A DNA stretch of 64,000 nucleotides from Lysobacter changpingensis (GTDB lineage: Bacteria > Pseudomonadota > Gammaproteobacteria > Xanthomonadales > Xanthomonadaceae): contig NZ_JADWPE010000004.1 of assembly GCF_017308985.1 (NCBI RefSeq), forward strand, positions 1 to 64,000, written 5' to 3'. The notes under the pieces are model-generated. The model was not told where the DNA came from. It ran no database searches and saw only the letters and a list, made by a program, of their open reading frames with translations. Numbering within the stretch: the first letter of the stretch is position 1; each line of letters starts with the position of its first letter. A program made the translations under genes and the position numbers. Below, piece after piece: positions 1-64,000 of the stretch.

Positions 1-22
1 GTGAGCCGTGAGCCGGGCGTTT

Positions 23-57
23 GTAGCCCGGGTAAGGCCGAAGGCCGCACCCGGGGC
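23..57 (+). repeat. Single REP arm (long form)
   Basis: This is a GTAG-headed palindrome of the long form, with GGCC-GAA-GGCC inside CCCGGGT/ACCCGGG flanks. It is the only arm in the window without an inverted partner close by. Confidence 0.75.
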
Positions 58-96
58 ACGGCTCCGGGGCCGGGACGATGGGAGAACCCAGCGTTT

Positions 97-181
97 GTAG
101 CCCGGGTAAGGCCGAAGGCCGCACCCGGGGCAACGGCTCCGGCGAGGTAAACCCCGGGTGCGCTCCGCTTACCCGGGCTAC
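97..181. repeat. REP doublet 1 (long + short arm)
   Basis: The element runs from GTAG to CTAC. Its left arm is the long form (GGCC-GAA-GGCC core) and its inverted right arm the short form. It lies upstream of fliC and outside the promoter. Confidence 0.85.
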
Positions 182-214
182 AGGAGCCGGGTCCGACCGG
201 GCGCCCGGCCCTTG

Positions 215-270
215 CGAATCACGAATCACGAATCACGAATCACGAATCACGAATCACAAATCACGAATCA
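215..270. repeat. 7-bp tandem repeat AATCACG
   Basis: Six to seven copies of AATCACG run head to tail, with one variant copy (AATCACA). The same unit recurs near 10057-10170 and 25320-25446, where it forms inverted pairs. Here only one orientation is present. Confidence 0.85.
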
Positions 271-323
271 CGCCCCCGCTTCTAGACGTCCATCCCACTT
301 CCAAAGACTTGTCAACCAGGAGC

Positions 324-350
324 TAAAGGTTTCCCACGCCGCGCCGCTAC
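324..350 (+). promoter_or_regulatory. Sigma-28 (FliA) promoter of fliC
   Basis: TAAAGGTT at 324-331, exactly 11 bases, then GCCGCTAC at 343-350. The consensus is TAAAGTTT-N11-GCCGATAA, so the boxes match 7/8 and 6/8. The position, about 100 bases before a flagellin gene, is as expected. Confidence 0.8.
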
Positions 351-456
351 CTAGTTCAGCAGCGGCAAGGGCCGGCACCACCGACCAACCACTGCGGTAA
401 TTGCCGGCCGGCGAGCGCTTCGCCGGTGCCCTAACGGAAACCCACGGAGAACCACC

Positions 457-1665
457 ATGGCACAAGTCATCAACAGCAACGTGATGTCGCTCAACGCCCA
501 GCGCAACCTGGGCACCAGCAGCGCCAGCCTCGGCACCACCATCCAGCGCCTGTCGTCGGGCCTGCGCATCAACAGCGCGAAGGACGACGCCGCCGGCCTG
601 GCGATCTCGGAACGCTTCAGCACGCAGATCCGCGGCCTCGACGTCGCCGTGCGCAACGCCAACGACGGCATCTCGCTGGCCCAGTCGGCCGAAGGCGCGA
701 TGGTCGAGATCGGCAACAACCTGCAGCGTATCCGCGAACTGGCCGTGCAGTCGTCCAACGCGACCAACTCGCAGTCCGACCGCGACGCGCTGAACGCGGA
801 AGTCTCGCAGCTGGTCTCGGAAATCGACCGCGTCGCCAACCAGACCAACTTCAACGGCACCAAGCTGCTCGACGGCTCCTTCGCCGGCGCGCTGTTCCAG
901 GTCGGCGCCAACTCGGGCCAGACCATCGCCGTGAACAACATCGTCGACGCCAACGCCAACGCGCTGGGCGGTGCGGTGTTCGACGAGAACGACTTCACCA
1001 TCGCCGCGCCGGGCACCAACGCCGACGTCAAGATCACCGGCATGAAGATCACCGGCACCGACGGCGTGGAAGTCACGCTGGACGACATCGAAGTGAAGAT
1101 GGGCGCCGATGCCGCCGCCACGCAGGAAGCCACCGCCAAGGCCGTGGCCGCCGCGATCAACGCCAAGATGGACCAGACCGGCGTCTACGCCGAAGTCGAC
1201 AGCGGCACCGCCGGCCAGATCAACATGACGTCGATCAAGCACAGCGTCGGCTCCGACGGCACGTTCAACGCGATCGACGTGGACATGGGCACCTGGACGG
1301 GCGCGACCGCCCCGACGGCCCCGACCGCCACCGCCACCGCTCCGGCCGCCAAGTACGCCAACGACCTGGACATCTCCTCGTTCACCGGCGCGCAGCAGGC
1401 AATGGAAATCGTCGACAAGGCGCTGACCAGCGTGAACTCGGCCCGCGCCGACATGGGTGCGATCCAGAACCGCTTCACCTCGACCATCGCCAACCTGCAG
1501 GCGACGAGCGAGAACCTGACCGCCTCGCGCAGCCGCATCCGCGATGCCGACTACGCGAAGGAAACCGCCGAGCTGACCCGTACTCAGATCCTGAGCCAGG
1601 CCGGCACCGCGATGCTCGCGCAGGCCAACGCTGTTCCGCAGAACGTCCTCAGCCTGCTGGGCTGA
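457..1665 (+). CDS. fliC: Flagellin
   Basis: Structural subunit of the flagellar filament, 402 residues. The conserved N-terminal D0/D1 region (about 1-140) begins MAQVINSNVMSLNAQ and contains LSSGLRINSAKDDAAG. The conserved C-terminal region (about 315-402) ends in a helix closing with NVLSLLG. The centre is variable and includes a Thr/Ala/Pro-rich stretch near 280-295, probably exposed on the filament surface. The start is the only ATG with a Shine-Dalgarno-like GGAG just upstream. A sigma-28 promoter precedes the gene and a strong terminator follows it, so it is probably a single-gene late transcript. It is the only flagellin gene in the window. Confidence 0.97.
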   Translation: MAQVINSNVMSLNAQRNLGTSSASLGTTIQRLSSGLRINSAKDDAAGLAISERFSTQIRGLDVAVRNANDGISLAQSAEGAMVEIGNNLQRIRELAVQSSNATNSQSDRDALNAEVSQLVSEIDRVANQTNFNGTKLLDGSFAGALFQVGANSGQTIAVNNIVDANANALGGAVFDENDFTIAAPGTNADVKITGMKITGTDGVEVTLDDIEVKMGADAAATQEATAKAVAAAINAKMDQTGVYAEVDSGTAGQINMTSIKHSVGSDGTFNAIDVDMGTWTGATAPTAPTATATAPAAKYANDLDISSFTGAQQAMEIVDKALTSVNSARADMGAIQNRFTSTIANLQATSENLTASRSRIRDADYAKETAELTRTQILSQAGTAMLAQANAVPQNVLSLLG

Positions 1666-1706
1666 TCCACCGCCAGACGGGGCGCGATGCGCGCCCCGAT
1701 GGCACC

Positions 1707-1744
1707 CCGGCGGGATGCGCGCGAACGCATCCCGCCGGTTCTTT
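1707..1744 (+). terminator. Rho-independent terminator of fliC
   Basis: A perfect 13-bp stem (1707-1719 with 1726-1738) with a 6-base loop is followed by TTCTTT. It lies 41 bases after the fliC stop. A smaller GC hairpin at 1679-1697 precedes it. Confidence 0.85.
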
Positions 1745-1759
1745 CCGACAGGAGTCGCC

Positions 1760-1825
1760 ATGACCGCTCATCGTTCGTTCCGTCCCACGCCGCGCAACGC
1801 GGTCCACGGTCGACACGGAGGCTGA
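1760..1825 (+). CDS. Possible 21-residue leader ORF ahead of fliD
   Basis: An ATG follows AGGAG at good spacing and opens 21 codons rich in Arg, His and Thr. The frame stops at TGA two codons before the fliD ATG and is the same frame as fliD. It could be a translated leader that couples to fliD, the remnant of a longer FliD N-terminus, or chance. Nothing in the peptide identifies a function. Confidence 0.3.
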   Translation: MTAHRSFRPTPRNAVHGRHGG

Positions 1826-1831
1826 GCGGTC

Positions 1832-3166
1832 ATGGCCATTTCGACGCTCGGTTCCGGCATCGACATCCCCTCGCTCGTCGCGCAGCTGGTCGCGGCCGAG
1901 CGTTCGCCGGTGGAGAACCGCATCGCGCGCGGCGAGAACGCGGCGAAGACCGAACTCTCGGCGATCGGTTCGCTCAAGAGCGCGTTCTCCAATCTCAAGA
2001 CCGCGCTCGACAAGCTGCGCAAGGACGACGGCACCAACGCGCGCGTCACCAACGTGCCCGAAGACGCCGGCTTCACCGCCAGCGCCGGCACGACGGCGGC
2101 GGTGGGCGAGTACGACATCCAGGTGCGCGAGCTGGCCACCGCGCACAAGCTCACCTCCGCGGGCAAGCCGGCCGACACGAAGATCGGCACCGGCACGCTG
2201 GTCATCGAGGCAGGCGACGAGACCATCGAGGTCACCATCGAGGAAGGCCGCAACACGCTGGCCGACATCCGCAGCGCGATCAACACCGCCGCCGCCGGCA
2301 AGGGCGTGAGCGCCAGCCTGGTCAACGCCGACGACGGCCAGCACCTGGTGCTGACCGCCACCGACACCGGCACCGAAGGCAAGCTGCGCATCACCACGAC
2401 CGGCGGCGACGGCGGCCTGTCGATGCTCACCTTCGATCCGGGCGTCAGCACCGCGATGGCCGAGACCGTGCAGGCCAAGGACGCGAAGGTGATCGTCGAC
2501 GGCCTGGCGCGCACCTCGTCCAGCAACTCGATCACCGACCTGCTGCCCGGGGTCACGCTCACCCTGACCGAAGCCAAGCCGGACGAGACGTTCACGCTGA
2601 AGGTGTCCACCGACAACGACGCGCTCAAGACCACGCTGTCGGGCTTCATCAGCGCGTACAACGCGGCGATCGGGCTGACCAAGTCGCTCACCGCCTACAA
2701 CGCCGACACGCAGACCGGCTCGGCGCTCACCGGCGACAGCATGGTGCGCGGCCTGCAGGCGCAGCTGCGCAACATGGCCAGCGAACAGGTCGTCGCGTTG
2801 AAGGAGCTGGGCGTGAAGATCAACACCGACGGCACGCTCACGCTCGACAGTTCCGAGCTGACCAAGGCGCTGGCCGAGGACCCGGGCGCGCTGTCGCGCC
2901 TGTTCTCCGGCGACGACACCAGCTACGGCGCCAAGCTGGAGACCATGCTCGGCGACGTGCTGGAGAACGAAGGCCTGTTCGACTCGCGCACCGACAGCCT
3001 CAACGCGCGCCTGAAGACCTACAACAAGCAGTACGAAGACCTGGATCGCCGCATGGAATCGCTGCAGGCCCGCTACACCGCGCAGTTCACCGCGATGGAG
3101 CAGATGGTCACGCAGCTGCAGAGCTCCAGCGGCTTCCTTTCGCAGCAACTCGTTTCGATGTCGTAA
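1832..3166 (+). CDS. fliD: Flagellar filament cap protein FliD
   Basis: FliD (HAP2) caps the growing filament and helps flagellin subunits fold into place; it is exported through the flagellar channel. The protein has 444 residues, normal for the family. It starts MAISTLGSGIDIPSLV, the typical N-terminal FliD_N pattern, and ends in a long helical region (about 370-444) of the FliD_C type. The start ATG follows GGAGGCTGAGCGGTC. It lies between fliC and fliS, and fliD-fliS-fliT-PilZ-like are closely spaced or overlapping, suggesting one transcript. I found no sigma-54 or sigma-28 promoter in the 166-base gap behind fliC. Confidence 0.96.
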   Translation: MAISTLGSGIDIPSLVAQLVAAERSPVENRIARGENAAKTELSAIGSLKSAFSNLKTALDKLRKDDGTNARVTNVPEDAGFTASAGTTAAVGEYDIQVRELATAHKLTSAGKPADTKIGTGTLVIEAGDETIEVTIEEGRNTLADIRSAINTAAAGKGVSASLVNADDGQHLVLTATDTGTEGKLRITTTGGDGGLSMLTFDPGVSTAMAETVQAKDAKVIVDGLARTSSSNSITDLLPGVTLTLTEAKPDETFTLKVSTDNDALKTTLSGFISAYNAAIGLTKSLTAYNADTQTGSALTGDSMVRGLQAQLRNMASEQVVALKELGVKINTDGTLTLDSSELTKALAEDPGALSRLFSGDDTSYGAKLETMLGDVLENEGLFDSRTDSLNARLKTYNKQYEDLDRRMESLQARYTAQFTAMEQMVTQLQSSSGFLSQQLVSMS

Positions 3167-3184
3167 TCCCTGGAGCCCATCCAC

Positions 3185-3580
3185 ATGCTCGGCGCCCACC
3201 GCAACTACGCCAACCAGTACCGCAGCACCGGCGTCAGCGCCGCCGTGCTGGAAGCCGATCCGCACCGCCTGGTCGCGCTCATGCTCGCCGGCGCGCGCGA
3301 TCGCATCCGCCTGGCCGGCGCGTGCCTGGAACGCGGCGACATCCCGCGCAAGGCCAAGGCCATCAGCGACGCCAGCGGCCTGATCACCGGCCTCAACGGC
3401 GCGCTCAACCTGGAAGCCGGCGGCGAGATCGCGCAGGGCCTGCAGTCGCTGTACGACTACGCGCAGCAGCGCCTGCTGCTGGCCAACAGCGACAACGACG
3501 CCGAGGCCCTGAACGAAGTGGATTCGCTGCTGGGCGAGATCGAATCGGCTTGGCTGGCGATCGCGCCGAAGTCGCCGTGA
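3185..3580 (+). CDS. fliS: Flagellin export chaperone FliS
   Basis: FliS binds the flagellin C-terminus in the cytoplasm and prevents premature polymerisation before export. The 131-residue protein opens with YANQYRSTGV followed by a hydrophobic helix, as is normal for FliS, and is all-helical by composition. It starts 18 bases after fliD, and its stop overlaps the ATG of the next gene (TGATG), so translation is probably coupled. Confidence 0.95.
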   Translation: MLGAHRNYANQYRSTGVSAAVLEADPHRLVALMLAGARDRIRLAGACLERGDIPRKAKAISDASGLITGLNGALNLEAGGEIAQGLQSLYDYAQQRLLLANSDNDAEALNEVDSLLGEIESAWLAIAPKSP

Positions 3581-3882
3581 TGTCCGGTTCCGTGTCGCCC
3601 ACCGTGCCCGCGCTGCCCGAAGCCGACATCCGCGCGGCCATGCACGCGCAGCAGTGGGAGCGCGCGTTCGAACTGCTGGCCGACCACGACCGCGCCCTGC
3701 GCGAGGCGCTGGGATCGGCCGATCTGTCGCAACTGCCGTCGGCGCCGTGGCGCGAACTGCTGGACCAGCAGGCCGCGCTGCTCGGCGACCTGGTGGCGCT
3801 GCGCGACGAAACCGCGGAGATCCTCGCGCGCATGGGTCGCGAGCGTCGCGGCGCCCTCGCCTACCGGACCTTCGCCGGATGA
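3580..3882 (+). CDS. fliT: FliT-like flagellar chaperone
   Basis: This 100-residue helical protein sits directly after fliS, where FliT-type chaperones of FliD and regulators of the flagellar hierarchy are encoded in related genomes. Sequence similarity to FliT is weak, so the call rests mostly on position, size and helical composition. The start overlaps the fliS stop by one base and the stop overlaps the next ATG, so three genes are translationally coupled. A longer reading frame runs upstream through fliD and fliS in another frame, but it is a GC-driven shadow. Confidence 0.7.
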   Translation: MSGSVSPTVPALPEADIRAAMHAQQWERAFELLADHDRALREALGSADLSQLPSAPWRELLDQQAALLGDLVALRDETAEILARMGRERRGALAYRTFAG

Positions 3883-4445
3883 CCTCTTCGGCCGCCGACG
3901 CGCAATTGTTCGGCGACGTGCTGGCCTACCAGGACCGGCGCCCGGCGGCCTTCGTGCCCGGCCCGGCCGATCCCGCCGCCGCGCATCTGGCCGCGGCGCG
4001 CGCGGAAATGCTGCTGACCTCGCTCGCGCTGAGCGAAAACGCGCGCAGCGAGGACGGCGACGAACACGTCGAACCGTCGTCGTCGCTGCAACGCGTGGAA
4101 GCCAAGCTCGACCTGGTGCTCGGCCTGCTCGGCGCGATGCTGCGCGAGCGTGGCGACCTCCCGCCGCCCACGGTGCTGCGCTGGTCCACGCGCGGCGCGT
4201 GCATCGACGTGCTCGGCGATGCGCTGGCGATCCACCCCGGCGCGCGCGGCGTGCTGCGCGTGCAGCCGGCCGAATGGCTCCCCGACTGCATCGAACTGCC
4301 CGCGCACGCGATCGCCGTCGAAGGCGCCCGTGCGTGGCTCGCCTTCGACCCCTTGCCGCCGACGCTGGCCGACGCGCTGGAGCGTCACCTGTTCCGCCTG
4401 CATCGCAAGCAGGTGGCGGAAAGCAGGCGCCTGAAGGACTTGTAG
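3879..4445 (+). CDS. Atypical PilZ-like protein
   Basis: The 188-residue protein has a helical N-terminal half (about 1-95) and a beta-rich C-terminal half (about 96-175) containing the phrase LRWSTRGACIDV. This resembles the small PilZ-like proteins encoded between fliT and rpoN2 in xanthomonads. I do not see the RxxxR and DxSxxG residues that bind cyclic di-GMP, so if it is a PilZ fold it is probably a non-binding type that acts by protein contact. The start overlaps the fliT-like stop (ATGA), tying it to filament assembly. The function is not certain. Confidence 0.6.
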   Translation: MTSSAADAQLFGDVLAYQDRRPAAFVPGPADPAAAHLAAARAEMLLTSLALSENARSEDGDEHVEPSSSLQRVEAKLDLVLGLLGAMLRERGDLPPPTVLRWSTRGACIDVLGDALAIHPGARGVLRVQPAEWLPDCIELPAHAIAVEGARAWLAFDPLPPTLADALERHLFRLHRKQVAESRRLKDL

Positions 4446-4644
4446 CGCTTGCAGCTTTTGCCGAAAGCTCCGGCCCTGCGTGCAGGGAGGAATGGAGCCG
4501 TGCACCCATACCGTCGCGTCCGGTCCCCGGCGCTCCGACGACACATTTGCAGCCCCCGTCACATTCCGGACGTGAACGAATGGTCCCTCCACGTCACCTC
4601 GGATAAGGTGCCCGACGAAGGGTTGGCGTTTCTGGGGAACGGAG

Positions 4645-5289
4645 TTGGGCTCGGGGCTGTTGCGCGTACTGATCTGCGATGACCATACGCTGGTCCGTGC
4701 GGGGCTGCGGCGCCTGCTGGAGTCGTTCGCCGATATCGAGGTCGTGGCCGAGGCCGCCAACGCGGACCAGGCCGTCATCGGGTCGCGCCAGCACCAGCCG
4801 GACATCGTCCTGCTCGATCTCTCCATGCCCGGCCGCAGCGGCTTCGAAGCGCTGGTCGAACTGCGCCGCGAGCAACCCGCCTGCCGCGTCGTGGTGATGT
4901 CGATGCACGACGATCCGACCCACGTGCGCGAAGCGCTGGCGCGCGGCGCCAGCGGTTTCGTCGTCAAGGAAGCCGCGCCGGCGGAGCTGGAAATCGCGAT
5001 CCGCGCCGCCGCCGCCGGCCGCACCTACCTCAGCCCGCAGGTCTCCGCACCGCAGTTGTTCGCGCGCCCGCGCACCGAGGAGGGCGTCGACGCCCTGCCC
5101 CCGCGCCAGCGCGAAATCCTCGCCGCGCTTGGCGCCGGCCGCACCAGCAAGCAGATCGCCGCCGACCTGGGGATCAGCGTCAAGACGGTGGAAACCCACC
5201 GCGCCCGCATCATGGCCACGCTGGGCTGCCGCAACGCGATCGAACTGCTGCGCATGGCGATGCGGCTGCACGATCGGCCGGCGGGATAA
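4645..5289 (+). CDS. NarL/FixJ-family response regulator
   Basis: A two-domain regulator of 214 residues. The receiver (about 6-120) has acidic residues D12 and D13 and a phosphoacceptor at D58 (LLDLSMPG). The C-terminal LuxR-type helix-turn-helix is near 150-205, with TSKQIAADLGISVKTVETHR. The chosen start is TTG; no ATG or GTG lies in frame between it and an upstream stop. No histidine kinase is adjacent. The gene at 52768-53802 encodes a kinase of the matching NarL class and is a plausible partner, which is inference. Similar regulators sit just ahead of rpoN2 in xanthomonads. Confidence 0.88.
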   Translation: MGSGLLRVLICDDHTLVRAGLRRLLESFADIEVVAEAANADQAVIGSRQHQPDIVLLDLSMPGRSGFEALVELRREQPACRVVVMSMHDDPTHVREALARGASGFVVKEAAPAELEIAIRAAAAGRTYLSPQVSAPQLFARPRTEEGVDALPPRQREILAALGAGRTSKQIAADLGISVKTVETHRARIMATLGCRNAIELLRMAMRLHDRPAG

Positions 5290-5790
5290 CGAAAGGCGCT
5301 GCCCTTGTAGCGAGCCTTTGCAGCCCGGGTGAGCGAAGCGCACCCGGGAACGCGGTCACCTCCCCTTCCCGGGTGCGCTTCGCTTACCCGGGCTACAAGA
5401 GCAGCATCGTCCTCCCTGGAAGATCGTGGTCCCTGCAAAAGCTGGAATGACGGCTGGGTGGCTCACCGGCGAGCGAGCGCCACACGTCACGCCCAGCCGC
5501 CCCTGTGGCCCACCCCTTGCAACACCCCCAACGCCACAAACCCGACATCGCGCCAACGCCAAAGCGTCGTCACATCCCCCGACAGTGACCCGTATCCACG
5601 TGCCCATCCGCGTCACTGCCTGACGCGCGCGAACAACCCCAGTCGGAAACACGTCGCAATGTAGGGGACGCCCCGACAAACCGACAGGAATTCCCCGGCT
5701 CATGTCCGGGGATGCCCCGATTCGTTTGCCGTCACCTTCACACCACGATTACCTCCGTGGCCGCCGGCTCCGGCGGATGGGGACACGACA
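5290..5790. other. Gap upstream of rpoN2
   Basis: No gene is visible here. The first part holds REP doublet 2, followed by a decayed copy of the GCGAAAGC-type palindrome near 5427-5452. The last part is a leader with two small GC hairpins (near 5662-5675 and 5693-5711). No sigma-54 consensus is present, so rpoN2 is probably transcribed from a housekeeping promoter that I cannot pinpoint. Confidence 0.6.
5320..5396. repeat. REP doublet 2 (short + short arm)
   Basis: Both arms carry the short GCGAAGC core. The left head is GCAG instead of GTAG. Confidence 0.85.
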
Positions 5791-7173
5791 GTGAAAGCTA
5801 CCTTGAGTCCGAAGCTCGGACTCGGCGTCAACCTGACGCCGCAACTGCTGCAATCGATCCGGCTCCTGCAGCTCACCGCGCCGCAGCTCGAACTCGAGCT
5901 CCGCCAGGCGCTGGAGCGCAATCCGCTGCTGGAGCAGGACGACGTCGAGGACGACGGCACCGAACCCACGGCCGACGCGCAGCAGGAAACCGCCGCGTGG
6001 GACGAGCTTCCCGAGCCGTCGTTCCTGTCCGGCGGCAACGGCGGCGGCGAGTTCGACGACGACGCCGCGTCGCGGATCGCCGACGGGGAATCGAGCGATC
6101 CGCGCGTGCGCCTGCTGCAGTCGCTGTCGCTGCAGTGGAAGCCGCGCGACGTCGAACTGGCCGCGTGGTGGCTGGACCAGTGCGACGACCGCGGCTACCT
6201 GGAAGCCCCGCTCGACGAACTGCACGCGCTCGGTGCGGGCACGTGCAATGCCGATGCCAGCGAACTGGAAATCGTCCGCCAGCGCCTGCTCCACGGCGAA
6301 TGGCCGGGCGTGGCCGCCTGCGATGCCGCCGAATGCCTGCGCGCGCAGCTCTCGCTTGCGCCCGGATCGGCCACGCGCACGCTCGCCGCGCGCATCCTGG
6401 CCGATCACATCGACCTGCTCGCGATGCACGACGAAGCCGCGCTCGCCAAGGCGCTGAAGGCCGACCCCGGCGACGTTCGCGACGCCATCGCCCTGATCCT
6501 CACCCTGCGCGCGCATCCCATCGAAGACAGCGCGGTGAACGAACGCGACGTCGTGGTGCCCGACGTCGTCGCCTGGCGCGCCGACGGCCGCTGGCACGTC
6601 GCGCTCAACTCGCGCACCGCCCCGCGCCTGCGCATCGCGCCGCATTGCGAACGCGCCCTGGCCGATGCGCCGGGCGACGTGTCCGCGCTGCGCGGCCTGC
6701 TCGATGAAGCGCGCTGGCTGGTTCGCGGCGTGGCGATGCGCAACGACACGTTGCTGCGCACCACGCAGGTGCTGGTCGAACGCCAGCGCGCGTTCCTGGA
6801 GCGCGGCGAGGAAGCCATCGCCCCGCTGACGCTGCGCGAGGTCGCCGACGCCATCGGCATGCACGAATCCACCGTCTCGCGCATCACCAGCGGCAAGTAC
6901 CTGCAGACGCCGCGCGGCACGATCGAACTCAAGCGCCTGTTCGCCGTGCGCCTGGACGGCGCGGAAGTCTCCGGCAGCGCGGTCAAGGCGATGGTCAAGC
7001 GCCTGATCGACGCCGAACCCTCGCACGCGCCGCTCGCCGACGACACCATCGCCGGCCTGCTCGCCCGCCAGGGCGTGCGCGTGGCGCGCCGCACCGTCGC
7101 GAAGTACCGTGACCAGCTGGCCATCGCGCCGGCGCGCCAGCGCCGCCGCCCGGCCCTCGCCAAGGCTGGATGA
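5791..7173 (+). CDS. rpoN2: RNA polymerase sigma-54 factor RpoN2
   Basis: An alternative sigma factor of 460 residues. The Gln/Leu-rich activator-interaction region I is at the N-terminus (LTPQLLQSIRLLQLTA), followed by an acidic linker, the core-binding domain, a helix-turn-helix region (IGMHESTVSRITSGKYLQT), and the RpoN box ARRTVAKYR at 432-440, which reads the -24 element. Xanthomonads usually carry two rpoN copies, and the copy in the flagellar cluster serves flagellar genes. The following receiver gene and fleQ are adjacent, so factor and activator are encoded together. The sigma-54 promoters before fliE and fliL are its likely targets. Confidence 0.95.
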   Translation: MKATLSPKLGLGVNLTPQLLQSIRLLQLTAPQLELELRQALERNPLLEQDDVEDDGTEPTADAQQETAAWDELPEPSFLSGGNGGGEFDDDAASRIADGESSDPRVRLLQSLSLQWKPRDVELAAWWLDQCDDRGYLEAPLDELHALGAGTCNADASELEIVRQRLLHGEWPGVAACDAAECLRAQLSLAPGSATRTLAARILADHIDLLAMHDEAALAKALKADPGDVRDAIALILTLRAHPIEDSAVNERDVVVPDVVAWRADGRWHVALNSRTAPRLRIAPHCERALADAPGDVSALRGLLDEARWLVRGVAMRNDTLLRTTQVLVERQRAFLERGEEAIAPLTLREVADAIGMHESTVSRITSGKYLQTPRGTIELKRLFAVRLDGAEVSGSAVKAMVKRLIDAEPSHAPLADDTIAGLLARQGVRVARRTVAKYRDQLAIAPARQRRRPALAKAG

Positions 7174-7180
7174 TCCGAAC

Positions 7181-7560
7181 ATGCGCGAACTCAAGATCCT
7201 CATCGTCGACGACCACCCCGGCTTCATCAGCGCGGCGATCCGCCACCTGCGCAAGCAGCCGTGGGCGAACGTCGTGGGCACCGCCGGCAACGGCATCGAA
7301 GCCATCACCCAGTGCGAGACGCTGCGTCCGGACGTGGTGCTGATGGACATGGCGATGCCGGAAATGGGCGGCCTGCAGGCCGCGCGCCTGATCAAGGCGC
7401 AGGACGAACCGCTGCCCTACATCGTCATCGCCAGCCATTTCGACGACACCGAGCACCGCGAGCACGCCCTGCGCGCCGGCGCCGATGCCTTCGTCAGCAA
7501 GCTTGCCTACATCCAGGACGTGCTCCCGCTGCTGGAGCGCCTGGCTTCGGAAGACACCCC

Positions 7561-7564
<4 letters not shown>
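7181..7564 (+). CDS. Stand-alone receiver protein
   Basis: A single CheY-like receiver of 127 residues with no output domain. Acidic residues D10 and D11 and phosphoacceptor D56 (LMDMAMPE) are present, so it should be phosphorylatable. It lies 7 bases after rpoN2 and its stop overlaps the fleQ ATG (ATGA). Both partners bear on sigma-54 transcription, so a role in tuning FleQ or RpoN2 is plausible but unproven. The ORF extends upstream, but the ATG at 7181 gives a normal receiver N-terminus. Confidence 0.85.
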
Positions 7565-9036
<1,472 letters not shown>

Positions 9037-9103
9037 TTTCGCGCGGAGGGTGTTAGCGCTCGCGCGTTGTTCGGTAATCGGGAAACACCGGCGAACCTCC
9101 CCA

Positions 9104-9134
9104 CCGTCATTCCAGCGAAAGCTGGAACCCATGC
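9104..9134. repeat. CATTCCAGCGAAAGCTGGAA palindrome, copy 1
   Basis: A short inverted repeat of a type widely dispersed in proteobacterial intergenic DNA. It is followed 17 bases later by REP doublet 3, and the pair is duplicated downstream. Confidence 0.75.
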
Positions 9135-9150
9135 GTTTGCCACCGCTCTT

Positions 9151-9226
9151 GTAGCCCGGGTAAGCGAAGCGCACCCGGGGCGCGGTCGCGTCTCCAACCC
9201 GGGTGCGCTTCGCTTACCCGGGCTAC
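9151..9226. repeat. REP doublet 3 (short + short arm)
   Basis: The sequence is almost identical to doublet 4, which lies 230 bases downstream. Confidence 0.85.
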
Positions 9227-9332
9227 AAAAGAACATCGCCGCCCGAGAACGCCGTGATCCCAACAGGACGTCATCCCGGCGAAGGCCCAGGCCCGTAATG
9301 CGCGGGCACTTTCTCACCGGCAAACCACCCCA

Positions 9333-9362
9333 CCGTCATTCCAGCGAAAGCTGGAACCCATT
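9333..9362. repeat. CATTCCAGCGAAAGCTGGAA palindrome, copy 2
   Basis: The second copy of the palindrome at 9104-9134, embedded in the same context. A decayed relative lies near 9274-9300. Confidence 0.75.
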
Positions 9363-9380
9363 GCGTTTGCCAACGCTCTT

Positions 9381-9456
9381 GTAGCCCGGGTAAGCGAAGC
9401 GCACCCCGGGCGCGGTCGCGTCTCCAACCCGGGTGCGCTTCGCTTACCCGGGCTAC
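9381..9456. repeat. REP doublet 4 (short + short arm)
   Basis: Part of the duplicated unit upstream of fliE; one base difference (CACCCCGGG) marks it off from doublet 3. Confidence 0.85.
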
Positions 9457-9627
9457 AAAGACACATCGCCGCCGGAGAACACCGTGATTCCAAGGAGGAT
9501 CGTCACCCCATCCTCCGCCGGGTTGACGGTGTGGTGCGGGACGCCACAGACGGAGTACCCGAAGCGCCTACGCGCCGGAATTGCGGCGCCTCCCCTCCCC
9601 CGCGCCAGAAACCCGTTCATGAATCCG

Positions 9628-9642
9628 TGGCACGCCGCTTGC
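9628..9642 (+). promoter_or_regulatory. Sigma-54 promoter of the fliE operon
   Basis: TGGCACGCCGCTTGC matches the -24/-12 consensus TGGCACG-N4-TTGC completely. The predicted transcription start is near 9654, about 30 bases before the fliE ATG. Confidence 0.92.
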
Positions 9643-9682
9643 CTGTACCCGGCAGGACCTCCGTGCCGGTACGTCACGCCTC

Positions 9683-10051
9683 ATGACCGACGCCATTTCT
9701 TCCATCCTGTCGCAGATCCGCGCGCATGAAATGCGCATGCGCGGGCCCGATGCCGCGCCGGGCAACGCGATCTCGCCGTCCGCGCTCGCGCCGGGCGCCG
9801 CCAGCGGCGCGTCGGGGACGCAGGGTGCGCCGGGATTCCAGCAGACCCTCAGCAACGCCATCGACAGCGTCAGCCGCGCGCAGAACACCAGCGGCGCGCT
9901 GCAGCAGGCGTTCGAACTCGGCGACCCGCGCGCCGACCTCGCCCGCGTCATGGTCGCCATGCAGCAGTCCTCCGTCGCCTTCCGCGCGACGGTCGAAGTG
10001 CGCAACCGGCTGGTGCAGGCGTATCAGGACGTGATGAACATGCCGGTCTGA
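9683..10051 (+). CDS. fliE: Flagellar hook-basal body protein FliE
   Basis: FliE joins the MS ring to the rod in the periplasm and is an early export substrate. The 122-residue protein has the typical C-terminal half with MQQSSVAFRATVEVRNRLVQAYQD, the conserved FliE signature. The Ala/Gly/Pro-rich stretch near 25-50 is probably disordered. It heads the fliEFGHIJK operon directly behind a perfect sigma-54 promoter. Confidence 0.95.
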   Translation: MTDAISSILSQIRAHEMRMRGPDAAPGNAISPSALAPGAASGASGTQGAPGFQQTLSNAIDSVSRAQNTSGALQQAFELGDPRADLARVMVAMQQSSVAFRATVEVRNRLVQAYQDVMNMPV

Positions 10052-10056
10052 TGACC

Positions 10057-10170
10057 GTGATTGGTGATTCGTGAATGGTGATTCGAAAGAGCCACCGCAC
10101 GACAACCTGATCGCCAGCCCACCACCTCGCGCCCGCAACACCAATCACGAATCACAAATCACGAACCACG
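10057..10170. repeat. Inverted AATCACG-type repeat between fliE and fliF
   Basis: The left part reads GTGATTCGTGAATGGTGATT and the right part AATCACGAATCACAAATCAC. The two are near-complementary and flank about 50 bases. The right arm ends just before the fliF ATG, so a hairpin could form in the mRNA leader. Confidence 0.75.
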
Positions 10171-10173
10171 CCC

Positions 10174-11874
10174 ATGGCCGTCATCACCCTCCCCAACCAG
10201 ACCAAACTGCGCGAACTGCGCGGGCTGCAGGACATCCCGGTGGTGCGGCAGCTGGGGCTGTTCGCGCTCGTGGCGGCGGTCATCGCGCTGGGGCTGTGGA
10301 TGTTCTTCTGGACGCAGAAGCCCGACTACGTGCCGGTGTTCGCCGGGCTCGATCCGAAGTCCACCAGCGAAGCGTCGGAGCTGCTGGGCACCGCGCAGAT
10401 CCCGTTCCGCATCGATCCGGGTTCCGGCGCGCTCGCCGTCCCGCAGGACCAGCTCGGCAACGCCAAGCTCGCGCTCGCCGCGGCCGGGCTTCCGGCGAAG
10501 ACCGATTCGGGCTTCGACGCCATCAAGGGCGACCAGGGTTTCGGCACCAGCCAGTTCATCGAGAACGCCCGCTACCAGCATGCGCTGGAAGCCGAACTCG
10601 CCCGCACCATCGCCAACCTGCGCCCGGTGCGCGAGGCGCGCGTGCACCTGGCGATGCCCAAGCCGTCCGCGTTCACGCGGCAGAAGGAGCCGGCCAGCGC
10701 GTCGGTGGTCCTGCAGCTGCACAGCGGCGCGGCGCTGGAACAGGGCCAGGTCGACGCCATCGTGCACCTGGTCGCCTCGAGCATCCCCGGCCTGCCGCCG
10801 GAACGCGTCACCGTCGTCGACCAGTACGGCCGCATGCTGTCGAACGTCGATCCGGATTCCGACGCCGCCATCAGCGCCAAGCAGTTCGACCAGCAGCATC
10901 GCCTCGAAGCGACCTACGTCCAGCGCATCCACGAACTGCTCGAACCGATGACCGGCAACGGCCGCGTCAGCGCGCAGGTCAGCGTGGACATGGACTTCGC
11001 GCAGACCGAGGAGGCGCGCGAGGTCTACGGCCCGCAGCAGCCGATGATCCGCAGCGAACAGCTGTCCGAATCCAGCGCCGGCGGCGGCAACGCGCCGCAG
11101 GGCGTGCCGGGCAGCGCGAGCAACACGCCGCCCGCACCGCCGCCGGCGAATGCCGCCGCGAATGCGAACGCGCCCGCGAACGCCACCGCCGCCGCGCAGC
11201 AACAGCAGCAGGCCGCGCCGAGCGGCCCGTCCTCGCGCAGTTCGGTGCGCAATTACGAGATCGACCGCACGCTCACCCACACCCGCCAGGGCCCGGGCCG
11301 CGTGCGCCGCGTGACCGCCGCGGTACTGGTGGACAACGTGCCCGGCGCGGCCGGCAAGAACGGCAAGCCGTCGCTGCGCGCGCTCACCGATCCGGAACTC
11401 AAGCGCATCGAGGCGCTGGTGCAGCAGGCGATCGGCTTCGACGCGCAGCGCGGCGATGCGGTGTCGGTGGTCAACGCGCCGTTCGCGCGCGACGTCGCCG
11501 CGCAGGGCGAGGAAGACAACGTGCCGCTGTGGGAGCACCCGCGCGCGATGGAGTTCCTGCGCATCGTCGTCGGGGGGCTGGCGGTGCTCGCGCTGATCCT
11601 GTTCGTGCTGCGCCCGATGCTGCGCCAGCTGATGGGCGTCAAGCCCGAGCCGAAGAAGAACAAGAAGCAGATCGCCGAAGCCACCATCGTGCCGGTGGAG
11701 GACGAGGAGATTCCGGTCGCGCTCTCCGCGCCGCCGCAGGAAGCCGCGCCGGCCGCGCTGCCGCCGGGCACGATGAGTTTCGACGACAAACTGGAAGTGG
11801 CGCGCGCGGCGGTCAGCAACGACTCCAAGCGCGTGGCGCAGGTGGTACGCGAGTGGGTGGAATCCGATGGCTGA
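10174..11874 (+). CDS. fliF: Flagellar MS-ring protein FliF
   Basis: FliF forms the MS ring in the inner membrane, the base on which the flagellum is built. The 566-residue protein has transmembrane segments near 28-47 and 460-482. The YscJ/FliF periplasmic domain lies after the first, followed by an Ala/Pro/Asn-rich spacer near 310-350. The cytoplasmic tail binds FliG. The start ATG lies at the end of an AATCACG repeat arm, leaving little room for a Shine-Dalgarno sequence. The stop overlaps the start of fliG by 8 bases. Confidence 0.96.
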   Translation: MAVITLPNQTKLRELRGLQDIPVVRQLGLFALVAAVIALGLWMFFWTQKPDYVPVFAGLDPKSTSEASELLGTAQIPFRIDPGSGALAVPQDQLGNAKLALAAAGLPAKTDSGFDAIKGDQGFGTSQFIENARYQHALEAELARTIANLRPVREARVHLAMPKPSAFTRQKEPASASVVLQLHSGAALEQGQVDAIVHLVASSIPGLPPERVTVVDQYGRMLSNVDPDSDAAISAKQFDQQHRLEATYVQRIHELLEPMTGNGRVSAQVSVDMDFAQTEEAREVYGPQQPMIRSEQLSESSAGGGNAPQGVPGSASNTPPAPPPANAAANANAPANATAAAQQQQQAAPSGPSSRSSVRNYEIDRTLTHTRQGPGRVRRVTAAVLVDNVPGAAGKNGKPSLRALTDPELKRIEALVQQAIGFDAQRGDAVSVVNAPFARDVAAQGEEDNVPLWEHPRAMEFLRIVVGGLAVLALILFVLRPMLRQLMGVKPEPKKNKKQIAEATIVPVEDEEIPVALSAPPQEAAPAALPPGTMSFDDKLEVARAAVSNDSKRVAQVVREWVESDG

Positions 11875-12871
11875 TCCGACCGGACTGACGGGCGTGCAGC
11901 GCGCCGCGGTGGTGCTGCTCTCGCTCGGCGAGCAGCAGGCCGCCGAGGTGCTCAAGCACATGAGCGCCAAGGAAGTGCAGAAACTGGGCCTGGCGATGAC
12001 GTCCGTCAGCGGCGTCTCGCGCGATGCCGTGGGCCGGGTGATCGACCAGTTCGTCGACACCCTCGCCCAGCCCAGCGGCCTGGGCGCCGGCGCCGACGAA
12101 TACGTGCGCGCCGTGCTGGTGCAGGCGCTCGGCGAGGAGCGCGCGAGCAGCCTGATCGACCGCATCCTGCTGGGCCGCAACACCTCCGGCCTGGACACGC
12201 TCAAGTGGATGGAGCCGCGCGCGATCGCCGACCTGGTGCGCAACGAGCACCCGCAGATCATCGCGATAGTGATGGCGCACCTGGACAGCGACCAGGCCGC
12301 GGAAGTGCTCAAGTGCCTGCAGGACCGCGTGCGCGCCGACGTGCTGCTGCGCATCGCCACGCTCGACGGCATCCCGCCGAACGCGCTGAACGAACTCAAC
12401 GACGTGATGGCGCGCCAGTTCGCCGGCGCGCAGAACCTGAAGTCGTCCTCGGTCGGCGGCGTGAAGGTCGCGGCGAACATCCTCAACTTCATGGATTCGG
12501 GCCAGGACGAGCAGATCCTGGGCACCATCGGCGAGATCGACGGCGAGCTCGGCGTGCGCATCCGCGACCTGATGTTCGTGTTCGACAACCTGGCCGAGAT
12601 CGACGACCGCGCGATGCAGGCGATCCTGCGCGAGGTGCCCAACGACAAGCTCTCCGTCGCGCTGCGCGGCGCCGAGGCGCGGGTGCGCGAGAAGATCACC
12701 TCCAACATGTCGCAGCGTGCGGCGGAAATCCTGCTGGAGGACATGGAGGCGCGCGGCCCGGTGCGGCTGGCGGAAGTCGAGGCGGCGCAGAAGGACATCC
12801 TCGCGATGGTCCGCAAGATGGCCGACGCGGGCACGATCCAGCTGGCGGCGAAGGCCGAGGCGTTCGTATGA
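11867..12871 (+). CDS. fliG: Flagellar motor switch protein FliG
   Basis: FliG is the rotor protein that interacts with the stator and generates torque. In 334 residues it has the three FliG domains, the middle-domain EHPQ motif near 127-130, and a C-terminal torque helix region (about 220-265) with alternating charged residues (GELGVRIRDLMFVFDN). It overlaps fliF by 8 bases and its stop overlaps the fliH start (ATGA). Confidence 0.97.
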   Translation: MADPTGLTGVQRAAVVLLSLGEQQAAEVLKHMSAKEVQKLGLAMTSVSGVSRDAVGRVIDQFVDTLAQPSGLGAGADEYVRAVLVQALGEERASSLIDRILLGRNTSGLDTLKWMEPRAIADLVRNEHPQIIAIVMAHLDSDQAAEVLKCLQDRVRADVLLRIATLDGIPPNALNELNDVMARQFAGAQNLKSSSVGGVKVAANILNFMDSGQDEQILGTIGEIDGELGVRIRDLMFVFDNLAEIDDRAMQAILREVPNDKLSVALRGAEARVREKITSNMSQRAAEILLEDMEARGPVRLAEVEAAQKDILAMVRKMADAGTIQLAAKAEAFV

Positions 12872-13503
12872 GCCTCACCTCGGCCTGGAACACCGAGATG
12901 GCCGGCGCCGTGCGCTGGACCGCGCCGGGCCTGGAACCGCCACCGCCGGAACCGATCGTCGAACCGCCGCCCCCGCCGCCGAGCGTGGAGGAACTGCAGG
13001 CGATCGAGCAGGCCGCGCACGACCAGGGCTATGCCGACGGCCTCGCGCGCGGGCATGCGGAAGGGTTCGCGACGGGCCAGGCGGAAGTGCGCCGGCTGAT
13101 CGCGCAGATCGAGGGCATCCTGGACGGCTTCACGCGTCCGCTGTCGCGGCTCGACGACGAGGTGTCGGAAGCGCTCGCCGAACTCGCGGTGCGCGTGGCG
13201 GGATCGCTGCTGGGGCCTGCCTACACGGCCGATCCGTCGCTGCTGGCCGACCTGGTGCGCGAAGCGCTGGACGCCGTCGGCACCGACCAGCGCGCGGTCG
13301 AACTGCGCCTGCATCCGGACGACATGGGCGTGCTCTACCCGCACCTGGCCGGCCTGGACGGCGTGCGTTTCACCAACGACAGCACGCTGGCTCGCGGCGA
13401 ACTGCGCGTGCACAGCGAAAGCGTGCGCATCGACGGCACGCTCGCGGCGCGGCTGCAGGCGGTGCTGGAGAGCACGATCGCGGCGCATGGGGCGGTGAAG
13501 TGA
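12868..13503 (+). CDS. fliH: Flagellar export apparatus stator protein FliH
   Basis: FliH binds and restrains the export ATPase FliI and links it to the C ring. The 211-residue protein has a Pro/Glu-rich N-terminus, then a helical stretch with GxxxG-like spacing near 50-75 (GYADGLARGHAEGFATGQ), which is typical of FliH, and a conserved C-terminal domain. The start overlaps the fliG stop. It is separated from fliI by a REP doublet. Confidence 0.92.
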   Translation: MSLTSAWNTEMAGAVRWTAPGLEPPPPEPIVEPPPPPPSVEELQAIEQAAHDQGYADGLARGHAEGFATGQAEVRRLIAQIEGILDGFTRPLSRLDDEVSEALAELAVRVAGSLLGPAYTADPSLLADLVREALDAVGTDQRAVELRLHPDDMGVLYPHLAGLDGVRFTNDSTLARGELRVHSESVRIDGTLAARLQAVLESTIAAHGAVK

Positions 13504-13527
13504 GCGCGCCTTTGAAGCCTCGCTCGT

Positions 13528-13612
13528 GTAGCCCGGGTCAGGCCGGAGGCCGCACCCGGGGCAACGGCTCCGGGGATGTACGCCCCGGGTGCGCTTCGCT
13601 TACCCGGGCTAC
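13528..13612. repeat. REP doublet 5 (long + short arm), fliH-fliI gap
   Basis: It fills most of the 154-base gap between two co-oriented operon genes. The right arm contains a GTG in frame with fliI, which creates a false N-terminal extension. Confidence 0.85.
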
Positions 13613-13657
13613 GAACGCCTGGCCCGGCAAACGGTCCGGAATTTGCACGGCCCAGGC

Positions 13658-15055
13658 ATGACCACCCCCGCCTCCCACTGGCAGGACGCGCGCAACCTCC
13701 GCCTCGCCGCGCGCCTCAACGAAGCCGCGCCGCAGCCCACGTCCATGGGGCTGGCGCGCGAAGGCGTGCTGCGTCGCGCCGTCGGCCTGACGCTGGAAGC
13801 CTCCGGCTGCAGCGCGCCGCTGGGCTCGCGCTGCCGCGTGGAAACGCAGGGCGGCGTGTGGGTCGATGCGGAAGTCGTCGGCTTCTCCGGCGACCGCACC
13901 TTCCTCATGCCCAGCGCACACCTGGAAGGGCTGCTTCCGAACGCGCGCGTCGTCCCGTCGCGGCAACGCGGTGAAGTCGCGGTGGGCGAAGGCCTGCTCG
14001 GCCGCGTGATCGACAGCGACGGCGTGCCGCTCGACGGACGCGGGCCGATCCGCGCGGAGAACTGGGTCGGCCTCGCCGGCAAATCCGTCAATCCGCTGAT
14101 GCGCGAACCGATCACGCGTTCGCTCGACGTCGGCGTGCGCGCGATCAACGCGCTGCTGCCCATCGGCCGCGGCCAGCGCGTGGGCCTGTTCGCGGGCTCC
14201 GGCGTCGGTAAATCCACGCTGCTGGGCATGATGACGCGCTTCACCGCCGCCGACGTGATCGTGGTGGGGCTGATCGGCGAACGAGGCCGCGAAGTGCGCG
14301 ATTTCGTCGAAGCCACGCTCGGCGAGGAAGGCCTGCGCCGCGCCGTCGTCGTCGCCGCACCCGCCGATCGCCCACCGCTCGCGAGACTGCACGGCGCGTT
14401 GCGTGCGACCGCTATCGCCGAGTGGTACCGCGACCAGGGGCTGCACGTATTGCTGCTGATGGATTCGCTCACGCGTTACGCGCACGCGCAGCGCGAGATC
14501 GGCCTGTCCGTCGGCGAGCCGCCGACCACGCGCGGCTATCCGCCGTCGGTCTTCGCGAAACTGCCGGCGCTGGTCGAACGCGCGGGCAACGGCGCCGACG
14601 GGCGCGGTTCGATCACCGCGTTCTACACCGTGCTCACCGAAGGCGACGACCAGCAGGAACCCATCGCCGACGCCGCGCGCGCGATCCTCGACGGCCACAT
14701 CGTGCTGACGCGCCGCATCGCCGATGCCGGCCAGTACCCGGCGATCGACGTGGAAGTCTCGGTCAGCCGCGTGATGCAGGACATCACCGACGCGCCGTGG
14801 CGCGAGCGCATCCGCAAGCTCAAGCGCCTGATGGCCGCCTACAACGCGCAGCGCGACCTCATCGCGATCGGCGCCTACCAGCGCGGCAACGATCCGGTCG
14901 TCGACGAAGCGCTGGCGCGCTGGCCGGCGATCCTGAATTTCCTGGGCCAGGACGTGAGCGAGGCGGCGGATGTCGCCGCCAGTCGCGATGCGCTCGCCCG
15001 ACTGCTTGACGATGTCCGTGAACCCGTTGTCGCCCGACCGATGGAGACTGCATGA
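13658..15055 (+). CDS. fliI: Flagellum-specific ATPase FliI
   Basis: FliI is the cytoplasmic ATPase of the flagellar type III export machine, related to the F1 beta subunit. The 465-residue protein carries Walker A GSGVGKS at 180-186 and a Walker B region LHVLLLMDSLTRYA near 262-275. I chose the ATG at 13658 (MTTPASHW). The longer in-frame extension starts in the REP element and encodes REP-derived residues. The stop overlaps the fliJ start. Confidence 0.96.
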   Translation: MTTPASHWQDARNLRLAARLNEAAPQPTSMGLAREGVLRRAVGLTLEASGCSAPLGSRCRVETQGGVWVDAEVVGFSGDRTFLMPSAHLEGLLPNARVVPSRQRGEVAVGEGLLGRVIDSDGVPLDGRGPIRAENWVGLAGKSVNPLMREPITRSLDVGVRAINALLPIGRGQRVGLFAGSGVGKSTLLGMMTRFTAADVIVVGLIGERGREVRDFVEATLGEEGLRRAVVVAAPADRPPLARLHGALRATAIAEWYRDQGLHVLLLMDSLTRYAHAQREIGLSVGEPPTTRGYPPSVFAKLPALVERAGNGADGRGSITAFYTVLTEGDDQQEPIADAARAILDGHIVLTRRIADAGQYPAIDVEVSVSRVMQDITDAPWRERIRKLKRLMAAYNAQRDLIAIGAYQRGNDPVVDEALARWPAILNFLGQDVSEAADVAASRDALARLLDDVREPVVARPMETA

Positions 15056-15495
15056 CCCGCTCCCAACGCCTAGATCCCCTGCTCAACCTGATGCAGCAGC
15101 GCCAGGACGCCGCCGCGCGCGAGGTCGCCGAGCGCGACCGCCAGCTCGCCGAGCAGGAACAGCGCCTGGACGCGCTGCGCCGCTACGCCGAGGAATACGC
15201 GATCACGCCGAGCGAGGCGACCATCGCGCCGGCGCTGCTCGCCAACCGCATCGCCTTCCGCGCCAAGCTCGAAACCGCCGTGGACCAGCAGACGCGCATC
15301 GTCGATTCCAGCCGCCAGAACCGCGACGTCGAGCGCGCGCGCCTGATGCTCGCCAGCCGCGACACGAAGGTACTCGGGCAGCTGGCCGACAGCTACCGCG
15401 CGCAGGAAACGCGCGTGGCCGAACAGCGCGTGCAGCGCGAACTGGACGACCTCGGCGGACGGCGCCGCACCAACGGCAACGACGGAGCGGAGTGA
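15052..15495 (+). CDS. fliJ: Flagellar export protein FliJ
   Basis: FliJ is a coiled-coil stalk protein of the export ATPase complex. The 147-residue protein is almost wholly helical and charged, with heptad patterning in 20-140 (RQLAEQEQRLDALRRY). It overlaps fliI by 4 bases and fliK by 1 base. Confidence 0.93.
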   Translation: MTRSQRLDPLLNLMQQRQDAAAREVAERDRQLAEQEQRLDALRRYAEEYAITPSEATIAPALLANRIAFRAKLETAVDQQTRIVDSSRQNRDVERARLMLASRDTKVLGQLADSYRAQETRVAEQRVQRELDDLGGRRRTNGNDGAE

Positions 15496-16805
15496 TGCAG
15501 GCGTTCGACGCCCTCTTCGGCGGGCAGCGCGCGGGTTCGGCGCGCAACACGACTCCGGATGCGTCGCGCTCTTCGAACGCGCAGGACGGCGCAGCTTCGT
15601 CGGGCGGGTTCGACCGGATGCTGCAGGCGCAGGGGGCGCGCAACATCGCGTCGAATCCGGCGTCGCGCATGAACGAATCGCCGAATGCGTCCGCGCAGGC
15701 GAAGGCGAAGGACGCGTCGCCGCGCCATGCGGAATCGCCGCGTGCGTCGGAGGAATCGAAGTCGCCGGAAACGAAGTCCGGCGAGGCGAAATCGAACGAC
15801 GCGTCGCGCGAGACCGCGCGTGCCGAGTCCAGGGACGATGCACCGCGCGACGCGAGCGATGGCGCTTCCGAGTCCGACACCGCTGCGACCGCTTCGGAAG
15901 ACACGACGGCTGCGAGCGACACGTCCGCGCCCGCTGCGACGACGGCGTCCGGCGATGCAACGGCGCCGGCGCTTCCCGAACAGATGCTGGCGCTGCTCAA
16001 CGGCCTGGCGGGCGCCAGCACGGGTGCCGCCGCGACGCCGTTCGCCGTTGCCCCCGAAGCGCAGCCGCCCGGCCTGCTGCGTGACGTTGCCGTGGCGACG
16101 GCTTCCGATCCGCGCGGCGGCAATGCCACCGCTCCGGTCCTGCCGACGCTGCCCGGCGCGCAAGCCGCGACCGCTGCGGCGACCGATGGCGGCGCCACGG
16201 CTGCGTTCGCGATGGCGATGGGCGCCGCCGCTTCGGCGGACACGAAGACCTCGGGCGCTACCGACGCCACGCTGGATTCGATCGGAATGGGCGATACGGC
16301 TTCGACGTCCGCGTCGCTGCCCTCGGTATCGACGATGACGAACCATCCGCTTCCGCGCGGTGTCGCAGCGACGGTCCAGACGAACACGCCGATTCCGCTG
16401 GACAACGGTTTCGACGATGGCTTCTCCTCGCGCATCGCGTGGCTGGCCGACCAGAAGATCGGTCACGCCGAAATCCGCATCACGCCGGATCACCTCGGCG
16501 CGATCGACGTGCGCCTGCAGATCGACGGCAACCGCGTGAACGCCGAATTCAACAGCGCCCAGCCGGACGTGCGGCATGCGCTGGAATCGAGCCTGCCGCG
16601 CCTGCGCGACATGCTGGGGCAGCAGGGGCTGCAACTTGGCCAGGCCGACGTCGGCCAGCGCCAGGCGCAGCAGCAGGGGGCGAACGGGCAGGCGTCGTCA
16701 GCGTTTGCCGGCGGCGCCGATCGCGCCGATGCCGGGAACGATGCCGGCTGGTCGCGCGGCCCGGCGGTGAGGGCGTCGCGCGGGTTGCTGGACGAGTACG
16801 CCTAA
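15495..16805 (+). CDS. fliK: Flagellar hook-length control protein FliK
   Basis: FliK is the secreted ruler that measures hook length and switches export specificity. The 436-residue protein has a long low-complexity N-terminal part rich in Ala, Ser, Thr, Glu and Asp (about 1-300). A conserved C-terminal domain follows near 310-395, with HAEIRITPDHLGAIDVRLQ, then a Gln-rich tail. The disordered middle is normal for FliK. The gene ends the fliE operon, and a GC-rich inverted repeat 53 bases later may act as terminator. Confidence 0.93.
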   Translation: MQAFDALFGGQRAGSARNTTPDASRSSNAQDGAASSGGFDRMLQAQGARNIASNPASRMNESPNASAQAKAKDASPRHAESPRASEESKSPETKSGEAKSNDASRETARAESRDDAPRDASDGASESDTAATASEDTTAASDTSAPAATTASGDATAPALPEQMLALLNGLAGASTGAAATPFAVAPEAQPPGLLRDVAVATASDPRGGNATAPVLPTLPGAQAATAAATDGGATAAFAMAMGAAASADTKTSGATDATLDSIGMGDTASTSASLPSVSTMTNHPLPRGVAATVQTNTPIPLDNGFDDGFSSRIAWLADQKIGHAEIRITPDHLGAIDVRLQIDGNRVNAEFNSAQPDVRHALESSLPRLRDMLGQQGLQLGQADVGQRQAQQQGANGQASSAFAGGADRADAGNDAGWSRGPAVRASRGLLDEYA

Positions 16806-16857
16806 CGGGGCTGTCGGGAGTCTGACGCCCGGCTCCTGTCAAAAGGCCGACGCTGTT

Positions 16858-16886
16858 AAGCCCCTCTCCCCGCGGGAGAGGGGCTT
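16858..16886. repeat. CCCCTCTCCC palindrome (possible terminator of the fliE operon)
   Basis: A perfect inverted repeat with 13-base arms around CGC. There is no T-run after it, so it is scored as a repeat with possible terminator function. Confidence 0.7.
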
Positions 16887-16910
16887 GAACCAGGCGATCC
16901 ATTTGCCCTT

Positions 16911-16994
16911 GTAGCCCGGGCAAGCGAAGCGCACCCGGGTCGAGGTTTCCGGCGCCGGCGTCCCGGGTGCGGCCTGCGGCCTTACCCGGGCTAC
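16911..16994. repeat. REP doublet 6 (short + long arm)
   Basis: One of only two doublets with the short arm first and the long arm second, the reverse of the usual order. Confidence 0.85.
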
Positions 16995-17005
16995 AAACAC
17001 TCTTG

Positions 17006-17032
17006 AGCCCCTCTCCCCTCGGGAGAGCGGCT
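17006..17032. repeat. CCCCTCTCCC palindrome, second copy
   Basis: An imperfect copy of the palindrome at 16858. It ends just before the sigma-54 promoter of fliL. Confidence 0.65.
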
Positions 17033-17038
17033 AACCAC

Positions 17039-17053
17039 CGGCACACGCCTTGC
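17039..17053 (+). promoter_or_regulatory. Sigma-54 promoter of the fliL operon
   Basis: CGGCACACGCCTTGC matches TGGCACG-N4-TTGC at all but two positions, with the key GG and GC correctly spaced. The predicted start of transcription is near 17065, 27 bases before the fliL ATG at 17092. This also argues against the upstream ATG near 17050. Confidence 0.85.
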
Positions 17054-17091
17054 ACGGACCCGGCATCCCCATCACGCCGAGCTCCACCGCA

Positions 17092-17586
17092 ATGTCCAAG
17101 CCCGCTGCCCAAGCCGCTCCGCCCGCGCCCAGGAGCAACAACCTCGCGCTGTGGATCCTGATCGCCCTGCTGGCGATCGGTCTGGCCGGTGCCGGGGCGT
17201 GGTGGTTCATGCAGGGGCGCGGCGGCGAATCGGCCGGCGCCCAGAAGGAACCCGCCGCCGCCTCGCAGCCGGCGCGCTACTACGCGCTGGAACCGGCGTT
17301 CGTGGTGAACCTCGCCGACACCACGGCCGTGCGCTACCTCCAGGCCGACGTGCAGGTCATGACGCGCGATGAAGCCACCGGCGCCGCGCTCGAACTGCAC
17401 ACGCCGGCCATCCGCAACCGCCTCCTGCTCCTGTTCGGGCAGCAGACCGCCGCCCAGCTCGCGCAGCGCTCGGCCAAGGAACGCCTGCAGCAGCAGGCCC
17501 TGGCCGAAGTGCGCGGCGTGCTGAAGGCCGAACACGCGCCCGACAAGGTCGAAGCCGTGTTCTTCACCAGCCTGGTCACGCAGTAA
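17092..17586 (+). CDS. fliL: Flagellar basal body-associated protein FliL
   Basis: FliL is a single-span inner membrane protein that surrounds the stator and supports motor output. The 164-residue protein has an N-terminal cytoplasmic tail, one transmembrane segment near 20-42 (ALWILIALLAIGLAGAG), and a periplasmic domain ending LVTQ. The ATG at 17092 lies after the predicted transcription start; an in-frame ATG 42 bases upstream overlaps the promoter. It heads fliLMNOPQR. Confidence 0.93.
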   Translation: MSKPAAQAAPPAPRSNNLALWILIALLAIGLAGAGAWWFMQGRGGESAGAQKEPAAASQPARYYALEPAFVVNLADTTAVRYLQADVQVMTRDEATGAALELHTPAIRNRLLLLFGQQTAAQLAQRSAKERLQQQALAEVRGVLKAEHAPDKVEAVFFTSLVTQ

Positions 17587-17607
17587 CCCCGCCGGAGCGC
17601 GACTTCG

Positions 17608-18648
17608 ATGATGACCGACCTGCTTTCACAGGACGAGATCGACGCCCTCCTCCACGGCGTGGACAGCGGCGCGGTCGAGACCGAGCCGCCGCCGGCGCCC
17701 GGCGAGGCCCGCAATTACGATTTCGCCAGCCAGGACCGCATCGTCCGCGGCAAGCTGCCGACGCTGGAGATGATCAACGAGCGCTTCGCGCGCACCTGGC
17801 GCATCGGCCTGTTCAACCTGCTGCGCCGCTCGGCGGACCTGTCGGTGCGCGGCATCGACCTGATCCGCTTCGGCGAGTACATGCACTCGCTGCAGGTGCC
17901 GACCAACCTCAACCTGGTGAAGATGAAGCCACTGCGCGGCACCGCGCTGGTGATGTTCGAGCCGCGCCTGGTGTTCACCGTGGTGGACAACTTCTTCGGC
18001 GGCTCGGGCAAGTACCACACGCGCATCGAGGGCCGCGAGTTCACGCCCACCGAGATGCGCGTGATCCAGCTGCTGCTGCGACAGACCTTCTCCGACCTGG
18101 TCGATGCCTGGGCGCCGGTGATGCCGGTGGAGTTCGAATACCTCAATTCCGAGGTCAACCCGCACTTCGCCAACATCATCAGCCCGCGCGAATACATCGT
18201 GGTGTGCCGCTTCCACGTCGAACTGGAAGGCGGCGGCGGCGAGTTCCACATCTCCTTCCCGTACGCGATGCTCGAGCCGATCCGCGAGCAGCTCGACGCC
18301 GGCGTGCAGAGCGACCGCATCGAACGCGACGAAAGCTGGACGATCGCGCTGCGCTCGCAGCTGCACGACGCGGAGATCGAGCTGTCCAGCGTGCTGGCGC
18401 AGCGTTCGATCAGCCTGCGCGAGCTGTGCCGGCTCCGCGTGGGCGACGTGATCCCGATCGAACTGCCCGGCACGGCGATGCTGAAGGTGGAGCAGATGCC
18501 GCTGTTTTCCGGCGAATTCGGCACGCACAACGGCCGCAACGCCATCAAGGTCAACGCCGTGCACGCGGTCCGCAGCGCGCCGGTGTTCGATCCGCACAAC
18601 CCGAACCAACTCGACACCATCAGCGCCACCGCGCTCACCCAGGCCTGA
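17608..18648 (+). CDS. fliM: Flagellar motor switch protein FliM
   Basis: FliM is the C-ring protein that receives phosphorylated CheY. The 346-residue protein begins with the CheY-binding peptide LLSQDEIDALLHG, has the CheC-like middle domain, and ends in a SpoA domain (about 265-335). A second ATG follows the first immediately, so the true start could be one codon later. The gene is flanked by fliL and fliN with short gaps. Confidence 0.97.
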   Translation: MMTDLLSQDEIDALLHGVDSGAVETEPPPAPGEARNYDFASQDRIVRGKLPTLEMINERFARTWRIGLFNLLRRSADLSVRGIDLIRFGEYMHSLQVPTNLNLVKMKPLRGTALVMFEPRLVFTVVDNFFGGSGKYHTRIEGREFTPTEMRVIQLLLRQTFSDLVDAWAPVMPVEFEYLNSEVNPHFANIISPREYIVVCRFHVELEGGGGEFHISFPYAMLEPIREQLDAGVQSDRIERDESWTIALRSQLHDAEIELSSVLAQRSISLRELCRLRVGDVIPIELPGTAMLKVEQMPLFSGEFGTHNGRNAIKVNAVHAVRSAPVFDPHNPNQLDTISATALTQA

Positions 18649-18651
18649 CCG

Positions 18652-18981
18652 ATGAACACTTCCGACAACGCCGCACGCGCCGCCTTCGACCCGCTGACCG
18701 CCGAGACCGGCGCGGCCAGCGACCTCAACCTGGACGTGATCCTCGACGTGCCGGTGACGCTGTCGCTGGAAGTCGGCCGCGCCCGCATCCCGATCCGCAA
18801 CCTGCTGCAGCTCAACCAGGGTTCGGTGGTGGAACTCGAACGCGGCGCGGGCGAACCGCTGGACCTCTACGTGAACGGCACGCTGATCGCGCAGGGCGAA
18901 GTGGTGGTGGTGAACGACCGCTTCGGCGTGCGGCTGACCGACGTGGTGAGCCCGGCGGAGCGGATCAAGAGGCTGCGATGA
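18652..18981 (+). CDS. fliN: Flagellar motor switch protein FliN
   Basis: FliN completes the C ring and docks the export ATPase complex. The 109-residue protein has a short variable N-terminus and a SpoA domain (about 25-105) with VPVTLSLEVGRARIPIRNLL. It starts 3 bases after the fliM stop, and its stop overlaps the ATG of fliO. Confidence 0.97.
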   Translation: MNTSDNAARAAFDPLTAETGAASDLNLDVILDVPVTLSLEVGRARIPIRNLLQLNQGSVVELERGAGEPLDLYVNGTLIAQGEVVVVNDRFGVRLTDVVSPAERIKRLR

Positions 18982-19772
18982 GCGGTCCGGTTCCGCTTGG
19001 CGAGGCGACGGTCGCGGTCGGGAATGCGGCGTTCGTGGTGGCTTCGGCGCCGGTTGCTGCTCCTGCTGCTTCCGCTGCTTCTGTCGCCTCTGCTGATGCC
19101 ACTTCCGCTGGCGTTATTCCTGCGAAGAGTGCAGGCACTGCCGTGAGCCTCGCCGCTGCGGCGGACAGCTCCCTCCCCTGCTCGCAGGGGAGGGTTGGGG
19201 AGGGGTGCGCGCCGCTTGCGGCGGGCTCTTCGGAGACGATTTCTTCGCAGCTTCCCCCGCAAGAGGCCTCAGCCGCTGGCGCGGCTTCGCTACCCCCTCC
19301 CAACCTCCCCCTGCAAGCAGGGTCGGACTTCGGTGCGGCGTCGACTCCGGCTGCGTCCACCGCAAAGCACACAGCCACCGTCGGCCACCCGTCCAAACCC
19401 CAAACCTTCGCCAAACAACCCGAAGGTCCCGGCATCGGCGGCGCGCTGTTCGCGCTGATCCTCGTCGTCTCGCTGATCCTCGCGCTCGGCTGGCTCGCCA
19501 GGCGCATGCCCGGTTTCACGCGCGCGACCGGCGGCGGCAACGCGCTGCGCATCGTCGGCTCGTTGACGCTCGGCCCGCGCGATCGCGTGGTGGTGGTCGA
19601 TGTCGGCGGCACGCAGCTGCTGCTCGGCGTCGGCCAGAACGGCATGACGGCGCTGCACACGCTCACCGAACCGCTTCCCGTGGCACAGCCTTCGCAGGGA
19701 ACGCCCAGCCTGCAGAACCTCGCGACGCCGTTCGCGCAGTTGCTGCAGAAACACCTTGGGAAGAAGCCGTGA
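18978..19772 (+). CDS. fliO: Flagellar export protein FliO with repeat-expanded N-terminus
   Basis: FliO assists assembly of the FliPQR export core. The recognisable part is residues 150-264: a transmembrane segment near 153-173 (ALFALILVVSLILALGWLA), then a basic cytoplasmic domain with LTLGPRDRVVVVDVGG. Typical FliO is about 130-150 residues; this one has 264. The extra N-terminal part is low-complexity, and much of it is encoded by two inverted arms of the CCTCCCCTGC palindrome (19168-19206 and 19291-19326), plus a decayed GCGAA-type repeat near 19110. An internal start closer to the membrane segment cannot be excluded. The ATG overlaps the fliN stop. Confidence 0.88.
   Translation: MSGPVPLGEATVAVGNAAFVVASAPVAAPAASAASVASADATSAGVIPAKSAGTAVSLAAAADSSLPCSQGRVGEGCAPLAAGSSETISSQLPPQEASAAGAASLPPPNLPLQAGSDFGAASTPAASTAKHTATVGHPSKPQTFAKQPEGPGIGGALFALILVVSLILALGWLARRMPGFTRATGGGNALRIVGSLTLGPRDRVVVVDVGGTQLLLGVGQNGMTALHTLTEPLPVAQPSQGTPSLQNLATPFAQLLQKHLGKKP
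19168..19206. repeat. CCTCCCCTGC palindromic element inside fliO, left arm
   Basis: A hairpin arm, CTCCCCTGC/GCAGGGGAG, followed by GGTTGGGGAGGGGT. It lies in coding sequence and is read without a frameshift (SSLPCSQGRVGEG). Confidence 0.8.
19291..19326. repeat. CCTCCCCTGC palindromic element inside fliO, right arm
   Basis: The inverted partner of the arm at 19168, about 85 bases away, read as PPPNLPLQAGS. Together they form a doublet like the intergenic one at 48456-48594. Confidence 0.8.
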
Positions 19773-19831
19773 CGTTCGCGAATCAGGATTCCACGGCGGC
19801 GCATGATGCCGCCGCATCGTTTGGGGAAACC

Positions 19832-19901
19832 GTCGTCCCGGCGCAGGCCGGGACCCAGGCCATGACGGCCTGGATTCCGGCCTTCGCCGGAATGACGCTG
19901 T
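19832..19901. repeat. GCGAAGGCC-type palindromic doublet at the fliO-fliP junction
   Basis: Two inverted arms (GTCCCGGCGCAGGCCGGGAC and ATTCCGGCCTTCGCCGGAAT) flank CAGGCCATGACGGCCTG. It sits between the fliO stop and the chosen fliP start and is in frame with fliP, encoding the repeat-derived peptide WIPAFAGMT. Confidence 0.85.
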
Positions 19902-19921
19902 CCTTGTTTCAACGGACCAAC

Positions 19922-20764
19922 GTGAAGCGCATCGCTTCGGCGTTCGCGATGTCGCTGGCGCTGTTCGTCGCCAGCCTTGCGGTCGTCCACCCCGCCAACG
20001 CCCAGGCCCTGCCCGACCCTGTCCCGGCGCAGGCACCCACCGCACAGCCCGCCGCCCCGCTCTCCGCCCCCGGCCTCCCGTCGCTCAACAAGCCGCTGCC
20101 ATCGGTGACGGTCGGCAAGGTCGGCGGCGAACCGGTCAGCCTGCCGATGCAGGTGCTGTTGCTGATGACCGGCATCACGCTGCTGCCGGCGGCGTTGCTG
20201 GGCCTCACCGCGTTCACGCGCATCATCATCGTGCTGGGCCTGCTGCGGCAGGCGCTCGGCACCGGGCAGACGCCGAGCAACCAGGTGCTGCTGGCGCTGG
20301 CGCTGTTCCTCACCGCGATGGTGATGATGCCGGTGTTCGACCAGGCCTGGGCCGCCGGCATCGCGCCCTACCTCAACGACCAGATGGATTTCCGCAGCGC
20401 GTGGACCGCCGCGTCGGAGCCGTTCCGCGGCTTCATGCTCGCGCAGATCCGCGAGAACGACCTGATGACCTTCGCGGGTCTTTCCAACAGCGGCCCGTAC
20501 GCGACGCCGCAGGACGTGCCGTTCAGCGTGCTGGCCGCGTCGTTCCTCACCAGCGAGTTGAAGACCGCGTTCGAGATCGCGTTCCTGATCTACATCCCGT
20601 TCGTGATCATCGACCTGGTGGTGGCCAGCGTGCTGATGTCGATGGGCATGATGATGCTCTCGCCGATGCTGGTGTCGGCGCCGTTCAAGATCCTGCTGTT
20701 CGTGCTGGTGGACGGCTGGGTGCTGGTGGTGGGCTCGCTCGCCGCGTCGTTCAACCCGGTCTGA
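19922..20764 (+). CDS. fliP: Flagellar export core protein FliP
   Basis: FliP forms the inner-membrane gate of the export apparatus with FliQ and FliR. From the GTG at 19922 the protein has 280 residues, with a cleavable signal peptide (VKRIASAFAMSLALFVASLA... ending ANA), characteristic of FliP, then transmembrane segments including LLLMTGITLLPAALLGLTAF and a C-terminal pair. The frame is open upstream to a GTG at 19769 that overlaps the fliO stop, but that extension is mostly repeat-derived and would bury the signal peptide. An ATG at 19949 is a third option. The start is therefore uncertain by up to 60 codons. Confidence 0.93.
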   Translation: MKRIASAFAMSLALFVASLAVVHPANAQALPDPVPAQAPTAQPAAPLSAPGLPSLNKPLPSVTVGKVGGEPVSLPMQVLLLMTGITLLPAALLGLTAFTRIIIVLGLLRQALGTGQTPSNQVLLALALFLTAMVMMPVFDQAWAAGIAPYLNDQMDFRSAWTAASEPFRGFMLAQIRENDLMTFAGLSNSGPYATPQDVPFSVLAASFLTSELKTAFEIAFLIYIPFVIIDLVVASVLMSMGMMMLSPMLVSAPFKILLFVLVDGWVLVVGSLAASFNPV

Positions 20765-20768
20765 CGCC

Positions 20769-21038
20769 ATGACGCCGGAAACCGCCCTCACCGAAATCGG
20801 CCGTGGCCTGGAAATGGCGCTGGTGCTCGGCGCGCCGCCGCTGATCGCGGTGCTCGTGGTGGGCGTGGTCGTCGGCATCGTGCAGGCGGCCACGCAGCTC
20901 AACGAACCGACGATCGGCTTCGTCGTGAAGGCCATCGCGCTGGTGGCGACGCTGGCGCTGACGGGGCATTTCCTGCTCGGGAAGCTCGTCGCGTTCACGA
21001 CGGATCTGTTTCATCGCATTCCGCACATCGTCGGATGA
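20769..21038 (+). CDS. fliQ: Flagellar export core protein FliQ
   Basis: A small export-gate subunit of 89 residues with two transmembrane helices (about 17-40 and 52-76). It has the family pattern GAPPLIAVLVVGVVVGIVQA followed by TQLNEPTIGFVVK. It starts 4 bases after fliP. A REP doublet separates it from fliR. Confidence 0.96.
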   Translation: MTPETALTEIGRGLEMALVLGAPPLIAVLVVGVVVGIVQAATQLNEPTIGFVVKAIALVATLALTGHFLLGKLVAFTTDLFHRIPHIVG

Positions 21039-21062
21039 ACGCATCGCGCAGGACCGGCGTTT

Positions 21063-21147
21063 GTAGCCCGGGCAAGGCCAACGGCCGCACCCGGGGCAAC
21101 GCCTCCGGAGACGCAAGCCCCGGGTGCGCTTCGCTTACCCGGGCTAC
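21063..21147. repeat. REP doublet 7 (long + short arm), fliQ-fliR gap
   Basis: It lies inside an operon. The left core is slightly altered (GGCCAACGGCC). It ends 29 bases before the fliR ATG. Confidence 0.85.
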
Positions 21148-21176
21148 CACGGCAACCGCAACATCGCGTCGCTGAG

Positions 21177-21965
21177 ATGGAACCCACCTCCGCCACCGTC
21201 ATCGACGGCCTCAACCTGTTCGGCATGCTCGCCACGGTGCTGTGGCATGCGATCCGTATCGGCGCGGCCATGCAGGCGATGCCGATGATCGGCGGGCGCG
21301 GCGTGCCGATGCGGGCGCGGTTGATGATCACGCTGGCGCTGTCGGGCGCGCTTTCCGCGCTGCTGCCGACGCCGCCCGCCGCGGGCGTGGATGCCGCCAC
21401 CGTGCTCACCGTCGTGCGCGAATTCGCCGTGGGCCTGGCGATCGGCACGATCCTGCGGCTCGCGTTCGAAGCGGGCCAGTTCGCGGGCGAGCTGGTATCC
21501 CAAGGCATGGGCCTGTCGTTCGCGACGATGGCCGATCCGCTCTCCGGCGCGTCCTCGCCGGTGCTGTCGCAGTGGTTCTACCTCGTCTTCGGGCTGCTTT
21601 TCTTCGCCTTCGACGGTCATCTGGCGCTGGTGAAACTGCTGCTGGACAGCTATCACGCGCTGCCGCTGGGCACGCCCATCCCGGACGTGCAGCAGTTCCT
21701 GTCGGTGGTGCCGACGTTCTTCTCCGCCGCGTTGCAGGCAGGCCTGCTGCTGGCGTTGCCGGTGATCGTGGCGATGCTGGCGGTGAACCTCGCCTTCGGC
21801 GTGCTGGCGCGCGCGGCGCCGCAGCTCAATCCGGTGCAGCTGGGCCTGCCGGTCGCGCTGCTGGTGGGGCTGGTGCTGCTGATGCTGCTGGCACGCGAGA
21901 TGCAGGGGCCGGTGGAGCGTCTGTTCGATCAGGCGTTCGAAGCGGCGCGCGCGGTGACGGCCTGA
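21177..21965 (+). CDS. fliR: Flagellar export core protein FliR
   Basis: A membrane subunit of the export gate, 262 residues and six or so transmembrane segments. The N-terminal half includes GGRGVPMRARLMITLALSGA, a conserved FliR region, and the C-terminal helices include LGLPVALLVGLVLLMLL. It lies between fliQ and flhB and is separated from each by a REP doublet. Confidence 0.95.
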   Translation: MEPTSATVIDGLNLFGMLATVLWHAIRIGAAMQAMPMIGGRGVPMRARLMITLALSGALSALLPTPPAAGVDAATVLTVVREFAVGLAIGTILRLAFEAGQFAGELVSQGMGLSFATMADPLSGASSPVLSQWFYLVFGLLFFAFDGHLALVKLLLDSYHALPLGTPIPDVQQFLSVVPTFFSAALQAGLLLALPVIVAMLAVNLAFGVLARAAPQLNPVQLGLPVALLVGLVLLMLLAREMQGPVERLFDQAFEAARAVTA

Positions 21966-21981
21966 CGGTTCCTTCGCTGTT

Positions 21982-22061
21982 GTAGCCCGGGTAAGCGAAG
22001 CGCACCCGGGCGCCGCCTCGACTCCGGTCCCGGGTGCGGCCTTCGGCCTTACCCGGGCTAC
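21982..22061. repeat. REP doublet 8 (short + long arm), fliR-flhB gap
   Basis: The second of the two short-then-long doublets. It ends 20 bases before the flhB ATG, so it would be in the flhB ribosome-binding neighbourhood. Confidence 0.85.
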
Positions 22062-22081
22062 AAAAGCCAGGGCCGCACGCA

Positions 22082-23236
22082 ATGAGCGAAGACCAGGAAG
22101 ACAAGACCGAGCAGCCATCAGAGAAACGATTGCGCGAGGCGCGCGAACGCGGCGACGTTCCGCGATCGCGCGAACTGGGCAACGTGGCGGTGCTCGGCTG
22201 CGCGGCGATGGCGCTGGTGGCGACCGGTTCGGGCATCGGCAGCGCGTCGCAGGACTGGCTGCGCAACGCACTGATCATCGATCCGGCCATTCTCGACCAG
22301 CCCGATCGCCTCCTCCCGCACGCCGCCTCGCTGCTGCTCGGCCTGCTCAAGCCGATGCTGCCGGTGCTGCTCGCCGCGCTGGGCGCCTGCTTCATCGCGC
22401 CGATGGTGATGGGCGGGCTGCGCTTCGCGAGCAAGTCGCTGGCGCCGGATTTCGCACGGCTGAGCCCGCTCAACGGCTTCAAGCGCATGTACGGCAAGGA
22501 GAGCGCCGCCGAACTCGTGCGCTCGCTGCTGCGCGTGCTGCTCATCGGCGGCCTCGCCGGGATGGTCGTGTACGGCGCGTTCTCGCATCTCACCGGCATG
22601 GCCGGCATGTCGCTGCAGGAAGCCGTGTCCGTCGGTCTTTCGCTGATCACCAGGGCGGTGCTGGCGATGGTCGGCGCGCTCGGCCTGCTCGCGTTGATCG
22701 ACGTGCCGTGGCAGCACTGGTCGTACCGCAACCGGCTGAAGATGAGCAAGCAGGAGCTGCGCGACGAATACAAGGAAAGCGAGGGCAACCCGGAAGTGAA
22801 GGCGCGCGTGCGCCAGGTCGCCGCGCAGCTGTCGCGTCGCCAGCAGATGGAAGCGGTGCCCACCGCCGACGTGGTGGTCACCAACCCGACCCACTACGCC
22901 GTGGCGCTGAAGTACGAGGCCGGGAAGATGCGCGCGCCCAAGGTCGTGGCCAAGGGCGTGGACGAGATCGCCCTGGCGATCCGCGACGTCGCCGGCAAGC
23001 ACCGCGTCTCGATCATCGAGGCGCCGCCGCTGGCACGCGCCTTGTATCGGCATGCGCAGATCGACCAGGAGATCCCGGTGAAGCTCTACGCCGCCGTCGC
23101 GCAGGTGTTGTCCTACGTCTACCAGCTCAAGCGCTGGCACCCGGCGCATGGGCCGATGCCGACGCTGGGCGATGTGTCGGTCGAGAAGGGCCTGGCGGAC
23201 ATCGATCCCGCGGGTGACGGAAAGCCGTCGGCATGA
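22082..23236 (+). CDS. flhB: Flagellar export switch protein FlhB
   Basis: FlhB switches export from rod/hook to filament substrates. The 384-residue protein starts MSEDQEDKTEQPSEKRLREA, has four transmembrane segments (about 30-210), and has a cytoplasmic domain with the autocleavage motif NPTH at 268-271. Upstream in-frame sequence comes from the REP, so I used the ATG at 22082. The stop overlaps flhA by 4 bases. In related bacteria flhB-flhA-flhF-fleN-fliA form one transcription unit. Confidence 0.96.
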   Translation: MSEDQEDKTEQPSEKRLREARERGDVPRSRELGNVAVLGCAAMALVATGSGIGSASQDWLRNALIIDPAILDQPDRLLPHAASLLLGLLKPMLPVLLAALGACFIAPMVMGGLRFASKSLAPDFARLSPLNGFKRMYGKESAAELVRSLLRVLLIGGLAGMVVYGAFSHLTGMAGMSLQEAVSVGLSLITRAVLAMVGALGLLALIDVPWQHWSYRNRLKMSKQELRDEYKESEGNPEVKARVRQVAAQLSRRQQMEAVPTADVVVTNPTHYAVALKYEAGKMRAPKVVAKGVDEIALAIRDVAGKHRVSIIEAPPLARALYRHAQIDQEIPVKLYAAVAQVLSYVYQLKRWHPAHGPMPTLGDVSVEKGLADIDPAGDGKPSA

Positions 23237-25311
23237 GCAGCCAGGCGTCCGACAGCCGCTTCTCCATCGCGAACGTAGGCCACGCCATCCGCAGCGGCCT
23301 GGCGACGCCGGTCGTCGTCCTCGCGATGCTGGCGATGGTCATCGTCCCGCTCTCGCCGCTGGTGCTGGACGCGCTGTTCACCGTGAACATCGCCATGTCG
23401 CTGGTGGTGCTGCTGGCGGTGGTGTACGTGCGGCGGCCGCTTGAGTTCTCGATCTTCCCCAGCGTCCTGCTGCTGGTCACGCTGCTGCGCCTGGCGCTGA
23501 ACGTGGCCTCCACCCGCGTGGTGCTGCTGCACGGCCACCAGGGCCCTGCGGCGGCGGGCCACGTCATCGAATCCTTCGGCCAGTTCGTCATCGGCGGCAG
23601 CTTCGCGGTCGGCATCGTGGTCTTCGCGATCCTGACCATCGTCAACTTCGTCGTCGTCACCAAGGGCGCCGGGCGCATCTCGGAAGTGTCGGCGCGCTTC
23701 ATCCTCGACGCCCTGCCCGGCAAGCAGATGGCGATCGACGCCGACCTCAACGCCGGCCTGCTGTCGCGCGAGGACGCCAAGCTGCGCCGCGAGGAAGTGC
23801 GCGCCGAAGCGGACTTCTACGGCTCGATGGACGGTGCCAGCAAGTTCGTGCGCGGCGATGCGATCGCGGGCCTGCTGATCCTGGCGATCAACATCATCGG
23901 CGGCGTGCTGATCGGCGTGCTCCAGCACGACATGGCGCTGAAGGACGCCGGCACCACCTACGTGCTGCTCGCCATCGGCGACGGCCTGGTCGCGCAGTTG
24001 CCGGCGCTGTTGATCTCCACCGCGGTCGCGATGCTGGTCACGCGCGCCACGCGCGAGCAGGAAATGGGCCAGGCGGTGAGCACGCAGGTGTTGCATCCGC
24101 GTGCGCTGGCGGTGTCGGCGGCGCTGCTCGGGCTGGTCGGTGTCGTGCCGGGCATGCCGAACCTGCCGTTCCTGACGCTGGCCGCGCTGCTCGGCTTCGC
24201 CGCGTGGCGCCTGCATCGCAAATCGCTCGCGCCGCCGCAGGACACGCCCGAAGGCGAGGCCGCCGCCACCGCCGCCGCGCAGCCGGAACTGAGCTGGGAC
24301 GAACTGCGCCCGGTCGAACCGCTGGGCCTGGAAGTCGGCTACCGCCTGATCGCGCTGGTCGACAAGCACCAGGGCGGCGAACTGCTGGCGCGCCTGAAGG
24401 GCGTGCGTCGCAAGCTCACGCAGGACCTGGGGTTCCTGATTCCCGCCGTGCACGTGCGCGACAACCTGGAACTCGCGCCCGGCAGCTACCGCGTGCTGGT
24501 GCACGGCGTGCCGATCGCCAGCGGCGAGATCCATCCCGACCGCCACCTCGCGCTCGATCCGGGCCATGTGTTCGGCAAGGTCGACGGCATTCCCGGCAAG
24601 GACCCGGCGTTCGGGCTGGATGCGGTGTGGATCCTGCCGAGCCAGCGCGCGCAGGCCGAATCGCTGGGGTACACGGTCGTCGATGCGGCGACCGTGATCG
24701 CCACGCATCTGTCGCACCTGGTGCGCGAGCGTGCGGCGGAACTGCTCGGCCACGAGGAAGTGCAGCAGCTGCTGGCGACGCTGGGCCGCGCCTCGCCGCG
24801 CCTGATCGAAGACCTGACGCCGAAGCTGCTGCCGCTGTCGACCATCGTGCGCGTGCTGCAGTCGCTGCTGGCCGAACGCGTGCCGGTACGCCAGCTGCGG
24901 CAGATCGTCGAAGCGCTGCTGGAGCACGGCCCGCATACGCAGGACCCGGCGCTGCTGACGGCCGCGGTGCGCACCGCGCTGGGCCGCTTCATCGTCCAGG
25001 AACTGAACGGACTGGGCGCCGAACTGCCCGTCTATACCTTGGCGCCGGCTTTGGAACGGGTATTGCAGGACTCCGTCAGCGGCCAGGGCGCCGCGCTGGA
25101 ACCCGGACTCGCCGAGCGTCTGCATCAGAACCTCAGCGAGTGCGTCACCCGCCAGGAAAGCCGCGGCGAACCCGCCGTGCTGCTGGTCCCCGGCGGGATC
25201 CGTTCGGCGATCGCCCGGCTCGTGCGGCACAGCGTCCCCGCGCTGACCGTCCTGGCCTACGGCGAGGTGCCGGAGGACAAGCGGTTGCGGTTGGTGGGGG
25301 CGGTGGGGTGA
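23233..25311 (+). CDS. flhA: Flagellar export protein FlhA
   Basis: FlhA is the large export-gate subunit and docks chaperone-substrate complexes. The 692-residue protein has about eight transmembrane segments in 1-320 and a FHIPEP-family loop with ADFYGSMDGASKFVRGDA near 195-215. The cytoplasmic domain lies in 350-692. It overlaps flhB by 4 bases. A large inverted repeat follows the stop and separates it from flhF. Confidence 0.97.
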   Translation: MSSQASDSRFSIANVGHAIRSGLATPVVVLAMLAMVIVPLSPLVLDALFTVNIAMSLVVLLAVVYVRRPLEFSIFPSVLLLVTLLRLALNVASTRVVLLHGHQGPAAAGHVIESFGQFVIGGSFAVGIVVFAILTIVNFVVVTKGAGRISEVSARFILDALPGKQMAIDADLNAGLLSREDAKLRREEVRAEADFYGSMDGASKFVRGDAIAGLLILAINIIGGVLIGVLQHDMALKDAGTTYVLLAIGDGLVAQLPALLISTAVAMLVTRATREQEMGQAVSTQVLHPRALAVSAALLGLVGVVPGMPNLPFLTLAALLGFAAWRLHRKSLAPPQDTPEGEAAATAAAQPELSWDELRPVEPLGLEVGYRLIALVDKHQGGELLARLKGVRRKLTQDLGFLIPAVHVRDNLELAPGSYRVLVHGVPIASGEIHPDRHLALDPGHVFGKVDGIPGKDPAFGLDAVWILPSQRAQAESLGYTVVDAATVIATHLSHLVRERAAELLGHEEVQQLLATLGRASPRLIEDLTPKLLPLSTIVRVLQSLLAERVPVRQLRQIVEALLEHGPHTQDPALLTAAVRTALGRFIVQELNGLGAELPVYTLAPALERVLQDSVSGQGAALEPGLAERLHQNLSECVTRQESRGEPAVLLVPGGIRSAIARLVRHSVPALTVLAYGEVPEDKRLRLVGAVG

Positions 25312-25319
25312 TTTCGATC

Positions 25320-25446
25320 CGTGATTCGTGATTCGTGATTTGTGATTCGTCAGGAGCAAACGCCGATGGCCCACAGGTACCGACCACATCACCGCCGCAG
25401 TTGTTCACCGCTTTGACGAATCACTAATCACGAATCACGAATCACG
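25320..25446. repeat. 32-bp inverted AATCACG repeat between flhA and flhF
   Basis: The left arm (25320-25351) and right arm (25415-25446) are 32 bases each and complementary with one mismatch. Both are built from the AATCACG 7-mer. The loop is 63 bases. The right arm ends 9 bases before the flhF ATG, in the place of a ribosome binding site, and no good Shine-Dalgarno sequence is visible. Confidence 0.85.
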
Positions 25447-25455
25447 GCTCTCACC

Positions 25456-27696
25456 ATGCGAATCAAACGTTTCACCGCCCCCGACATGCGCACCGCGCTG
25501 CGCATGGTGCGCGACGAACAGGGTCCCGACGCGGTGATCCTGTCGAACCGTCCGGTCGAGGAAGGCATCGAGATCGTCGCCGCCACCGACTACGACGAAT
25601 CGCTGGCGCAGCAGGCCCTGCGCGCCGCCTTGCCGTCGCTGCCGGCCACGCCGGCGCCGGTGGCGTCGCCGAGCACGCCGGCGACGGTGGCTGCGGTGCC
25701 GGTGGCGAAGCAGCCCGAAGCCGATCGACTCCCTCCCCTGCGTGCAGGGGAGGGTTGGGAAGGGGTCGCGAAGCCGCGCAGCGGCGAGCTTGCACGCCAT
25801 ACAACCAACCGCGCAGGGCTCGGCGCTACCGCGCCGGGCTCCCTCCTCCCAACCCCGGCCTCCAAGGAGGGGGAGGAGCAAAACCGCTCCGCGGCGAACT
25901 CGGAAGAGAAATCGCGCTTCGGCTCGCTCGCCGCGCTGCTGACCAAGCCATCGAAGTCCAAGCCCGCCTGGACCGCGCCGGTCGGCGAAGCGCCGCGCGA
26001 GGACGCGCGCGCCCACATGGAGCGCATCGAAATGAAGAACGTGGAACCTGCGCAGGCCACGCGCGTCGAACTCGAACGCGACGAACCGGCCGTGGTCACG
26101 TTGTCCGCCGGCGCGCAGCCGCGCGCGAAGATCGCCGAATCGCCGATCCGGGGCCGCGCCGTGTTCGCCATCGGCGACGGCACGCCGCTGCAGACCGCGC
26201 CGCGCATGCCGAAGTCCGAAACGGTCGTGACGGCCTCGCCGCTGCCGCCGCCGGACACCTCGCGTTTCGACGCGATGATGGCGGCGCTGATTCCGCAGGG
26301 GGAGAAGTTCGAAGCGACGGCGGCGGCCTTCTCGAATGCCGCCATCGCCGAAGCGGCTGCGAACGCCGGCAAGGTCGCCGCCAGCAACGAGGCAATGCGG
26401 GAGAGCGCCACCGATCGGGAGGAGGCCGCGCCCACGGCCGCCTCTCCGATCGGTGGCGCTGTCCTCTCTTCCGACGCTTCGGCGAGTGGTGCGGGCGAGT
26501 ACCGCAGCCTTGCGGATCTGTGGAGCGATGACGCGTTGCTTCCTTCTCCTGGAGGTCGGGATCACGTCGAAGAGGTCGCTGCCGCAGGGGGTTCTGCCTC
26601 CTACATCGATCTGTTGAGCAATCCCTCCGTTGCCCCTCACCCCAACCCCTCTCCCGTGGGGAGAGCGGCCCAGTCGGCCGCGATCTCGAACGTCGCCCCG
26701 AACAGCGCCGCTGCGAAAGCCGAAGCCCCCCACCTCCACGCCGTCCCCGACAACCGCGACCCCGCCTTCATCGCCATGCGCGACGAACTGGCGACCATGC
26801 GCGCCCTGATCGAGCGCGAACTCGGCCAGCTCACCGTCGAACGCCTGCGCGGATCGCCGGCGCGGGCCGCCGCGTTCGACATGCTGCTGCGCTACGGCTG
26901 CGACGAAAATCTGGCGCAGACCATCGCCGGCCGCATCGACGCCCGCCTCGAGCCGGCGCAGATCCGCGAACCGGTGCTGGAAGAACTGGCGCGCGCGATT
27001 TCCGTCGCCCGCCACGAACCCATCGACGACGGCGGCGTGATCGCCCTGGTCGGCCCGACCGGCGCCGGCAAGACGACCACCGCCGCCAAGCTCGCCGCGC
27101 GCTTCGCCCAGCGCCACCGCGCCCGCGACGTCGCCCTGGTGACCACCGATACCGAACGCCCCGGCGCCACGGAGCAGCTGCACATCCTCGGCCGCCGCCT
27201 CGGCGTGACCGTGTGCGAAGCCGCCGGCCCGGAGGCGCTGAACGACGCGCTCGACCAGCTCGCCGACTACCCGCTGGTGCTGGTCGATACCGCCGGCCAC
27301 GGCCTGCGCGACCGGGCGCTGCTCGGCCAGATCCTCTGGCTGCGCGCCGCCAAGCGCGTGCGCAGCCTGCTGGTGCTGCCGGCCAACACCAACGCCCACG
27401 ACCTGGGCGAAGTGGTCCGCCGCTACCGCCCGGCCTCGCCGGAAGGCGTGGTGCTGACCAAGCTGGACGAGACCGGCCGCCTGGGTTCGCCGCTGTCGGT
27501 GCTGGTCCAGCAGGGCCTGAGCCTGGCCTACACCACCGACGGACAGGCGGTTCCGGCCGACATCGCCGCCGCCGATGCACATCGCCTCGTTTCGACCCTC
27601 GAGAAAGTGCGACGTGCTGCCGATAACCCCCTCGGGTCTCTCGATTCCCGCCCTGTGACCCTCCCCACCGAGGACCGCCATGCATTCGCCAGCTGA
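25456..27696 (+). CDS. flhF: Flagellar placement GTPase FlhF, repeat-expanded
   Basis: FlhF is an SRP-family GTPase that sets the place and number of polar flagella. The N-terminal B domain (about 1-60) starts MRIKRFTAPDMRTALRMVRD. The GTPase domain (about 500-735) has G1 GPTGAGKT at 533-540, DTAGHGL (G3) and LTKLDETG (G4). The 746-residue length is inflated by a long disordered linker (about 65-430). It carries a CCTCCCCTGC palindromic doublet at 25729-25879 and another palindrome at 26632-26670, both in frame. The end overlaps fleN by 17 bases. Confidence 0.94.
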   Translation: MRIKRFTAPDMRTALRMVRDEQGPDAVILSNRPVEEGIEIVAATDYDESLAQQALRAALPSLPATPAPVASPSTPATVAAVPVAKQPEADRLPPLRAGEGWEGVAKPRSGELARHTTNRAGLGATAPGSLLPTPASKEGEEQNRSAANSEEKSRFGSLAALLTKPSKSKPAWTAPVGEAPREDARAHMERIEMKNVEPAQATRVELERDEPAVVTLSAGAQPRAKIAESPIRGRAVFAIGDGTPLQTAPRMPKSETVVTASPLPPPDTSRFDAMMAALIPQGEKFEATAAAFSNAAIAEAAANAGKVAASNEAMRESATDREEAAPTAASPIGGAVLSSDASASGAGEYRSLADLWSDDALLPSPGGRDHVEEVAAAGGSASYIDLLSNPSVAPHPNPSPVGRAAQSAAISNVAPNSAAAKAEAPHLHAVPDNRDPAFIAMRDELATMRALIERELGQLTVERLRGSPARAAAFDMLLRYGCDENLAQTIAGRIDARLEPAQIREPVLEELARAISVARHEPIDDGGVIALVGPTGAGKTTTAAKLAARFAQRHRARDVALVTTDTERPGATEQLHILGRRLGVTVCEAAGPEALNDALDQLADYPLVLVDTAGHGLRDRALLGQILWLRAAKRVRSLLVLPANTNAHDLGEVVRRYRPASPEGVVLTKLDETGRLGSPLSVLVQQGLSLAYTTDGQAVPADIAAADAHRLVSTLEKVRRAADNPLGSLDSRPVTLPTEDRHAFAS
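25729..25879. repeat. CCTCCCCTGC palindromic doublet inside flhF
   Basis: The left arm is 25729-25766 and the diverged inverted right arm 25839-25879. The left arm is nearly the same DNA as in fliO but read in another frame (LPPLRAGEGWEGVA), so it was inserted as DNA. It encodes part of the disordered linker. Confidence 0.85.
26632..26670. repeat. CCCCTCTCCC-type palindrome inside flhF
   Basis: Inverted CCCCTCTCCC/GGGGAGAG core preceded by CACCCCAA, read as PHPNPSPVGRAA. A second insertion in the same linker. Confidence 0.7.
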
Positions 27697-28582
27697 TCTC
27701 AACGCCACCTCCGCCGCCAACGGCAGCGCGCGCGCGCCGGTACGCGTCATCGCGGTGGCCAGCGGCAAGGGCGGCGTGGGCAAGACCTCGGTGTCGGTGA
27801 ACCTCGCCATGTCGCTGGTCCACGCCGGCCAGCGCACGCTGCTGCTGGACACCGACCTGGGCCTGGCGAACGTCGACGTGATGCTCGGCCTGTCGCCGCA
27901 GTTCACCCTTGCCGACGTCTTCGCCGGCCGCTGCGAACTGCAGGACACGCTGCTGGAAGGCCCGCGCGGTTTGTGGGTCGTCCCCGCCGCGTCGGGCAAG
28001 CGCCACATGACCGAACTGCTGCCGCAGCAGCACGTCGGCCTGGTGCACGCCTTCTGCCAGCTCGACCTGCCGCTGGACGCGATGGTGGTCGACAACGCCG
28101 CCGGCATTTCCGACAGCGTGCTGACCTTCTGCCAGGCCGCGCAGGACGTGATCGTGGTGGTCTGCGACGAGCCGGCCTCGGTCACCGACGCCTACGCGCT
28201 GATCAAGGTGCTCAGCCGCGAGCGCGGCGTCACCCGCGTGCAGGTGCTGGCGAACCAGGTCAACAACGCGATCGAGGGCAAGCAGCTGTTCGAGAAGCTC
28301 GAACGCGTCAGCGCGCGCTTCCTCGATGTCACCCTGCACTACCTCGGCGCGATCCCGCGCGACGAATGGCTGCGCCGCGCGATCCAGCGTCAGGAAGCCG
28401 TCGTCGAGGCCTTTCCCGGCTGCCCGTCGGCGCTGGCCTTCCGCGACATCGCGCGACGCGCCGGCAGCTGGCAGTCGCCGCTCGGCCCGCGCGGCGGCGT
28501 GGAGTTCTTCATGGAACGCCTCGTCGCCCATGGCGCGAATGCCGCCAACGCCAACGACCCGCTGAGGAGCGCCGTCGCATGA
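27680..28582 (+). CDS. fleN: Flagellar number regulator FleN (FlhG/MinD-like ATPase)
   Basis: A ParA/MinD-type ATPase that restrains FleQ and FlhF to keep flagellar number low. The 300-residue protein has the deviant Walker A SGKGGVGKT at 28-36 and DTDLGLANVDVMLGL near 59-73, the usual FleN/FlhG pattern. It overlaps flhF by 17 bases and fliA by 4 bases. Together with fleQ at 7561 and flhF it predicts a polar, single or few flagella arrangement. Confidence 0.95.
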   Translation: MHSPADLNATSAANGSARAPVRVIAVASGKGGVGKTSVSVNLAMSLVHAGQRTLLLDTDLGLANVDVMLGLSPQFTLADVFAGRCELQDTLLEGPRGLWVVPAASGKRHMTELLPQQHVGLVHAFCQLDLPLDAMVVDNAAGISDSVLTFCQAAQDVIVVVCDEPASVTDAYALIKVLSRERGVTRVQVLANQVNNAIEGKQLFEKLERVSARFLDVTLHYLGAIPRDEWLRRAIQRQEAVVEAFPGCPSALAFRDIARRAGSWQSPLGPRGGVEFFMERLVAHGANAANANDPLRSAVA

Positions 28583-29346
28583 ACGCCGCCGCCGCCCAAT
28601 ACAAGGCGACCCAGCGCGCGGCCGACCACGGCAACGCCACGGAGATCGTCGAGAAACACGGCGAACTGGTGCGCCGCATCGCGCACCACCTCGCCGCGCG
28701 ACTGCCCGCGAGCGTGGAGATCGACGACCTGATCCAGGCCGGCATGCTCGGCCTGATCGACGCGGCGCGGAATTTCCAGGCCGATCAAGGCGCCGCGTTC
28801 GAAACATATGCATCCATCCGCATCCGCGGCGCGATGATCGACGAGATCCGCCGTGGCGACTGGGTGCCGCGTTCGGTGCATCGCCGTTATCGCGACGTGG
28901 TCGCGGCGACACGCGAGGTCGAACAGCGCACCGGCCGCGCCGCGACCGCGCAGGAAGTGGCGGTCGCGCTCAACGTCCCGCTCGACGAATACCACCGCAT
29001 GCTCGAGGACGCCGCGCGCGGCCAGCTGATCAGCCTGGAAGCGCACCTGGACGAACACGACGGCGAACCGCACCTGGCGCACCACGCCGGCGCGACGCCC
29101 GCGCGCGAGTTCGAGCAGGTCGCCTTCAAGGAAGCGCTCGGCGCGGCCATCGGCCATCTGCCCGAGCGCGAACAGCTGGTGCTGTCGCTGTACTACGAGC
29201 AGGAACTGAACCTGCGCGAGATCGGCGCGGTACTCAACGTATCCGAATCGCGCGTGTGCCAGATCCACGGCCAGGCGATGCTGCGGTTGCGCTCGCGCCT
29301 GGGCGAATGGCGCGGGACGCACGGCGATGACGACGACGAGTTCTGA
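28579..29346 (+). CDS. fliA: Flagellar sigma-28 factor FliA
   Basis: A sigma factor for late flagellar and chemotaxis genes. The 255-residue protein shows region 2 with VEIDDLIQAGMLGLIDAARN and a C-terminal region 4 with LREIGAVLNVSESRVCQIHG. It ends the flhB-fliA unit; its start overlaps fleN. Its likely targets in this window are the sigma-28 boxes before fliC, the STAS-cheY-cheA2 operon, receptors at 45719 and 51581, and the TonB-domain gene. Confidence 0.97.
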   Translation: MNAAAAQYKATQRAADHGNATEIVEKHGELVRRIAHHLAARLPASVEIDDLIQAGMLGLIDAARNFQADQGAAFETYASIRIRGAMIDEIRRGDWVPRSVHRRYRDVVAATREVEQRTGRAATAQEVAVALNVPLDEYHRMLEDAARGQLISLEAHLDEHDGEPHLAHHAGATPAREFEQVAFKEALGAAIGHLPEREQLVLSLYYEQELNLREIGAVLNVSESRVCQIHGQAMLRLRSRLGEWRGTHGDDDDEF

Positions 29347-29347
29347 C

Positions 29348-29417
29348 CGCCCGGGCAAGCGCAGCGCACCCGGGGACCCACGCGCACGACCCGGGTGCGC
29401 TCCGCTTGCCCGGGCTG
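29348..29417. repeat. REP doublet 9 (short + short, decayed)
   Basis: It starts directly after the fliA stop. The GTAG head is lost and the tail reads CTGC, so this is the most decayed copy. Confidence 0.75.
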
Positions 29418-29466
29418 CAACCGCCTGATCTTCCCTTTTGAACCACTTCGTATCGAGCAAGCCCAC

Positions 29467-29859
29467 ATGGACAAGAACATCCGCATCCTCATCGTCGACG
29501 ACTTCTCGACCATGCGCCGCATCGTCAAGAACCTGCTCAACGATCTGGGCTTCCACAACACCGCCGAGGCCGACGACGGCTCGACCGCGCTGATCGAGCT
29601 GAAGAAGGCGCCGTTCGACCTGGTCGTCACCGACTGGAACATGCCGGGCATGCCGGGCATCGACCTGCTCAAGGCGATCCGCGCCGACGCGTCGCTGGCG
29701 AAGATCCCGGTGCTGATGGTCACCGCCGAAGCCAAGCGCGAGCAGATCATCGAAGCCGCGCAGGCCGGCGTGAACGGCTACGTCATCAAGCCGTTCACCG
29801 CGGCGACGCTGGAAGACAAGCTCAACAAGGTGTTCGAGCGCCTGGGAGCCGCCGCGTGA
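29467..29859 (+). CDS. cheY: Chemotaxis response regulator CheY
   Basis: A single-domain regulator of 130 residues that carries the signal from CheA to FliM. Acidic pair D11-D12, phosphoacceptor D56 (VVTDWNMPG) and the conserved lysine in YVIKPF are present. It is very close in sequence to enterobacterial CheY ([17 protein letters not shown]). The stop overlaps cheZ, the usual cheYZ pair. Confidence 0.97.
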
Positions 29860-30494
29860 CCGACGCGCCCTCCTTCGAGAAGGCGCTCAGCGAGGATCGG
29901 CAGGCCGTCATCGCGCGCCTGCACGCGGCGCTGTGGGCGCTGGAACACGACGACCTCGCCGGCTGGCGCAGCAACGTCGACGCGCTGATCCAGTGGCGCA
30001 GCCAGCCGCTGGTGCAGGGCCTGGCGAAGCTCGCGCGCGAACTGGACACCGCGCTGGGCAACGGCAGCGCGAATCCGAACGCATCGCTGCCGGAAGCCTG
30101 CGCGCGCCTCGAGCACGTCGTGCACGTGAGCGAGGACGCGAGCCATCGCACGCTCGATTTGATCCAGGAATGCGGCGTCCTGCTGGGCACGCTGCCGGAT
30201 GCATCGACCGACGAACAAGCCGCGACCATCGCCGCGATCCGCTCGCGCATGTCGGAAATGACCGCGGCGCAGGGCTATCAGGACCTCACCGGCCAGATCA
30301 TCCGCCGCGTCGTCGAACTCGTCCGTGCGGTGCATGCGGGTCTGGGCGAGATCACCGACGGCGAGGCGACGCCAATCCACCTTAGCCACCTCAACCACAA
30401 CAACCGCGGTTACGGCCCGTCGGTGGCGGGCGTGGACCCGACGCCCGCGACGCAGGAAGACGCGAACGATCTGCTGTCGTCGCTGGGGCTTTGA
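29856..30494 (+). CDS. cheZ: CheY-P phosphatase CheZ
   Basis: CheZ removes phosphate from CheY. The 212-residue helical protein has the catalytic motif [11 protein letters not shown] near 144-154, including the essential Asp and Gln. It ends in the CheY-binding peptide [10 protein letters not shown]. It overlaps cheY by 4 bases. A REP doublet separates it from cheA. Confidence 0.95.
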
Positions 30495-30557
30495 GGCGTT
30501 CGACGCGAGTCATGCCGATGAGAACGGATGAAGCAAATCGCGGCGCGCGTCGCTCTT

Positions 30558-30642
30558 GTAGCCCGGGTAAGGCCGAAGGCCGCACCCGGGGCAACGTCTC
30601 CGGCGCCGCAAACCCCGGGTGCGCTTGGCTTACCCGGGCTAC
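30558..30642. repeat. REP doublet 10 (long + short arm), cheZ-cheA gap
   Basis: The right arm carries a GTG in frame with cheA, which gives a false N-terminal extension to the kinase. Confidence 0.85.
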
Positions 30643-30671
30643 CAACGCCGGGCTCCGCGTGACCGCGTCAC

Positions 30672-30705
30672 TCGTTCCTCACCCCTCTCCTCTCGTTTCC
30701 TGCTC
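30672..30705. repeat. CTCGTTCC-type repeat before cheA
   Basis: CTCGTTCCTC and CTCTCGTTTCC units fill the leader up to the cheA ATG. The same family recurs at 32386-32550, 37495-37607, 48640-48672, 51416-51520 and 61190-61266. Here only the CTCGTT orientation is present. Confidence 0.6.
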
Positions 30706-32424
30706 ATGAGCGCCATCGCCAACGACATCGCCGCCGACTTCCTGATCGAAGCGCGCGAGATCCTCGACCAGCTCGGCGAGCAGATGGTCGCGCTGGAACA
30801 CGCGCCGACCGATCGCGACGCGCTCAACGCCGTGTTCCGCGGTTTCCACACCATCAAGGGCGGCGCGGGCTTCCTCGACTTCGGCCCGATGGTGGAGATC
30901 TGCCACGCGGTGGAGGATCGCCTCAACGTCGCGCGCGACGGCACCGTGCCGATGGACGCGGACGCGTTCGACGGTGCGCAGCAGTCGCTGGACCTGCTGG
31001 TGGACATGCTCGCGGCCGTGTCGAACGGCGAGGAACCCGAACACGCACCGGCCGGGTTGCTGCAGTCATTGCGCGACGGCGCGAAGGGTTTCGTCACGCA
31101 CGTGCCGACGATTTCGGCGAAGCCGGTCGCGAAGCCGGCCCCTGCGGGCGACGCAATCGCACGGACTTCACCTCCTCCCCATCTCTCCCCGCAGGCAGCG
31201 GGAGGAGCAAAAGCCGCGGCTCCTTCAAAAGCCGCCGAAGACCCCACCGTCCGCGTCGACGTGCGCCGCCTGGACGCCATGGTCGACCTGGTCGGCGAAC
31301 TGGTGCTCGCGCGCAACCGCCTGAAGACCATCCGCCCGCGCCTGCGCGACGAGGACCTCGACCGCGCCGTGACCGCGCTCGACGTCGCCACCTCGCGTTT
31401 GCAATCGGCGGTGATGATGGTGCGCATGCAGCCGGTCGGACGCGTGTTCGCGCGCTTCCCCAAGCTCGCGCGCGACGTCGCGCGGCAGGTGAAGAAGTCG
31501 GTCGAACTGGAGATCATCGGCGCGGAAACCGAACTGGACCGCAACCTCGTCGAAGCGCTGGCCGATCCGCTCGTGCACCTGGTGCGCAACGCGATCGACC
31601 ACGGCATCGAATCGCCCGAGGCGCGCCGCGCCGCCGGCAAGCCCGAACAGGGCATCGTGCGCCTGTCGGCGCAGCAGGAAGGCGACCATGTCTCGATCGA
31701 AGTCAGCGACGACGGCGCCGGCATCGATCCGGAAAAGATCCGCCGCAGCGCAATCAGGAAGGGCCTGATCGATTCCGATGCCGCCGCGCGGCTGACCTCG
31801 GACGAATGCCTCAACCTGATCTTCATGGCCGGCTTCTCCACGCGCAGCGAAGTCAGCGACCTGTCCGGGCGCGGCGTCGGCATGGACGTGGTGCAGTCGA
31901 AGATCCGCGAACTGTCCGGCCAGGTGCAGATCCATTCGGAGGTCGGGCGCGGTTCGCGCTTCGCGATCCGCGTGCCGCTGACGCTGGCGATCCTGCCGAC
32001 GCTGCTGATCGAACTGGACGAGGACGTCTACGCGCTGCCGCTGGTGCGCGTGGTCGAAGTGCTCGCGCACGAGCGCATCGAACCGCTGTGGGTCGACGGC
32101 CAGCGCATGCTCGACCTGCGCGACGAACCGCTGCCGCTGATCGAGCTGCGCACCTGGCTCGGCCTGCCGCCGGAACCCGGCGCGGCGACGACCTGCGTGG
32201 TGCTGCAGTCGGGCGATTCGCGCTTCTGCCTGACGGTGGATCGCGTGCGCGGTCGCGAGGAAGTGGTCATCAAGGCCCTGCCCCGCACGCTGCGCGGCCT
32301 GGCCGGTTACGCCGGCGCCAGCCTGGTCGGCGACGGCCGCATGGCGCTGATCCTGGATGTCGACGCGCTGCTCAGGACCGGCCTGCGGGCCAGGAACGAA
32401 GGCCGGGGAACCAGGAACGAGTGA
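30706..32424 (+). CDS. cheA: Chemotaxis histidine kinase CheA (first copy)
   Basis: The kinase of the main chemotaxis pathway, 572 residues. P1 histidine phosphotransfer domain with H48 (FRGFHTIKGGAG), then a disordered linker, P3 dimerisation (about 185-245), P4 ATPase with NAIDHGIE and GRGVGMDVV, and P5 CheW-like (about 425-560). I see no P2 CheY-binding domain. The linker contains a CCTCC/GGAGG palindrome at 31166-31211 in frame. The last dozen codons ([12 protein letters not shown]) come from the GGAACGAG repeat, so the C-terminus has been rewritten. The start ATG at 30706 follows repeat sequence; upstream codons are REP-derived. Confidence 0.94.
   Translation: MSAIANDIAADFLIEAREILDQLGEQMVALEHAPTDRDALNAVFRGFHTIKGGAGFLDFGPMVEICHAVEDRLNVARDGTVPMDADAFDGAQQSLDLLVDMLAAVSNGEEPEHAPAGLLQSLRDGAKGFVTHVPTISAKPVAKPAPAGDAIARTSPPPHLSPQAAGGAKAAAPSKAAEDPTVRVDVRRLDAMVDLVGELVLARNRLKTIRPRLRDEDLDRAVTALDVATSRLQSAVMMVRMQPVGRVFARFPKLARDVARQVKKSVELEIIGAETELDRNLVEALADPLVHLVRNAIDHGIESPEARRAAGKPEQGIVRLSAQQEGDHVSIEVSDDGAGIDPEKIRRSAIRKGLIDSDAAARLTSDECLNLIFMAGFSTRSEVSDLSGRGVGMDVVQSKIRELSGQVQIHSEVGRGSRFAIRVPLTLAILPTLLIELDEDVYALPLVRVVEVLAHERIEPLWVDGQRMLDLRDEPLPLIELRTWLGLPPEPGAATTCVVLQSGDSRFCLTVDRVRGREEVVIKALPRTLRGLAGYAGASLVGDGRMALILDVDALLRTGLRARNEGRGTRNE
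31166..31211. repeat. CCTCC/GGAGG palindromic element inside cheA
   Basis: CACCTCCTCCCCATCTCTCC followed by GCAGGCAGCGGGAGGAGC, in the linker between P1 and P3, read as PPPHLSPQAAGGA. Confidence 0.65.
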
Positions 32425-32550
32425 AGGCAGGCCGGCTCAAGTCGGGCAGGCGGCAACCGTTAAGAACTAGGAACGGGTGAACAGGAACGAGACACGAGTG
32501 AGCGCTGACGTCCCTGCTCGTTTCCCGCTGCTCTTCCCTCGTTCCTGAGC
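32386..32550. repeat. GGAACGAG / CTCGTTCC repeat cluster, cheA end to motA leader
   Basis: Several GGAACGAG units (from 32395 to about 32490) are followed by inverted CTCGTTTCCC and CTCGTTCC units (about 32517-32547). The first units encode the end of CheA. The rest fills the cheA-motA gap. Confidence 0.7.
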
Positions 32551-32565
32551 CAGGACCATCGACCC

Positions 32566-33306
32566 ATGGACAGACTCTCCGTCATCGGCATCGTACTCGC
32601 GCTGGTCGCCCTGGTCGGCGGCAGCATCCTGAAGGGCGCAGGCCTCTCCGGCCTGTGGTCGCCGGCGGCGTTCGTCATCGTGATCCTGGGCACGTGCGCG
32701 GCGATCCTGGTGCAGACGCCGATGGCGACGTTCAAGCGTGCGCTGGCGATCGTGCGCTGGGTGTTCCGCCCGCCGGTGCAGGACCGTCCGGCGATGATCG
32801 CGCGCCTGGTCGAGTGGTCCACCGTCGCGCGCCGCCAGGGCCTGCTCGGCCTGGAAGCGGAAGTGCAGGCGCAGGACGATCCGTTCGTGCGCAAGGGCCT
32901 GCAGATGGTGGTCGACGGCGTGGAGCCCGAATCGATCCGGCAGATGCTGGAGATCGAACTGCACGGCCAGTCGCAGCGCGACCTCGCCGCGGCGAAGGTG
33001 TTCGAGGGCGCCGGCATCTATTCGCCGACGCTGGGCATCATCGGCGCGGTGCTCGGCCTGATGGCGGTGATGAAGAACCTCGCCGACCCGAGCAAGCTCG
33101 GCCACGGCATCGCCGCCGCGTTCACCGCGACGATCTACGGCATCGGCCTTGCGAACCTGATGCTGCTGCCGATCGCGGCCAAGCTGAAGGGCCTGATCAA
33201 CCAGCAGGCCGACGAGCGCGAGATGATCATCGAAGGCCTCATCGGCATCGCCCAGGGCGAGAACCCGCGCAACATCGAAGCGCGGCTCAACGGCTTCGTG
33301 GTCTGA
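32566..33306 (+). CDS. motA: Flagellar stator protein MotA (MotC type)
   Basis: A proton-channel stator subunit of 246 residues with four transmembrane segments, two near the N-terminus (about 4-24 and 30-50) and two around 148-200. The conserved SPTLGIIGAVLGLMAVM lies at the third. Position in the chemotaxis cluster, before a D24-bearing MotB and parA, matches Pseudomonas motC-motD. No other stator pair is in the window. Confidence 0.93.
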   Translation: MDRLSVIGIVLALVALVGGSILKGAGLSGLWSPAAFVIVILGTCAAILVQTPMATFKRALAIVRWVFRPPVQDRPAMIARLVEWSTVARRQGLLGLEAEVQAQDDPFVRKGLQMVVDGVEPESIRQMLEIELHGQSQRDLAAAKVFEGAGIYSPTLGIIGAVLGLMAVMKNLADPSKLGHGIAAAFTATIYGIGLANLMLLPIAAKLKGLINQQADEREMIIEGLIGIAQGENPRNIEARLNGFVV

Positions 33307-33322
33307 CGGAGCGCGCACGATC

Positions 33323-34435
33323 ATGGCCGGTCGCCGCCGACACCAGCACGAGGAGCACGCCAACCACGAAGCGTGGGCGATCCCCTATGGCGACCTGATC
33401 ACGCTGCTGCTCGCCTTCTTCGTGGTGATGTACGCGATTTCCTCGATCAACGAGGGCAAGTACCGCGTGCTGGCCGATGCGCTGTCGTCCGCGTTCGGCG
33501 GACCGCCGCGCACGGTGACGCCGATCCAGCTGGGCATGCACCAGCTGCGCGGTTCGGCGTTCGATCGTCCCTCGCTGGTGACGCCGGGTTCGAAATCCGG
33601 GCCGTCCTCGTCCACGCCCATCGCCTCGCCGCGCATGAAGCAGGTGCTCGACATGCCGACCTTCGGCGCCAGCGGCAGCGCGAAGGAGGCCGCGCGCCAG
33701 GTGAGCGAACGCGAGTCGGCGCAGGGCGCGCAGCTGCATTCGATCGGCCGGCGCATCCAGGAGGCGCTGTCGGAACTGGTGAAGCAGAAGCTGGTCACCG
33801 TGCGGCGCAGCTACAACTTCCTGGAAGTCGAGATCCAGAGCGACATCCTCTTCGCCAGCGGCGTCGCGGTGCCCAACCCGCGCGCGGTCGACACCGTGCG
33901 CCGCATCGCCACCGTGCTGGCCGACGAGCCCAACGCGCTGCGCGTGGAGGGTTACACCGACAACATGCCGATCGCGACGGCGCAGTTCCCGTCGAACTGG
34001 GAACTGTCGACCGCGCGCGCGGCGAGCATCGTCCACGTGATGGCGCAGGCGGGCATTTCGCCGGCGCGCCTCGCGGTGGTCGGCTACGGCGAATACCAGC
34101 CGGTCGCCGACAACGCCACGCCCGAAGGCCGCAACGCGAACCGCCGCGTGCTGCTGGTGATCCTCGCCAGTCCGCAGGGCCCTGACGCGGTCGAGGACCG
34201 CTCGCCGCCGACGATCGCCATGGACGACGACGCGGCTGATGACGACACGGCCGACGACGTCGCCGCCGACCTCTACCCCGCCGCGAAGGCGCCGGGCGCC
34301 GCCGCGGCCGCCGCGCGCGCGCATGGCGCGGGGAACGACGGCATCGCCGCCGAAACCGATCGCACCGCCGCCGACGCCGCGCGTGCGGCGGCGGCACGAA
34401 CGAATTCCACCACCACCCAACCGGGAGCGGGCTGA
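33323..34435 (+). CDS. motB: Flagellar stator protein MotB (MotD type)
   Basis: The stator partner that anchors to peptidoglycan, 370 residues. A single transmembrane segment near 21-40 contains the proton-carrying D24 (IPYGDLITLLLAFF). The OmpA-like domain near 165-285 contains VEGYTDNMPIA and the NWELSTARA motif. The last 80 residues are an Ala/Asp-rich low-complexity tail, longer than usual. The stop overlaps parA (TGATG). Confidence 0.94.
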   Translation: MAGRRRHQHEEHANHEAWAIPYGDLITLLLAFFVVMYAISSINEGKYRVLADALSSAFGGPPRTVTPIQLGMHQLRGSAFDRPSLVTPGSKSGPSSSTPIASPRMKQVLDMPTFGASGSAKEAARQVSERESAQGAQLHSIGRRIQEALSELVKQKLVTVRRSYNFLEVEIQSDILFASGVAVPNPRAVDTVRRIATVLADEPNALRVEGYTDNMPIATAQFPSNWELSTARAASIVHVMAQAGISPARLAVVGYGEYQPVADNATPEGRNANRRVLLVILASPQGPDAVEDRSPPTIAMDDDAADDDTADDVAADLYPAAKAPGAAAAAARAHGAGNDGIAAETDRTAADAARAAAARTNSTTTQPGAG

Positions 34436-35214
34436 TGCGCGCCTGGGCAATCGCCAACCAGAAGGGCGGCGTCGGCAAGACCACGACGTCGCTGTTGCTT
34501 GCACGCGGCCTCGCGACCGCGGGAAACCGCGTGCTGCTGCTCGACCTCGATCCGCACGCGTCGCTGACGCGCGCCTTCGAGATCCCCGCCGATCCGCCGC
34601 CATCCGGCACCCACGACCTGTTCAGCGGCAGCGGTGCCGGGCTGCTCGAACTGGCGCGCTACACGCACGTGCCCGACCTGCAGGTCGTCGCCGCGCAGGC
34701 CGCGCTGGCGACGCTGGAACGCCGCGGCGCGACGCAGCCGGGCCTGGGCCTGGCGCTCGGTCGCGCGTTGCACACCGTGCGCGAGGTCTACGACTACGTG
34801 CTGATGGACTGCCCGCCCACGCTCGGCCTGCTGATGGTCAACGCGCTGGCGGCGGCCGATCGCCTGATCGTGCCGACGCAGACCGACCCGCTCGCGCTGC
34901 ACGGCCTGGCCGACATGCTGCGCACGGCGGAGATGGTCGAGCGTTCGCGCCGCCGCCCGCTGCCGCGCCACGTGCTGCCGACGCTGTTCGACCGCCGCAC
35001 GCGCACGGGCGTGGCGAGCCTGTACGAGTTGCAGGACCGCTACGGCGACCGCGTCTGGACGCACGCCGTGCCGATGGACACGCGCCTGCGCGATGCGGCC
35101 TCGCTGGTGAAGGCCGATCCGCCGGACGGTCGCGGCGTCGACATGTACCGGCGCGCATTGAAGTGGCTGCTGGAGCAGGAAGCCGCCGGCGATCAGCACA
35201 AGGAAGCGGCTTGA
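34435..35214 (+). CDS. ParA-family ATPase (ParC-like) of the chemotaxis cluster
   Basis: A ParA/Soj-type ATPase of 259 residues with Walker A KGGVGKTTT at 10-18 and DLDPHASLTRAF near 42-53. In Vibrio and Pseudomonas the equivalent protein (ParC) places chemotaxis arrays at the old pole. It lies between motB and the CheW-domain parP-like gene, the same order as in those bacteria. It is not a plasmid partition gene: no parB or replication gene is present. Confidence 0.9.
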   Translation: MRAWAIANQKGGVGKTTTSLLLARGLATAGNRVLLLDLDPHASLTRAFEIPADPPPSGTHDLFSGSGAGLLELARYTHVPDLQVVAAQAALATLERRGATQPGLGLALGRALHTVREVYDYVLMDCPPTLGLLMVNALAAADRLIVPTQTDPLALHGLADMLRTAEMVERSRRRPLPRHVLPTLFDRRTRTGVASLYELQDRYGDRVWTHAVPMDTRLRDAASLVKADPPDGRGVDMYRRALKWLLEQEAAGDQHKEAA

Positions 35215-35275
35215 GATTTGCAGGGCCCTGCGTTGCCGCCTTCGCGCGCGGCGATGCGCCCGTAACGGAACCGAC

Positions 35276-36499
35276 ATGAACCATCCCGCCCTCGACGCCT
35301 ACCTCGACGAACTGCTCGACCTCACGGTCGATGCGGTGGCGCCTGCGCCTGTGGCGGCGAATGCGCCGGTGATGGCGCTGGCGAGCGGTGAGGCTGTCGC
35401 TGACGGCAACGCTGCGCCGTCGGTGATCGATGCGGGGTTGCTTGCGGAATTGGACTCCGATCCGTTGTTCGCCGGACAGCTACGCGGCGCGCAGGTGCCG
35501 GGCTCCGGGCACGACCGCGCTGTGGACGTCACCCCTCCCCAACCCTCGCCTGCAGGCAGGGGAGGGAGCGTTGAGGCTGCAGCTCACGACGACGTTTCGA
35601 CGACGTTGATCGACGCGGGTCTGCTTGCCGAACTGGACTCCGATCCGTTGTTCGCGACGAATGCTCCGGCAAGTCCGGCCACGTCGCGGATCGATCCGGG
35701 GTTGCTCGCCGAACTGGACTCCGATCCGCTGTTCGCTGCGCCCGAAGTCGCGGCGTCGCAGATCGATCCAGGCCTGCTCGCCGAGCTCGACTCCGACCCC
35801 TTGTTCGCTGCGCCGGACGTCGCCGCGCCGCAGATCGATCCCGGGCTGCTCGCCGAACTCGACTCCGATCCGCTGTTCGCCGCGGCCATGGCCGCACCGG
35901 CTGCGCCGTCCATGTCGAGCGCCGCGGCTTCTGCTTCGGCGTCGATACCGGCTTCCGCTCCCATCGCCGCACCCGCGCCCGCAACACCCCCGCAACCACC
36001 CGCCCACCGCCCCACCAGCGCGCAACCCGACGCCCGCACCGGCCTGCGTCCGGTCGAATTCACCCCGCCCGCGTTGCCGCCGTCGGTCACCACCACGCAC
36101 CGCTGGCTGCGCGTCGCCGTGGGCGAGGACAGCTACGCGATCGAACTGCTGCGCGTGCAGGAAGTCGGCCGCACCGCGCCCATCGTCGCCATGCGTGGCG
36201 CGGCGCCGTCGGTGCTCGGCGCGATGAACCTGCGCGGGCGGATCGTGCCGGTGTTCGACCTGGGGCTGTGGCTCGGCACCGGCCGCGTCACGCCCGACGA
36301 GCGCGCGCGCATCGTCGTGGTCGAACGCGACAACGAACTGATCGGCGCACTGGTCAGCGCGGTCGACGACGTGGTGACGCTCGGCCCCGATCGCATCGAA
36401 CCGCCGCTGATGGCGTCGCCGTCGCGGGCGATCGTGGGTGTCGCGCGCGTGGTGGCGAAGCCGACGGTGCTGCTGGACGCCAATGCCTTGTTCGGGTGA
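35276..36499 (+). CDS. CheW-domain protein with five LLAELDSDPLF repeats (ParP-like)
   Basis: A 407-residue protein with a C-terminal CheW-like domain (about 275-407), placed right after a parC-like gene, as ParP is. ParP links chemotaxis arrays to the polar ParC. The N-terminal 205 residues are disordered and hold five copies of ID[AP]GLLAELDSDPLFA at 51-66, 112-127, 139-154, 163-178 and 187-202. Copies 3-5 are regularly spaced by 24 residues. Between copies 1 and 2 lies a CCTCCCCTGC-type palindrome read as [13 protein letters not shown]. The repeats look like multivalent binding motifs; the partner is unknown. Confidence 0.85.
   Translation: MNHPALDAYLDELLDLTVDAVAPAPVAANAPVMALASGEAVADGNAAPSVIDAGLLAELDSDPLFAGQLRGAQVPGSGHDRAVDVTPPQPSPAGRGGSVEAAAHDDVSTTLIDAGLLAELDSDPLFATNAPASPATSRIDPGLLAELDSDPLFAAPEVAASQIDPGLLAELDSDPLFAAPDVAAPQIDPGLLAELDSDPLFAAAMAAPAAPSMSSAAASASASIPASAPIAAPAPATPPQPPAHRPTSAQPDARTGLRPVEFTPPALPPSVTTTHRWLRVAVGEDSYAIELLRVQEVGRTAPIVAMRGAAPSVLGAMNLRGRIVPVFDLGLWLGTGRVTPDERARIVVVERDNELIGALVSAVDDVVTLGPDRIEPPLMASPSRAIVGVARVVAKPTVLLDANALFG
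35530..35570. repeat. CCTCCCCTGC-type palindromic element inside the parP-like gene
   Basis: CACCCCTCCCCAACCCTCGC then CTGCAGGCAGGGGAGGGAG. It interrupts the regular spacing of the LLAELDSDPLF repeats. Confidence 0.8.
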
Positions 36500-36511
36500 G
36501 GAGCGACGCTT

Positions 36512-36528
36512 GCGCGCCACTGGCGCGC
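36512..36528 (+). terminator. Possible weak terminator after the parP-like gene
   Basis: A perfect 7-bp GC stem, GCGCGCC-ACT-GGCGCGC, lies 13 bases after the stop. It has no T-run, so termination is uncertain. Confidence 0.3.
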
Positions 36529-36629
36529 GTCGAGACGAACGACCGGCCATGGATGGACGGGCCGGGCGTTCCGGGAGCTGAAGCGTCCCGCCATGGATGG
36601 CAGCGGTGCGTCCGATCGAAGCGGCTCTT

Positions 36630-36714
36630 GTAGCCCGGGTAAGGCCGAAGGCCGCACCCGGGGCAACGGCGCCGGAGACGATGTTCCCGGGTGCGCTTCG
36701 CTTACCCGGGCTAC
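36630..36714. repeat. REP doublet 11 (long + short arm)
   Basis: It lies in the 299-base gap between the parP-like gene and the STAS gene, just upstream of a sigma-28 promoter. The rest of the gap holds a short direct repeat of GCCATGGATGG (near 36548 and 36591) and no gene. Confidence 0.85.
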
Positions 36715-36736
36715 AAACGCCCGCCACGCCACGCAC

Positions 36737-36763
36737 TCAAGTCCTCCCAACCCCCGCCGTTAT
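36737..36763 (+). promoter_or_regulatory. Sigma-28 promoter of the STAS-cheY-cheA2 operon
   Basis: TCAAGTCC at 36737-36744, 11 bases, then GCCGTTAT at 36756-36763. The stretch CAACCCCCGCCGTTATC is identical to one in the sigma-28 promoter at 51525-51551. Confidence 0.75.
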
Positions 36764-36798
36764 CCCATTCGAATGACCACGGCGAACCGCACACAGCC

Positions 36799-37080
36799 AT
36801 GAACGCACTGCCCCTTCCCTCCGACCTCGGCATCGAACACGTCGCCGACCTGCAGGCCGCGCTGCGCCCGCACCTGGAGGACGCCGAACCGCTTTCGCTC
36901 ACCGGCGACGCCGTCGAGCGCGTGCACACGGCCGGGCTGCAGATGCTCCATGCCTTCGTGCGCGAACGCGCCGCGCTTGGCCTCGCCACCGTCGTGACCG
37001 GCGCATCGCCGGTGCTCGCCGACGCCGCGCGCCAGCTCGCGCTCGCCAAGAGCCTCGGCGTCGACGCGCCGACCGCCTGA
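36799..37080 (+). CDS. STAS-domain protein
   Basis: A single STAS domain of 93 residues, the fold of anti-anti-sigma factors and of lipid-asymmetry proteins such as MlaB. The central motif VHTAGLQMLHAF has Thr44 at the usual regulatory Ser/Thr position. It is the first gene of a sigma-28 driven group with a CheY and a CheA. Such STAS-CheY-CheA groups occur in other proteobacterial chemotaxis clusters, where the STAS protein's role is poorly defined. No matching anti-sigma kinase is encoded nearby. Confidence 0.85.
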   Translation: MNALPLPSDLGIEHVADLQAALRPHLEDAEPLSLTGDAVERVHTAGLQMLHAFVRERAALGLATVVTGASPVLADAARQLALAKSLGVDAPTA

Positions 37081-37125
37081 CCCCATCCCCACCTCTCCTT
37101 TCACTTCCAACAGAAGCCGGCCACG

Positions 37126-37491
37126 ATGTCCAAGAACCTGCTGATCGTCGACGACTCCACCTCCATGCGGCAGATGGTCGCCTTCGCCCTCACCGGCGGC
37201 GGCTTCAACGTGCGCGAAGCCGAGGACGGCCAGGCCGCGCTCGACGTCGCCAAGACCCAGCGTTTCGACGCCGTGGTGACCGACGTGAACATGCCGCGCA
37301 TGGACGGCATCGAACTGATCCGCCAGCTGCGCCAGCTGCCCGACTACCGCTTCACCCCGCTGCTGATGCTCACCACGGAATCCGGCGGCGACAAGAAGGC
37401 CGAAGGCAAGGCCGCCGGCGCGACCGGCTGGCTGGTCAAGCCGTTCGATCCGGAACAGCTGCTGGCGACGGTCCGCAAGGTCCTGGGCTGA
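37126..37491 (+). CDS. CheY-like response regulator (second chemotaxis set)
   Basis: A single receiver domain of 121 residues with acidic pair D9-D10, phosphoacceptor D53 (VVTDVNMPRMDG) and lysine in WLVKPF. The pattern STSMRQMVAFALTGGGF is typical of CheY proteins encoded next to a separate CheA, not of the FliM-binding CheY. It could act as a phosphate sink or serve a different output. Confidence 0.92.
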   Translation: MSKNLLIVDDSTSMRQMVAFALTGGGFNVREAEDGQAALDVAKTQRFDAVVTDVNMPRMDGIELIRQLRQLPDYRFTPLLMLTTESGGDKKAEGKAAGATGWLVKPFDPEQLLATVRKVLG

Positions 37492-37494
37492 AAG

Positions 37495-37607
37495 CGAGGA
37501 ACGAGTGGTGAGGACCCAGAACCTGGCCAGTTGCGCTAGTTGATTCGACCCACCACCGCCGCGCCCTTCCCTCTCGTTTCCCGTTCCTACTCACTCATCA
37601 CTCGCCC
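37495..37607. repeat. GGAACGAG / CTCGTTTCC inverted repeat before cheA2
   Basis: GAGGAACGAGTGGTGAG at 37495 onward and an inverted CTCTCGTTTCCCGTTCC plus CTCACTCATCACTCG at 37570-37604 bracket about 55 bases. The element fills the whole intergenic space. Confidence 0.75.
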
Positions 37608-39614
37608 ATGGACATCACCCGCTTCCACGCCGCCTTCTTCGAGGAAAGCCGCGAAAACCTGGACGCCATGGAAGCGGGCCTGCTCGCGATGGAGTCCGGT
37701 TCGGCAGACGGCGAGACCATCAACGTCGTCTTCCGCGCCGCGCATTCGATCAAGGGCGGCGCGGCGACGTTCGGCTTCACCGCGATCAGCGAACTGACCC
37801 ACCAGCTTGAAACGCTGCTGGACGAAGCGCGCAGCGGCCGCCGCCAGCTCGACGCCGATGCGATCGGCGCGCTGCTGGTCGCCGGCGATGCGCTGCGCGG
37901 CCTGCTCGGCGCGGCCGAACACGGCGATGCGATCGACGAGGCGAATCTCAAGCGCGCGCACGACGGCCTGGCGAAGATGATGGGCCGCGAAGTCGCGTCC
38001 GCCGCGAAGACCGAAGCGAAGGCGCCGGAAATCGCCGAATGGCGCATCGGCTTCAAGCCGGCGCCGTCGATGTTCCTGTCCGGCAACGATCCGCTGCGCA
38101 TCCTGCGCGAGCTGTCCAGCCACGGCGAACTGGGCGTCACCGCGCTCGACAACACGCTGCCGAAGTTCTCCGAACTCGATCCGTACGAGGCCTACCTCGC
38201 CTGGGACCTGATGCTGCCCGGCAGCGTGCCGCGCAGCGCGATCGACGACGCGTTCGCGTGGGTCGAGGACCAGTGCGAACTCGCCATCGAAGGCATTCCG
38301 GCCACGTCCGCCGTCGCGCCGCCGCCGTCGCCGCTGCCGGAAACGCCCGACAACGTCGTCGCGATCGACACGCGCAACGGCGGCAACGACGCGCGCAAGG
38401 CCGGCGCGGGCGACGCCGCCGACTCGTCCATCCGCGTCGCCGTCAACAAGGTCGACGCGCTGATCAACCTGGTGGGCGAGCTCGTCATCACCCAGGCGAT
38501 GCTGCGCCAGCGCTCCACGCAGCTGGACCCGGTCGCCAACGAACTGCTGCTGTCGGGCCTGGAACAGCTCGACCGCAACACCCGCGACCTGCAGGAAGCG
38601 GTGATGGGCGTGCGCATGCTGCCGGTGGAATTCGCCTTCAGCCGCTTCCCGCGCATGGTCCGCGACCTCGCCGCGCGCCTGGACAAGAAGGTGCGCCTGC
38701 GCACCAGCGGTGAAGCCACCGAGCTGGACAAGGGCGTGATCGAGAAGATCGTCGATCCGCTCGTGCACCTGGTGCGCAACGCCATCGACCACGGCCTGGA
38801 GCTGCCTGCCGAGCGCCGCGCGGCCGGCAAGGACGAGACCGGCACGATCTCGCTCAACGCGCAGCACCAGGGCGGGCACATCGTCATCGAGATCAGCGAC
38901 GACGGCCGCGGCCTGGATCGCGAGCGCATCCTGCGCAAGGCCGCCGAACGCAACCTGCCCATCGGCGACAACCCGACCGACGCGCAGGTGTGGGACCTCG
39001 TATTCCATCCGGGCTTCTCCACCGCCGAACAGCTCACCGACCTGTCCGGTCGCGGCGTCGGCATGGACGTGGTGAAGAAGAACATCGCCGCGCTCGGCGG
39101 CCAGGTCGAGATCCGGTCGAAGAAGGGCGCCGGCACCACGGTGTCGATCCGCCTGCCGCTGACGCTGGCGATCCTCGACGGCATGACCGTCGCGGTCGGA
39201 GGCGAAGTCTTCATCCTGCCGCTGAATTCGGTGATCGAATCGCTGCAGCCGGCCGCGGGGGATGTACGCACCATCGCCGGCGAGGCGCGCGTGCTGCGCG
39301 TGCGCGAGGACTACCTGCCGCTGATCGACCTGGCCTCGCAGTACGGCCTGTCCGCCGGCGCGTCCGCCCACGCGCATGCCGGCGCGAATCCGGGCAACGG
39401 AATCGCGGTGGTGGTCGAAGCCGACGGCCAGCGCCTGTCGCTGGAAGTCGACGAACTGCTCGGCCAGCAGCAGGTGGTGGTGAAGAACCTGGAAGCGAAC
39501 TACCGCCGCGTGCAGGGCATTTCCGGCGCGACGATCCTCGGCGACGGGCGCGTCGCGCTGATCGTCGATGTCGGCGGGCTGGTGCAGGCGCAGCGGATGC
39601 CGCAGGCGGCTTGA
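37608..39614 (+). CDS. cheA2: Chemotaxis histidine kinase CheA (second copy)
   Basis: A full-length CheA of 668 residues. P1 domain with H46 (RAAHSIKGGAATFGF), a domain at about 138-235 of the kind found between P1 and P3 in many non-enteric CheA proteins (EWRIGFKPAPSMFLSGNDP), then P3 (about 275-340), P4 with NAIDHGLELP and GRGVGMDVV, and P5 CheW-like (about 525-665). It differs clearly from the first CheA, so it is not a recent duplicate. A REP doublet lies between it and cheW. Confidence 0.94.
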   Translation: MDITRFHAAFFEESRENLDAMEAGLLAMESGSADGETINVVFRAAHSIKGGAATFGFTAISELTHQLETLLDEARSGRRQLDADAIGALLVAGDALRGLLGAAEHGDAIDEANLKRAHDGLAKMMGREVASAAKTEAKAPEIAEWRIGFKPAPSMFLSGNDPLRILRELSSHGELGVTALDNTLPKFSELDPYEAYLAWDLMLPGSVPRSAIDDAFAWVEDQCELAIEGIPATSAVAPPPSPLPETPDNVVAIDTRNGGNDARKAGAGDAADSSIRVAVNKVDALINLVGELVITQAMLRQRSTQLDPVANELLLSGLEQLDRNTRDLQEAVMGVRMLPVEFAFSRFPRMVRDLAARLDKKVRLRTSGEATELDKGVIEKIVDPLVHLVRNAIDHGLELPAERRAAGKDETGTISLNAQHQGGHIVIEISDDGRGLDRERILRKAAERNLPIGDNPTDAQVWDLVFHPGFSTAEQLTDLSGRGVGMDVVKKNIAALGGQVEIRSKKGAGTTVSIRLPLTLAILDGMTVAVGGEVFILPLNSVIESLQPAAGDVRTIAGEARVLRVREDYLPLIDLASQYGLSAGASAHAHAGANPGNGIAVVVEADGQRLSLEVDELLGQQQVVVKNLEANYRRVQGISGATILGDGRVALIVDVGGLVQAQRMPQAA

Positions 39615-39626
39615 CCGCCCGATGTT

Positions 39627-39712
39627 GCAGCCCGGGCAAGGCCGCAGGCCGCACCCGGGGTGCACGCCCCAACAAACGCAATACCCGGGTGCGCTGCGCT
39701 TACCCGGGCTAC
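39627..39712. repeat. REP doublet 12 (long + short arm), cheA2-cheW gap
   Basis: The left head is GCAG and the left core is GGCCGCAGGCC. It starts 12 bases after the cheA2 stop and ends 23 bases before the cheW ATG. Confidence 0.85.
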
Positions 39713-39735
39713 AAAAGAACCAGCGAGAGCCCGAC

Positions 39736-40218
39736 ATGAACGACATCACCGCCACCATCGAATCGGCCGACGAGTACCTCACCTTCGCCCTGGGCGAGGA
39801 GGAGTACGGCGTGGAGATCCTGAAAGTCCAGGAAATCCGCGGCTACGACACCGTCACCCGCCTGCCCGACGCGCCCGACTACATCAAGGGCGTGATCAAC
39901 CTGCGCGGCACCATCGTGCCGGTCATCGACATGCGCCTGAAGTTCCGCCTCGCGAAGGCCGAATACAACGCGCTCACGGTGATGATCGTGCTCAACGTCG
40001 CCGACCGCGTCGTGGGCATGGTCGTGGACAGCGTCTCCGACGTGGTCCGCCTGGAGGCCGAGCAGATCCGCCCGGTGCCGGAAATCGGCGCGACGATCGA
40101 CCGCCAGTTCATCACCGGCATCGGCACGCACGGCGAGCGCATGCTGATCCTGCTGGAGATCGAGAGGCTGATGACCAGCGCGGAAATGGGCCTGGTCTCT
40201 CACGCGGACGCCGCCTGA
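39736..40218 (+). CDS. cheW: Chemotaxis coupling protein CheW
   Basis: CheW couples CheA to the receptors. The 160-residue protein is a single CheW domain with EYLTFALGEEEYGVEILKVQ and the conserved YIKGVINLRGTIVPVID. The start at 39736 gives a normal N-terminus; the upstream in-frame extension lies in the REP and the end of cheA2. Confidence 0.96.
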   Translation: MNDITATIESADEYLTFALGEEEYGVEILKVQEIRGYDTVTRLPDAPDYIKGVINLRGTIVPVIDMRLKFRLAKAEYNALTVMIVLNVADRVVGMVVDSVSDVVRLEAEQIRPVPEIGATIDRQFITGIGTHGERMLILLEIERLMTSAEMGLVSHADAA

Positions 40219-40394
40219 TCGCAACATCGAAGCAGTAACCGGTCGCCGCGGGCGCACATCGCGCGCGGCATCGGGGTTTCCGCAAACGCACGCCAGGCGG
40301 AGCGCATCCGCCAAGCCAGCGCAGTTGTAGTCGCACCCAAGGTCCGCCGTCCCCCCGGGCGATCTTTCGTGAGTCACGAATCAGCGTAGTGATG

Positions 40395-40424
40395 GACGCC
40401 GCATCGCACGCGGCGTCTTCGATT
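40395..40424 (+). terminator. Possible terminator after cheW
   Basis: The stem GACGCCGC/GCGGCGTC with a 7-base loop is followed by TTCGATTT. It lies within 60 bases of the next gene, so it could equally be a leader hairpin of the receptor gene at 40449. The 230-base gap holds no sigma-28 box that I can see. Confidence 0.45.
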
Positions 40425-40448
40425 TGACGACACCCGAGGACCACATCG

Positions 40449-42344
40449 ATGGACACCGCAAGGACCCCGGCCGCCTTCGCCGACCGTCCCCTGTCGCGCC
40501 GCGCCGCCACGCCCGCGCCGTTCTGGCGCCGCCTGGCTGCCCTCTTCTCCCCCGCCGCCGACGACCGCATCCAGGACGCGCACGTCGCCGACCTGGAGGG
40601 CCGCATCGCCGCGATCGACCGCGTGCAGGCGGTGATCGAGTTCGATCTCGACGGCACCATCGTCCACGCCAACGAGAACTTCCTGGGCACGCTGGGGTAT
40701 CGGCTCGACGAGATCCGGGGCCGCCACCATTCGATGTTCGTCGATCCGGCGCATGCGAAGAGCGAGGAGTACCGCGCGTTCTGGGCGCGGCTCGCGCGCG
40801 GCGAGTTCGATGCCGGCCAGTACCGGCGCCTCGGCAGGGACGGCCGCGAAATCTGGATCCAGGCGTCGTACAACCCCGTGTTCGACCGCGCGGGACGTGC
40901 GCGCAAGGTGGTGAAGTTCGCCACCGACATCACCGCGCAGAAGATGCAGGCGGCCGATTCCGCCGGCCAGCTGGCGGCGATCGGCAAGTCGCAGGCGGTG
41001 ATCGAGTTCGACCTCACCGGCACCATCCTCGCGGCGAACGACAACTTCCTCGCGGTGATGGGCTATGCGCTGGACGACGTGCGCGGCCGGCATCACTCGA
41101 TGTTCGCCGAGGAGGCGTATCGCCACAGCGCGGAATATCGCGGCTTCTGGGACAAGCTCGGCCGCGGCGAATACGACGCCGGCGTGTACCGCCGCCTGGG
41201 CAAGGGCGGGCGCGAGGTGTGGATCCAGGCGTCGTACAACCCGATCCTCGACATGAACGGCCGGGTCGTGAAGGTCGTGAAGTACGCCACCGACATCACC
41301 ACGCAGGTGCGCGACACCCAGGCGCTGCAGCGCGCGGTCGAACAGACGCACGAAGTGGTCGGCGCCGCGCAGGCGGGCGACCTCACCCGCCGCATCGACA
41401 TGGCCGACAAGTCCGGCTCGATCGCGCAGCTGTGCGAAGGCATCAACGCGCTGGTGGACACGATGGCCGGCATCCTCGGGCAGATCAGGCTCGCCGCCGA
41501 CACGATCGGCCTGGGCGCGCGCGAGATCGCGTCGGGCAACAGCGACCTGTCGCAGCGCACCGAATCGCAGGCGGCGTCGCTGGAGGAAACCGCCTCGTCG
41601 ATGGACGAGCTGACCCACACCGTGCGCCAGAACGCCGACAACGCGCGCCAGGCCAACCAGCTGGCGATCGGCGCCACCCAGATCGCCGCGCGCGGCGGCG
41701 AGGCGGTGCGCGAGGTGATCGCCACCATGTCGCAGATCAGCGACTCGTCGAAGAAGATCGCCGACATCATCGGCGTGATCGACGGCATCGCGTTCCAGAC
41801 CAACATCCTCGCGCTGAACGCCGCGGTGGAAGCGGCGCGCGCAGGCGAACAGGGCCGCGGCTTCGCGGTTGTCGCCAGCGAAGTGCGTTCGCTCGCGCAG
41901 CGTTCGGCGAACGCGGCGAAGGAGATCAAGCACCTCATCGGCGATTCGAGCGAGCGCGTGGACACCGGCACGCGGCTGGTGCGCGGCGCGGGCGGCACGA
42001 TGGACGAGATCGTCGGCAGCGTGAAGCGCGTGGGCGAGATCGTCGCGCGGATCAGCGCGGCCTCGCAGGAACAGAGCGCGGGCATCGAGCAGGTCAACCA
42101 GGCCGTCGCGCAGATGGACGAGAGCACGCAACGCAACGCCGCGCTGGTCGAGGAGGCCTCCGCCGCCGCGCGCAGCATGGAGGAACAGGCCGCGCGGCTG
42201 ATGCAGACGGTGGCGGCGTTCCGGCTGGGGTCGAGCGATGCGCGGCGGGTGGCTGCGAACGAGGGGTCGGGCGGTGTGCGCGATGACGCGCGGACGATGG
42301 GGACGCTGCGGCAGGTGCCGTCGCGGTTGCCGGCGAACGATTGA
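40449..42344 (+). CDS. Soluble chemoreceptor with two PAS domains (BdlA/Aer-like)
   Basis: A cytoplasmic methyl-accepting protein of 631 residues without a convincing transmembrane segment. Two similar PAS domains (about 55-160 and 175-285) share the pattern RGRHHSMF...EYR.FW..L.RGE and are probably a tandem duplication. A linker and a long signalling domain (about 340-610) follow, with the hairpin tip [29 protein letters not shown] is the layout of BdlA in Pseudomonas; energy or redox sensing is likely but the ligand is unknown. Confidence 0.9.
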   Translation: MDTARTPAAFADRPLSRRAATPAPFWRRLAALFSPAADDRIQDAHVADLEGRIAAIDRVQAVIEFDLDGTIVHANENFLGTLGYRLDEIRGRHHSMFVDPAHAKSEEYRAFWARLARGEFDAGQYRRLGRDGREIWIQASYNPVFDRAGRARKVVKFATDITAQKMQAADSAGQLAAIGKSQAVIEFDLTGTILAANDNFLAVMGYALDDVRGRHHSMFAEEAYRHSAEYRGFWDKLGRGEYDAGVYRRLGKGGREVWIQASYNPILDMNGRVVKVVKYATDITTQVRDTQALQRAVEQTHEVVGAAQAGDLTRRIDMADKSGSIAQLCEGINALVDTMAGILGQIRLAADTIGLGAREIASGNSDLSQRTESQAASLEETASSMDELTHTVRQNADNARQANQLAIGATQIAARGGEAVREVIATMSQISDSSKKIADIIGVIDGIAFQTNILALNAAVEAARAGEQGRGFAVVASEVRSLAQRSANAAKEIKHLIGDSSERVDTGTRLVRGAGGTMDEIVGSVKRVGEIVARISAASQEQSAGIEQVNQAVAQMDESTQRNAALVEEASAAARSMEEQAARLMQTVAAFRLGSSDARRVAANEGSGGVRDDARTMGTLRQVPSRLPAND

Positions 42345-42383
42345 GCCCCTCCCGATCAATGCAGCGATGCGACTGCAGCTCTT

Positions 42384-42469
42384 GTAGCCCGGGTAAGGCC
42401 GCAGGCCGCACCCGGGGCAACGCCGCCGGAGACGCGTGACCCCGGGTGCGCTTCGCTTACCCGGGCTAC
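42384..42469. repeat. REP doublet 13 (long + short arm)
   Basis: It lies in the 296-base gap between two receptor genes, upstream of a possible sigma-28 box. Its right-arm GTG is in frame with the downstream receptor. Confidence 0.85.
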
Positions 42470-42567
42470 GAAAGCCGCTACGAAAGCCGCATCACCTCGC
42501 CACAAGTGACCGACATCCCACTTCCCCCATTCAGCAATAAATCCCGGCAAATACCGCAACTTCGATC

Positions 42568-42594
42568 TGAATCAAAAACGCGCGGCGCCGATAA
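42568..42594 (+). promoter_or_regulatory. Possible sigma-28 promoter of the sCache receptor
   Basis: A perfect -10 box GCCGATAA at 42587-42594, but the sequence 11 bases upstream (TGAATCAA) is a poor -35. It lies about 47 bases before the chosen start codon. Confidence 0.5.
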
Positions 42595-42640
42595 CGACGG
42601 CAAGACGCGCTTCCGCGTCGAGTCCCTGTCGCGGTGCCCC

Positions 42641-44812
42641 ATGCCGAACGTCCTTTCGATTTTCCGTTTCTCCTCCCTCTCCCTGCGCGCGCGCTTCGCG
42701 TGGATGATCGCGGTGCTCGCGCTCGGGCTGGTCGTGCTCACCGGCATCGCGGTGCAGCGCAACTACACCGGCCAGATCGCCGACGAGCGCGCCCGCCTGC
42801 ACACGCGCGTCGCCGCCGCCATGACCGTGGTGCGGCGCTACGCCGACCTGGCGCAGGCCGGAAAGCTCGCCGACGACGTCGCGCGGCGCGAGGCGCTGCT
42901 GGTGCTCTCCACGCTGCGCAGCCGCGACGGCACCGATTACCTGTGGGTCAACGACGAGCATCCGCGCATGCTCATGCACCCGCACCAGAAGCAGCTCGTC
43001 GGCAAGGACCTCACCGATTACGTCAGCCCCGACGGCAAGCACATCTTCGTGGAGATGGTGAAGGTCGCGCGCGACGGCGGCGGCTTCGTCGATTACCAGT
43101 GGGCCAAGCCGGGCGTCGAAGGACCGGTGCTGAAGATCTCCTACGTCGAGCACCTGCCGCGCTGGGGCTGGGTGGTCGGCAGCGGCGAATACACCGACGA
43201 CATCGCCGCGCGCGCGTGGCGCTTCGCCGGCATGCTGCTGGTGGCGGCGGCGATCGCGCTGGCCGCGGTGATCGTGCTGTGCCTGGTGATCGCGCGCAGC
43301 ATCGCCGCCTCGGTGCGCGGCGCGACGGAGGCCGCGCAGGCGGTGGCCGACGGCCGCTTCGACCTGGTCATCCACACCGAACAGCGCGACGAGATCGGCC
43401 AGCTGCAGCAGGCGCTGGAGCGCATGTGCCGCCGGCTGGAGGACTATTCCAGCGCGCAGGGCGAAATGGCGCGCCGACACGACGAAGGCCAGATCAGCTT
43501 CCGCATCGACGAATCCGCCTTCCCCGGTGCGTACGGCCGCATGGTGCGCGAGACTAACGGGCTGGTCGCCTCGCACATCGATTCGATCCAGCGCGCGTTG
43601 CAGATCATGGAACGCTACGCGATCGGCGACCTCTCGCAGGACATGGACCGCCTGCCCGGCGAGAAGGCCGTGCTGACGCGGACGATGGATTCGGTGAAGG
43701 CGAACCTGCGCGCGATCAACGGCGAGATCCGCCGCCTCGCCGCCGCCGCGGCCGACGGCGATTTCGCCGCGCGCGGCGACGCGTCGCGCTTCGACCACGA
43801 TTTCCGCGCGATGGTCGACACGCTCAACCGCCTGATGGCCACCGCCGACGAGAACCTCTCCGCGCTGTCCACGCTGCTGCAGGGCGTGGCGAAGGGCGAT
43901 CTCGCCCAGCGCATGCACGGCGATTTCCGCGGCGTGTTCGCGCGCATGAGCGTGGACGCGAACGAGACGGTCGACCGCCTCGAGCAGATCGTCGGCCGCA
44001 TCCGCGAAGGTTCGGACGCGGTCGGCAGCGCGGCGGCGGAAATCGCCGCGGGCAACCACGACCTCTCGCAGCGCACCGAGTCGCAGGCGGCGTCGCTGGA
44101 GGAAACCGCCTCGTCGATGGAGGAACTCACCTCCACCGTGCGCCAGAACGCCGACAACGCGCTGCAGGCGGACGGCCTGGCGCGCGATGCGGCGGAAGTG
44201 GCCTCGCAGGGCGGCGCGATCGTGCACCGCGTGGTGCGCACGATGAGCGCGATCAGCGAATCCTCGCGCCGCATCGGCGACATCATCGGCGTGATCGACG
44301 GCATCGCGTTCCAGACCAACATCCTGGCGCTGAACGCCGCGGTGGAAGCCGCGCGCGCCGGCGAACAGGGCCGCGGCTTCGCGGTGGTCGCCGGCGAAGT
44401 GCGTTCGCTCGCGCAGCGTTCGGCGAATGCGGCCAAGGAAATCAAGCAGCTGATCACCGATTCGGTGGTGGAAGTGCAGCAGGGCACGCAGCTGGTCGAC
44501 CAGGCGGGGCGCACGATGGAGGACATCGTGACCAGCGTGAAGAAGGTCAGCGACATCATCGCCGACATCTCCGCCGCCTCGCGCGAGCAGAGCGCGGGCA
44601 TCGAGCAGGTCAACGGCGCGATCACGCAGATGGACGAGGGCACGCAGCAGAACGCCGCGCTGGTCGAGCAGGCCTCCGCCGCGGCGCGCAGCCTGGAGCA
44701 GCAGGCCGCCGAGCTGGTGGAAACGGTGGCGGTGTTCCGGCTGTCGCGATCGGGTGCAGCAGCGGGTGCGACGGTAGATACGGAGCTGGCGCGGATCGCG
44801 CGGCGGCGGTAA
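42641..44812 (+). CDS. Methyl-accepting chemotaxis protein with single Cache domain
   Basis: A membrane receptor of 723 residues. Transmembrane segments near 19-37 and 191-213 enclose a periplasmic sCache_2-type domain with DYLWVNDEHPRMLMHPH and GWVVGSGEYTDDI. A HAMP region follows the second segment, then further HAMP-like linker repeats (about 300-460) and a signalling domain (about 480-700). The Cache type often senses small carboxylates; the actual ligand is unknown. I chose the ATG at 42641, after the -10 box, over the REP-encoded start far upstream. Confidence 0.92.
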   Translation: MPNVLSIFRFSSLSLRARFAWMIAVLALGLVVLTGIAVQRNYTGQIADERARLHTRVAAAMTVVRRYADLAQAGKLADDVARREALLVLSTLRSRDGTDYLWVNDEHPRMLMHPHQKQLVGKDLTDYVSPDGKHIFVEMVKVARDGGGFVDYQWAKPGVEGPVLKISYVEHLPRWGWVVGSGEYTDDIAARAWRFAGMLLVAAAIALAAVIVLCLVIARSIAASVRGATEAAQAVADGRFDLVIHTEQRDEIGQLQQALERMCRRLEDYSSAQGEMARRHDEGQISFRIDESAFPGAYGRMVRETNGLVASHIDSIQRALQIMERYAIGDLSQDMDRLPGEKAVLTRTMDSVKANLRAINGEIRRLAAAAADGDFAARGDASRFDHDFRAMVDTLNRLMATADENLSALSTLLQGVAKGDLAQRMHGDFRGVFARMSVDANETVDRLEQIVGRIREGSDAVGSAAAEIAAGNHDLSQRTESQAASLEETASSMEELTSTVRQNADNALQADGLARDAAEVASQGGAIVHRVVRTMSAISESSRRIGDIIGVIDGIAFQTNILALNAAVEAARAGEQGRGFAVVAGEVRSLAQRSANAAKEIKQLITDSVVEVQQGTQLVDQAGRTMEDIVTSVKKVSDIIADISAASREQSAGIEQVNGAITQMDEGTQQNAALVEQASAAARSLEQQAAELVETVAVFRLSRSGAAAGATVDTELARIARRR

Positions 44813-44837
44813 GCCCCTCTCCCTCCGGGAGAGGGTT
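44811..44837. repeat. CCCCTCTCCC palindrome after the sCache receptor
   Basis: AAGCCCCTCTCCC/GGGAGAGGGTT overlaps the stop codon and may act as a terminator. It is the same family as the elements at 16858, 17006 and 63702. Confidence 0.65.
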
Positions 44838-45051
44838 GTGGGTGAGGGTCGGGGCAAGCGGTGCGACGACGCCGTCGCGCTGTTGTAGCCCGGGTAAGCG
44901 AAGCGCACCGCGCCATTGTGTAATTCAGTTGTGGTTGCGATGACCGCGCCGCAGCGCGTTGCATCGATAAAGCGGCCATTCTCTTGGCGATCCCCGGGTG
45001 CGCTTCGCTTACCCGGGCTACAAGAGCAACATCGGCCTCCCTGCGCCCCAC
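44838..45051. other. Gap between the sCache receptor and the TonB-domain gene
   Basis: It contains the interrupted REP doublet 14 and no gene. The middle of the REP (about 44911-44990) is visibly lower in GC than its surroundings. Confidence 0.6.
44885..45021. repeat. REP doublet 14 (short + short arm, interrupted)
   Basis: The GTAG head and CTAC tail are normal, but the element is 137 bases instead of 76-86. The left arm breaks off after GCGCACC and about 80 bases of other sequence separate it from the intact right arm. The inserted segment begins CGCCA and ends TGGCG. Confidence 0.75.
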
Positions 45052-45081
45052 AAAAGAAAAACGCGCCGTCTCCGGCGCGTC
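45052..45081 (-). terminator. Rho-independent terminator of the TonB-domain gene
   Basis: On the minus strand the stem ACGCGCC/GGCGCGT with a 6-base loop is followed by TTTTTCTTTT. It lies 32 bases after the stop codon. Confidence 0.88.
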
Positions 45082-45112
45082 TTCCTCCCCGCGATGGCGG
45101 ATGCAGCGGTGC

Positions 45113-45424
45113 TTACAGCGAGAAGTCCAGGCGCACCTTGCCCTTGCCGCCGCCCGGAGCGAACTCCCACTGCTTCACGGCGCGCACGGCCGACTGCTCG
45201 AACACGCGGGCCGGCTTGGCGTTGACGACCGAGACGCTGGCGACCTTGCCGGCCGGGTCCACGGTGAATTCGACTTCGACGAAGCCCTGGGTGCCGGCAC
45301 GGGCCGCTTCGGCCGGGTACTGCGGCTCGACGCGCTTGATCGGCTTGAGGTCGGCCGAGGCCGGGGCGGCGAAGGACAGGGCCAGCACGGCGATGCCGGC
45401 GGCGGTGAGGAGGGAACGGCGCAT
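45113..45424 (-). CDS. Small secreted TonB C-terminal-domain protein
   Basis: A 103-residue protein with a cleavable signal peptide ([20 protein letters not shown], predicted cut after ASA at 24). The mature part, about 79 residues, is a TonB C-terminal domain with [20 protein letters not shown] and a terminal [15 protein letters not shown]. True TonB keeps an uncleaved N-terminal anchor that contacts ExbBD; this one has none and should be a free periplasmic protein. It is the only minus-strand gene in the chemotaxis region. A strong sigma-28 box and its own terminator mark it as a monocistronic, probably FliA-dependent unit. No TonB-dependent receptor is nearby. Its function is unknown. Confidence 0.88.
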
Positions 45425-45463
45425 GGGATGGCTCCTTGGGGATGGTGTCTGGCGACACCGGGG

Positions 45464-45490
45464 TCATCGGCCGGTTCCGCGGAATCTTTA
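45464..45490 (-). promoter_or_regulatory. Sigma-28 promoter of the TonB-domain gene
   Basis: On the minus strand TAAAGATT (45490-45483), 11 bases, then GCCGATGA (45471-45464). This matches TAAAGTTT-N11-GCCGATAA at 7/8 and 7/8. It gives a leader of about 30 bases with AAGGAG before the ATG. Confidence 0.8.
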
Positions 45491-45511
45491 GCCCTCGAAT
45501 TCCGGGCGGTT

Positions 45512-45593
45512 GCAGCCCGGGCAAGGCCGCAGGCCGCACCCGGGGCAACGCCACCGCAGACGCGCCCCCGGGTGCGCTTCGCTTACCCGCTAC
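45512..45593. repeat. REP doublet 15 (long + short arm, right arm trimmed)
   Basis: It lies between divergent sigma-28 promoters. The head is GCAG and the right arm lacks the final GGG before CTAC. Confidence 0.8.
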
Positions 45594-45647
45594 AGGAGCC
45601 GTGCGCCCTCGCACCGGGTAAGGGCCGGACCCGCAAAGTCCCTCACC

Positions 45648-45674
45648 TAAAGTTTCCCTCCCCCGCGCCGATGC
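45648..45674 (+). promoter_or_regulatory. Sigma-28 promoter of the receptor at 45719
   Basis: TAAAGTTT at 45648-45655 is a perfect -35, followed by 11 bases and GCCGATGC (6/8). Together with the minus-strand box at 45464-45490 it makes a divergent pair of FliA promoters. Confidence 0.9.
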
Positions 45675-45718
45675 AACGGATGTCGACCCGAAAGGGTCCG
45701 TTCCGCACGAGAGGATCC

Positions 45719-48418
45719 ATGTCCACCCTTGCACACCGTCGGCCGTCGGCCACCCTGCTGGACCGCTTCCTGGGTCCGGCCACCCGCCTGATGTCGCAGT
45801 TGCGCTTCAACCAGAAGGCCATCGTCATCGGCGCGGCCTTCATGCTCACCTGCGGCGTACTGGCCGGCATCCTCGTGGTGCGTTCCAACGCCGAGGTCAG
45901 CGCCGCGACGAAGCAACGCGACGCGGTCGTGGGCCTGGGCCACCTGCATCGCGCGATGCTGGCGATCCAGCAGCACGAGCTGCAGGTCGTGCGCAAGTTC
46001 GCCAAGGACGAGGTGTCCGACCAGGCGCTGCAGGAATCGGCCGCGCAGGTCGCGCGCGAACTCGACGCGCTCACTGCCTGGCAGGCGCGCAACCTGCCCG
46101 CGTCGGCCCTGCCGGCCGCGCTGAAGGACGCCCGCGCCGCGTGGGACAAGGCCAACGGCGAACACGGCGATTCGGCCGCCGCCGCGACCGACCACGGTGT
46201 CGCGGTGCGCAAGCTGGGCGAAGTGCACGGCCTGATCGCCGACGAAACCGGCCTGGCGCAGGCCCAGAACCCCGCCGTGCTCTACATGGGCCGCGCCGCG
46301 ACCGTGTGGGTGCCGACGCTGGCCGAATACACCCAGCAGCAGAGCGCCACCGCGTTGCGCGTGCTGGGCGACGGCGCGATCTGGGTCGACGACCGCACCG
46401 GCCTGGCTGTCTCGCGCAACATGCAGGACTACGTGCGCACGCGTTCGGAAATCGAGATCAAGGACGCCGAAGAGGAAATGGCCGAGCTGGCCGCGACCAT
46501 CGGCGCGCCGTTCCGCAAGGCGCTCGATGCGGTCGCCAAGCAGAACGCCGACATCCAGAAGCACATCCTCGACGCCGAAACGCCGGTGCTGCCGGTGAAG
46601 ATCATGGCCGCGCGCACCGAGGCCACGCGCCTTGCGCTCGCCTCCGCGCTGTCGGCCGCGAACGCCTCGCTCGACCACGCCGCCTCGACGGAAATCTCGC
46701 GCCTGCAACAGCGCACCGCGTGGACGCTGGGCTCGTGCATCCTGATCCTCGCGCTGGCGACCTACCTGTTCCTCGGCTTCAGCCGCAGCACGCGCGCCGC
46801 GCTGAAGGAAGTGCAGGACGCCTCCGATCTGCTCGCACGCGGCGAATTCCCCGACGCGGTGCGCGTGGACAGCCGCGACGAAGTGCGCGACATCGCGCGC
46901 GGGCTGGAACGCGCCATCAACACGCTGCGCAACTTCGCGGGCGCGCAGCGTGAACTGTTCGAAGCGCACCAGGCCGGCGAGATCGACCGCCGCCTGCAAA
47001 GCGACGACTTCCCCGGCGCCTACGGCCAGATGGCCGGCGAAGTGAACACGCTGGTGGATTCGCACATCCAGGTGAATACCCGCGCGATCGAGATCGTCGC
47101 CGCCTACGCGCGCGGCGACCTGTCGCGCGACATGGACCGCCTGCCGGGCCAGAAGGCGCGCATCACCGACGCCGTGGATTCGGTGAAGAGCGGCATGAAC
47201 GCGATCAACGCCGAGATCAAGACGCTGGTCGACGCCGCCGTCGCGGGCGATTTCAGCCGTCGCGGCGATGCGTCGGCGTTCGAGTTCGTCTACCACGACG
47301 TGGTGCAGTCGCTGAACCAGCTGATGGCCACCGCCGAGGAAGGCCTGCACGAAGTCGGCACGCTGCTGTCGGCGGTCGCCGACGGCGACCTGAACCGCCG
47401 CGTCGAAGTGGAACTGCCGGGCCAGTTCGGCCGCCTCGCCGGCGATGCGAACCGCACCGTCGACCAGCTCGCGCAGATCGTCGGCCAGATCCGCCAGGGT
47501 TCGGATGCGATCAGCTCGGCCGCGGCGGAAATCGCCGCCGGCAACAACGACCTGTCGCAGCGCACCGAGCAGCAGGCGGCGTCGCTGGAAGAAACCGCCT
47601 CGTCGATGGAAGAGCTCACCAGCACGGTGCGCCAGAACGCCGACAACGCGCGCCAGGCCAACCAGCTGGCGCAGAGCGCGGCCGAAGTCGCCGGCCAGGG
47701 CGGCACGGTGGTGGGCGAAGTGGTCGAGACGATGAACGCGATCAACCAGTCGTCGAAGAAGATCGCCGACATCATCGGCGTGATCGACGGCATCGCCTTC
47801 CAGACCAACATCCTGGCGCTGAACGCGGCGGTGGAAGCCGCACGCGCCGGCGAACAGGGCCGTGGTTTCGCGGTGGTGGCCGCCGAAGTGCGCTCGCTCG
47901 CGCAGCGTTCGGCGAATGCGGCGAAGGAGATCAAGCAGCTGATCACCGACTCGGTCGGCAAGGTCGAGGAAGGCAGCCAGCTGGTCGACCAGGCCGGCCG
48001 CACGATGCACGAGATCGTGACCAGCGTGAAGAAGGTCACCGACATCATCGCCGACATCTCGGCGGCGTCGCAGGAACAGAGCTCGGGCATCGAGCAGGTC
48101 AACAACGCGATCACGCAGATGGACGAGGGCACGCAGCAGAACGCGGCGCTGGTCGAACAGGCGTCGGCCGCCGCGCGCAGCCTGGAACAGCAGTCCGAGC
48201 AGCTGGTGCAGACCGTCGCGGTGTTCCGCCTCGCGCAGGCCAGTGCCACGCAGGCCGCACGCGCCGCGCAGGCGACGGTGGTGGAGATGCCGGCGGCCAA
48301 GCCGCCGCGCGCCAAGCCCGCCGCGCCGGCCGCTTCCGCATCGCCCGCCAAGCCCGCAACGCGCAAGGTGCGCGCCACGGCGGCGGCGAATGCGGATGGG
48401 GATTGGCAGGAGTTCTGA
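45719..48418 (+). CDS. Methyl-accepting chemotaxis protein with CheR-tether tail
   Basis: A large receptor of 899 residues. Transmembrane segments near 33-54 and 335-355 enclose a helical periplasmic domain of about 280 residues, larger than the usual four-helix bundle. HAMP and HAMP-like repeats (about 356-590) and the signalling domain (about 600-830) follow, then an Ala/Pro-rich flexible linker ending DWQEF. That last pentapeptide fits the xWxxF tether that recruits CheR in enteric receptors. The ATG at 45719 is the first after a full leader; ATGs at 45671 and 45680 overlap or crowd the -10 box. Confidence 0.92.
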
Positions 48419-48455
48419 GCCGTATTGCCGTGAAGCCCTCTCCCTTCGGGGTGAG

Positions 48456-48594
48456 CTCCTCTCCCTGCTTGCAGGGGGAGGTTGGGAGGGGGTCGTGAGG
48501 CGCGAGAGCGCCGAGCTCAATGCAAGTGCACTGGCGTAACCGCGCTGTGCACTTCACCCCTCCCCAACCCTCCCCTGCAAGCAGGGGAGGGAGC
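48456..48594. repeat. CCTCCCCTGC palindromic doublet, intergenic
   Basis: The left arm (48456-48494) reads CTCCCTGCTTGCAGGGGGAG plus GTTGGGAGGGGGTC. The inverted right arm (48553-48594) reads CCCTCCCCAACCCTCCCCTG plus CAAGCAGGGGAGG. This is the best full-length reference copy of the family found inside fliO and flhF. Confidence 0.85.
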
Positions 48595-48639
48595 AAGAAG
48601 CCAAGGCGGGCGCCCAGCGAACCGAAGCACTCGCTTCTC

Positions 48640-48672
48640 ACTCCTCACCCTCGTTCCTCCTCACTCGCCCCT
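48640..48672. repeat. CTCGTTCC repeat before cheR
   Basis: CTCCTCACCCTCGTTCCTCC and CACTCGCCCC units end a few bases before the cheR ATG. Confidence 0.6.
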
Positions 48673-48678
48673 GGCCCC

Positions 48679-49533
48679 ATGCGTCCTTCCCCGCGCACCT
48701 CCGACGACCGCGAGTTCACCTTCGACGAACGCGACTTCCGCCGCGTCTGCCGGATGATCCGCGACCACGCCGGCATCCACCTGCACCCGCACAAGCGCGA
48801 CATGGTCTACAGCCGCCTCGCGCGGCGCGTGCGTGCGCTGGACATGGAACGCTTCGGCGATTACCTCGACTACGTCGAGGCCGATCCCGACGCCGAGCTG
48901 CAGGGCTTCATCAACGCGCTCACCACCAACCTCACCTCGTTCTTCCGCGAGTCGCACCACTTCGACCTGCTCGCCGACCACCTGCGCGCGCATTGCCGCG
49001 ACGGCGCGTCGATCTGGTGCAACGCCGCCTCCACCGGCGAGGAGCCGTACACGCTGGCGATCACCGCCTGCGAGGCGTACGGCACGATGACGCCGCCGGT
49101 GCGCATCCTGGCCACCGACATCGACACCAACGTGCTGCAGACCGCCGCGCGCGGCGTGTATCCGGTGGAGCGCATCAACGCGCTGTCGCTGCAACGGCGC
49201 CGCCAGTTCTTCCAGCGCGGCGACGGGCCCAACGCGGGGCTGTGCCGGGTCAAGCCGGAGCTGCAGGCGCTGATCGAATTCCGCCCGCTCAACCTGCTCG
49301 ATGCCGACTACGGCCTACGCGGCGGTTTCGACGCGGTGTTCTGCCGCAACGTGATGATCTATTTCGACAAGGCCACGCAGTACCAGGTGCTCACGCGCAT
49401 CGCACCGCTGATCGCGTCCGATGGCCTGCTCTTCGCCGGGCATTCGGAAAGCTTCGGCCACGCGCACGACCTGATCACGCCCTGCGGCCGGACCACCTAC
49501 CGCCCCGCCTCCCGCACCGACCCCCGCCGATAG
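48679..49533 (+). CDS. cheR: Chemotaxis methyltransferase CheR
   Basis: CheR methylates glutamates on receptors using S-adenosylmethionine. The 284-residue protein has the helical N-terminal domain (about 15-75, [20 protein letters not shown]). The SAM-binding domain has [14 protein letters not shown] near 115-128 and [14 protein letters not shown] near 219-232. It begins a compact cheR-cheD-cheB group and follows a receptor that carries the DWQEF tether. Confidence 0.96.
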
Positions 49534-49544
49534 ACGCAGCGACC

Positions 49545-50147
49545 ATGAACGCCGCCATTCCCGCCCGTCCCGCGATCGAGCCGGGCAGCTATTTCGATCC
49601 GGTGCTGCAGACCGAGGCGATCAAGCTGCTTCCGGCCGATTACCGCGTCACCGATCGCCCGATCGCGCTGGTCACGCTGCTGGGCTCGTGCGTGGCCGCG
49701 TGCCTGTACGACCCGATGCTGCAGGTCGGCGGCATGAACCACTTCATGCTGCCCGGCGGCGAAGCGGGCTCGGTGTCCTCGCGCTACGGCGCGCACGCGA
49801 TGGAACTGCTGATCAACGACCTGCTCAAGCGAGGCGCGCGCCGTGCGCGGCTGATGGCGAAGGTGTTCGGCGGCGGCAACGTGCTGTCGGGCTTCTACAG
49901 CGATCCGATCGGCACGCGCAACGCGAGCTTCGTGCTGGAATACCTCACCGCCGAGCGCATCCCGGTGATGGCGCAGGACCTGGGCGACATCCACCCGCGC
50001 AAGGTCTGCTTCTTCGCGCAGACCGGGCGCACGCTGGTCAAGCGCCTGCCGTCGGCACGCAACGACGTGATCGTCGACGCCGAACGCGCCTACTACGGTC
50101 GCCTCGCCCGCGAGCCGGTCGCCAGCGGCAGCGTGGAGTTGTTCTGA
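49545..50147 (+). CDS. cheD: Chemoreceptor glutamine deamidase CheD
   Basis: CheD deamidates receptor glutamines and can modulate CheA through receptors. The 200-residue protein has catalytic Cys49 in LLGSCVAAC, His66 in [11 protein letters not shown] and Thr44, matching the known triad. It ends SGSVELF, the same ending as the receptor at 51581-52753. The stop overlaps the cheB ATG (TGATG). Confidence 0.95.
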
Positions 50148-51214
50148 TGAACGCGGCCGTACGTACTCCCGCACGCGGTCCCATCCGCGTGCTCGTGGTC
50201 GACGACTCGGCGCTGGTGCGCCAGTTGATGACGCAATTGCTGGAGGCCGATCCGGGCATCCAGGTCGTCGGCAGCGCGGCCGATCCGTACATCGCGCGCG
50301 ACAAGATCAAGCAGCTCGAACCCGACGTGCTCACGCTCGACGTCGAGATGCCGCGCATGGACGGCCTGACCTTCCTGCGCAACCTGATGCGCCTCAGGCC
50401 CATGCCGGTGGTGATGGTCTCCACGCTGACCGAGCGCGGCGCGCAGGTGACGCTGGACGCGCTCGCGCTGGGCGCGGTGGATTTCATCGCCAAGCCCAAG
50501 CTCGACGTCGCGCGCGGGCTGACCGAATACGCCGGGCTGCTGATCGAGAAGGTCAAGCAGGCCGCGAAGGCGCGCGTGGTGCCGCCCTCGCCGGCCCGCG
50601 TCGCCGAGGCGTCGGCGATGCCGGCGGTGGCGTATCGCACGACGCACCGGCTGATCGCGATCGGCGCCTCCACCGGCGGCACCGAGGCGATCCGCGAAGT
50701 GCTCTCGCAGATGCCGGCCGATGCGCCGGCGACGGTGATCGCGCAGCACATCCCGGGCGCATTCAGCGCGCCCTTCGCCGATCGGCTTGATCGGCACAGC
50801 CGCATGACGGTGATCCACGTCGAACGCGACCAGGAACTGCTGCCGGGGCATGCGTACGTCGCACCGGGCGGTCGTCACCTGCGCGTGTTCCGCAGCGGTG
50901 CGCGCTGGCATTGCCGGCTCGGCGACGACGATCCGGTGCGCCGTCATCGTCCCAGCGTGGACGCGCTGTTCGATTCGGTGGCCGAACACGTCGGCGCCAA
51001 CGCCAGCGCCGCCCTGCTGACCGGCATGGGCGACGACGGCGCGCGTGGCCTGCTCGCCTTGCGCAAGGCCGGCGCGGCGACGATCGCGCAGGACGAGGCC
51101 AGCAGCGTCGTCTGGGGCATGCCCGGCGCGGCGGTCGCACTCGGCGCGGCGCAGGAAACCGTGCCGCTGTCGCTGGTCGCGCAGAAGTTGTTGTCGGGCA
51201 CCGCGCACGAGTAA
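50147..51214 (+). CDS. cheB: Chemotaxis methylesterase CheB
   Basis: CheB removes methyl groups from receptors when phosphorylated by CheA. In 355 residues, the receiver has D19-D20 and phosphoacceptor D65 ([12 protein letters not shown]). A linker follows, then the methylesterase domain (about 165-350) with the catalytic triad S175 (GASTGG), H201 and D297 (TGMGDDG). In Pseudomonas cheB sits next to cheA; here it is about 18 kb away with cheR and cheD. Confidence 0.97.
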
Positions 51215-51229
51215 CGAACGCCTGCGTTT

Positions 51230-51315
51230 GTAGCCCGGGTAAGGCCGCAGGCCGCACCCGGGAAACAGGTCGCCGCGACGTTCGACCCCGGGTGTGCTTC
51301 GCTTACCCGGGTTGC
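51230..51315. repeat. REP doublet 16 (long + short arm, right end decayed)
   Basis: The last REP of the window; the tail reads TTGC instead of CTAC. No further copy follows in the remaining 12.7 kb. Confidence 0.8.
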
Positions 51316-51350
51316 AGGAGCCGACAACCGACTGATGCGGCGCCGTGCAC

Positions 51351-51392
51351 GTCACCCCTCCCCGACCCTCCCCTGCACGCAGGGGAGGGAGC
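51351..51392. repeat. CCTCCCCTGC-type palindrome, single arm
   Basis: GTCACCCCTCCCCGACCCTC then CCCTGCACGCAGGGGAGGG. It is in the same orientation as the right arm at 48553-48594. Confidence 0.8.
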
Positions 51393-51415
51393 CCGCACGT
51401 CGCGGCGAGGAGTGA

Positions 51416-51520
51416 GTGAAGGGAAACGAGAACCCAGTGACCGCCCGCACCTTCGCCCCAACCAAAACCGTGACGCACTGACGCTTTTACTCACTTCTGG
51501 CTCCTCTGCCCTCGTTCCTC
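51416..51520. repeat. GGAAACGAG / CTCGTTCC repeat
   Basis: GGGAAACGAGAACCCAGTGA near 51421 and inverted CTCACTTCTGG and CTCGTTCCTCG near 51490-51522. The right end abuts the sigma-28 promoter. Confidence 0.6.
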
Positions 51521-51524
51521 GCTC

Positions 51525-51551
51525 TAAAGCACCCGCAACCCCCGCCGTTAT
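51525..51551 (+). promoter_or_regulatory. Sigma-28 promoter of the short receptor
   Basis: TAAAGCAC at 51525-51532, 11 bases, then GCCGTTAT at 51544-51551. The -10 region is identical to that of the STAS operon promoter. Confidence 0.8.
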
Positions 51552-51580
51552 CTAAGTTGCCCCATTCGGTGAGATCGAAG

Positions 51581-52753
51581 ATGGATTCCCGCGTACTGAT
51601 TCGCCTTGCAGCGCCCGTGGCGCTGACGACCCTGCTCATCGCCGCCGAAGCGATGGGCTGGCCCTCCGCCGTGCAATGGGGCGCGCTGGTCGCCATGACG
51701 CTCGCGTGGCTGGGCTTTGCCTGGACGATGCAGCGTCCCAGCCACAACGATGCGGCGATGCTGCGCGAACAGACGCGCCTGCTCGACGACCTGCGCAACT
51801 TCGTCAATTCCGAAGTGCAGGGTTCGCGCGGCGAGATCGAGCGCACCCGCACGCTGATCCGCGAGTCGGTCGCCAAGCTCGGCACCAGCTTCGAGGCGGT
51901 GAACCGCAAGTCGCGCGAACAGAGCGAAGTGGTCTCGCGCATCATCGACCGCACCGACGGCGAACACGGCGGCGTGGACGTCTCGCGCTTCGCGCTGCAG
52001 GCCAGCCAGCAGATGGAACAGCTGGTGGAAGCGCTGGAAGCCGTCAGCGGCCAGAGCACCACGACGGTCACGCACATCGACGCGATGGCCGATCACCTGG
52101 ACGGCATCTTCGCGCTGCTGGAAGACGTGAAGTCGATCGCCGACCAGACCAACCTGCTCGCGCTGAATGCCGCGATCGAAGCGGCGCGTGCCGGCGAGGC
52201 GGGCCGCGGCTTCGCGGTCGTCGCCGACGAGGTGCGCAACCTGTCCGAGCGCTCCACCGCTTTCAACGAACAGATCCGCAAGCTCGCGCACAGCTCCAAG
52301 GACGCCATCGCCCGCGTCCGCGACACCGTCACCACGATGGCGTCCCGCGACATGGACCGCTCCCGCGGCGCCCGCGCCGAAGCCGCCGCGATGCTGGAAC
52401 GCGTGGACGGCATCAACCGCGGCCTAGGCAACGGCATGCGCGAGATCGCCGACTGCGGCCGCGCCATCGACGGCTCCGTCGCCGAAGCCGTGCGTTCGCT
52501 GCAGTTCGAGGACATCGCCACCCAGGCCCTGGGCGCGGCCACCACGCACCTGGACCGCCTGAGCGCGATCAACCGCGAGGCCACCGCCCTGCACCAGCTG
52601 CTGCACAACGCCGACCGCGCCGACGCCGAAGTACGCCAGGCCCTGCAGCAGCTCGGCCAGCGCATCGCGCAGATGAAGTCCGAGTGGGAGCGTCCGCCTC
52701 ACAAGGCCGTGATGCAGCAGTCGATGGATGCTGGTAGCGTCGAACTCTTCTGA
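51581..52753 (+). CDS. Short membrane chemoreceptor without periplasmic domain
   Basis: A receptor-like protein of 390 residues. Two transmembrane segments (about 5-24 and 30-49) are joined by a few residues, so there is almost no periplasmic sensor. The coiled-coil signalling part is shorter than in the other three receptors, with hairpin tip [21 protein letters not shown] near 187-207. The C-terminal part has [13 protein letters not shown] near 311-323, and the end reads AGSVELF, as in CheD. It may signal from the membrane or cytoplasm, or work with CheD. A sigma-28 promoter precedes it. Confidence 0.88.
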
Positions 52754-52767
52754 CCTTCCATGACGGG

Positions 52768-53802
52768 ATGAACGCGATCCCTCCATCGCCGGCCGGCTCC
52801 ACCGGCCAGGACCCCGCCCACGGGCGCGCTGAAGAGCGCGCCCGTGCGCGTGTCGAGCCCGCTTCGCCCGATGTGGACGGACCGGCGGATCGGCTGGACG
52901 GCGGCGGCCTGCGCGCGCGGCTGCGCGGACGCCGGGGTTTCCTGCTCTCGCTGGCGATGGCCGCGCTGGCGATCGCGTGGATGGCGCTGATCGCCCCCGC
53001 CCTCGCGCTGGAACTGCGCCGCTTCTTCGGCGACGCCGCGCACTGGATCGCCAACGCGCTCTCGCTGCCACTGGTCGCGGTGCTGATGTTCCTGATGCTG
53101 CGCCGCACCTGTTCGGACGCGCGCGAGGTCGAACTGACCGCACACCTGCATCGCCAGCAGCAGGAACTGCACGCGCTCACCGGCCGCCTGATCGACGTGC
53201 AGGAAGCCGAACGCCGCACGCTGTCGCGCGAACTGCACGACGACATCGGCCAGGCGATCTCGGCGATGAAGATGTCGGCCACTTCGATAGAAGGCGAGAA
53301 CGAAGCCGGGCGGCGCGAGATCGTCGAGGAGATCGTCGGCATCGCGGACGCGACCATCGCCAAGCTGCGCGACATCTCGATCCTGCTGCGCCCGCCGCAG
53401 CTGGATGCGCTGGGCCTGGTCGCGGCATTGCGCTGGCAATGCGAGCGGCTGTTCCGCGGCGGCGCGCCGGCGCTGGAACTCGATCTGTCGCCGCTGGCCG
53501 AACGCCCGGACGCTCCGGTGGAACTGGCATGCTTCCGCATCGCGCAGGAAGCGCTGACCAACGTGCTGCGCCATTCCGGCGCGACGCAGGTGACGGTGCT
53601 GCTCGCACCGCGTGGCGACCAGCTGCTGCTGTCGATCATCGACGACGGGCGCGGCTTCGATCCCGAAAACGTCCACGGCCTGGGCCTGATCGCGATGCGC
53701 GAACGCGCGACGCACCTGGGCGGCACGTTCGACGTGGAGACGGTGGCGGATGCGGGGACGTGCGTTCGTGCGTGCTTGCCGATGCGCATTGCGCGGCCCT
53801 GA
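52768..53802 (+). CDS. NarL-type sensor histidine kinase
   Basis: A kinase of 344 residues. A disordered N-terminus (1-50) is followed by two transmembrane segments near 57-80 and 95-111, then a short linker. The HisKA_3 domain has phosphoacceptor H157 (LSRELHDDIGQAIS), and the HATPase region near 240-335 includes DDGRGFDPE. There is no clear sensor domain. No regulator gene is adjacent; the NarL-type regulator at 4645-5289 is the only unpaired one of the right class in the window. It starts 14 bases after the receptor gene, so it may share the sigma-28 transcript. Confidence 0.9.
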   Translation: MNAIPPSPAGSTGQDPAHGRAEERARARVEPASPDVDGPADRLDGGGLRARLRGRRGFLLSLAMAALAIAWMALIAPALALELRRFFGDAAHWIANALSLPLVAVLMFLMLRRTCSDAREVELTAHLHRQQQELHALTGRLIDVQEAERRTLSRELHDDIGQAISAMKMSATSIEGENEAGRREIVEEIVGIADATIAKLRDISILLRPPQLDALGLVAALRWQCERLFRGGAPALELDLSPLAERPDAPVELACFRIAQEALTNVLRHSGATQVTVLLAPRGDQLLLSIIDDGRGFDPENVHGLGLIAMRERATHLGGTFDVETVADAGTCVRACLPMRIARP

Positions 53803-53847
53803 CGCAGCCGCCACGGCCCACGAGGCGATGCGGAATGCGGGCGTCCG

Positions 53848-54657
53848 TCAGCGCGTGGCGACCAGCACCCACAGCGGCTGCGGTATCGCGGCGCCCGGCG
53901 CGTGCACGCGCCTTGCGCACGCTTCGGCGAACCCGGCCTCGCGCATGTCGTCCAGCAGGTCCCAGCCGAAGTGGTGGAAGCACAGCACGCCGCCGGAGAC
54001 GGGATCTCCGTGGTACTCGGGCTCGGGGATCAGGTGTTCGATCGTCCCGTCGCCGCGGACGCGTGCGAGGCGACGGGACTGCAGCATCGATTCCTGGAAC
54101 GGCACGGTCAGCACCAGCGTGCCGCCCGGTCGAAGCACGCGCGCGCACTCGCGCAGGGCGAGGCGGTGCTCGGAGACGTGTTCGAGCACGTCCAGCGACA
54201 CGATCGCATCGAGCGACGCATCGCGCCGCTTCAGCGCGGTCAGGTCGGCGAAGTGAAGGCATTCCCGCACGCCGTGCCACCACAGCCAGCCGGTCAGCCG
54301 AAGACGCCGGCGAAGGTCGCGCACGTACTCGCTACCGCTCAGGTTGGACAAACGGCGCTTCAGCGCGACGTAGAACGGCGTGGCCTGCTCGGTCGCGTAG
54401 ACGCGCGCGTCGTCGCGGCCATGCAGTTCCTCCAGCAGCGTAACGACGGCCGCACGATGGCGCGCGTTGGTCCTGCAACGCGGGCATGCCAGTCCCTCGC
54501 GGAAGCAGATCTTCCGGCCGGTGGTTTCCACGCGGATGGCGTCTCCGCACAGGGGACAGCGCCCATCGACGACGAAGTCGTGCGGCAGCGGCTCGGGCGA
54601 GCCCGCGTCCGCCCTCCAGGCGGCGGCGGTGGACCACTGCAACGCAGACCCGCTCAT
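53848..54657 (-). CDS. SAM-dependent methyltransferase with N-terminal zinc-binding cysteines
   Basis: A 269-residue protein. Two CxxC pairs (CPLCGD near 33-38 and CPRCRT near 56-61) suggest a zinc ribbon. A class I methyltransferase domain follows, with LDAIVSLDVLEHVSEHRLAL near 155 onward and LRPGGTLVLTVPF. The substrate is not evident. I chose the ATG at 54657 because it overlaps the stop of the upstream RNA methyltransferase gene (ATGA); a start 15 bases earlier is possible. It converges with the kinase gene at its other end. Confidence 0.8.
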   Translation of the reverse strand: MSGSALQWSTAAAWRADAGSPEPLPHDFVVDGRCPLCGDAIRVETTGRKICFREGLACPRCRTNARHRAAVVTLLEELHGRDDARVYATEQATPFYVALKRRLSNLSGSEYVRDLRRRLRLTGWLWWHGVRECLHFADLTALKRRDASLDAIVSLDVLEHVSEHRLALRECARVLRPGGTLVLTVPFQESMLQSRRLARVRGDGTIEHLIPEPEYHGDPVSGGVLCFHHFGWDLLDDMREAGFAEACARRVHAPGAAIPQPLWVLVATR

Positions 54658-55667
54658 CGCTTCGCGCGCCATGCCGCCAGCAGCACCGCCGCAGCCGATG
54701 CCACGTTCAGGCTTTCCACCAGCCCCGTCCCCGGAATCGACAATCGCAGGTCGCAGGCCGCCGCCAGTTCACGGTCCATGCCCTCGCCTTCCGCGCCCAG
54801 CACGTAGATCGTGCGATCGGGCAGTGGCGTGGCGAACACGTCGGTACCGCCGTTCACCACCGTGGCCGCGAGGGTGAAGCCGGCGCCACGCAGCTGGGCG
54901 ATGGCGTTGTCCTCGCGGCCCAGGCGCACCAGCGGGACCGCTTCGGCGCCGCCTTCGGCCACGCGCGCGGCGGCGCCGGACAACGACAGGTTCGAATGCT
55001 TCGGCAGCAGGATCGCCGACACGCCGAAGTGCGCCGCCGAACGCAGGATCGCGCCGAAGTTGTGCGGATTGCCGACGCCGTCGAGCCAGATCGCGCACTG
55101 CGGACCGGACGGCAGATCGCGCAGCCACGTCGACAACGGCAGCGGTTCCTCGCGCAGCACGTCGGCGACCACGCCTTCGTGATGGCTGCTGGCGGCGAGC
55201 TTGTGCAGGTCGAGTTCGTCCACCACGCGATAACCCACGCGGTTGGCGACGCACCACTTCAGCAGCGGCTGCAACGCGGGAATGCGCGCTTCGGCGAGGT
55301 ACAGCTTGCGGATCGCCTGCGGCCGGCGCGAGAACACCGCGTGGATCGCGTTGAGGCCGTACAGGCGCAGCTCGGCGCTGCGGCGTTCGCGCGCGGGATG
55401 CGCGACGTGCTCGCCTTCGTGGCCGGTCGCGTCGTGGGCTGCATCGTGCACGCGGGCTTCGTGCGGACGGGCGTCTTGGGCACGGCTGCCGCGCGCCTGT
55501 GCGTCGTGCGCATCGCGGTCGCGGCGGAAGCGCGCGGTGTGCTCCTCGAACCGCTCCTTGCGGCTGCGCACGTGCGTGCCACCCCACGGCGACGCTGCGT
55601 CGCGCGAAGGCGGGCCGGGCGGGCGCGGACCACGGGGCGGACGATTGGGCGGATCACGGTGCGTCAC
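54654..55667 (-). CDS. YfiF-like SpoU/TrmH-family RNA methyltransferase
   Basis: A 2'-O-methyltransferase of the knotted SPOUT class, 337 residues. The basic, His/Arg-rich N-terminus (about 1-95) precedes a SpoU substrate-binding domain (LRLYGLNAIHAVF). The catalytic domain has NPHNFGAILRSAAHFGV, LGAEGEGMD and ESLNVASAAAVLL. The long basic N-terminus and overall pattern resemble E. coli YfiF more than the shorter RlmB. The start is GTG at 55667, with AAGGAG five bases upstream. It overlaps the GNAT gene by 14 bases. Confidence 0.88.
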   Translation of the reverse strand: MTHRDPPNRPPRGPRPPGPPSRDAASPWGGTHVRSRKERFEEHTARFRRDRDAHDAQARGSRAQDARPHEARVHDAAHDATGHEGEHVAHPARERRSAELRLYGLNAIHAVFSRRPQAIRKLYLAEARIPALQPLLKWCVANRVGYRVVDELDLHKLAASSHHEGVVADVLREEPLPLSTWLRDLPSGPQCAIWLDGVGNPHNFGAILRSAAHFGVSAILLPKHSNLSLSGAAARVAEGGAEAVPLVRLGREDNAIAQLRGAGFTLAATVVNGGTDVFATPLPDRTIYVLGAEGEGMDRELAAACDLRLSIPGTGLVESLNVASAAAVLLAAWRAKR

Positions 55668-56223
55668 ACAGACTCCTTCGTACTTTGGCGAACACGCGCA
55701 GGTCGTGCGCATGGCCGTCCTTCACGAGGGCGCAGCGCGCGACGCCCTCCTCGATGAAACCGTTCTTCAGCAGCACGCGCGCGGACGCCTCGTTGAACGT
55801 GAGCACATTCGCCTGCAGCCGATGCAGCGAAAGCGCCTGCATCGCCCACGGCACGTACAACGCGACCGCGCGCGTCATCAGTCCGCGACCCCACATCGAC
55901 CGGCCGAGCCAGTACCCCAGCTCCGCCGACTGACCGCGTTCCGCCTGCCCCGGCCGCGCGGCGATGCCGCCGCACGCCTGTCCGTCCACTTCGATGGCGA
56001 ACACCGGATCGTCGAAATCGACGACCTCGCCGGCGAGGAAGCGTTCGCCGTCCTCACGCGTGTACGGATGCGGGAAGCGGCTGCTCAGGCCGCGCACGAC
56101 CTCCGCGTCGTTGGCGTGGCGCAGCAGCGGTTCGAGATCGTCCGCGCGCCACGCCCGCAGCACGAAGCCGTCGCCCTGCAGGCGGACGGAACGTGGATCG
56201 CGGACGGGCGGGCTGGCGAGCAT
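55654..56223 (-). CDS. GNAT-family N-acetyltransferase (RimJ/RimL-like)
   Basis: A 189-residue acetyltransferase with VLRAWRADDLEPLLRHANDA at the N-terminus, a conserved ELGYWLGRSMWGRGLMTRAV near 110-130 (acetyl-CoA binding) and SLHRLQANVLTFNEASARVL. These are typical of enzymes that acetylate protein N-termini or small molecules; the substrate is unknown. The upstream extension in the same frame lacks family sequence, so I used the ATG at 56223. Confidence 0.88.
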   Translation of the reverse strand: MLASPPVRDPRSVRLQGDGFVLRAWRADDLEPLLRHANDAEVVRGLSSRFPHPYTREDGERFLAGEVVDFDDPVFAIEVDGQACGGIAARPGQAERGQSAELGYWLGRSMWGRGLMTRAVALYVPWAMQALSLHRLQANVLTFNEASARVLLKNGFIEEGVARCALVKDGHAHDLRVFAKVRRSLCDAP

Positions 56224-56326
56224 GCGCACAGGGTACCCGCGCGAGGGCGCGGGAATCCGAACGGCGTGTTCAGTCGGGCCCCGCCGCCTGCCCGTTGCCG
56301 GGACGAAGGCGGCGGAACCGGCGGAT

Positions 56327-57883
56327 TCAGCCTTCGCCCTGCAGCGAGGGCTGCGCGGACGCGGCGGCGGCGGACTCGTCCGCCGGCTGCGCGCCGCGAC
56401 GGCCACGCCAGAAATCGGCGTTGCGGATGCCCAGCGCGTCCGGATCGAACACCGGGTCCAGGCCCAGCTTCTTCTGCCGTTCGTAATCGCGCAGCGCGAT
56501 CATCGCCGGCTTGGCGAGGATCAGGATCGCGATGATGTTGAGCCACGCCATCAGGCCCACGCCGATGTCGCCCAGCGCCCAGGCCACGGTCGCGTTGTGC
56601 GAGGCGCCGAAGATCACCATGGCGATGATGCCCAGCCGCAGCAGCAGCACGGTCAGCGGGCGGCGACGGCCGCCGTTGACGTAGGCCAGGTTGGTTTCGG
56701 CCATGTAGTAATAGGCCATGATCGTGGTGAAGGCGAAGAAGAACAGCGCCACCGCGACGAAGCCCGCGCCCCAGCCCGGCAGCACCGATTCCACCGCCGC
56801 CTGCGCGAAGCCCGGTCCCGCCTCGATGCCCGCCAGCCCCGAATACAGCGCCGCACCGTCGGCGGCGACCACGTTGTAACGGCCGGTGGAGAGGATCAGG
56901 AAGGCGGTGGCGGTGCACACCATCATCGTGTCGAAGTAGATCGCGAACGCCTGCACGTAACCCTGCTTGGCCGGATGCGAGACCTCCGCCGCGGCCGCCG
57001 CGTGCGGACCGGTGCCCTGGCCTGCCTCGTTGGCGTAGATGCCGCGCTTGACGCCCCACTCCACCGCCAGGCCGAGCAGTGCGCCGTACGCCGCGTGGCC
57101 GCCGAACGCGCTGGAGAAGATCATGCCGAACATCTCCGGCACCTGCCCGGCGTTCATCGCCATCACGACCACGGCCATCAGGATGTAGCCCATCGCCATG
57201 AACGGCACGACGATCTCGGCGAAGTTCGCGATGCGCTTCACGCCGCCGAAGATGATGATCGCCAGCAGCACCGACACCGCCGCGCCGATGCCGAGCTTGA
57301 ACGCGACGCGCGCATCCAGCCCGAACCACTGGCCGTCGAGCGAACCGCACAGCGCCGAGCCGTGGCACACGTTGGCGGCGCTGTCGGCGATGGCGTTGGC
57401 CTGCACGCCGGGCATCAGGAAGCCGGCGGCGGCGATCGTCGCGATCGCGAAGGCCATCGCGTACCACTTCAGGCCCATCGCCTTCTCGATGTAGTACGCC
57501 GGACCGCCGCGGTAGCGACCTTCGGCGTCCTTGGTCTTGTAGATCTGCGCGAGCGTGGATTCCACGTACGACGTCGACGCGCCGAGGAAGCCCATCACCC
57601 ACATCCAGAAGATCGCGCCCGGCCCGCCGAACGCGATCGCCGTGGCCACGCCGGCGATGTTGCCGATGCCGATGCGCCCGGCCATCGACATCGCCAGCGC
57701 CTGGAACGACGACACGCCCGCCTCTGACTTCTGCCCGGCGACGGTGAGGCGGAACATCTCGACGAAGCCGCGCACCTGCATGAAGCGGGTGCGGATGCTG
57801 AAGTACAGGCCGGCGCCGAGGCACATGAAGATCAGTGCCTGGCTCCAGACGATGCCGTTGACGGCGCTAAGGATGTTTTCCAC
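56327..57883 (-). CDS. Alanine/glycine:sodium symporter (AGCS family)
   Basis: A membrane transporter of 518 residues with about ten transmembrane segments. It has the AGCS signature region SMAGRIGIGNIAGVATAIAFGGPGAIFWMW near the N-terminus (about 67-96) and GVKRGIYANEAGQGTGPHAA near 280-299. It imports alanine or glycine with sodium. The C-terminal 40 residues are a soluble tail. No partner gene or regulator is visible. Confidence 0.93.
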   Translation of the reverse strand: MENILSAVNGIVWSQALIFMCLGAGLYFSIRTRFMQVRGFVEMFRLTVAGQKSEAGVSSFQALAMSMAGRIGIGNIAGVATAIAFGGPGAIFWMWVMGFLGASTSYVESTLAQIYKTKDAEGRYRGGPAYYIEKAMGLKWYAMAFAIATIAAAGFLMPGVQANAIADSAANVCHGSALCGSLDGQWFGLDARVAFKLGIGAAVSVLLAIIIFGGVKRIANFAEIVVPFMAMGYILMAVVVMAMNAGQVPEMFGMIFSSAFGGHAAYGALLGLAVEWGVKRGIYANEAGQGTGPHAAAAAEVSHPAKQGYVQAFAIYFDTMMVCTATAFLILSTGRYNVVAADGAALYSGLAGIEAGPGFAQAAVESVLPGWGAGFVAVALFFFAFTTIMAYYYMAETNLAYVNGGRRRPLTVLLLRLGIIAMVIFGASHNATVAWALGDIGVGLMAWLNIIAILILAKPAMIALRDYERQKKLGLDPVFDPDALGIRNADFWRGRRGAQPADESAAAASAQPSLQGEG

Positions 57884-58027
57884 GCAGGCTCCCGGACGGA
57901 GGAAAGGGCGTCGCCCCGTCGTGGGGGAACCGCCCGATTCTGCATGAAAGCGCGGCGCCGTGCGTGCCTGCCGGCGATCCGCGCAGACAGGTTCGAACCT
58001 GCGCCGTCATGCTCGCCCCGGCACGAA

Positions 58028-58048
58028 GGGCACGCGTTACGCGTGCCC
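58028..58048 (-). repeat. Hairpin around the RND permease stop codon
   Basis: GGGCACGCG-TTA-CGCGTGCCC is a perfect 9-bp stem with the minus-strand TAA as the loop. It could terminate transcription or protect the 3' end, but no T-run follows. Confidence 0.7.
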
Positions 58049-61000
58049 GCCCACCGACGGCGTCGTGGCCTCCAGCTTCTCCAGCTCCTGGCCCACCGCT
58101 TCGGGCGATCGCGTGTACTTCGCCAGCAGCATGTAGAACGCCGGCACCACGAACAGCGACAGCAACGTCGAGAACGAGACGCCGAAGATCACCACGATGC
58201 CGATGGTCGCGCGGCTTGCCGAACCCGGGCCGCCGGCGAGCACCAGCGGGATCGCGCCGACGACCGTCGCGATCGAGGTCATCAGGATCGGGCGCAAACG
58301 GACCGAGGAGGCCTCGACGATCGCCTCGCGGATGCTGCGGCCTTCGTCGCGCAGCTGGTTGGCGAACTCGACGATCAGGATGCCGTTCTTCGCCGCCAGG
58401 CCCACCAGCATCACGATGCCGATCTGGCTGAACAGGTTGAGCGTGCCGCCCGTCGCGGCGAGGCCGATCAGCGCGCCGAGCACGCCCAGCGGCACGGTGA
58501 GCATGATCACGAACGGATGGATGAAGCTTTCGAACTGCGCGGCGAGCACCAGGTACACGACGAGCAGCGCCAGGGTGAAGGTCAGCAGCACCGCACCGCC
58601 GGCCTGGATGTACTCGCGCGACTCGCCCTTCCAGTCGATCTGCGCATGATCCGGAAGCTCCGCGCGCACGGTGTCCTGCAACCAGGTGATCGCATCGCCC
58701 ATCGGATAGCCCGGCGTGAGGCCGGCGCTGATCGTGATGGCGCGCAGTCGGTTGAAGCGGTTGAGGCTGCCGGGCTCGGCGAGTTCGCGCAGCGTCACCA
58801 GGTTCGACAGCGGGATCAGCGCGCCGTCGCGCGCGCGCACCTGGATCGCCGCGAGGTCTTCAGGCGAAGCGCGCAGTTCGCGGTCGGACTGCACGACCAC
58901 GTCGTACTCCTCGCCGTTCTGCACGAAGGTGGTGACGCGGCGGCTGCCCATCATGGTTTCCAGCGCGTGGCCGATGTCGGTCACCGGCACGCCCAGGTCG
59001 GCGGCGCGCTGACGGTCGATCTCCACGCGCATCTGCGGGCGCGTTTCCTTGTAGTCCGAATCGACCGAGAAGAAACCCGGGTTGGTTTCCATCTTCGCGA
59101 TCAGCTTGTCGCGCCACTGCGCCAGTTCGGCGTATTCCGGGCCGCCCAGCACGATGTTGATCGGCTGGCCGCGCGAGCGCACCAGGCCGCCGGACACCTG
59201 CGGCATCGCGCGCACGCCGGGCAGCTTGCCCAGTTCGGACCGCAACGATTCGGCGACGTCGGCGGTGGAGGTGGTGCGGTTCTTCCAGTCCTGCAGGAAC
59301 ACCGAGATGCGACCGGTGTGCATCTCCTCGCTGGCGCCGAAGCCGCCCGGCACGCGCGGGTTGTAGCGCTGGATGGTCTCGCCCTCGCCGGTGTGTGCGG
59401 CGACGATCTTCTCGACCTGCTGCACCTGGCCGACGGTGTAGTCGAAACCGGCGCCTTCCGGCCCCTGGATGGAGATCGAGAAGAAGCCGCGATCCTCCGC
59501 CGGCGCCAGTTCCGACGGAACCAGCTTCAGCAGCAAGCCGCTCACCACCATCGTCGCGAGCATCACGCCGACGACGAGCATCCACAGCTTCGACGGCTTG
59601 TGGTCGGTCACGCGCGAGAGCAGCCCGCGATAGCGCGAGGTGACGCCGTCCAGGCGCGCGTTCACCCAGCGGTGGACGACGTTGGATTTCTCCTGGCTGT
59701 GCGGGCGCACGAGCTTGGAGGACATCATCGGCGTGAGCGTCAGCGCGACGAAGGCCGAGATCGCCACCGCGCCGGCCAGCGCGACCGACAACTCGCGGAA
59801 CAGGCGACCGGTGTTGCCTTCCATGAAGCCCACCGGCAGGAACACCGCGACCAGCACGGCGGTGGTCGCGATCACCGCGAACGCCACCTGCGCCGTGCCG
59901 CGCTTGGCCGCGACCAGGCGCGGCTCGCCCAGGTCGGTGCGTCGCTGGATGTTTTCCAGCACGACGATGGCGTCGTCCACCACCAGGCCGATCGCCAGCA
60001 CCAGTGCGAGCAGCGTCAGCAGGTTGATCGAGAAGCCGAACAGGTACAGCGGGATGAACGCGGCGATCAGGCACACCGGCACCGTCACCGCCGGGATCAG
60101 CGCGGCGCGGAAGCTGCCCAGGAACAGCCAGATCACCACCAGCACCAGCACGATCGCCTCGATCAGCGTGTGGTACACGCGTTCCACCGCCGATTCGATG
60201 AAGATCGTGGTATCGAAGGCGACGAAGATCTTGGTGCCTTCCGGCAGCGTCTTCTGCACCTTCTCCGCTTCGGCGCGCACCGCGCGCGCGACGTCGAGGC
60301 TGTTGGCGGTGGAGGTCTTGACGATGCCCAGGCCGATGTTCGGCTCGCCGTTGCTGCGGTAGTACGCGCGGCGTTCGGCGGACGCGAGCTCGATGCGCGA
60401 CACATCGCCCATGCGCACCACGTAGCCGTCCACGCCCTTGCCCAGCGGGATCTGCGCGAAGTCTTCCGGCCGCTGGTAACTGCGCGCCACGCGCAGGGTG
60501 AAGTCGCGCGCGTTGGATTCGATGCGGCCGGCGGGAAGCTCGACGTTCTCCGCTTCCAGCGCGTTCTCCACGTCGTTGACGGTGATGCCGCGCGCGGCGA
60601 GCGCGTCGCGGTCCAGCCAGATGCGCATCGCATAGCGCTGCTGGCCGCCGATGCGCACCTGCGCCACGCCGTCCACGGAGGACAGGCGATCGACCACGTA
60701 GCGTTCGGCGTAATCGGACAGCTGCAGCGTGTCCATGCGCGTGGAGCTCATGTTGAGCCACAGGATCGGGTCGGCGTCGGACTCGACCTTCTCGATTTCC
60801 GGCGGATCGGCCTCTTCCGGCATGCGGTCGAGCACGCGGCTGACCGCGTCGCGCACGTCGTTGGCGGCGGCTTCGATCTCGCGGTTGAGCGTGAATTCGA
60901 TGCTGATCGCCGCGCGTCCGTTGACGCTGCGCGATTCGATCGTCTCGATGCCTTCGATGCCCGCCAGCGCGTCTTCCAGGATCTGGGTGATGCGCGTTTC

Positions 61001-61177
61001 CACCACCGCCGCCGAGGCGCCGGGATAGTTCACGTCCACCGAGACGATCGGCGGATCGATCGCCGGCAGTTCGCGCAGGGTGAGGCGCGAGAACGCCATC
61101 ACGCCCAGCACGATGATGAGCAGGCTCATCACCGTGGCGAACACGGGACGGCGGATCGAGAGGTCGGACAGATTCAT
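58037..61177 (-). CDS. RND-family efflux transporter permease
   Basis: An inner-membrane proton-driven pump of 1046 residues. It has the usual two halves of six transmembrane segments and two large periplasmic loops. The start is MNLSDLSIRRPVFATVMSLL and the TM4 aspartate pair is in LAIGLVVDDAIVVLENIQRR, which carries the proton in this family. It is a multidrug (HAE-1) type rather than a metal type, though the substrate is unknown. The adaptor gene lies upstream in the same direction; no outer-membrane channel gene is present. The stop codon sits at the centre of a perfect inverted repeat. Confidence 0.93.
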   Translation of the reverse strand: MNLSDLSIRRPVFATVMSLLIIVLGVMAFSRLTLRELPAIDPPIVSVDVNYPGASAAVVETRITQILEDALAGIEGIETIESRSVNGRAAISIEFTLNREIEAAANDVRDAVSRVLDRMPEEADPPEIEKVESDADPILWLNMSSTRMDTLQLSDYAERYVVDRLSSVDGVAQVRIGGQQRYAMRIWLDRDALAARGITVNDVENALEAENVELPAGRIESNARDFTLRVARSYQRPEDFAQIPLGKGVDGYVVRMGDVSRIELASAERRAYYRSNGEPNIGLGIVKTSTANSLDVARAVRAEAEKVQKTLPEGTKIFVAFDTTIFIESAVERVYHTLIEAIVLVLVVIWLFLGSFRAALIPAVTVPVCLIAAFIPLYLFGFSINLLTLLALVLAIGLVVDDAIVVLENIQRRTDLGEPRLVAAKRGTAQVAFAVIATTAVLVAVFLPVGFMEGNTGRLFRELSVALAGAVAISAFVALTLTPMMSSKLVRPHSQEKSNVVHRWVNARLDGVTSRYRGLLSRVTDHKPSKLWMLVVGVMLATMVVSGLLLKLVPSELAPAEDRGFFSISIQGPEGAGFDYTVGQVQQVEKIVAAHTGEGETIQRYNPRVPGGFGASEEMHTGRISVFLQDWKNRTTSTADVAESLRSELGKLPGVRAMPQVSGGLVRSRGQPINIVLGGPEYAELAQWRDKLIAKMETNPGFFSVDSDYKETRPQMRVEIDRQRAADLGVPVTDIGHALETMMGSRRVTTFVQNGEEYDVVVQSDRELRASPEDLAAIQVRARDGALIPLSNLVTLRELAEPGSLNRFNRLRAITISAGLTPGYPMGDAITWLQDTVRAELPDHAQIDWKGESREYIQAGGAVLLTFTLALLVVYLVLAAQFESFIHPFVIMLTVPLGVLGALIGLAATGGTLNLFSQIGIVMLVGLAAKNGILIVEFANQLRDEGRSIREAIVEASSVRLRPILMTSIATVVGAIPLVLAGGPGSASRATIGIVVIFGVSFSTLLSLFVVPAFYMLLAKYTRSPEAVGQELEKLEATTPSVGGHA

Positions 61178-61189
61178 GACGTCACCCGT

Positions 61190-61266
61190 GGAGGAGTGAG
61201 GAACGAGAAGCGGGGCGTGGGACCGGCGATGAAGCGCTTCCGCTCACTTCCCACTCCTCCTCGCTC
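61190..61266. repeat. GGAACGAG / CTCCTCGCTCG inverted repeat in the RND operon
   Basis: GGAGGAGTGAGGAACGAGAA near 61191 and inverted CTCACTTCCCACTCCTCCTC near 61244 fill the gap between adaptor and permease genes. It is the only element of this family outside the flagellar and chemotaxis region. Confidence 0.7.
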
Positions 61267-61277
61267 GCTTGCGATGC

Positions 61278-62399
61278 TCAGCCGGCCTTGGCCGTGCCGT
61301 TCTTCGTGGCGGCGCCGACTTCGCCCGCCGGCGCCTTGTCGCCCGCCGCGTCGACGATGCGCGCGCCCACGCGCAGCTTGCCGGTGCCGTCCACGACGAT
61401 GCGGTCGCCGACGTTCAGGCCCTGCGCCACTTCGGCGAGGCCGTCACGACGGCTGCCGACCTTGATGTCCACGCGTTCGACCGAGGAGTCGGGCTTGACG
61501 CGGTAGACGAACGAATCGGTGCCGACCTGCACGATGGAGATTTCCGGCACCAGCAGCGCCTCGCGCTGCGGGCGCGACAGCGTGACCTGCATCAGCATGC
61601 CCGGGCGCAGCGCGCGGTCGGGGTTGGCGAAATCGCCGCGCACCACGACCGAACGCGTGGCTTCGTCCACGCGCGCGTCGATCGTGCTGACCTGGCCTTC
61701 GAACGTGCGGCCGGGATACGCCGCGCTGGTCCCGGCGACCTGCTGGCCGACGCCGAGCGCGGCGATCAGCGCCTCGGGCACCGGGAAATCGACGTAGACG
61801 CGGGCGGTGTCGTCGAGCGTGGCGATCGCCGTGCCCGGCTGGACCAGCGCGCCGGGGCTGACCTGGCGGATGCCGAGCACGCCGGAGAACGGCGCGCGGA
61901 TCACGCGGTCGCCGATGTCGGCGCGCATCTGCGCGACACGGGCCCGCGCGGCATCGCGCAGGGCGAGCTGGGTGTCGAGGGTGGAACGCGCGACGAGCTG
62001 CTGGTCGGCGAGTTCGCGCTGGCGCTGGTAGAGGCGTTCGGCTTCGTTGGCGGTGGCTTCGGCCTGCTTCAGCGCGGCCTCCTGCTGGCGGCCGGTGAGC
62101 GTGACCAGCGGCGCGCCCGCGGCCACCACGTCGCCGCTTTCGAAATGCACCTGCTGCACCGTCTCGCTGACCTTGGCGGTTACGGTGATGGATTCGCGCG
62201 CCTTCACGTTGCCCAGCGCCAGCACCGTGTCGCTGAACGGCTGCAGGCGCACGCGCTGCGTGGTGACCGGGATCGGGCGCTCGCCGCCGTCCTGGCGCTG
62301 CTCGGCGCCATTGCTGCCGCATGCGACGGTCGCGCCGGCGAGGGCCAGCACGAGGCCGGCTCGGAGGACGCGAAAACTGAAGCTGGAGCGAGGTCGCAT
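61278..62399 (-). CDS. RND efflux periplasmic adaptor protein
   Basis: A membrane-fusion protein of 373 residues. The N-terminal signal sequence ends AGATVACGSNG; the Cys at about residue 27 suggests a lipoprotein, but the lipobox is imperfect. A lipoyl-type domain, an alpha-hairpin (about 110-165, QAEATANEAERLYQRQREL) and a beta-barrel follow, with APFSGVLGIRQVSPGALVQPG in the second lipoyl half. It links the permease to an outer-membrane channel encoded elsewhere. It is the first gene of the minus-strand pair. Confidence 0.92.
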   Translation of the reverse strand: MRPRSSFSFRVLRAGLVLALAGATVACGSNGAEQRQDGGERPIPVTTQRVRLQPFSDTVLALGNVKARESITVTAKVSETVQQVHFESGDVVAAGAPLVTLTGRQQEAALKQAEATANEAERLYQRQRELADQQLVARSTLDTQLALRDAARARVAQMRADIGDRVIRAPFSGVLGIRQVSPGALVQPGTAIATLDDTARVYVDFPVPEALIAALGVGQQVAGTSAAYPGRTFEGQVSTIDARVDEATRSVVVRGDFANPDRALRPGMLMQVTLSRPQREALLVPEISIVQVGTDSFVYRVKPDSSVERVDIKVGSRRDGLAEVAQGLNVGDRIVVDGTGKLRVGARIVDAAGDKAPAGEVGAATKNGTAKAG

Positions 62400-62735
62400 G
62401 CGGGGCCTGGAAGGAAACGACGAAGGTGGAGCGGACGCGCTGTGAAGCCCGGGGATTCTAGCGGCCGATCTTCAACGGTCGCCTAGCCCATTGGTTGACA
62501 ACCGATTGCGCAAACGCCTTCACGCGCCAGATCGCGCAAGGCCGTCGGTCGGCCGGCGCCTGGCCGGGGCCGAACGGGATCTGACACCCGACTGTGGCAC
62601 TCTCCGATGACGGTCTCGTGCAGGGCCGCGACAGGCGCCAGGGGCCCGCCACGCACCTGTCCGGCGCCCGCGGCTGGCCGCTTCCGGCGGCTCCGTCCGT
62701 CCCGCTCCAAGCCCACTCGCGCAGGAGTTCCCCCC
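62400..62735. other. Divergent promoter region between the RND operon and cysteine synthase
   Basis: No gene is visible. A near-palindrome at 62489-62508 may be an operator. The remainder is plain GC-rich leader sequence. I found no convincing -35/-10 pair in either direction. Confidence 0.5.
62489..62508. promoter_or_regulatory. Possible operator (imperfect palindrome)
   Basis: CATTGGTTGACAACCGATTG reads almost the same on both strands, with a perfect GGTTG-A-CAACC core. Such sites upstream of RND pumps often bind TetR-type repressors, but no repressor gene is adjacent. Confidence 0.4.
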
Positions 62736-63692
62736 ATGATCCACGACAGCATCCTCGACACCATCGGCCGTACCCCGGTGGTGCGCCTGCACCGCCTCGC
62801 GCCGGAACACGTCACGCTCTACGCCAAGGTCGAGGCCTTCAACCCCGGCGGCTCGGTCAAGGACCGCCTGGCGCTGGCGATCGTCCTCGACGCCGAAGCG
62901 CGCGGCCAGCTCAAGCCGGGCGACACCGTGGTCGAGGCCACGTCCGGCAACACCGGCGTGGCGCTGGCGATGGTCTGCGCCGCGCGCGGCTACAGGTTCG
63001 TGGCGGTCATGAGCGATTCGTTCTCGATGGAGCGCCGCAAGCTCATGCGCGCCTACGGGGCGAAACTCATCCTCACGCCCGCCGCCGAACGCGGGAGCGG
63101 CATGGTGCGCCGCGCCGCCGAACTGGCGGAGAAGCACGGCTGGTTCCTCGCGCGCCAGTTCACCAACCCGGCCAATCCCGCGTACCACCGGCAGACCACG
63201 GCGGCGGAGATCCTGCGCGATTTCGCCGGCCGCCGGCTCGACCACTTCGTCACCGGCTGGGGCACGGGCGGCACGCTGACCGGCGTGGGCGAAGTGCTCA
63301 AGGTCGCGCGCCCGGAAGTGCGCGTGACCACGTGCGAACCGGCGGGAGCCTCGCTGCTGGCCGGCAAGGAATGGCAGCCGCACAAGATCCAGGGCTGGAC
63401 CCCGGACTTCGTGCCGGAAGTGCTCAATCGCGACGTCGCCGATGCGATCCTGCCGGTCGACGACGTGCTCGCGCGCGACACCGCGCGTCGCCTGGCGCAG
63501 GAGGAAGGCCTGTTCGTCGGCATTTCCGCCGGCGCCACCGCCGCCGCCGCGCTGGAAGTCGCGCGCAATGCCGAGGAAGGCTCGGTGATCCTGGCGATGC
63601 TCCCAGACACCGGCGAGCGTTACCTCTCGACGTTCCTGTTCGAAGGGGTCAACGAAGGGTCGGATGACGAGTGGCTGGCGTCGCTGGGGTGA
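62736..63692 (+). CDS. cysK: Cysteine synthase (O-acetylserine sulfhydrylase)
   Basis: A PLP enzyme that makes cysteine from O-acetylserine and sulfide. The 318-residue protein has the PLP lysine K42 in NPGGSVKDR, the EATSGNTGVALA substrate loop near 68-79, and the phosphate-binding GTGGTLTGVG. A Shine-Dalgarno GCAGGAG lies at good spacing before the ATG. CysM is possible, but the sequence around the active site fits CysK. It stands alone, downstream of the divergent region. Confidence 0.88.
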   Translation: MIHDSILDTIGRTPVVRLHRLAPEHVTLYAKVEAFNPGGSVKDRLALAIVLDAEARGQLKPGDTVVEATSGNTGVALAMVCAARGYRFVAVMSDSFSMERRKLMRAYGAKLILTPAAERGSGMVRRAAELAEKHGWFLARQFTNPANPAYHRQTTAAEILRDFAGRRLDHFVTGWGTGGTLTGVGEVLKVARPEVRVTTCEPAGASLLAGKEWQPHKIQGWTPDFVPEVLNRDVADAILPVDDVLARDTARRLAQEEGLFVGISAGATAAAALEVARNAEEGSVILAMLPDTGERYLSTFLFEGVNEGSDDEWLASLG

Positions 63693-63701
63693 CGCGCGTT
63701 C

Positions 63702-63726
63702 AGCCCCTCTGCCGTCGGGAGAGGGC
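63702..63726. repeat. CCCCTCTCCC palindrome after cysK
   Basis: AGCCCCTCTGCCGTCGGGAG then AGGGC; a decayed copy of the family at 16858, placed where a terminator would be. Confidence 0.55.
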
Positions 63727-63743
63727 GATCGAAGTGGCTCCAC

Positions 63744-64000
63744 ATGCCCATCGAAGTCATCCAGACCGACATCACCACGCTCGACGTCGACGCCATCGTC
63801 AACGCCGCCAACGAGAGCCTGCTCGGCGGCGGCGGCGTGGATGGCGCGATCCACCGCGCGGCGGGGCCGGGGTTGCTCGCCGAATGCCGTTCGCTGCCCG
63901 AAGTGCGCCCCGGCGTGCGCTGCCCGACGGGCGAGGCGCGCGCCACCGGCGGGCATCGGTTGCCGGTGCGTGTCGTGATCCACACGGTGGGGCCGGTGTG
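63744..64000 (+). CDS. Macro-domain protein (partial, cut by the window end)
   Basis: The first 85 codons of an ADP-ribose-binding macro domain. The sequence [20 protein letters not shown] followed by [19 protein letters not shown] is the family signature of YmdB-type O-acetyl-ADP-ribose deacetylases. The frame is open to the end of the window, so length and C-terminus are unknown. Confidence 0.92.

Follow-up and report, generated by a model that had tools for sequence, protein, structure and literature searches.

TonB domains act as power couplings for uptake, and the energy transducers that carry them have an N-terminal membrane anchor with a conserved serine-histidine face and a proline-rich linker. 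What, then, does a TonB domain do that is encoded on its own, apparently without an anchor, in the middle of a chemotaxis cluster? We analyzed such a gene, here termed TonB-solo, which is located back to back with the chemoreceptor gene MCP3 on a 64-kb stretch of Lysobacter changpingensis DNA (the whole analyzed stretch is called the window). The relevant features of the window are as follows:

45113 to 45424, minus strand: TonB-solo gene, 103 aa, with a signal-peptide-like start (about residues 1-24, APASA/DL) and a bare TonB C-terminal domain
45464 to 45490, minus strand: putative sigma-28 box TAAAGATT-N11-GCCGATGA of TonB-solo, 39 nt before the ATG, 14 of 16 matches
45052 to 45085, minus strand: hairpin and T-run 3' of the TonB-solo stop, probable intrinsic terminator, z -5.25
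45648 to 45674, plus strand: divergent putative sigma-28 box TAAAGTTT-N11-GCCGATGC of MCP3, 14 of 16 matches
45719 to 48418, plus strand: MCP3, an 899-aa chemoreceptor with a helical periplasmic sensor between two hydrophobic segments, HAMPs and MCPsignal
45890 to 46710 (approximate), plus strand: periplasmic sensor of MCP3, a NIT-like double helical bundle outside the Pfam families
37608 to 44812, plus strand: cheA, cheW, a PAS-type MCP and a Cache-type MCP, the left part of the chemotaxis cluster
48634 to 51214, plus strand: cheR, cheD and cheB, the right part of the cluster

The gene order is thus cheA, cheW, the PAS-type and Cache-type receptors, TonB-solo in reverse orientation, MCP3, cheR, cheD and cheB. 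Elsewhere, cheW and cheA are often found near TonB-solo, and MCP3 is the constant neighbour.

The earlier note on this DNA had read a signal peptide and a bare TonB C-terminal domain in the small gene, and this reading was confirmed: the TonB_C model matched residues 33-98 of the protein with 72 bits (E 5.7e-20, cut-off 24.6). Reading of the N-terminal sequence revealed positive charge, a hydrophobic stretch and the APASA/DL cleavage-like site, about 8 residues before the start of the domain. The absence of a cysteine behind the hydrophobic stretch makes lipid anchoring unlikely, and together with the AxA cleavage-like site this suggests that TonB-solo has no membrane anchor. The modelled protein (mean pLDDT 82.5, block means of at least 90 from residue 31) was structurally most similar to E. 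coli TonB from BtuB:TonB (2gsk_B; 1.4 A, TMt 0.87), and the nearest solved sequence was Vibrio TonB2 (2k9k). In the model, the domain is complete, with the TonB-box-pairing strand in place. TonB-solo possesses the folded C-terminal domain of a TonB energy transducer and, judging from its sequence, lacks the N-terminal anchor and the proline-rich linker. ExbB or ExbD genes were not found among the 20 ORFs scanned in the window. Purifying selection acts on the mature part of the protein (nine pairs, dN/dS 0 to 0.39), and the core of the protein is invariant across 23 diverse sequences; the N-terminal segment is poorly conserved and, by eye, contains no conserved histidine.

Behind the stop codon lies a hairpin with a folding energy of -34.7 kcal/mol (z -5.25; 45045-45105, flanks included). 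TTTTTCTTTT comes next, and in the computed fold this T-run takes part in base pairing. The textbook terminator proposed earlier is thus borne out as far as the hairpin and the T-run are concerned, but the automatic terminator scan listed nothing at this position. An intergenic palindrome resembling GTAGCCCGGGTAAGCGAAGCGCACCCGGG, which by eye is repeated at about 44890, 45000 and 45590 on both sides of TonB-solo, is probably a REP-type element.

The periplasmic part of MCP3 has a NIT-like fold. At the sequence level, not a single Pfam family including NIT matched the sensor up to E 10, a search in which the HMMER filters lose most weak matches, and inspection of the sensor by eye did not reveal a TonB-box-like motif. 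The receptor ends in DWQEF (window 48404-48418), which we take to resemble the xWxxF docking peptide for CheR and CheB of other receptors.

For the promoters, sites were scored against the 16 positions of the sigma-28 consensus. The boxes in front of TonB-solo and MCP3 each reached 14 matches and the flagellin box at 324 (plus strand) 13, in line with the earlier claims that the TonB-solo box surpasses the one of the flagellin gene and stands back to back with a sigma-28 promoter of a chemoreceptor. These three boxes were the only sites in the window with at least 12 matches at spacing 11; ten mononucleotide shuffles of the window yielded six sites scoring 12 and none above. The core TMAAG-N14-GCCGAT occurred twice in the window (0.09 expected), with both copies back to back at a distance of 157 bases, and 17 times in the own genome compared to 5 for the reversed control, with a TAAAG start in 5 of the 17. 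Among the 11 TonB_C loci of this genome, eight were read for the core on either strand, and only TonB-solo had one in front of it; at locus L004 a match was located about 1.3 kb off on the opposite strand. According to the genome-wide core list, the other three loci have no core within 1 kb. Two observations concern other sites. AATCACG heptamers are arranged head to tail at about 212-270 of the window, just upstream of the putative flagellin promoter at 324. Furthermore, a TAAAGTTTT-type core (G000:C3:1254775-1254799) precedes an open frame (L105:845 on) by about 45 nt. By eye, this frame starts like MHYT-type membrane sensors and continues with PAS/GGDEF-like sequence.

To follow the box across orthologues, we searched the 150 bases upstream of 50 TonB-solo copies in 43 of 395 family genomes. 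TAAAG-N14-GCCGAT was present exactly in 38 copies and with one mismatch in 9, whereas 3 had neither; after correction of one start, the counts were 39, 9 and 2. The corrected start is that of L066, whose initial start was wrong: a later codon follows an exact core at a distance of 81 nt and is an uncertain candidate for the true start. Dinucleotide shuffles gave an exact core in 0.02% and one mismatch in 0.31% of cases (0.33% together), as opposed to 48 of the 50 copies. The two copies without a box are the receptor-proximal copy of L079 and L084 (genus 23). Tandem duplicates are present in three genomes (L069, L075, L079), and in L056, L068, L070 and L073 a copy that lies away from the chemotaxis cluster, surrounded by unrelated genes, still has the exact core. 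On the receptor side, counted over 48 locus rows with some genomes entered twice, the core was exact in 33, had one mismatch in 12 and was worse in 3; correcting two starts raised the exact cores to 35, with L079 remaining at 3 mismatches. The predicted promoter is therefore conserved upstream of the orthologues, and with TAAAG-N14-GCCGAT near its start TonB-solo has the signature of a putative member of the sigma-28 (FliA) regulon.

Genus 23 (G033, G077, G128) differs. Here, the TonB-solo protein shares about 50% identity, and its gene again diverges from that of an MCP3-like receptor; no sigma-28 core precedes it in the three genomes. Comparison with the sigma-54 consensus revealed GG-N10-GC sites close to it on both strands of the intergenic region. 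These sites deviate at 1-2 positions in L084 and L108 and, for L109, in front of the receptor; the one in front of the small gene of L109 has 4 mismatches, a score reached by about one third of mononucleotide shuffles. Sigma-54-like elements may thus replace sigma-28 in this genus, and the three genomes hint that motility control was kept through a change of sigma factor. A study on Xanthomonas describes a bearing of sigma-54 (RpoN) on flagellar biosynthesis (PMC7280030).

The link with motility is also visible in gene content. FlhA was found at full strength in 43 of the 45 genomes carrying the gene, and the two exceptions are incomplete assemblies (G018, 72%, with a weak match; G197, 81%, with none among the matches listed). 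The FlhA cut-off was passed by 220 of the 395 family genomes (hypergeometric 4e-10, a value that ignores kinship). In genera 1 and 4, which were checked in full, the gene is present with FlhA and absent without it: ten genomes have both and two neither in genus 1, and seven have both and three neither in genus 4. The three non-carriers of genus 4 contain only FlhA-family matches below the cut-off, type III secretion-like by score. Genera 3, 6 and 39 each include at least one genome with neither and one or two with both. Since flagellated non-carrier genera lack both TonB-solo and MCP3, as far as sampled, the pair seems dispensable for flagella as such. Taken together, the box in 48 of 50 copies and the co-distribution with FlhA strongly support the predicted link of TonB-solo to the motility regulon that the earlier note had proposed.

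The most constant property of TonB-solo is its receptor neighbour. Orthologues were collected from 12 genus genomes and from the 395 family genomes, the latter with one query sequence at E 1e-22, which identified the 43 genomes with 50 copies; a further contig search found at least 8 loci. A profile of the transmembrane and sensor part of MCP3 (395 family genomes, E 1e-12, four candidates scored per genome) matched 45 genomes with one copy each, namely the 43 found with the single sequence plus G033 and G077, where the small gene was found by profile. The one-sequence search had thus overlooked two carriers. In 45 of 45 genomes, TonB-solo lies beside the MCP3 sensor on one contig and on opposite strands, with 158-463 bases between the matched stretches. 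In neither genome set did we observe a genome with only one partner; because a single query was used to look for TonB-solo in the 395, the other 350 may contain lone diverged copies. Extra TonB-solo copies come without a second MCP3. When the sensor profile was applied to 29 genomes, two matched, our own and G033. The 27 genomes without a match are 5 from carrier genera that lack flagellar FlhA and 22 that represent other genera, of which 17 exceed the FlhA cut-off. The genes of the putative soluble partner and of its receptor hence co-occur in all genomes in which the sensor was detected. Open-licence papers contained no description of this finding among the matches listed.

On this basis, we propose that TonB-solo and MCP3 form a two-gene chemosensory module, in which the small protein is a partner or input of the receptor and is made with the motility regulon. 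We regard the chances of this proposal as about even. Both genes belong to the same cluster and possibly go back to a single origin, so that some of the co-occurrence may be due to linkage and common descent. The proposal is further weakened by the extra TonB-solo copies that come with no additional MCP3, by the missing sigma-28 box of the receptor-proximal L079 copy and of genus 23, by the 3 mismatches in the L079 receptor box and by the lack of a TonB-box-like motif, by eye, in the sensor. In a different explanation, an ordinary periplasmic TonB_C protein was trapped early in the cluster, is kept by linkage and is lost with the cluster, and has a receptor-independent role at the motility stage, such as peptidoglycan or outer-membrane contact. 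This is favoured by the linkage in 45 of 45 genomes and by confinement to one lineage: a class-wide profile search at E 1e-24 (at most 13 candidates scored per genome) matched only 1 of 369 genomes, our own, and 0 of the 368 others among the matches listed. Against it, we observed no genome with one partner only, and relocated copies retain the predicted sigma-28 core. We consider this explanation possible, though rather unlikely.

The distribution beyond the carriers bears on two further alternatives. A profile search at E 1e-14 covered 25 family genomes, 22 of them representatives of other genera; 17 of the 22 are over the FlhA cut-off, and G023, G098, G099, G112 and G137 are under it by E-values. 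Matches were obtained in 18 of the 22 representatives and none in G015, G038, G059 and G112. Since the length of a reading frame is a poor guide in GC-rich DNA, 26 fetched match loci were checked, and 25 gave a match again, the exception being L127 (G044). In the loci of the 22 representatives, the domain is, by eye, mostly preceded by an extended segment with abundant alanine, glutamine, proline or charged residues, and many match a 360-aa lipoprotein-like relative along much of its sequence. In none of these loci did the 300 nt preceding the matched domain contain a sigma-28 core with up to 2 mismatches. The checked matches look like parts of longer, unlike proteins and were not taken as TonB-solo; L127 aside, no TonB-solo was confirmed in the 17 FlhA-bearing representatives. 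The remaining fetched loci belong to genus 23 (L108, L109, L129, L131) or, in the case of L128, are a second match in the carrier G197. The 360-aa relative itself is encoded in the own genome (G000:C6:180332-181414; L104:1333-2415). It begins like a lipoprotein (LGCALAAC), continues with an extended, charged helical region and ends in a TonB domain that is 52% identical to TonB-solo, and close relatives over most of its length exist in other family genera. On plasmids, tblastn found 53 records, all below 60% identity among the matches listed (best 10 of 53). The annotated plasmid match turned out to be an ordinary exbB-exbD-tonB set and was discarded; two further matches that were inspected carry no annotation.

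Periplasmic TonB fragments are known to inhibit in E. coli, and the earlier note had offered a soluble competitor as one role. In its elaborated form, free TonB domains would fill TonB boxes, slow uptake and spare proton-motive force for the motor, with the MCP being merely co-regulated. The complete TonB-box-binding fold, the lack of a linker to the energised complex, the 37 plug domains of the own genome and the extra copies that keep their putative sigma-28 box are all consistent with such a function. Yet it accounts neither for the pairing with an MCP3-type receptor nor for the lack of a confirmed TonB-solo, L127 aside, in the 17 FlhA-bearing representatives, and we consider the competitor improbable. 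A role in envelope or flagellar assembly around the rod/L-ring, likewise raised before, could account for the predicted sigma-28 box and periplasmic address. We found nothing that points there: sigma-28 genes are made after hook and basal body, TonB-solo sits with receptors and not with basal-body genes, and the same 17 representatives again provided no confirmed copy except possibly L127, so that we judge this role very unlikely. That the short, single-domain gene is a functionless, decaying copy is hardly credible in view of the purifying selection, the invariant core and the conserved promoter.

In the proposed chemosensory module, sigma-28 would turn on TonB-solo and the divergent MCP3 with the late flagellar genes. 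TonB-solo would be exported to the periplasm and bind the helical sensor bundle of MCP3, as its partner or input, and the signal would finally alter swimming. Judged by the fold alone, the TonB box of ligand-loaded outer-membrane transporters is a likely second contact. According to two studies, a strand of the TonB domain pairs with the TonB box in FhuA:TonB (PMC11658791) and loaded transporters expose this box to the periplasm (PMC9022066). The free versus bound pool of TonB-solo, or a ternary contact, would then report transporter occupancy to the chemotaxis array. Of the roles suggested in the earlier note, a sensor input fits best, because TonB-solo pairs with one chemoreceptor type, with the amendment that it would feed the chemoreceptor and not TonB receptors alone. 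The full version, in which the Lysobacter group steers its swimming by transporter occupancy through a free TonB domain that is made in motile cells only and signals to a dedicated chemoreceptor, is put forward as a tentative and doubtful extension. If true, this would put the fold to a new use, with a TonB domain that is freed from its motor, regulated together with the flagella and coupled to a chemoreceptor, and nutrient binding at the outer membrane could in this way guide movement. Dozens of large substrates that are never free in the periplasm could direct chemotaxis through one receptor.

Compared to known systems, TonB-solo shares the whole fold of the TonB C-terminal domain (PF03544; 2k9k, 2gsk), down to the strand for TonB-box pairing, and has the RVEPxYP motif in common with Vibrio TonB2. 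In contrast to TonB, it has by our reading no anchor and no linker, and is preceded by a predicted motility promoter. The sensor of MCP3 resembles NIT-domain receptors (NasR NIT, PF08376) in fold, with 12% sequence identity and no match to the Pfam NIT model. A receptor that takes its input from a soluble periplasmic protein is known from TorT-TorS, whereas here the contact is proposed and the partner would be a TonB domain instead of a periplasmic binding protein. Finally, the idea of reporting occupancy from the outer membrane is shared with cell-surface signalling, which employs a TonB-dependent transducer and an anti-sigma factor; the hypothetical output in our case, however, would be swimming via an MCP and not an ECF sigma factor.
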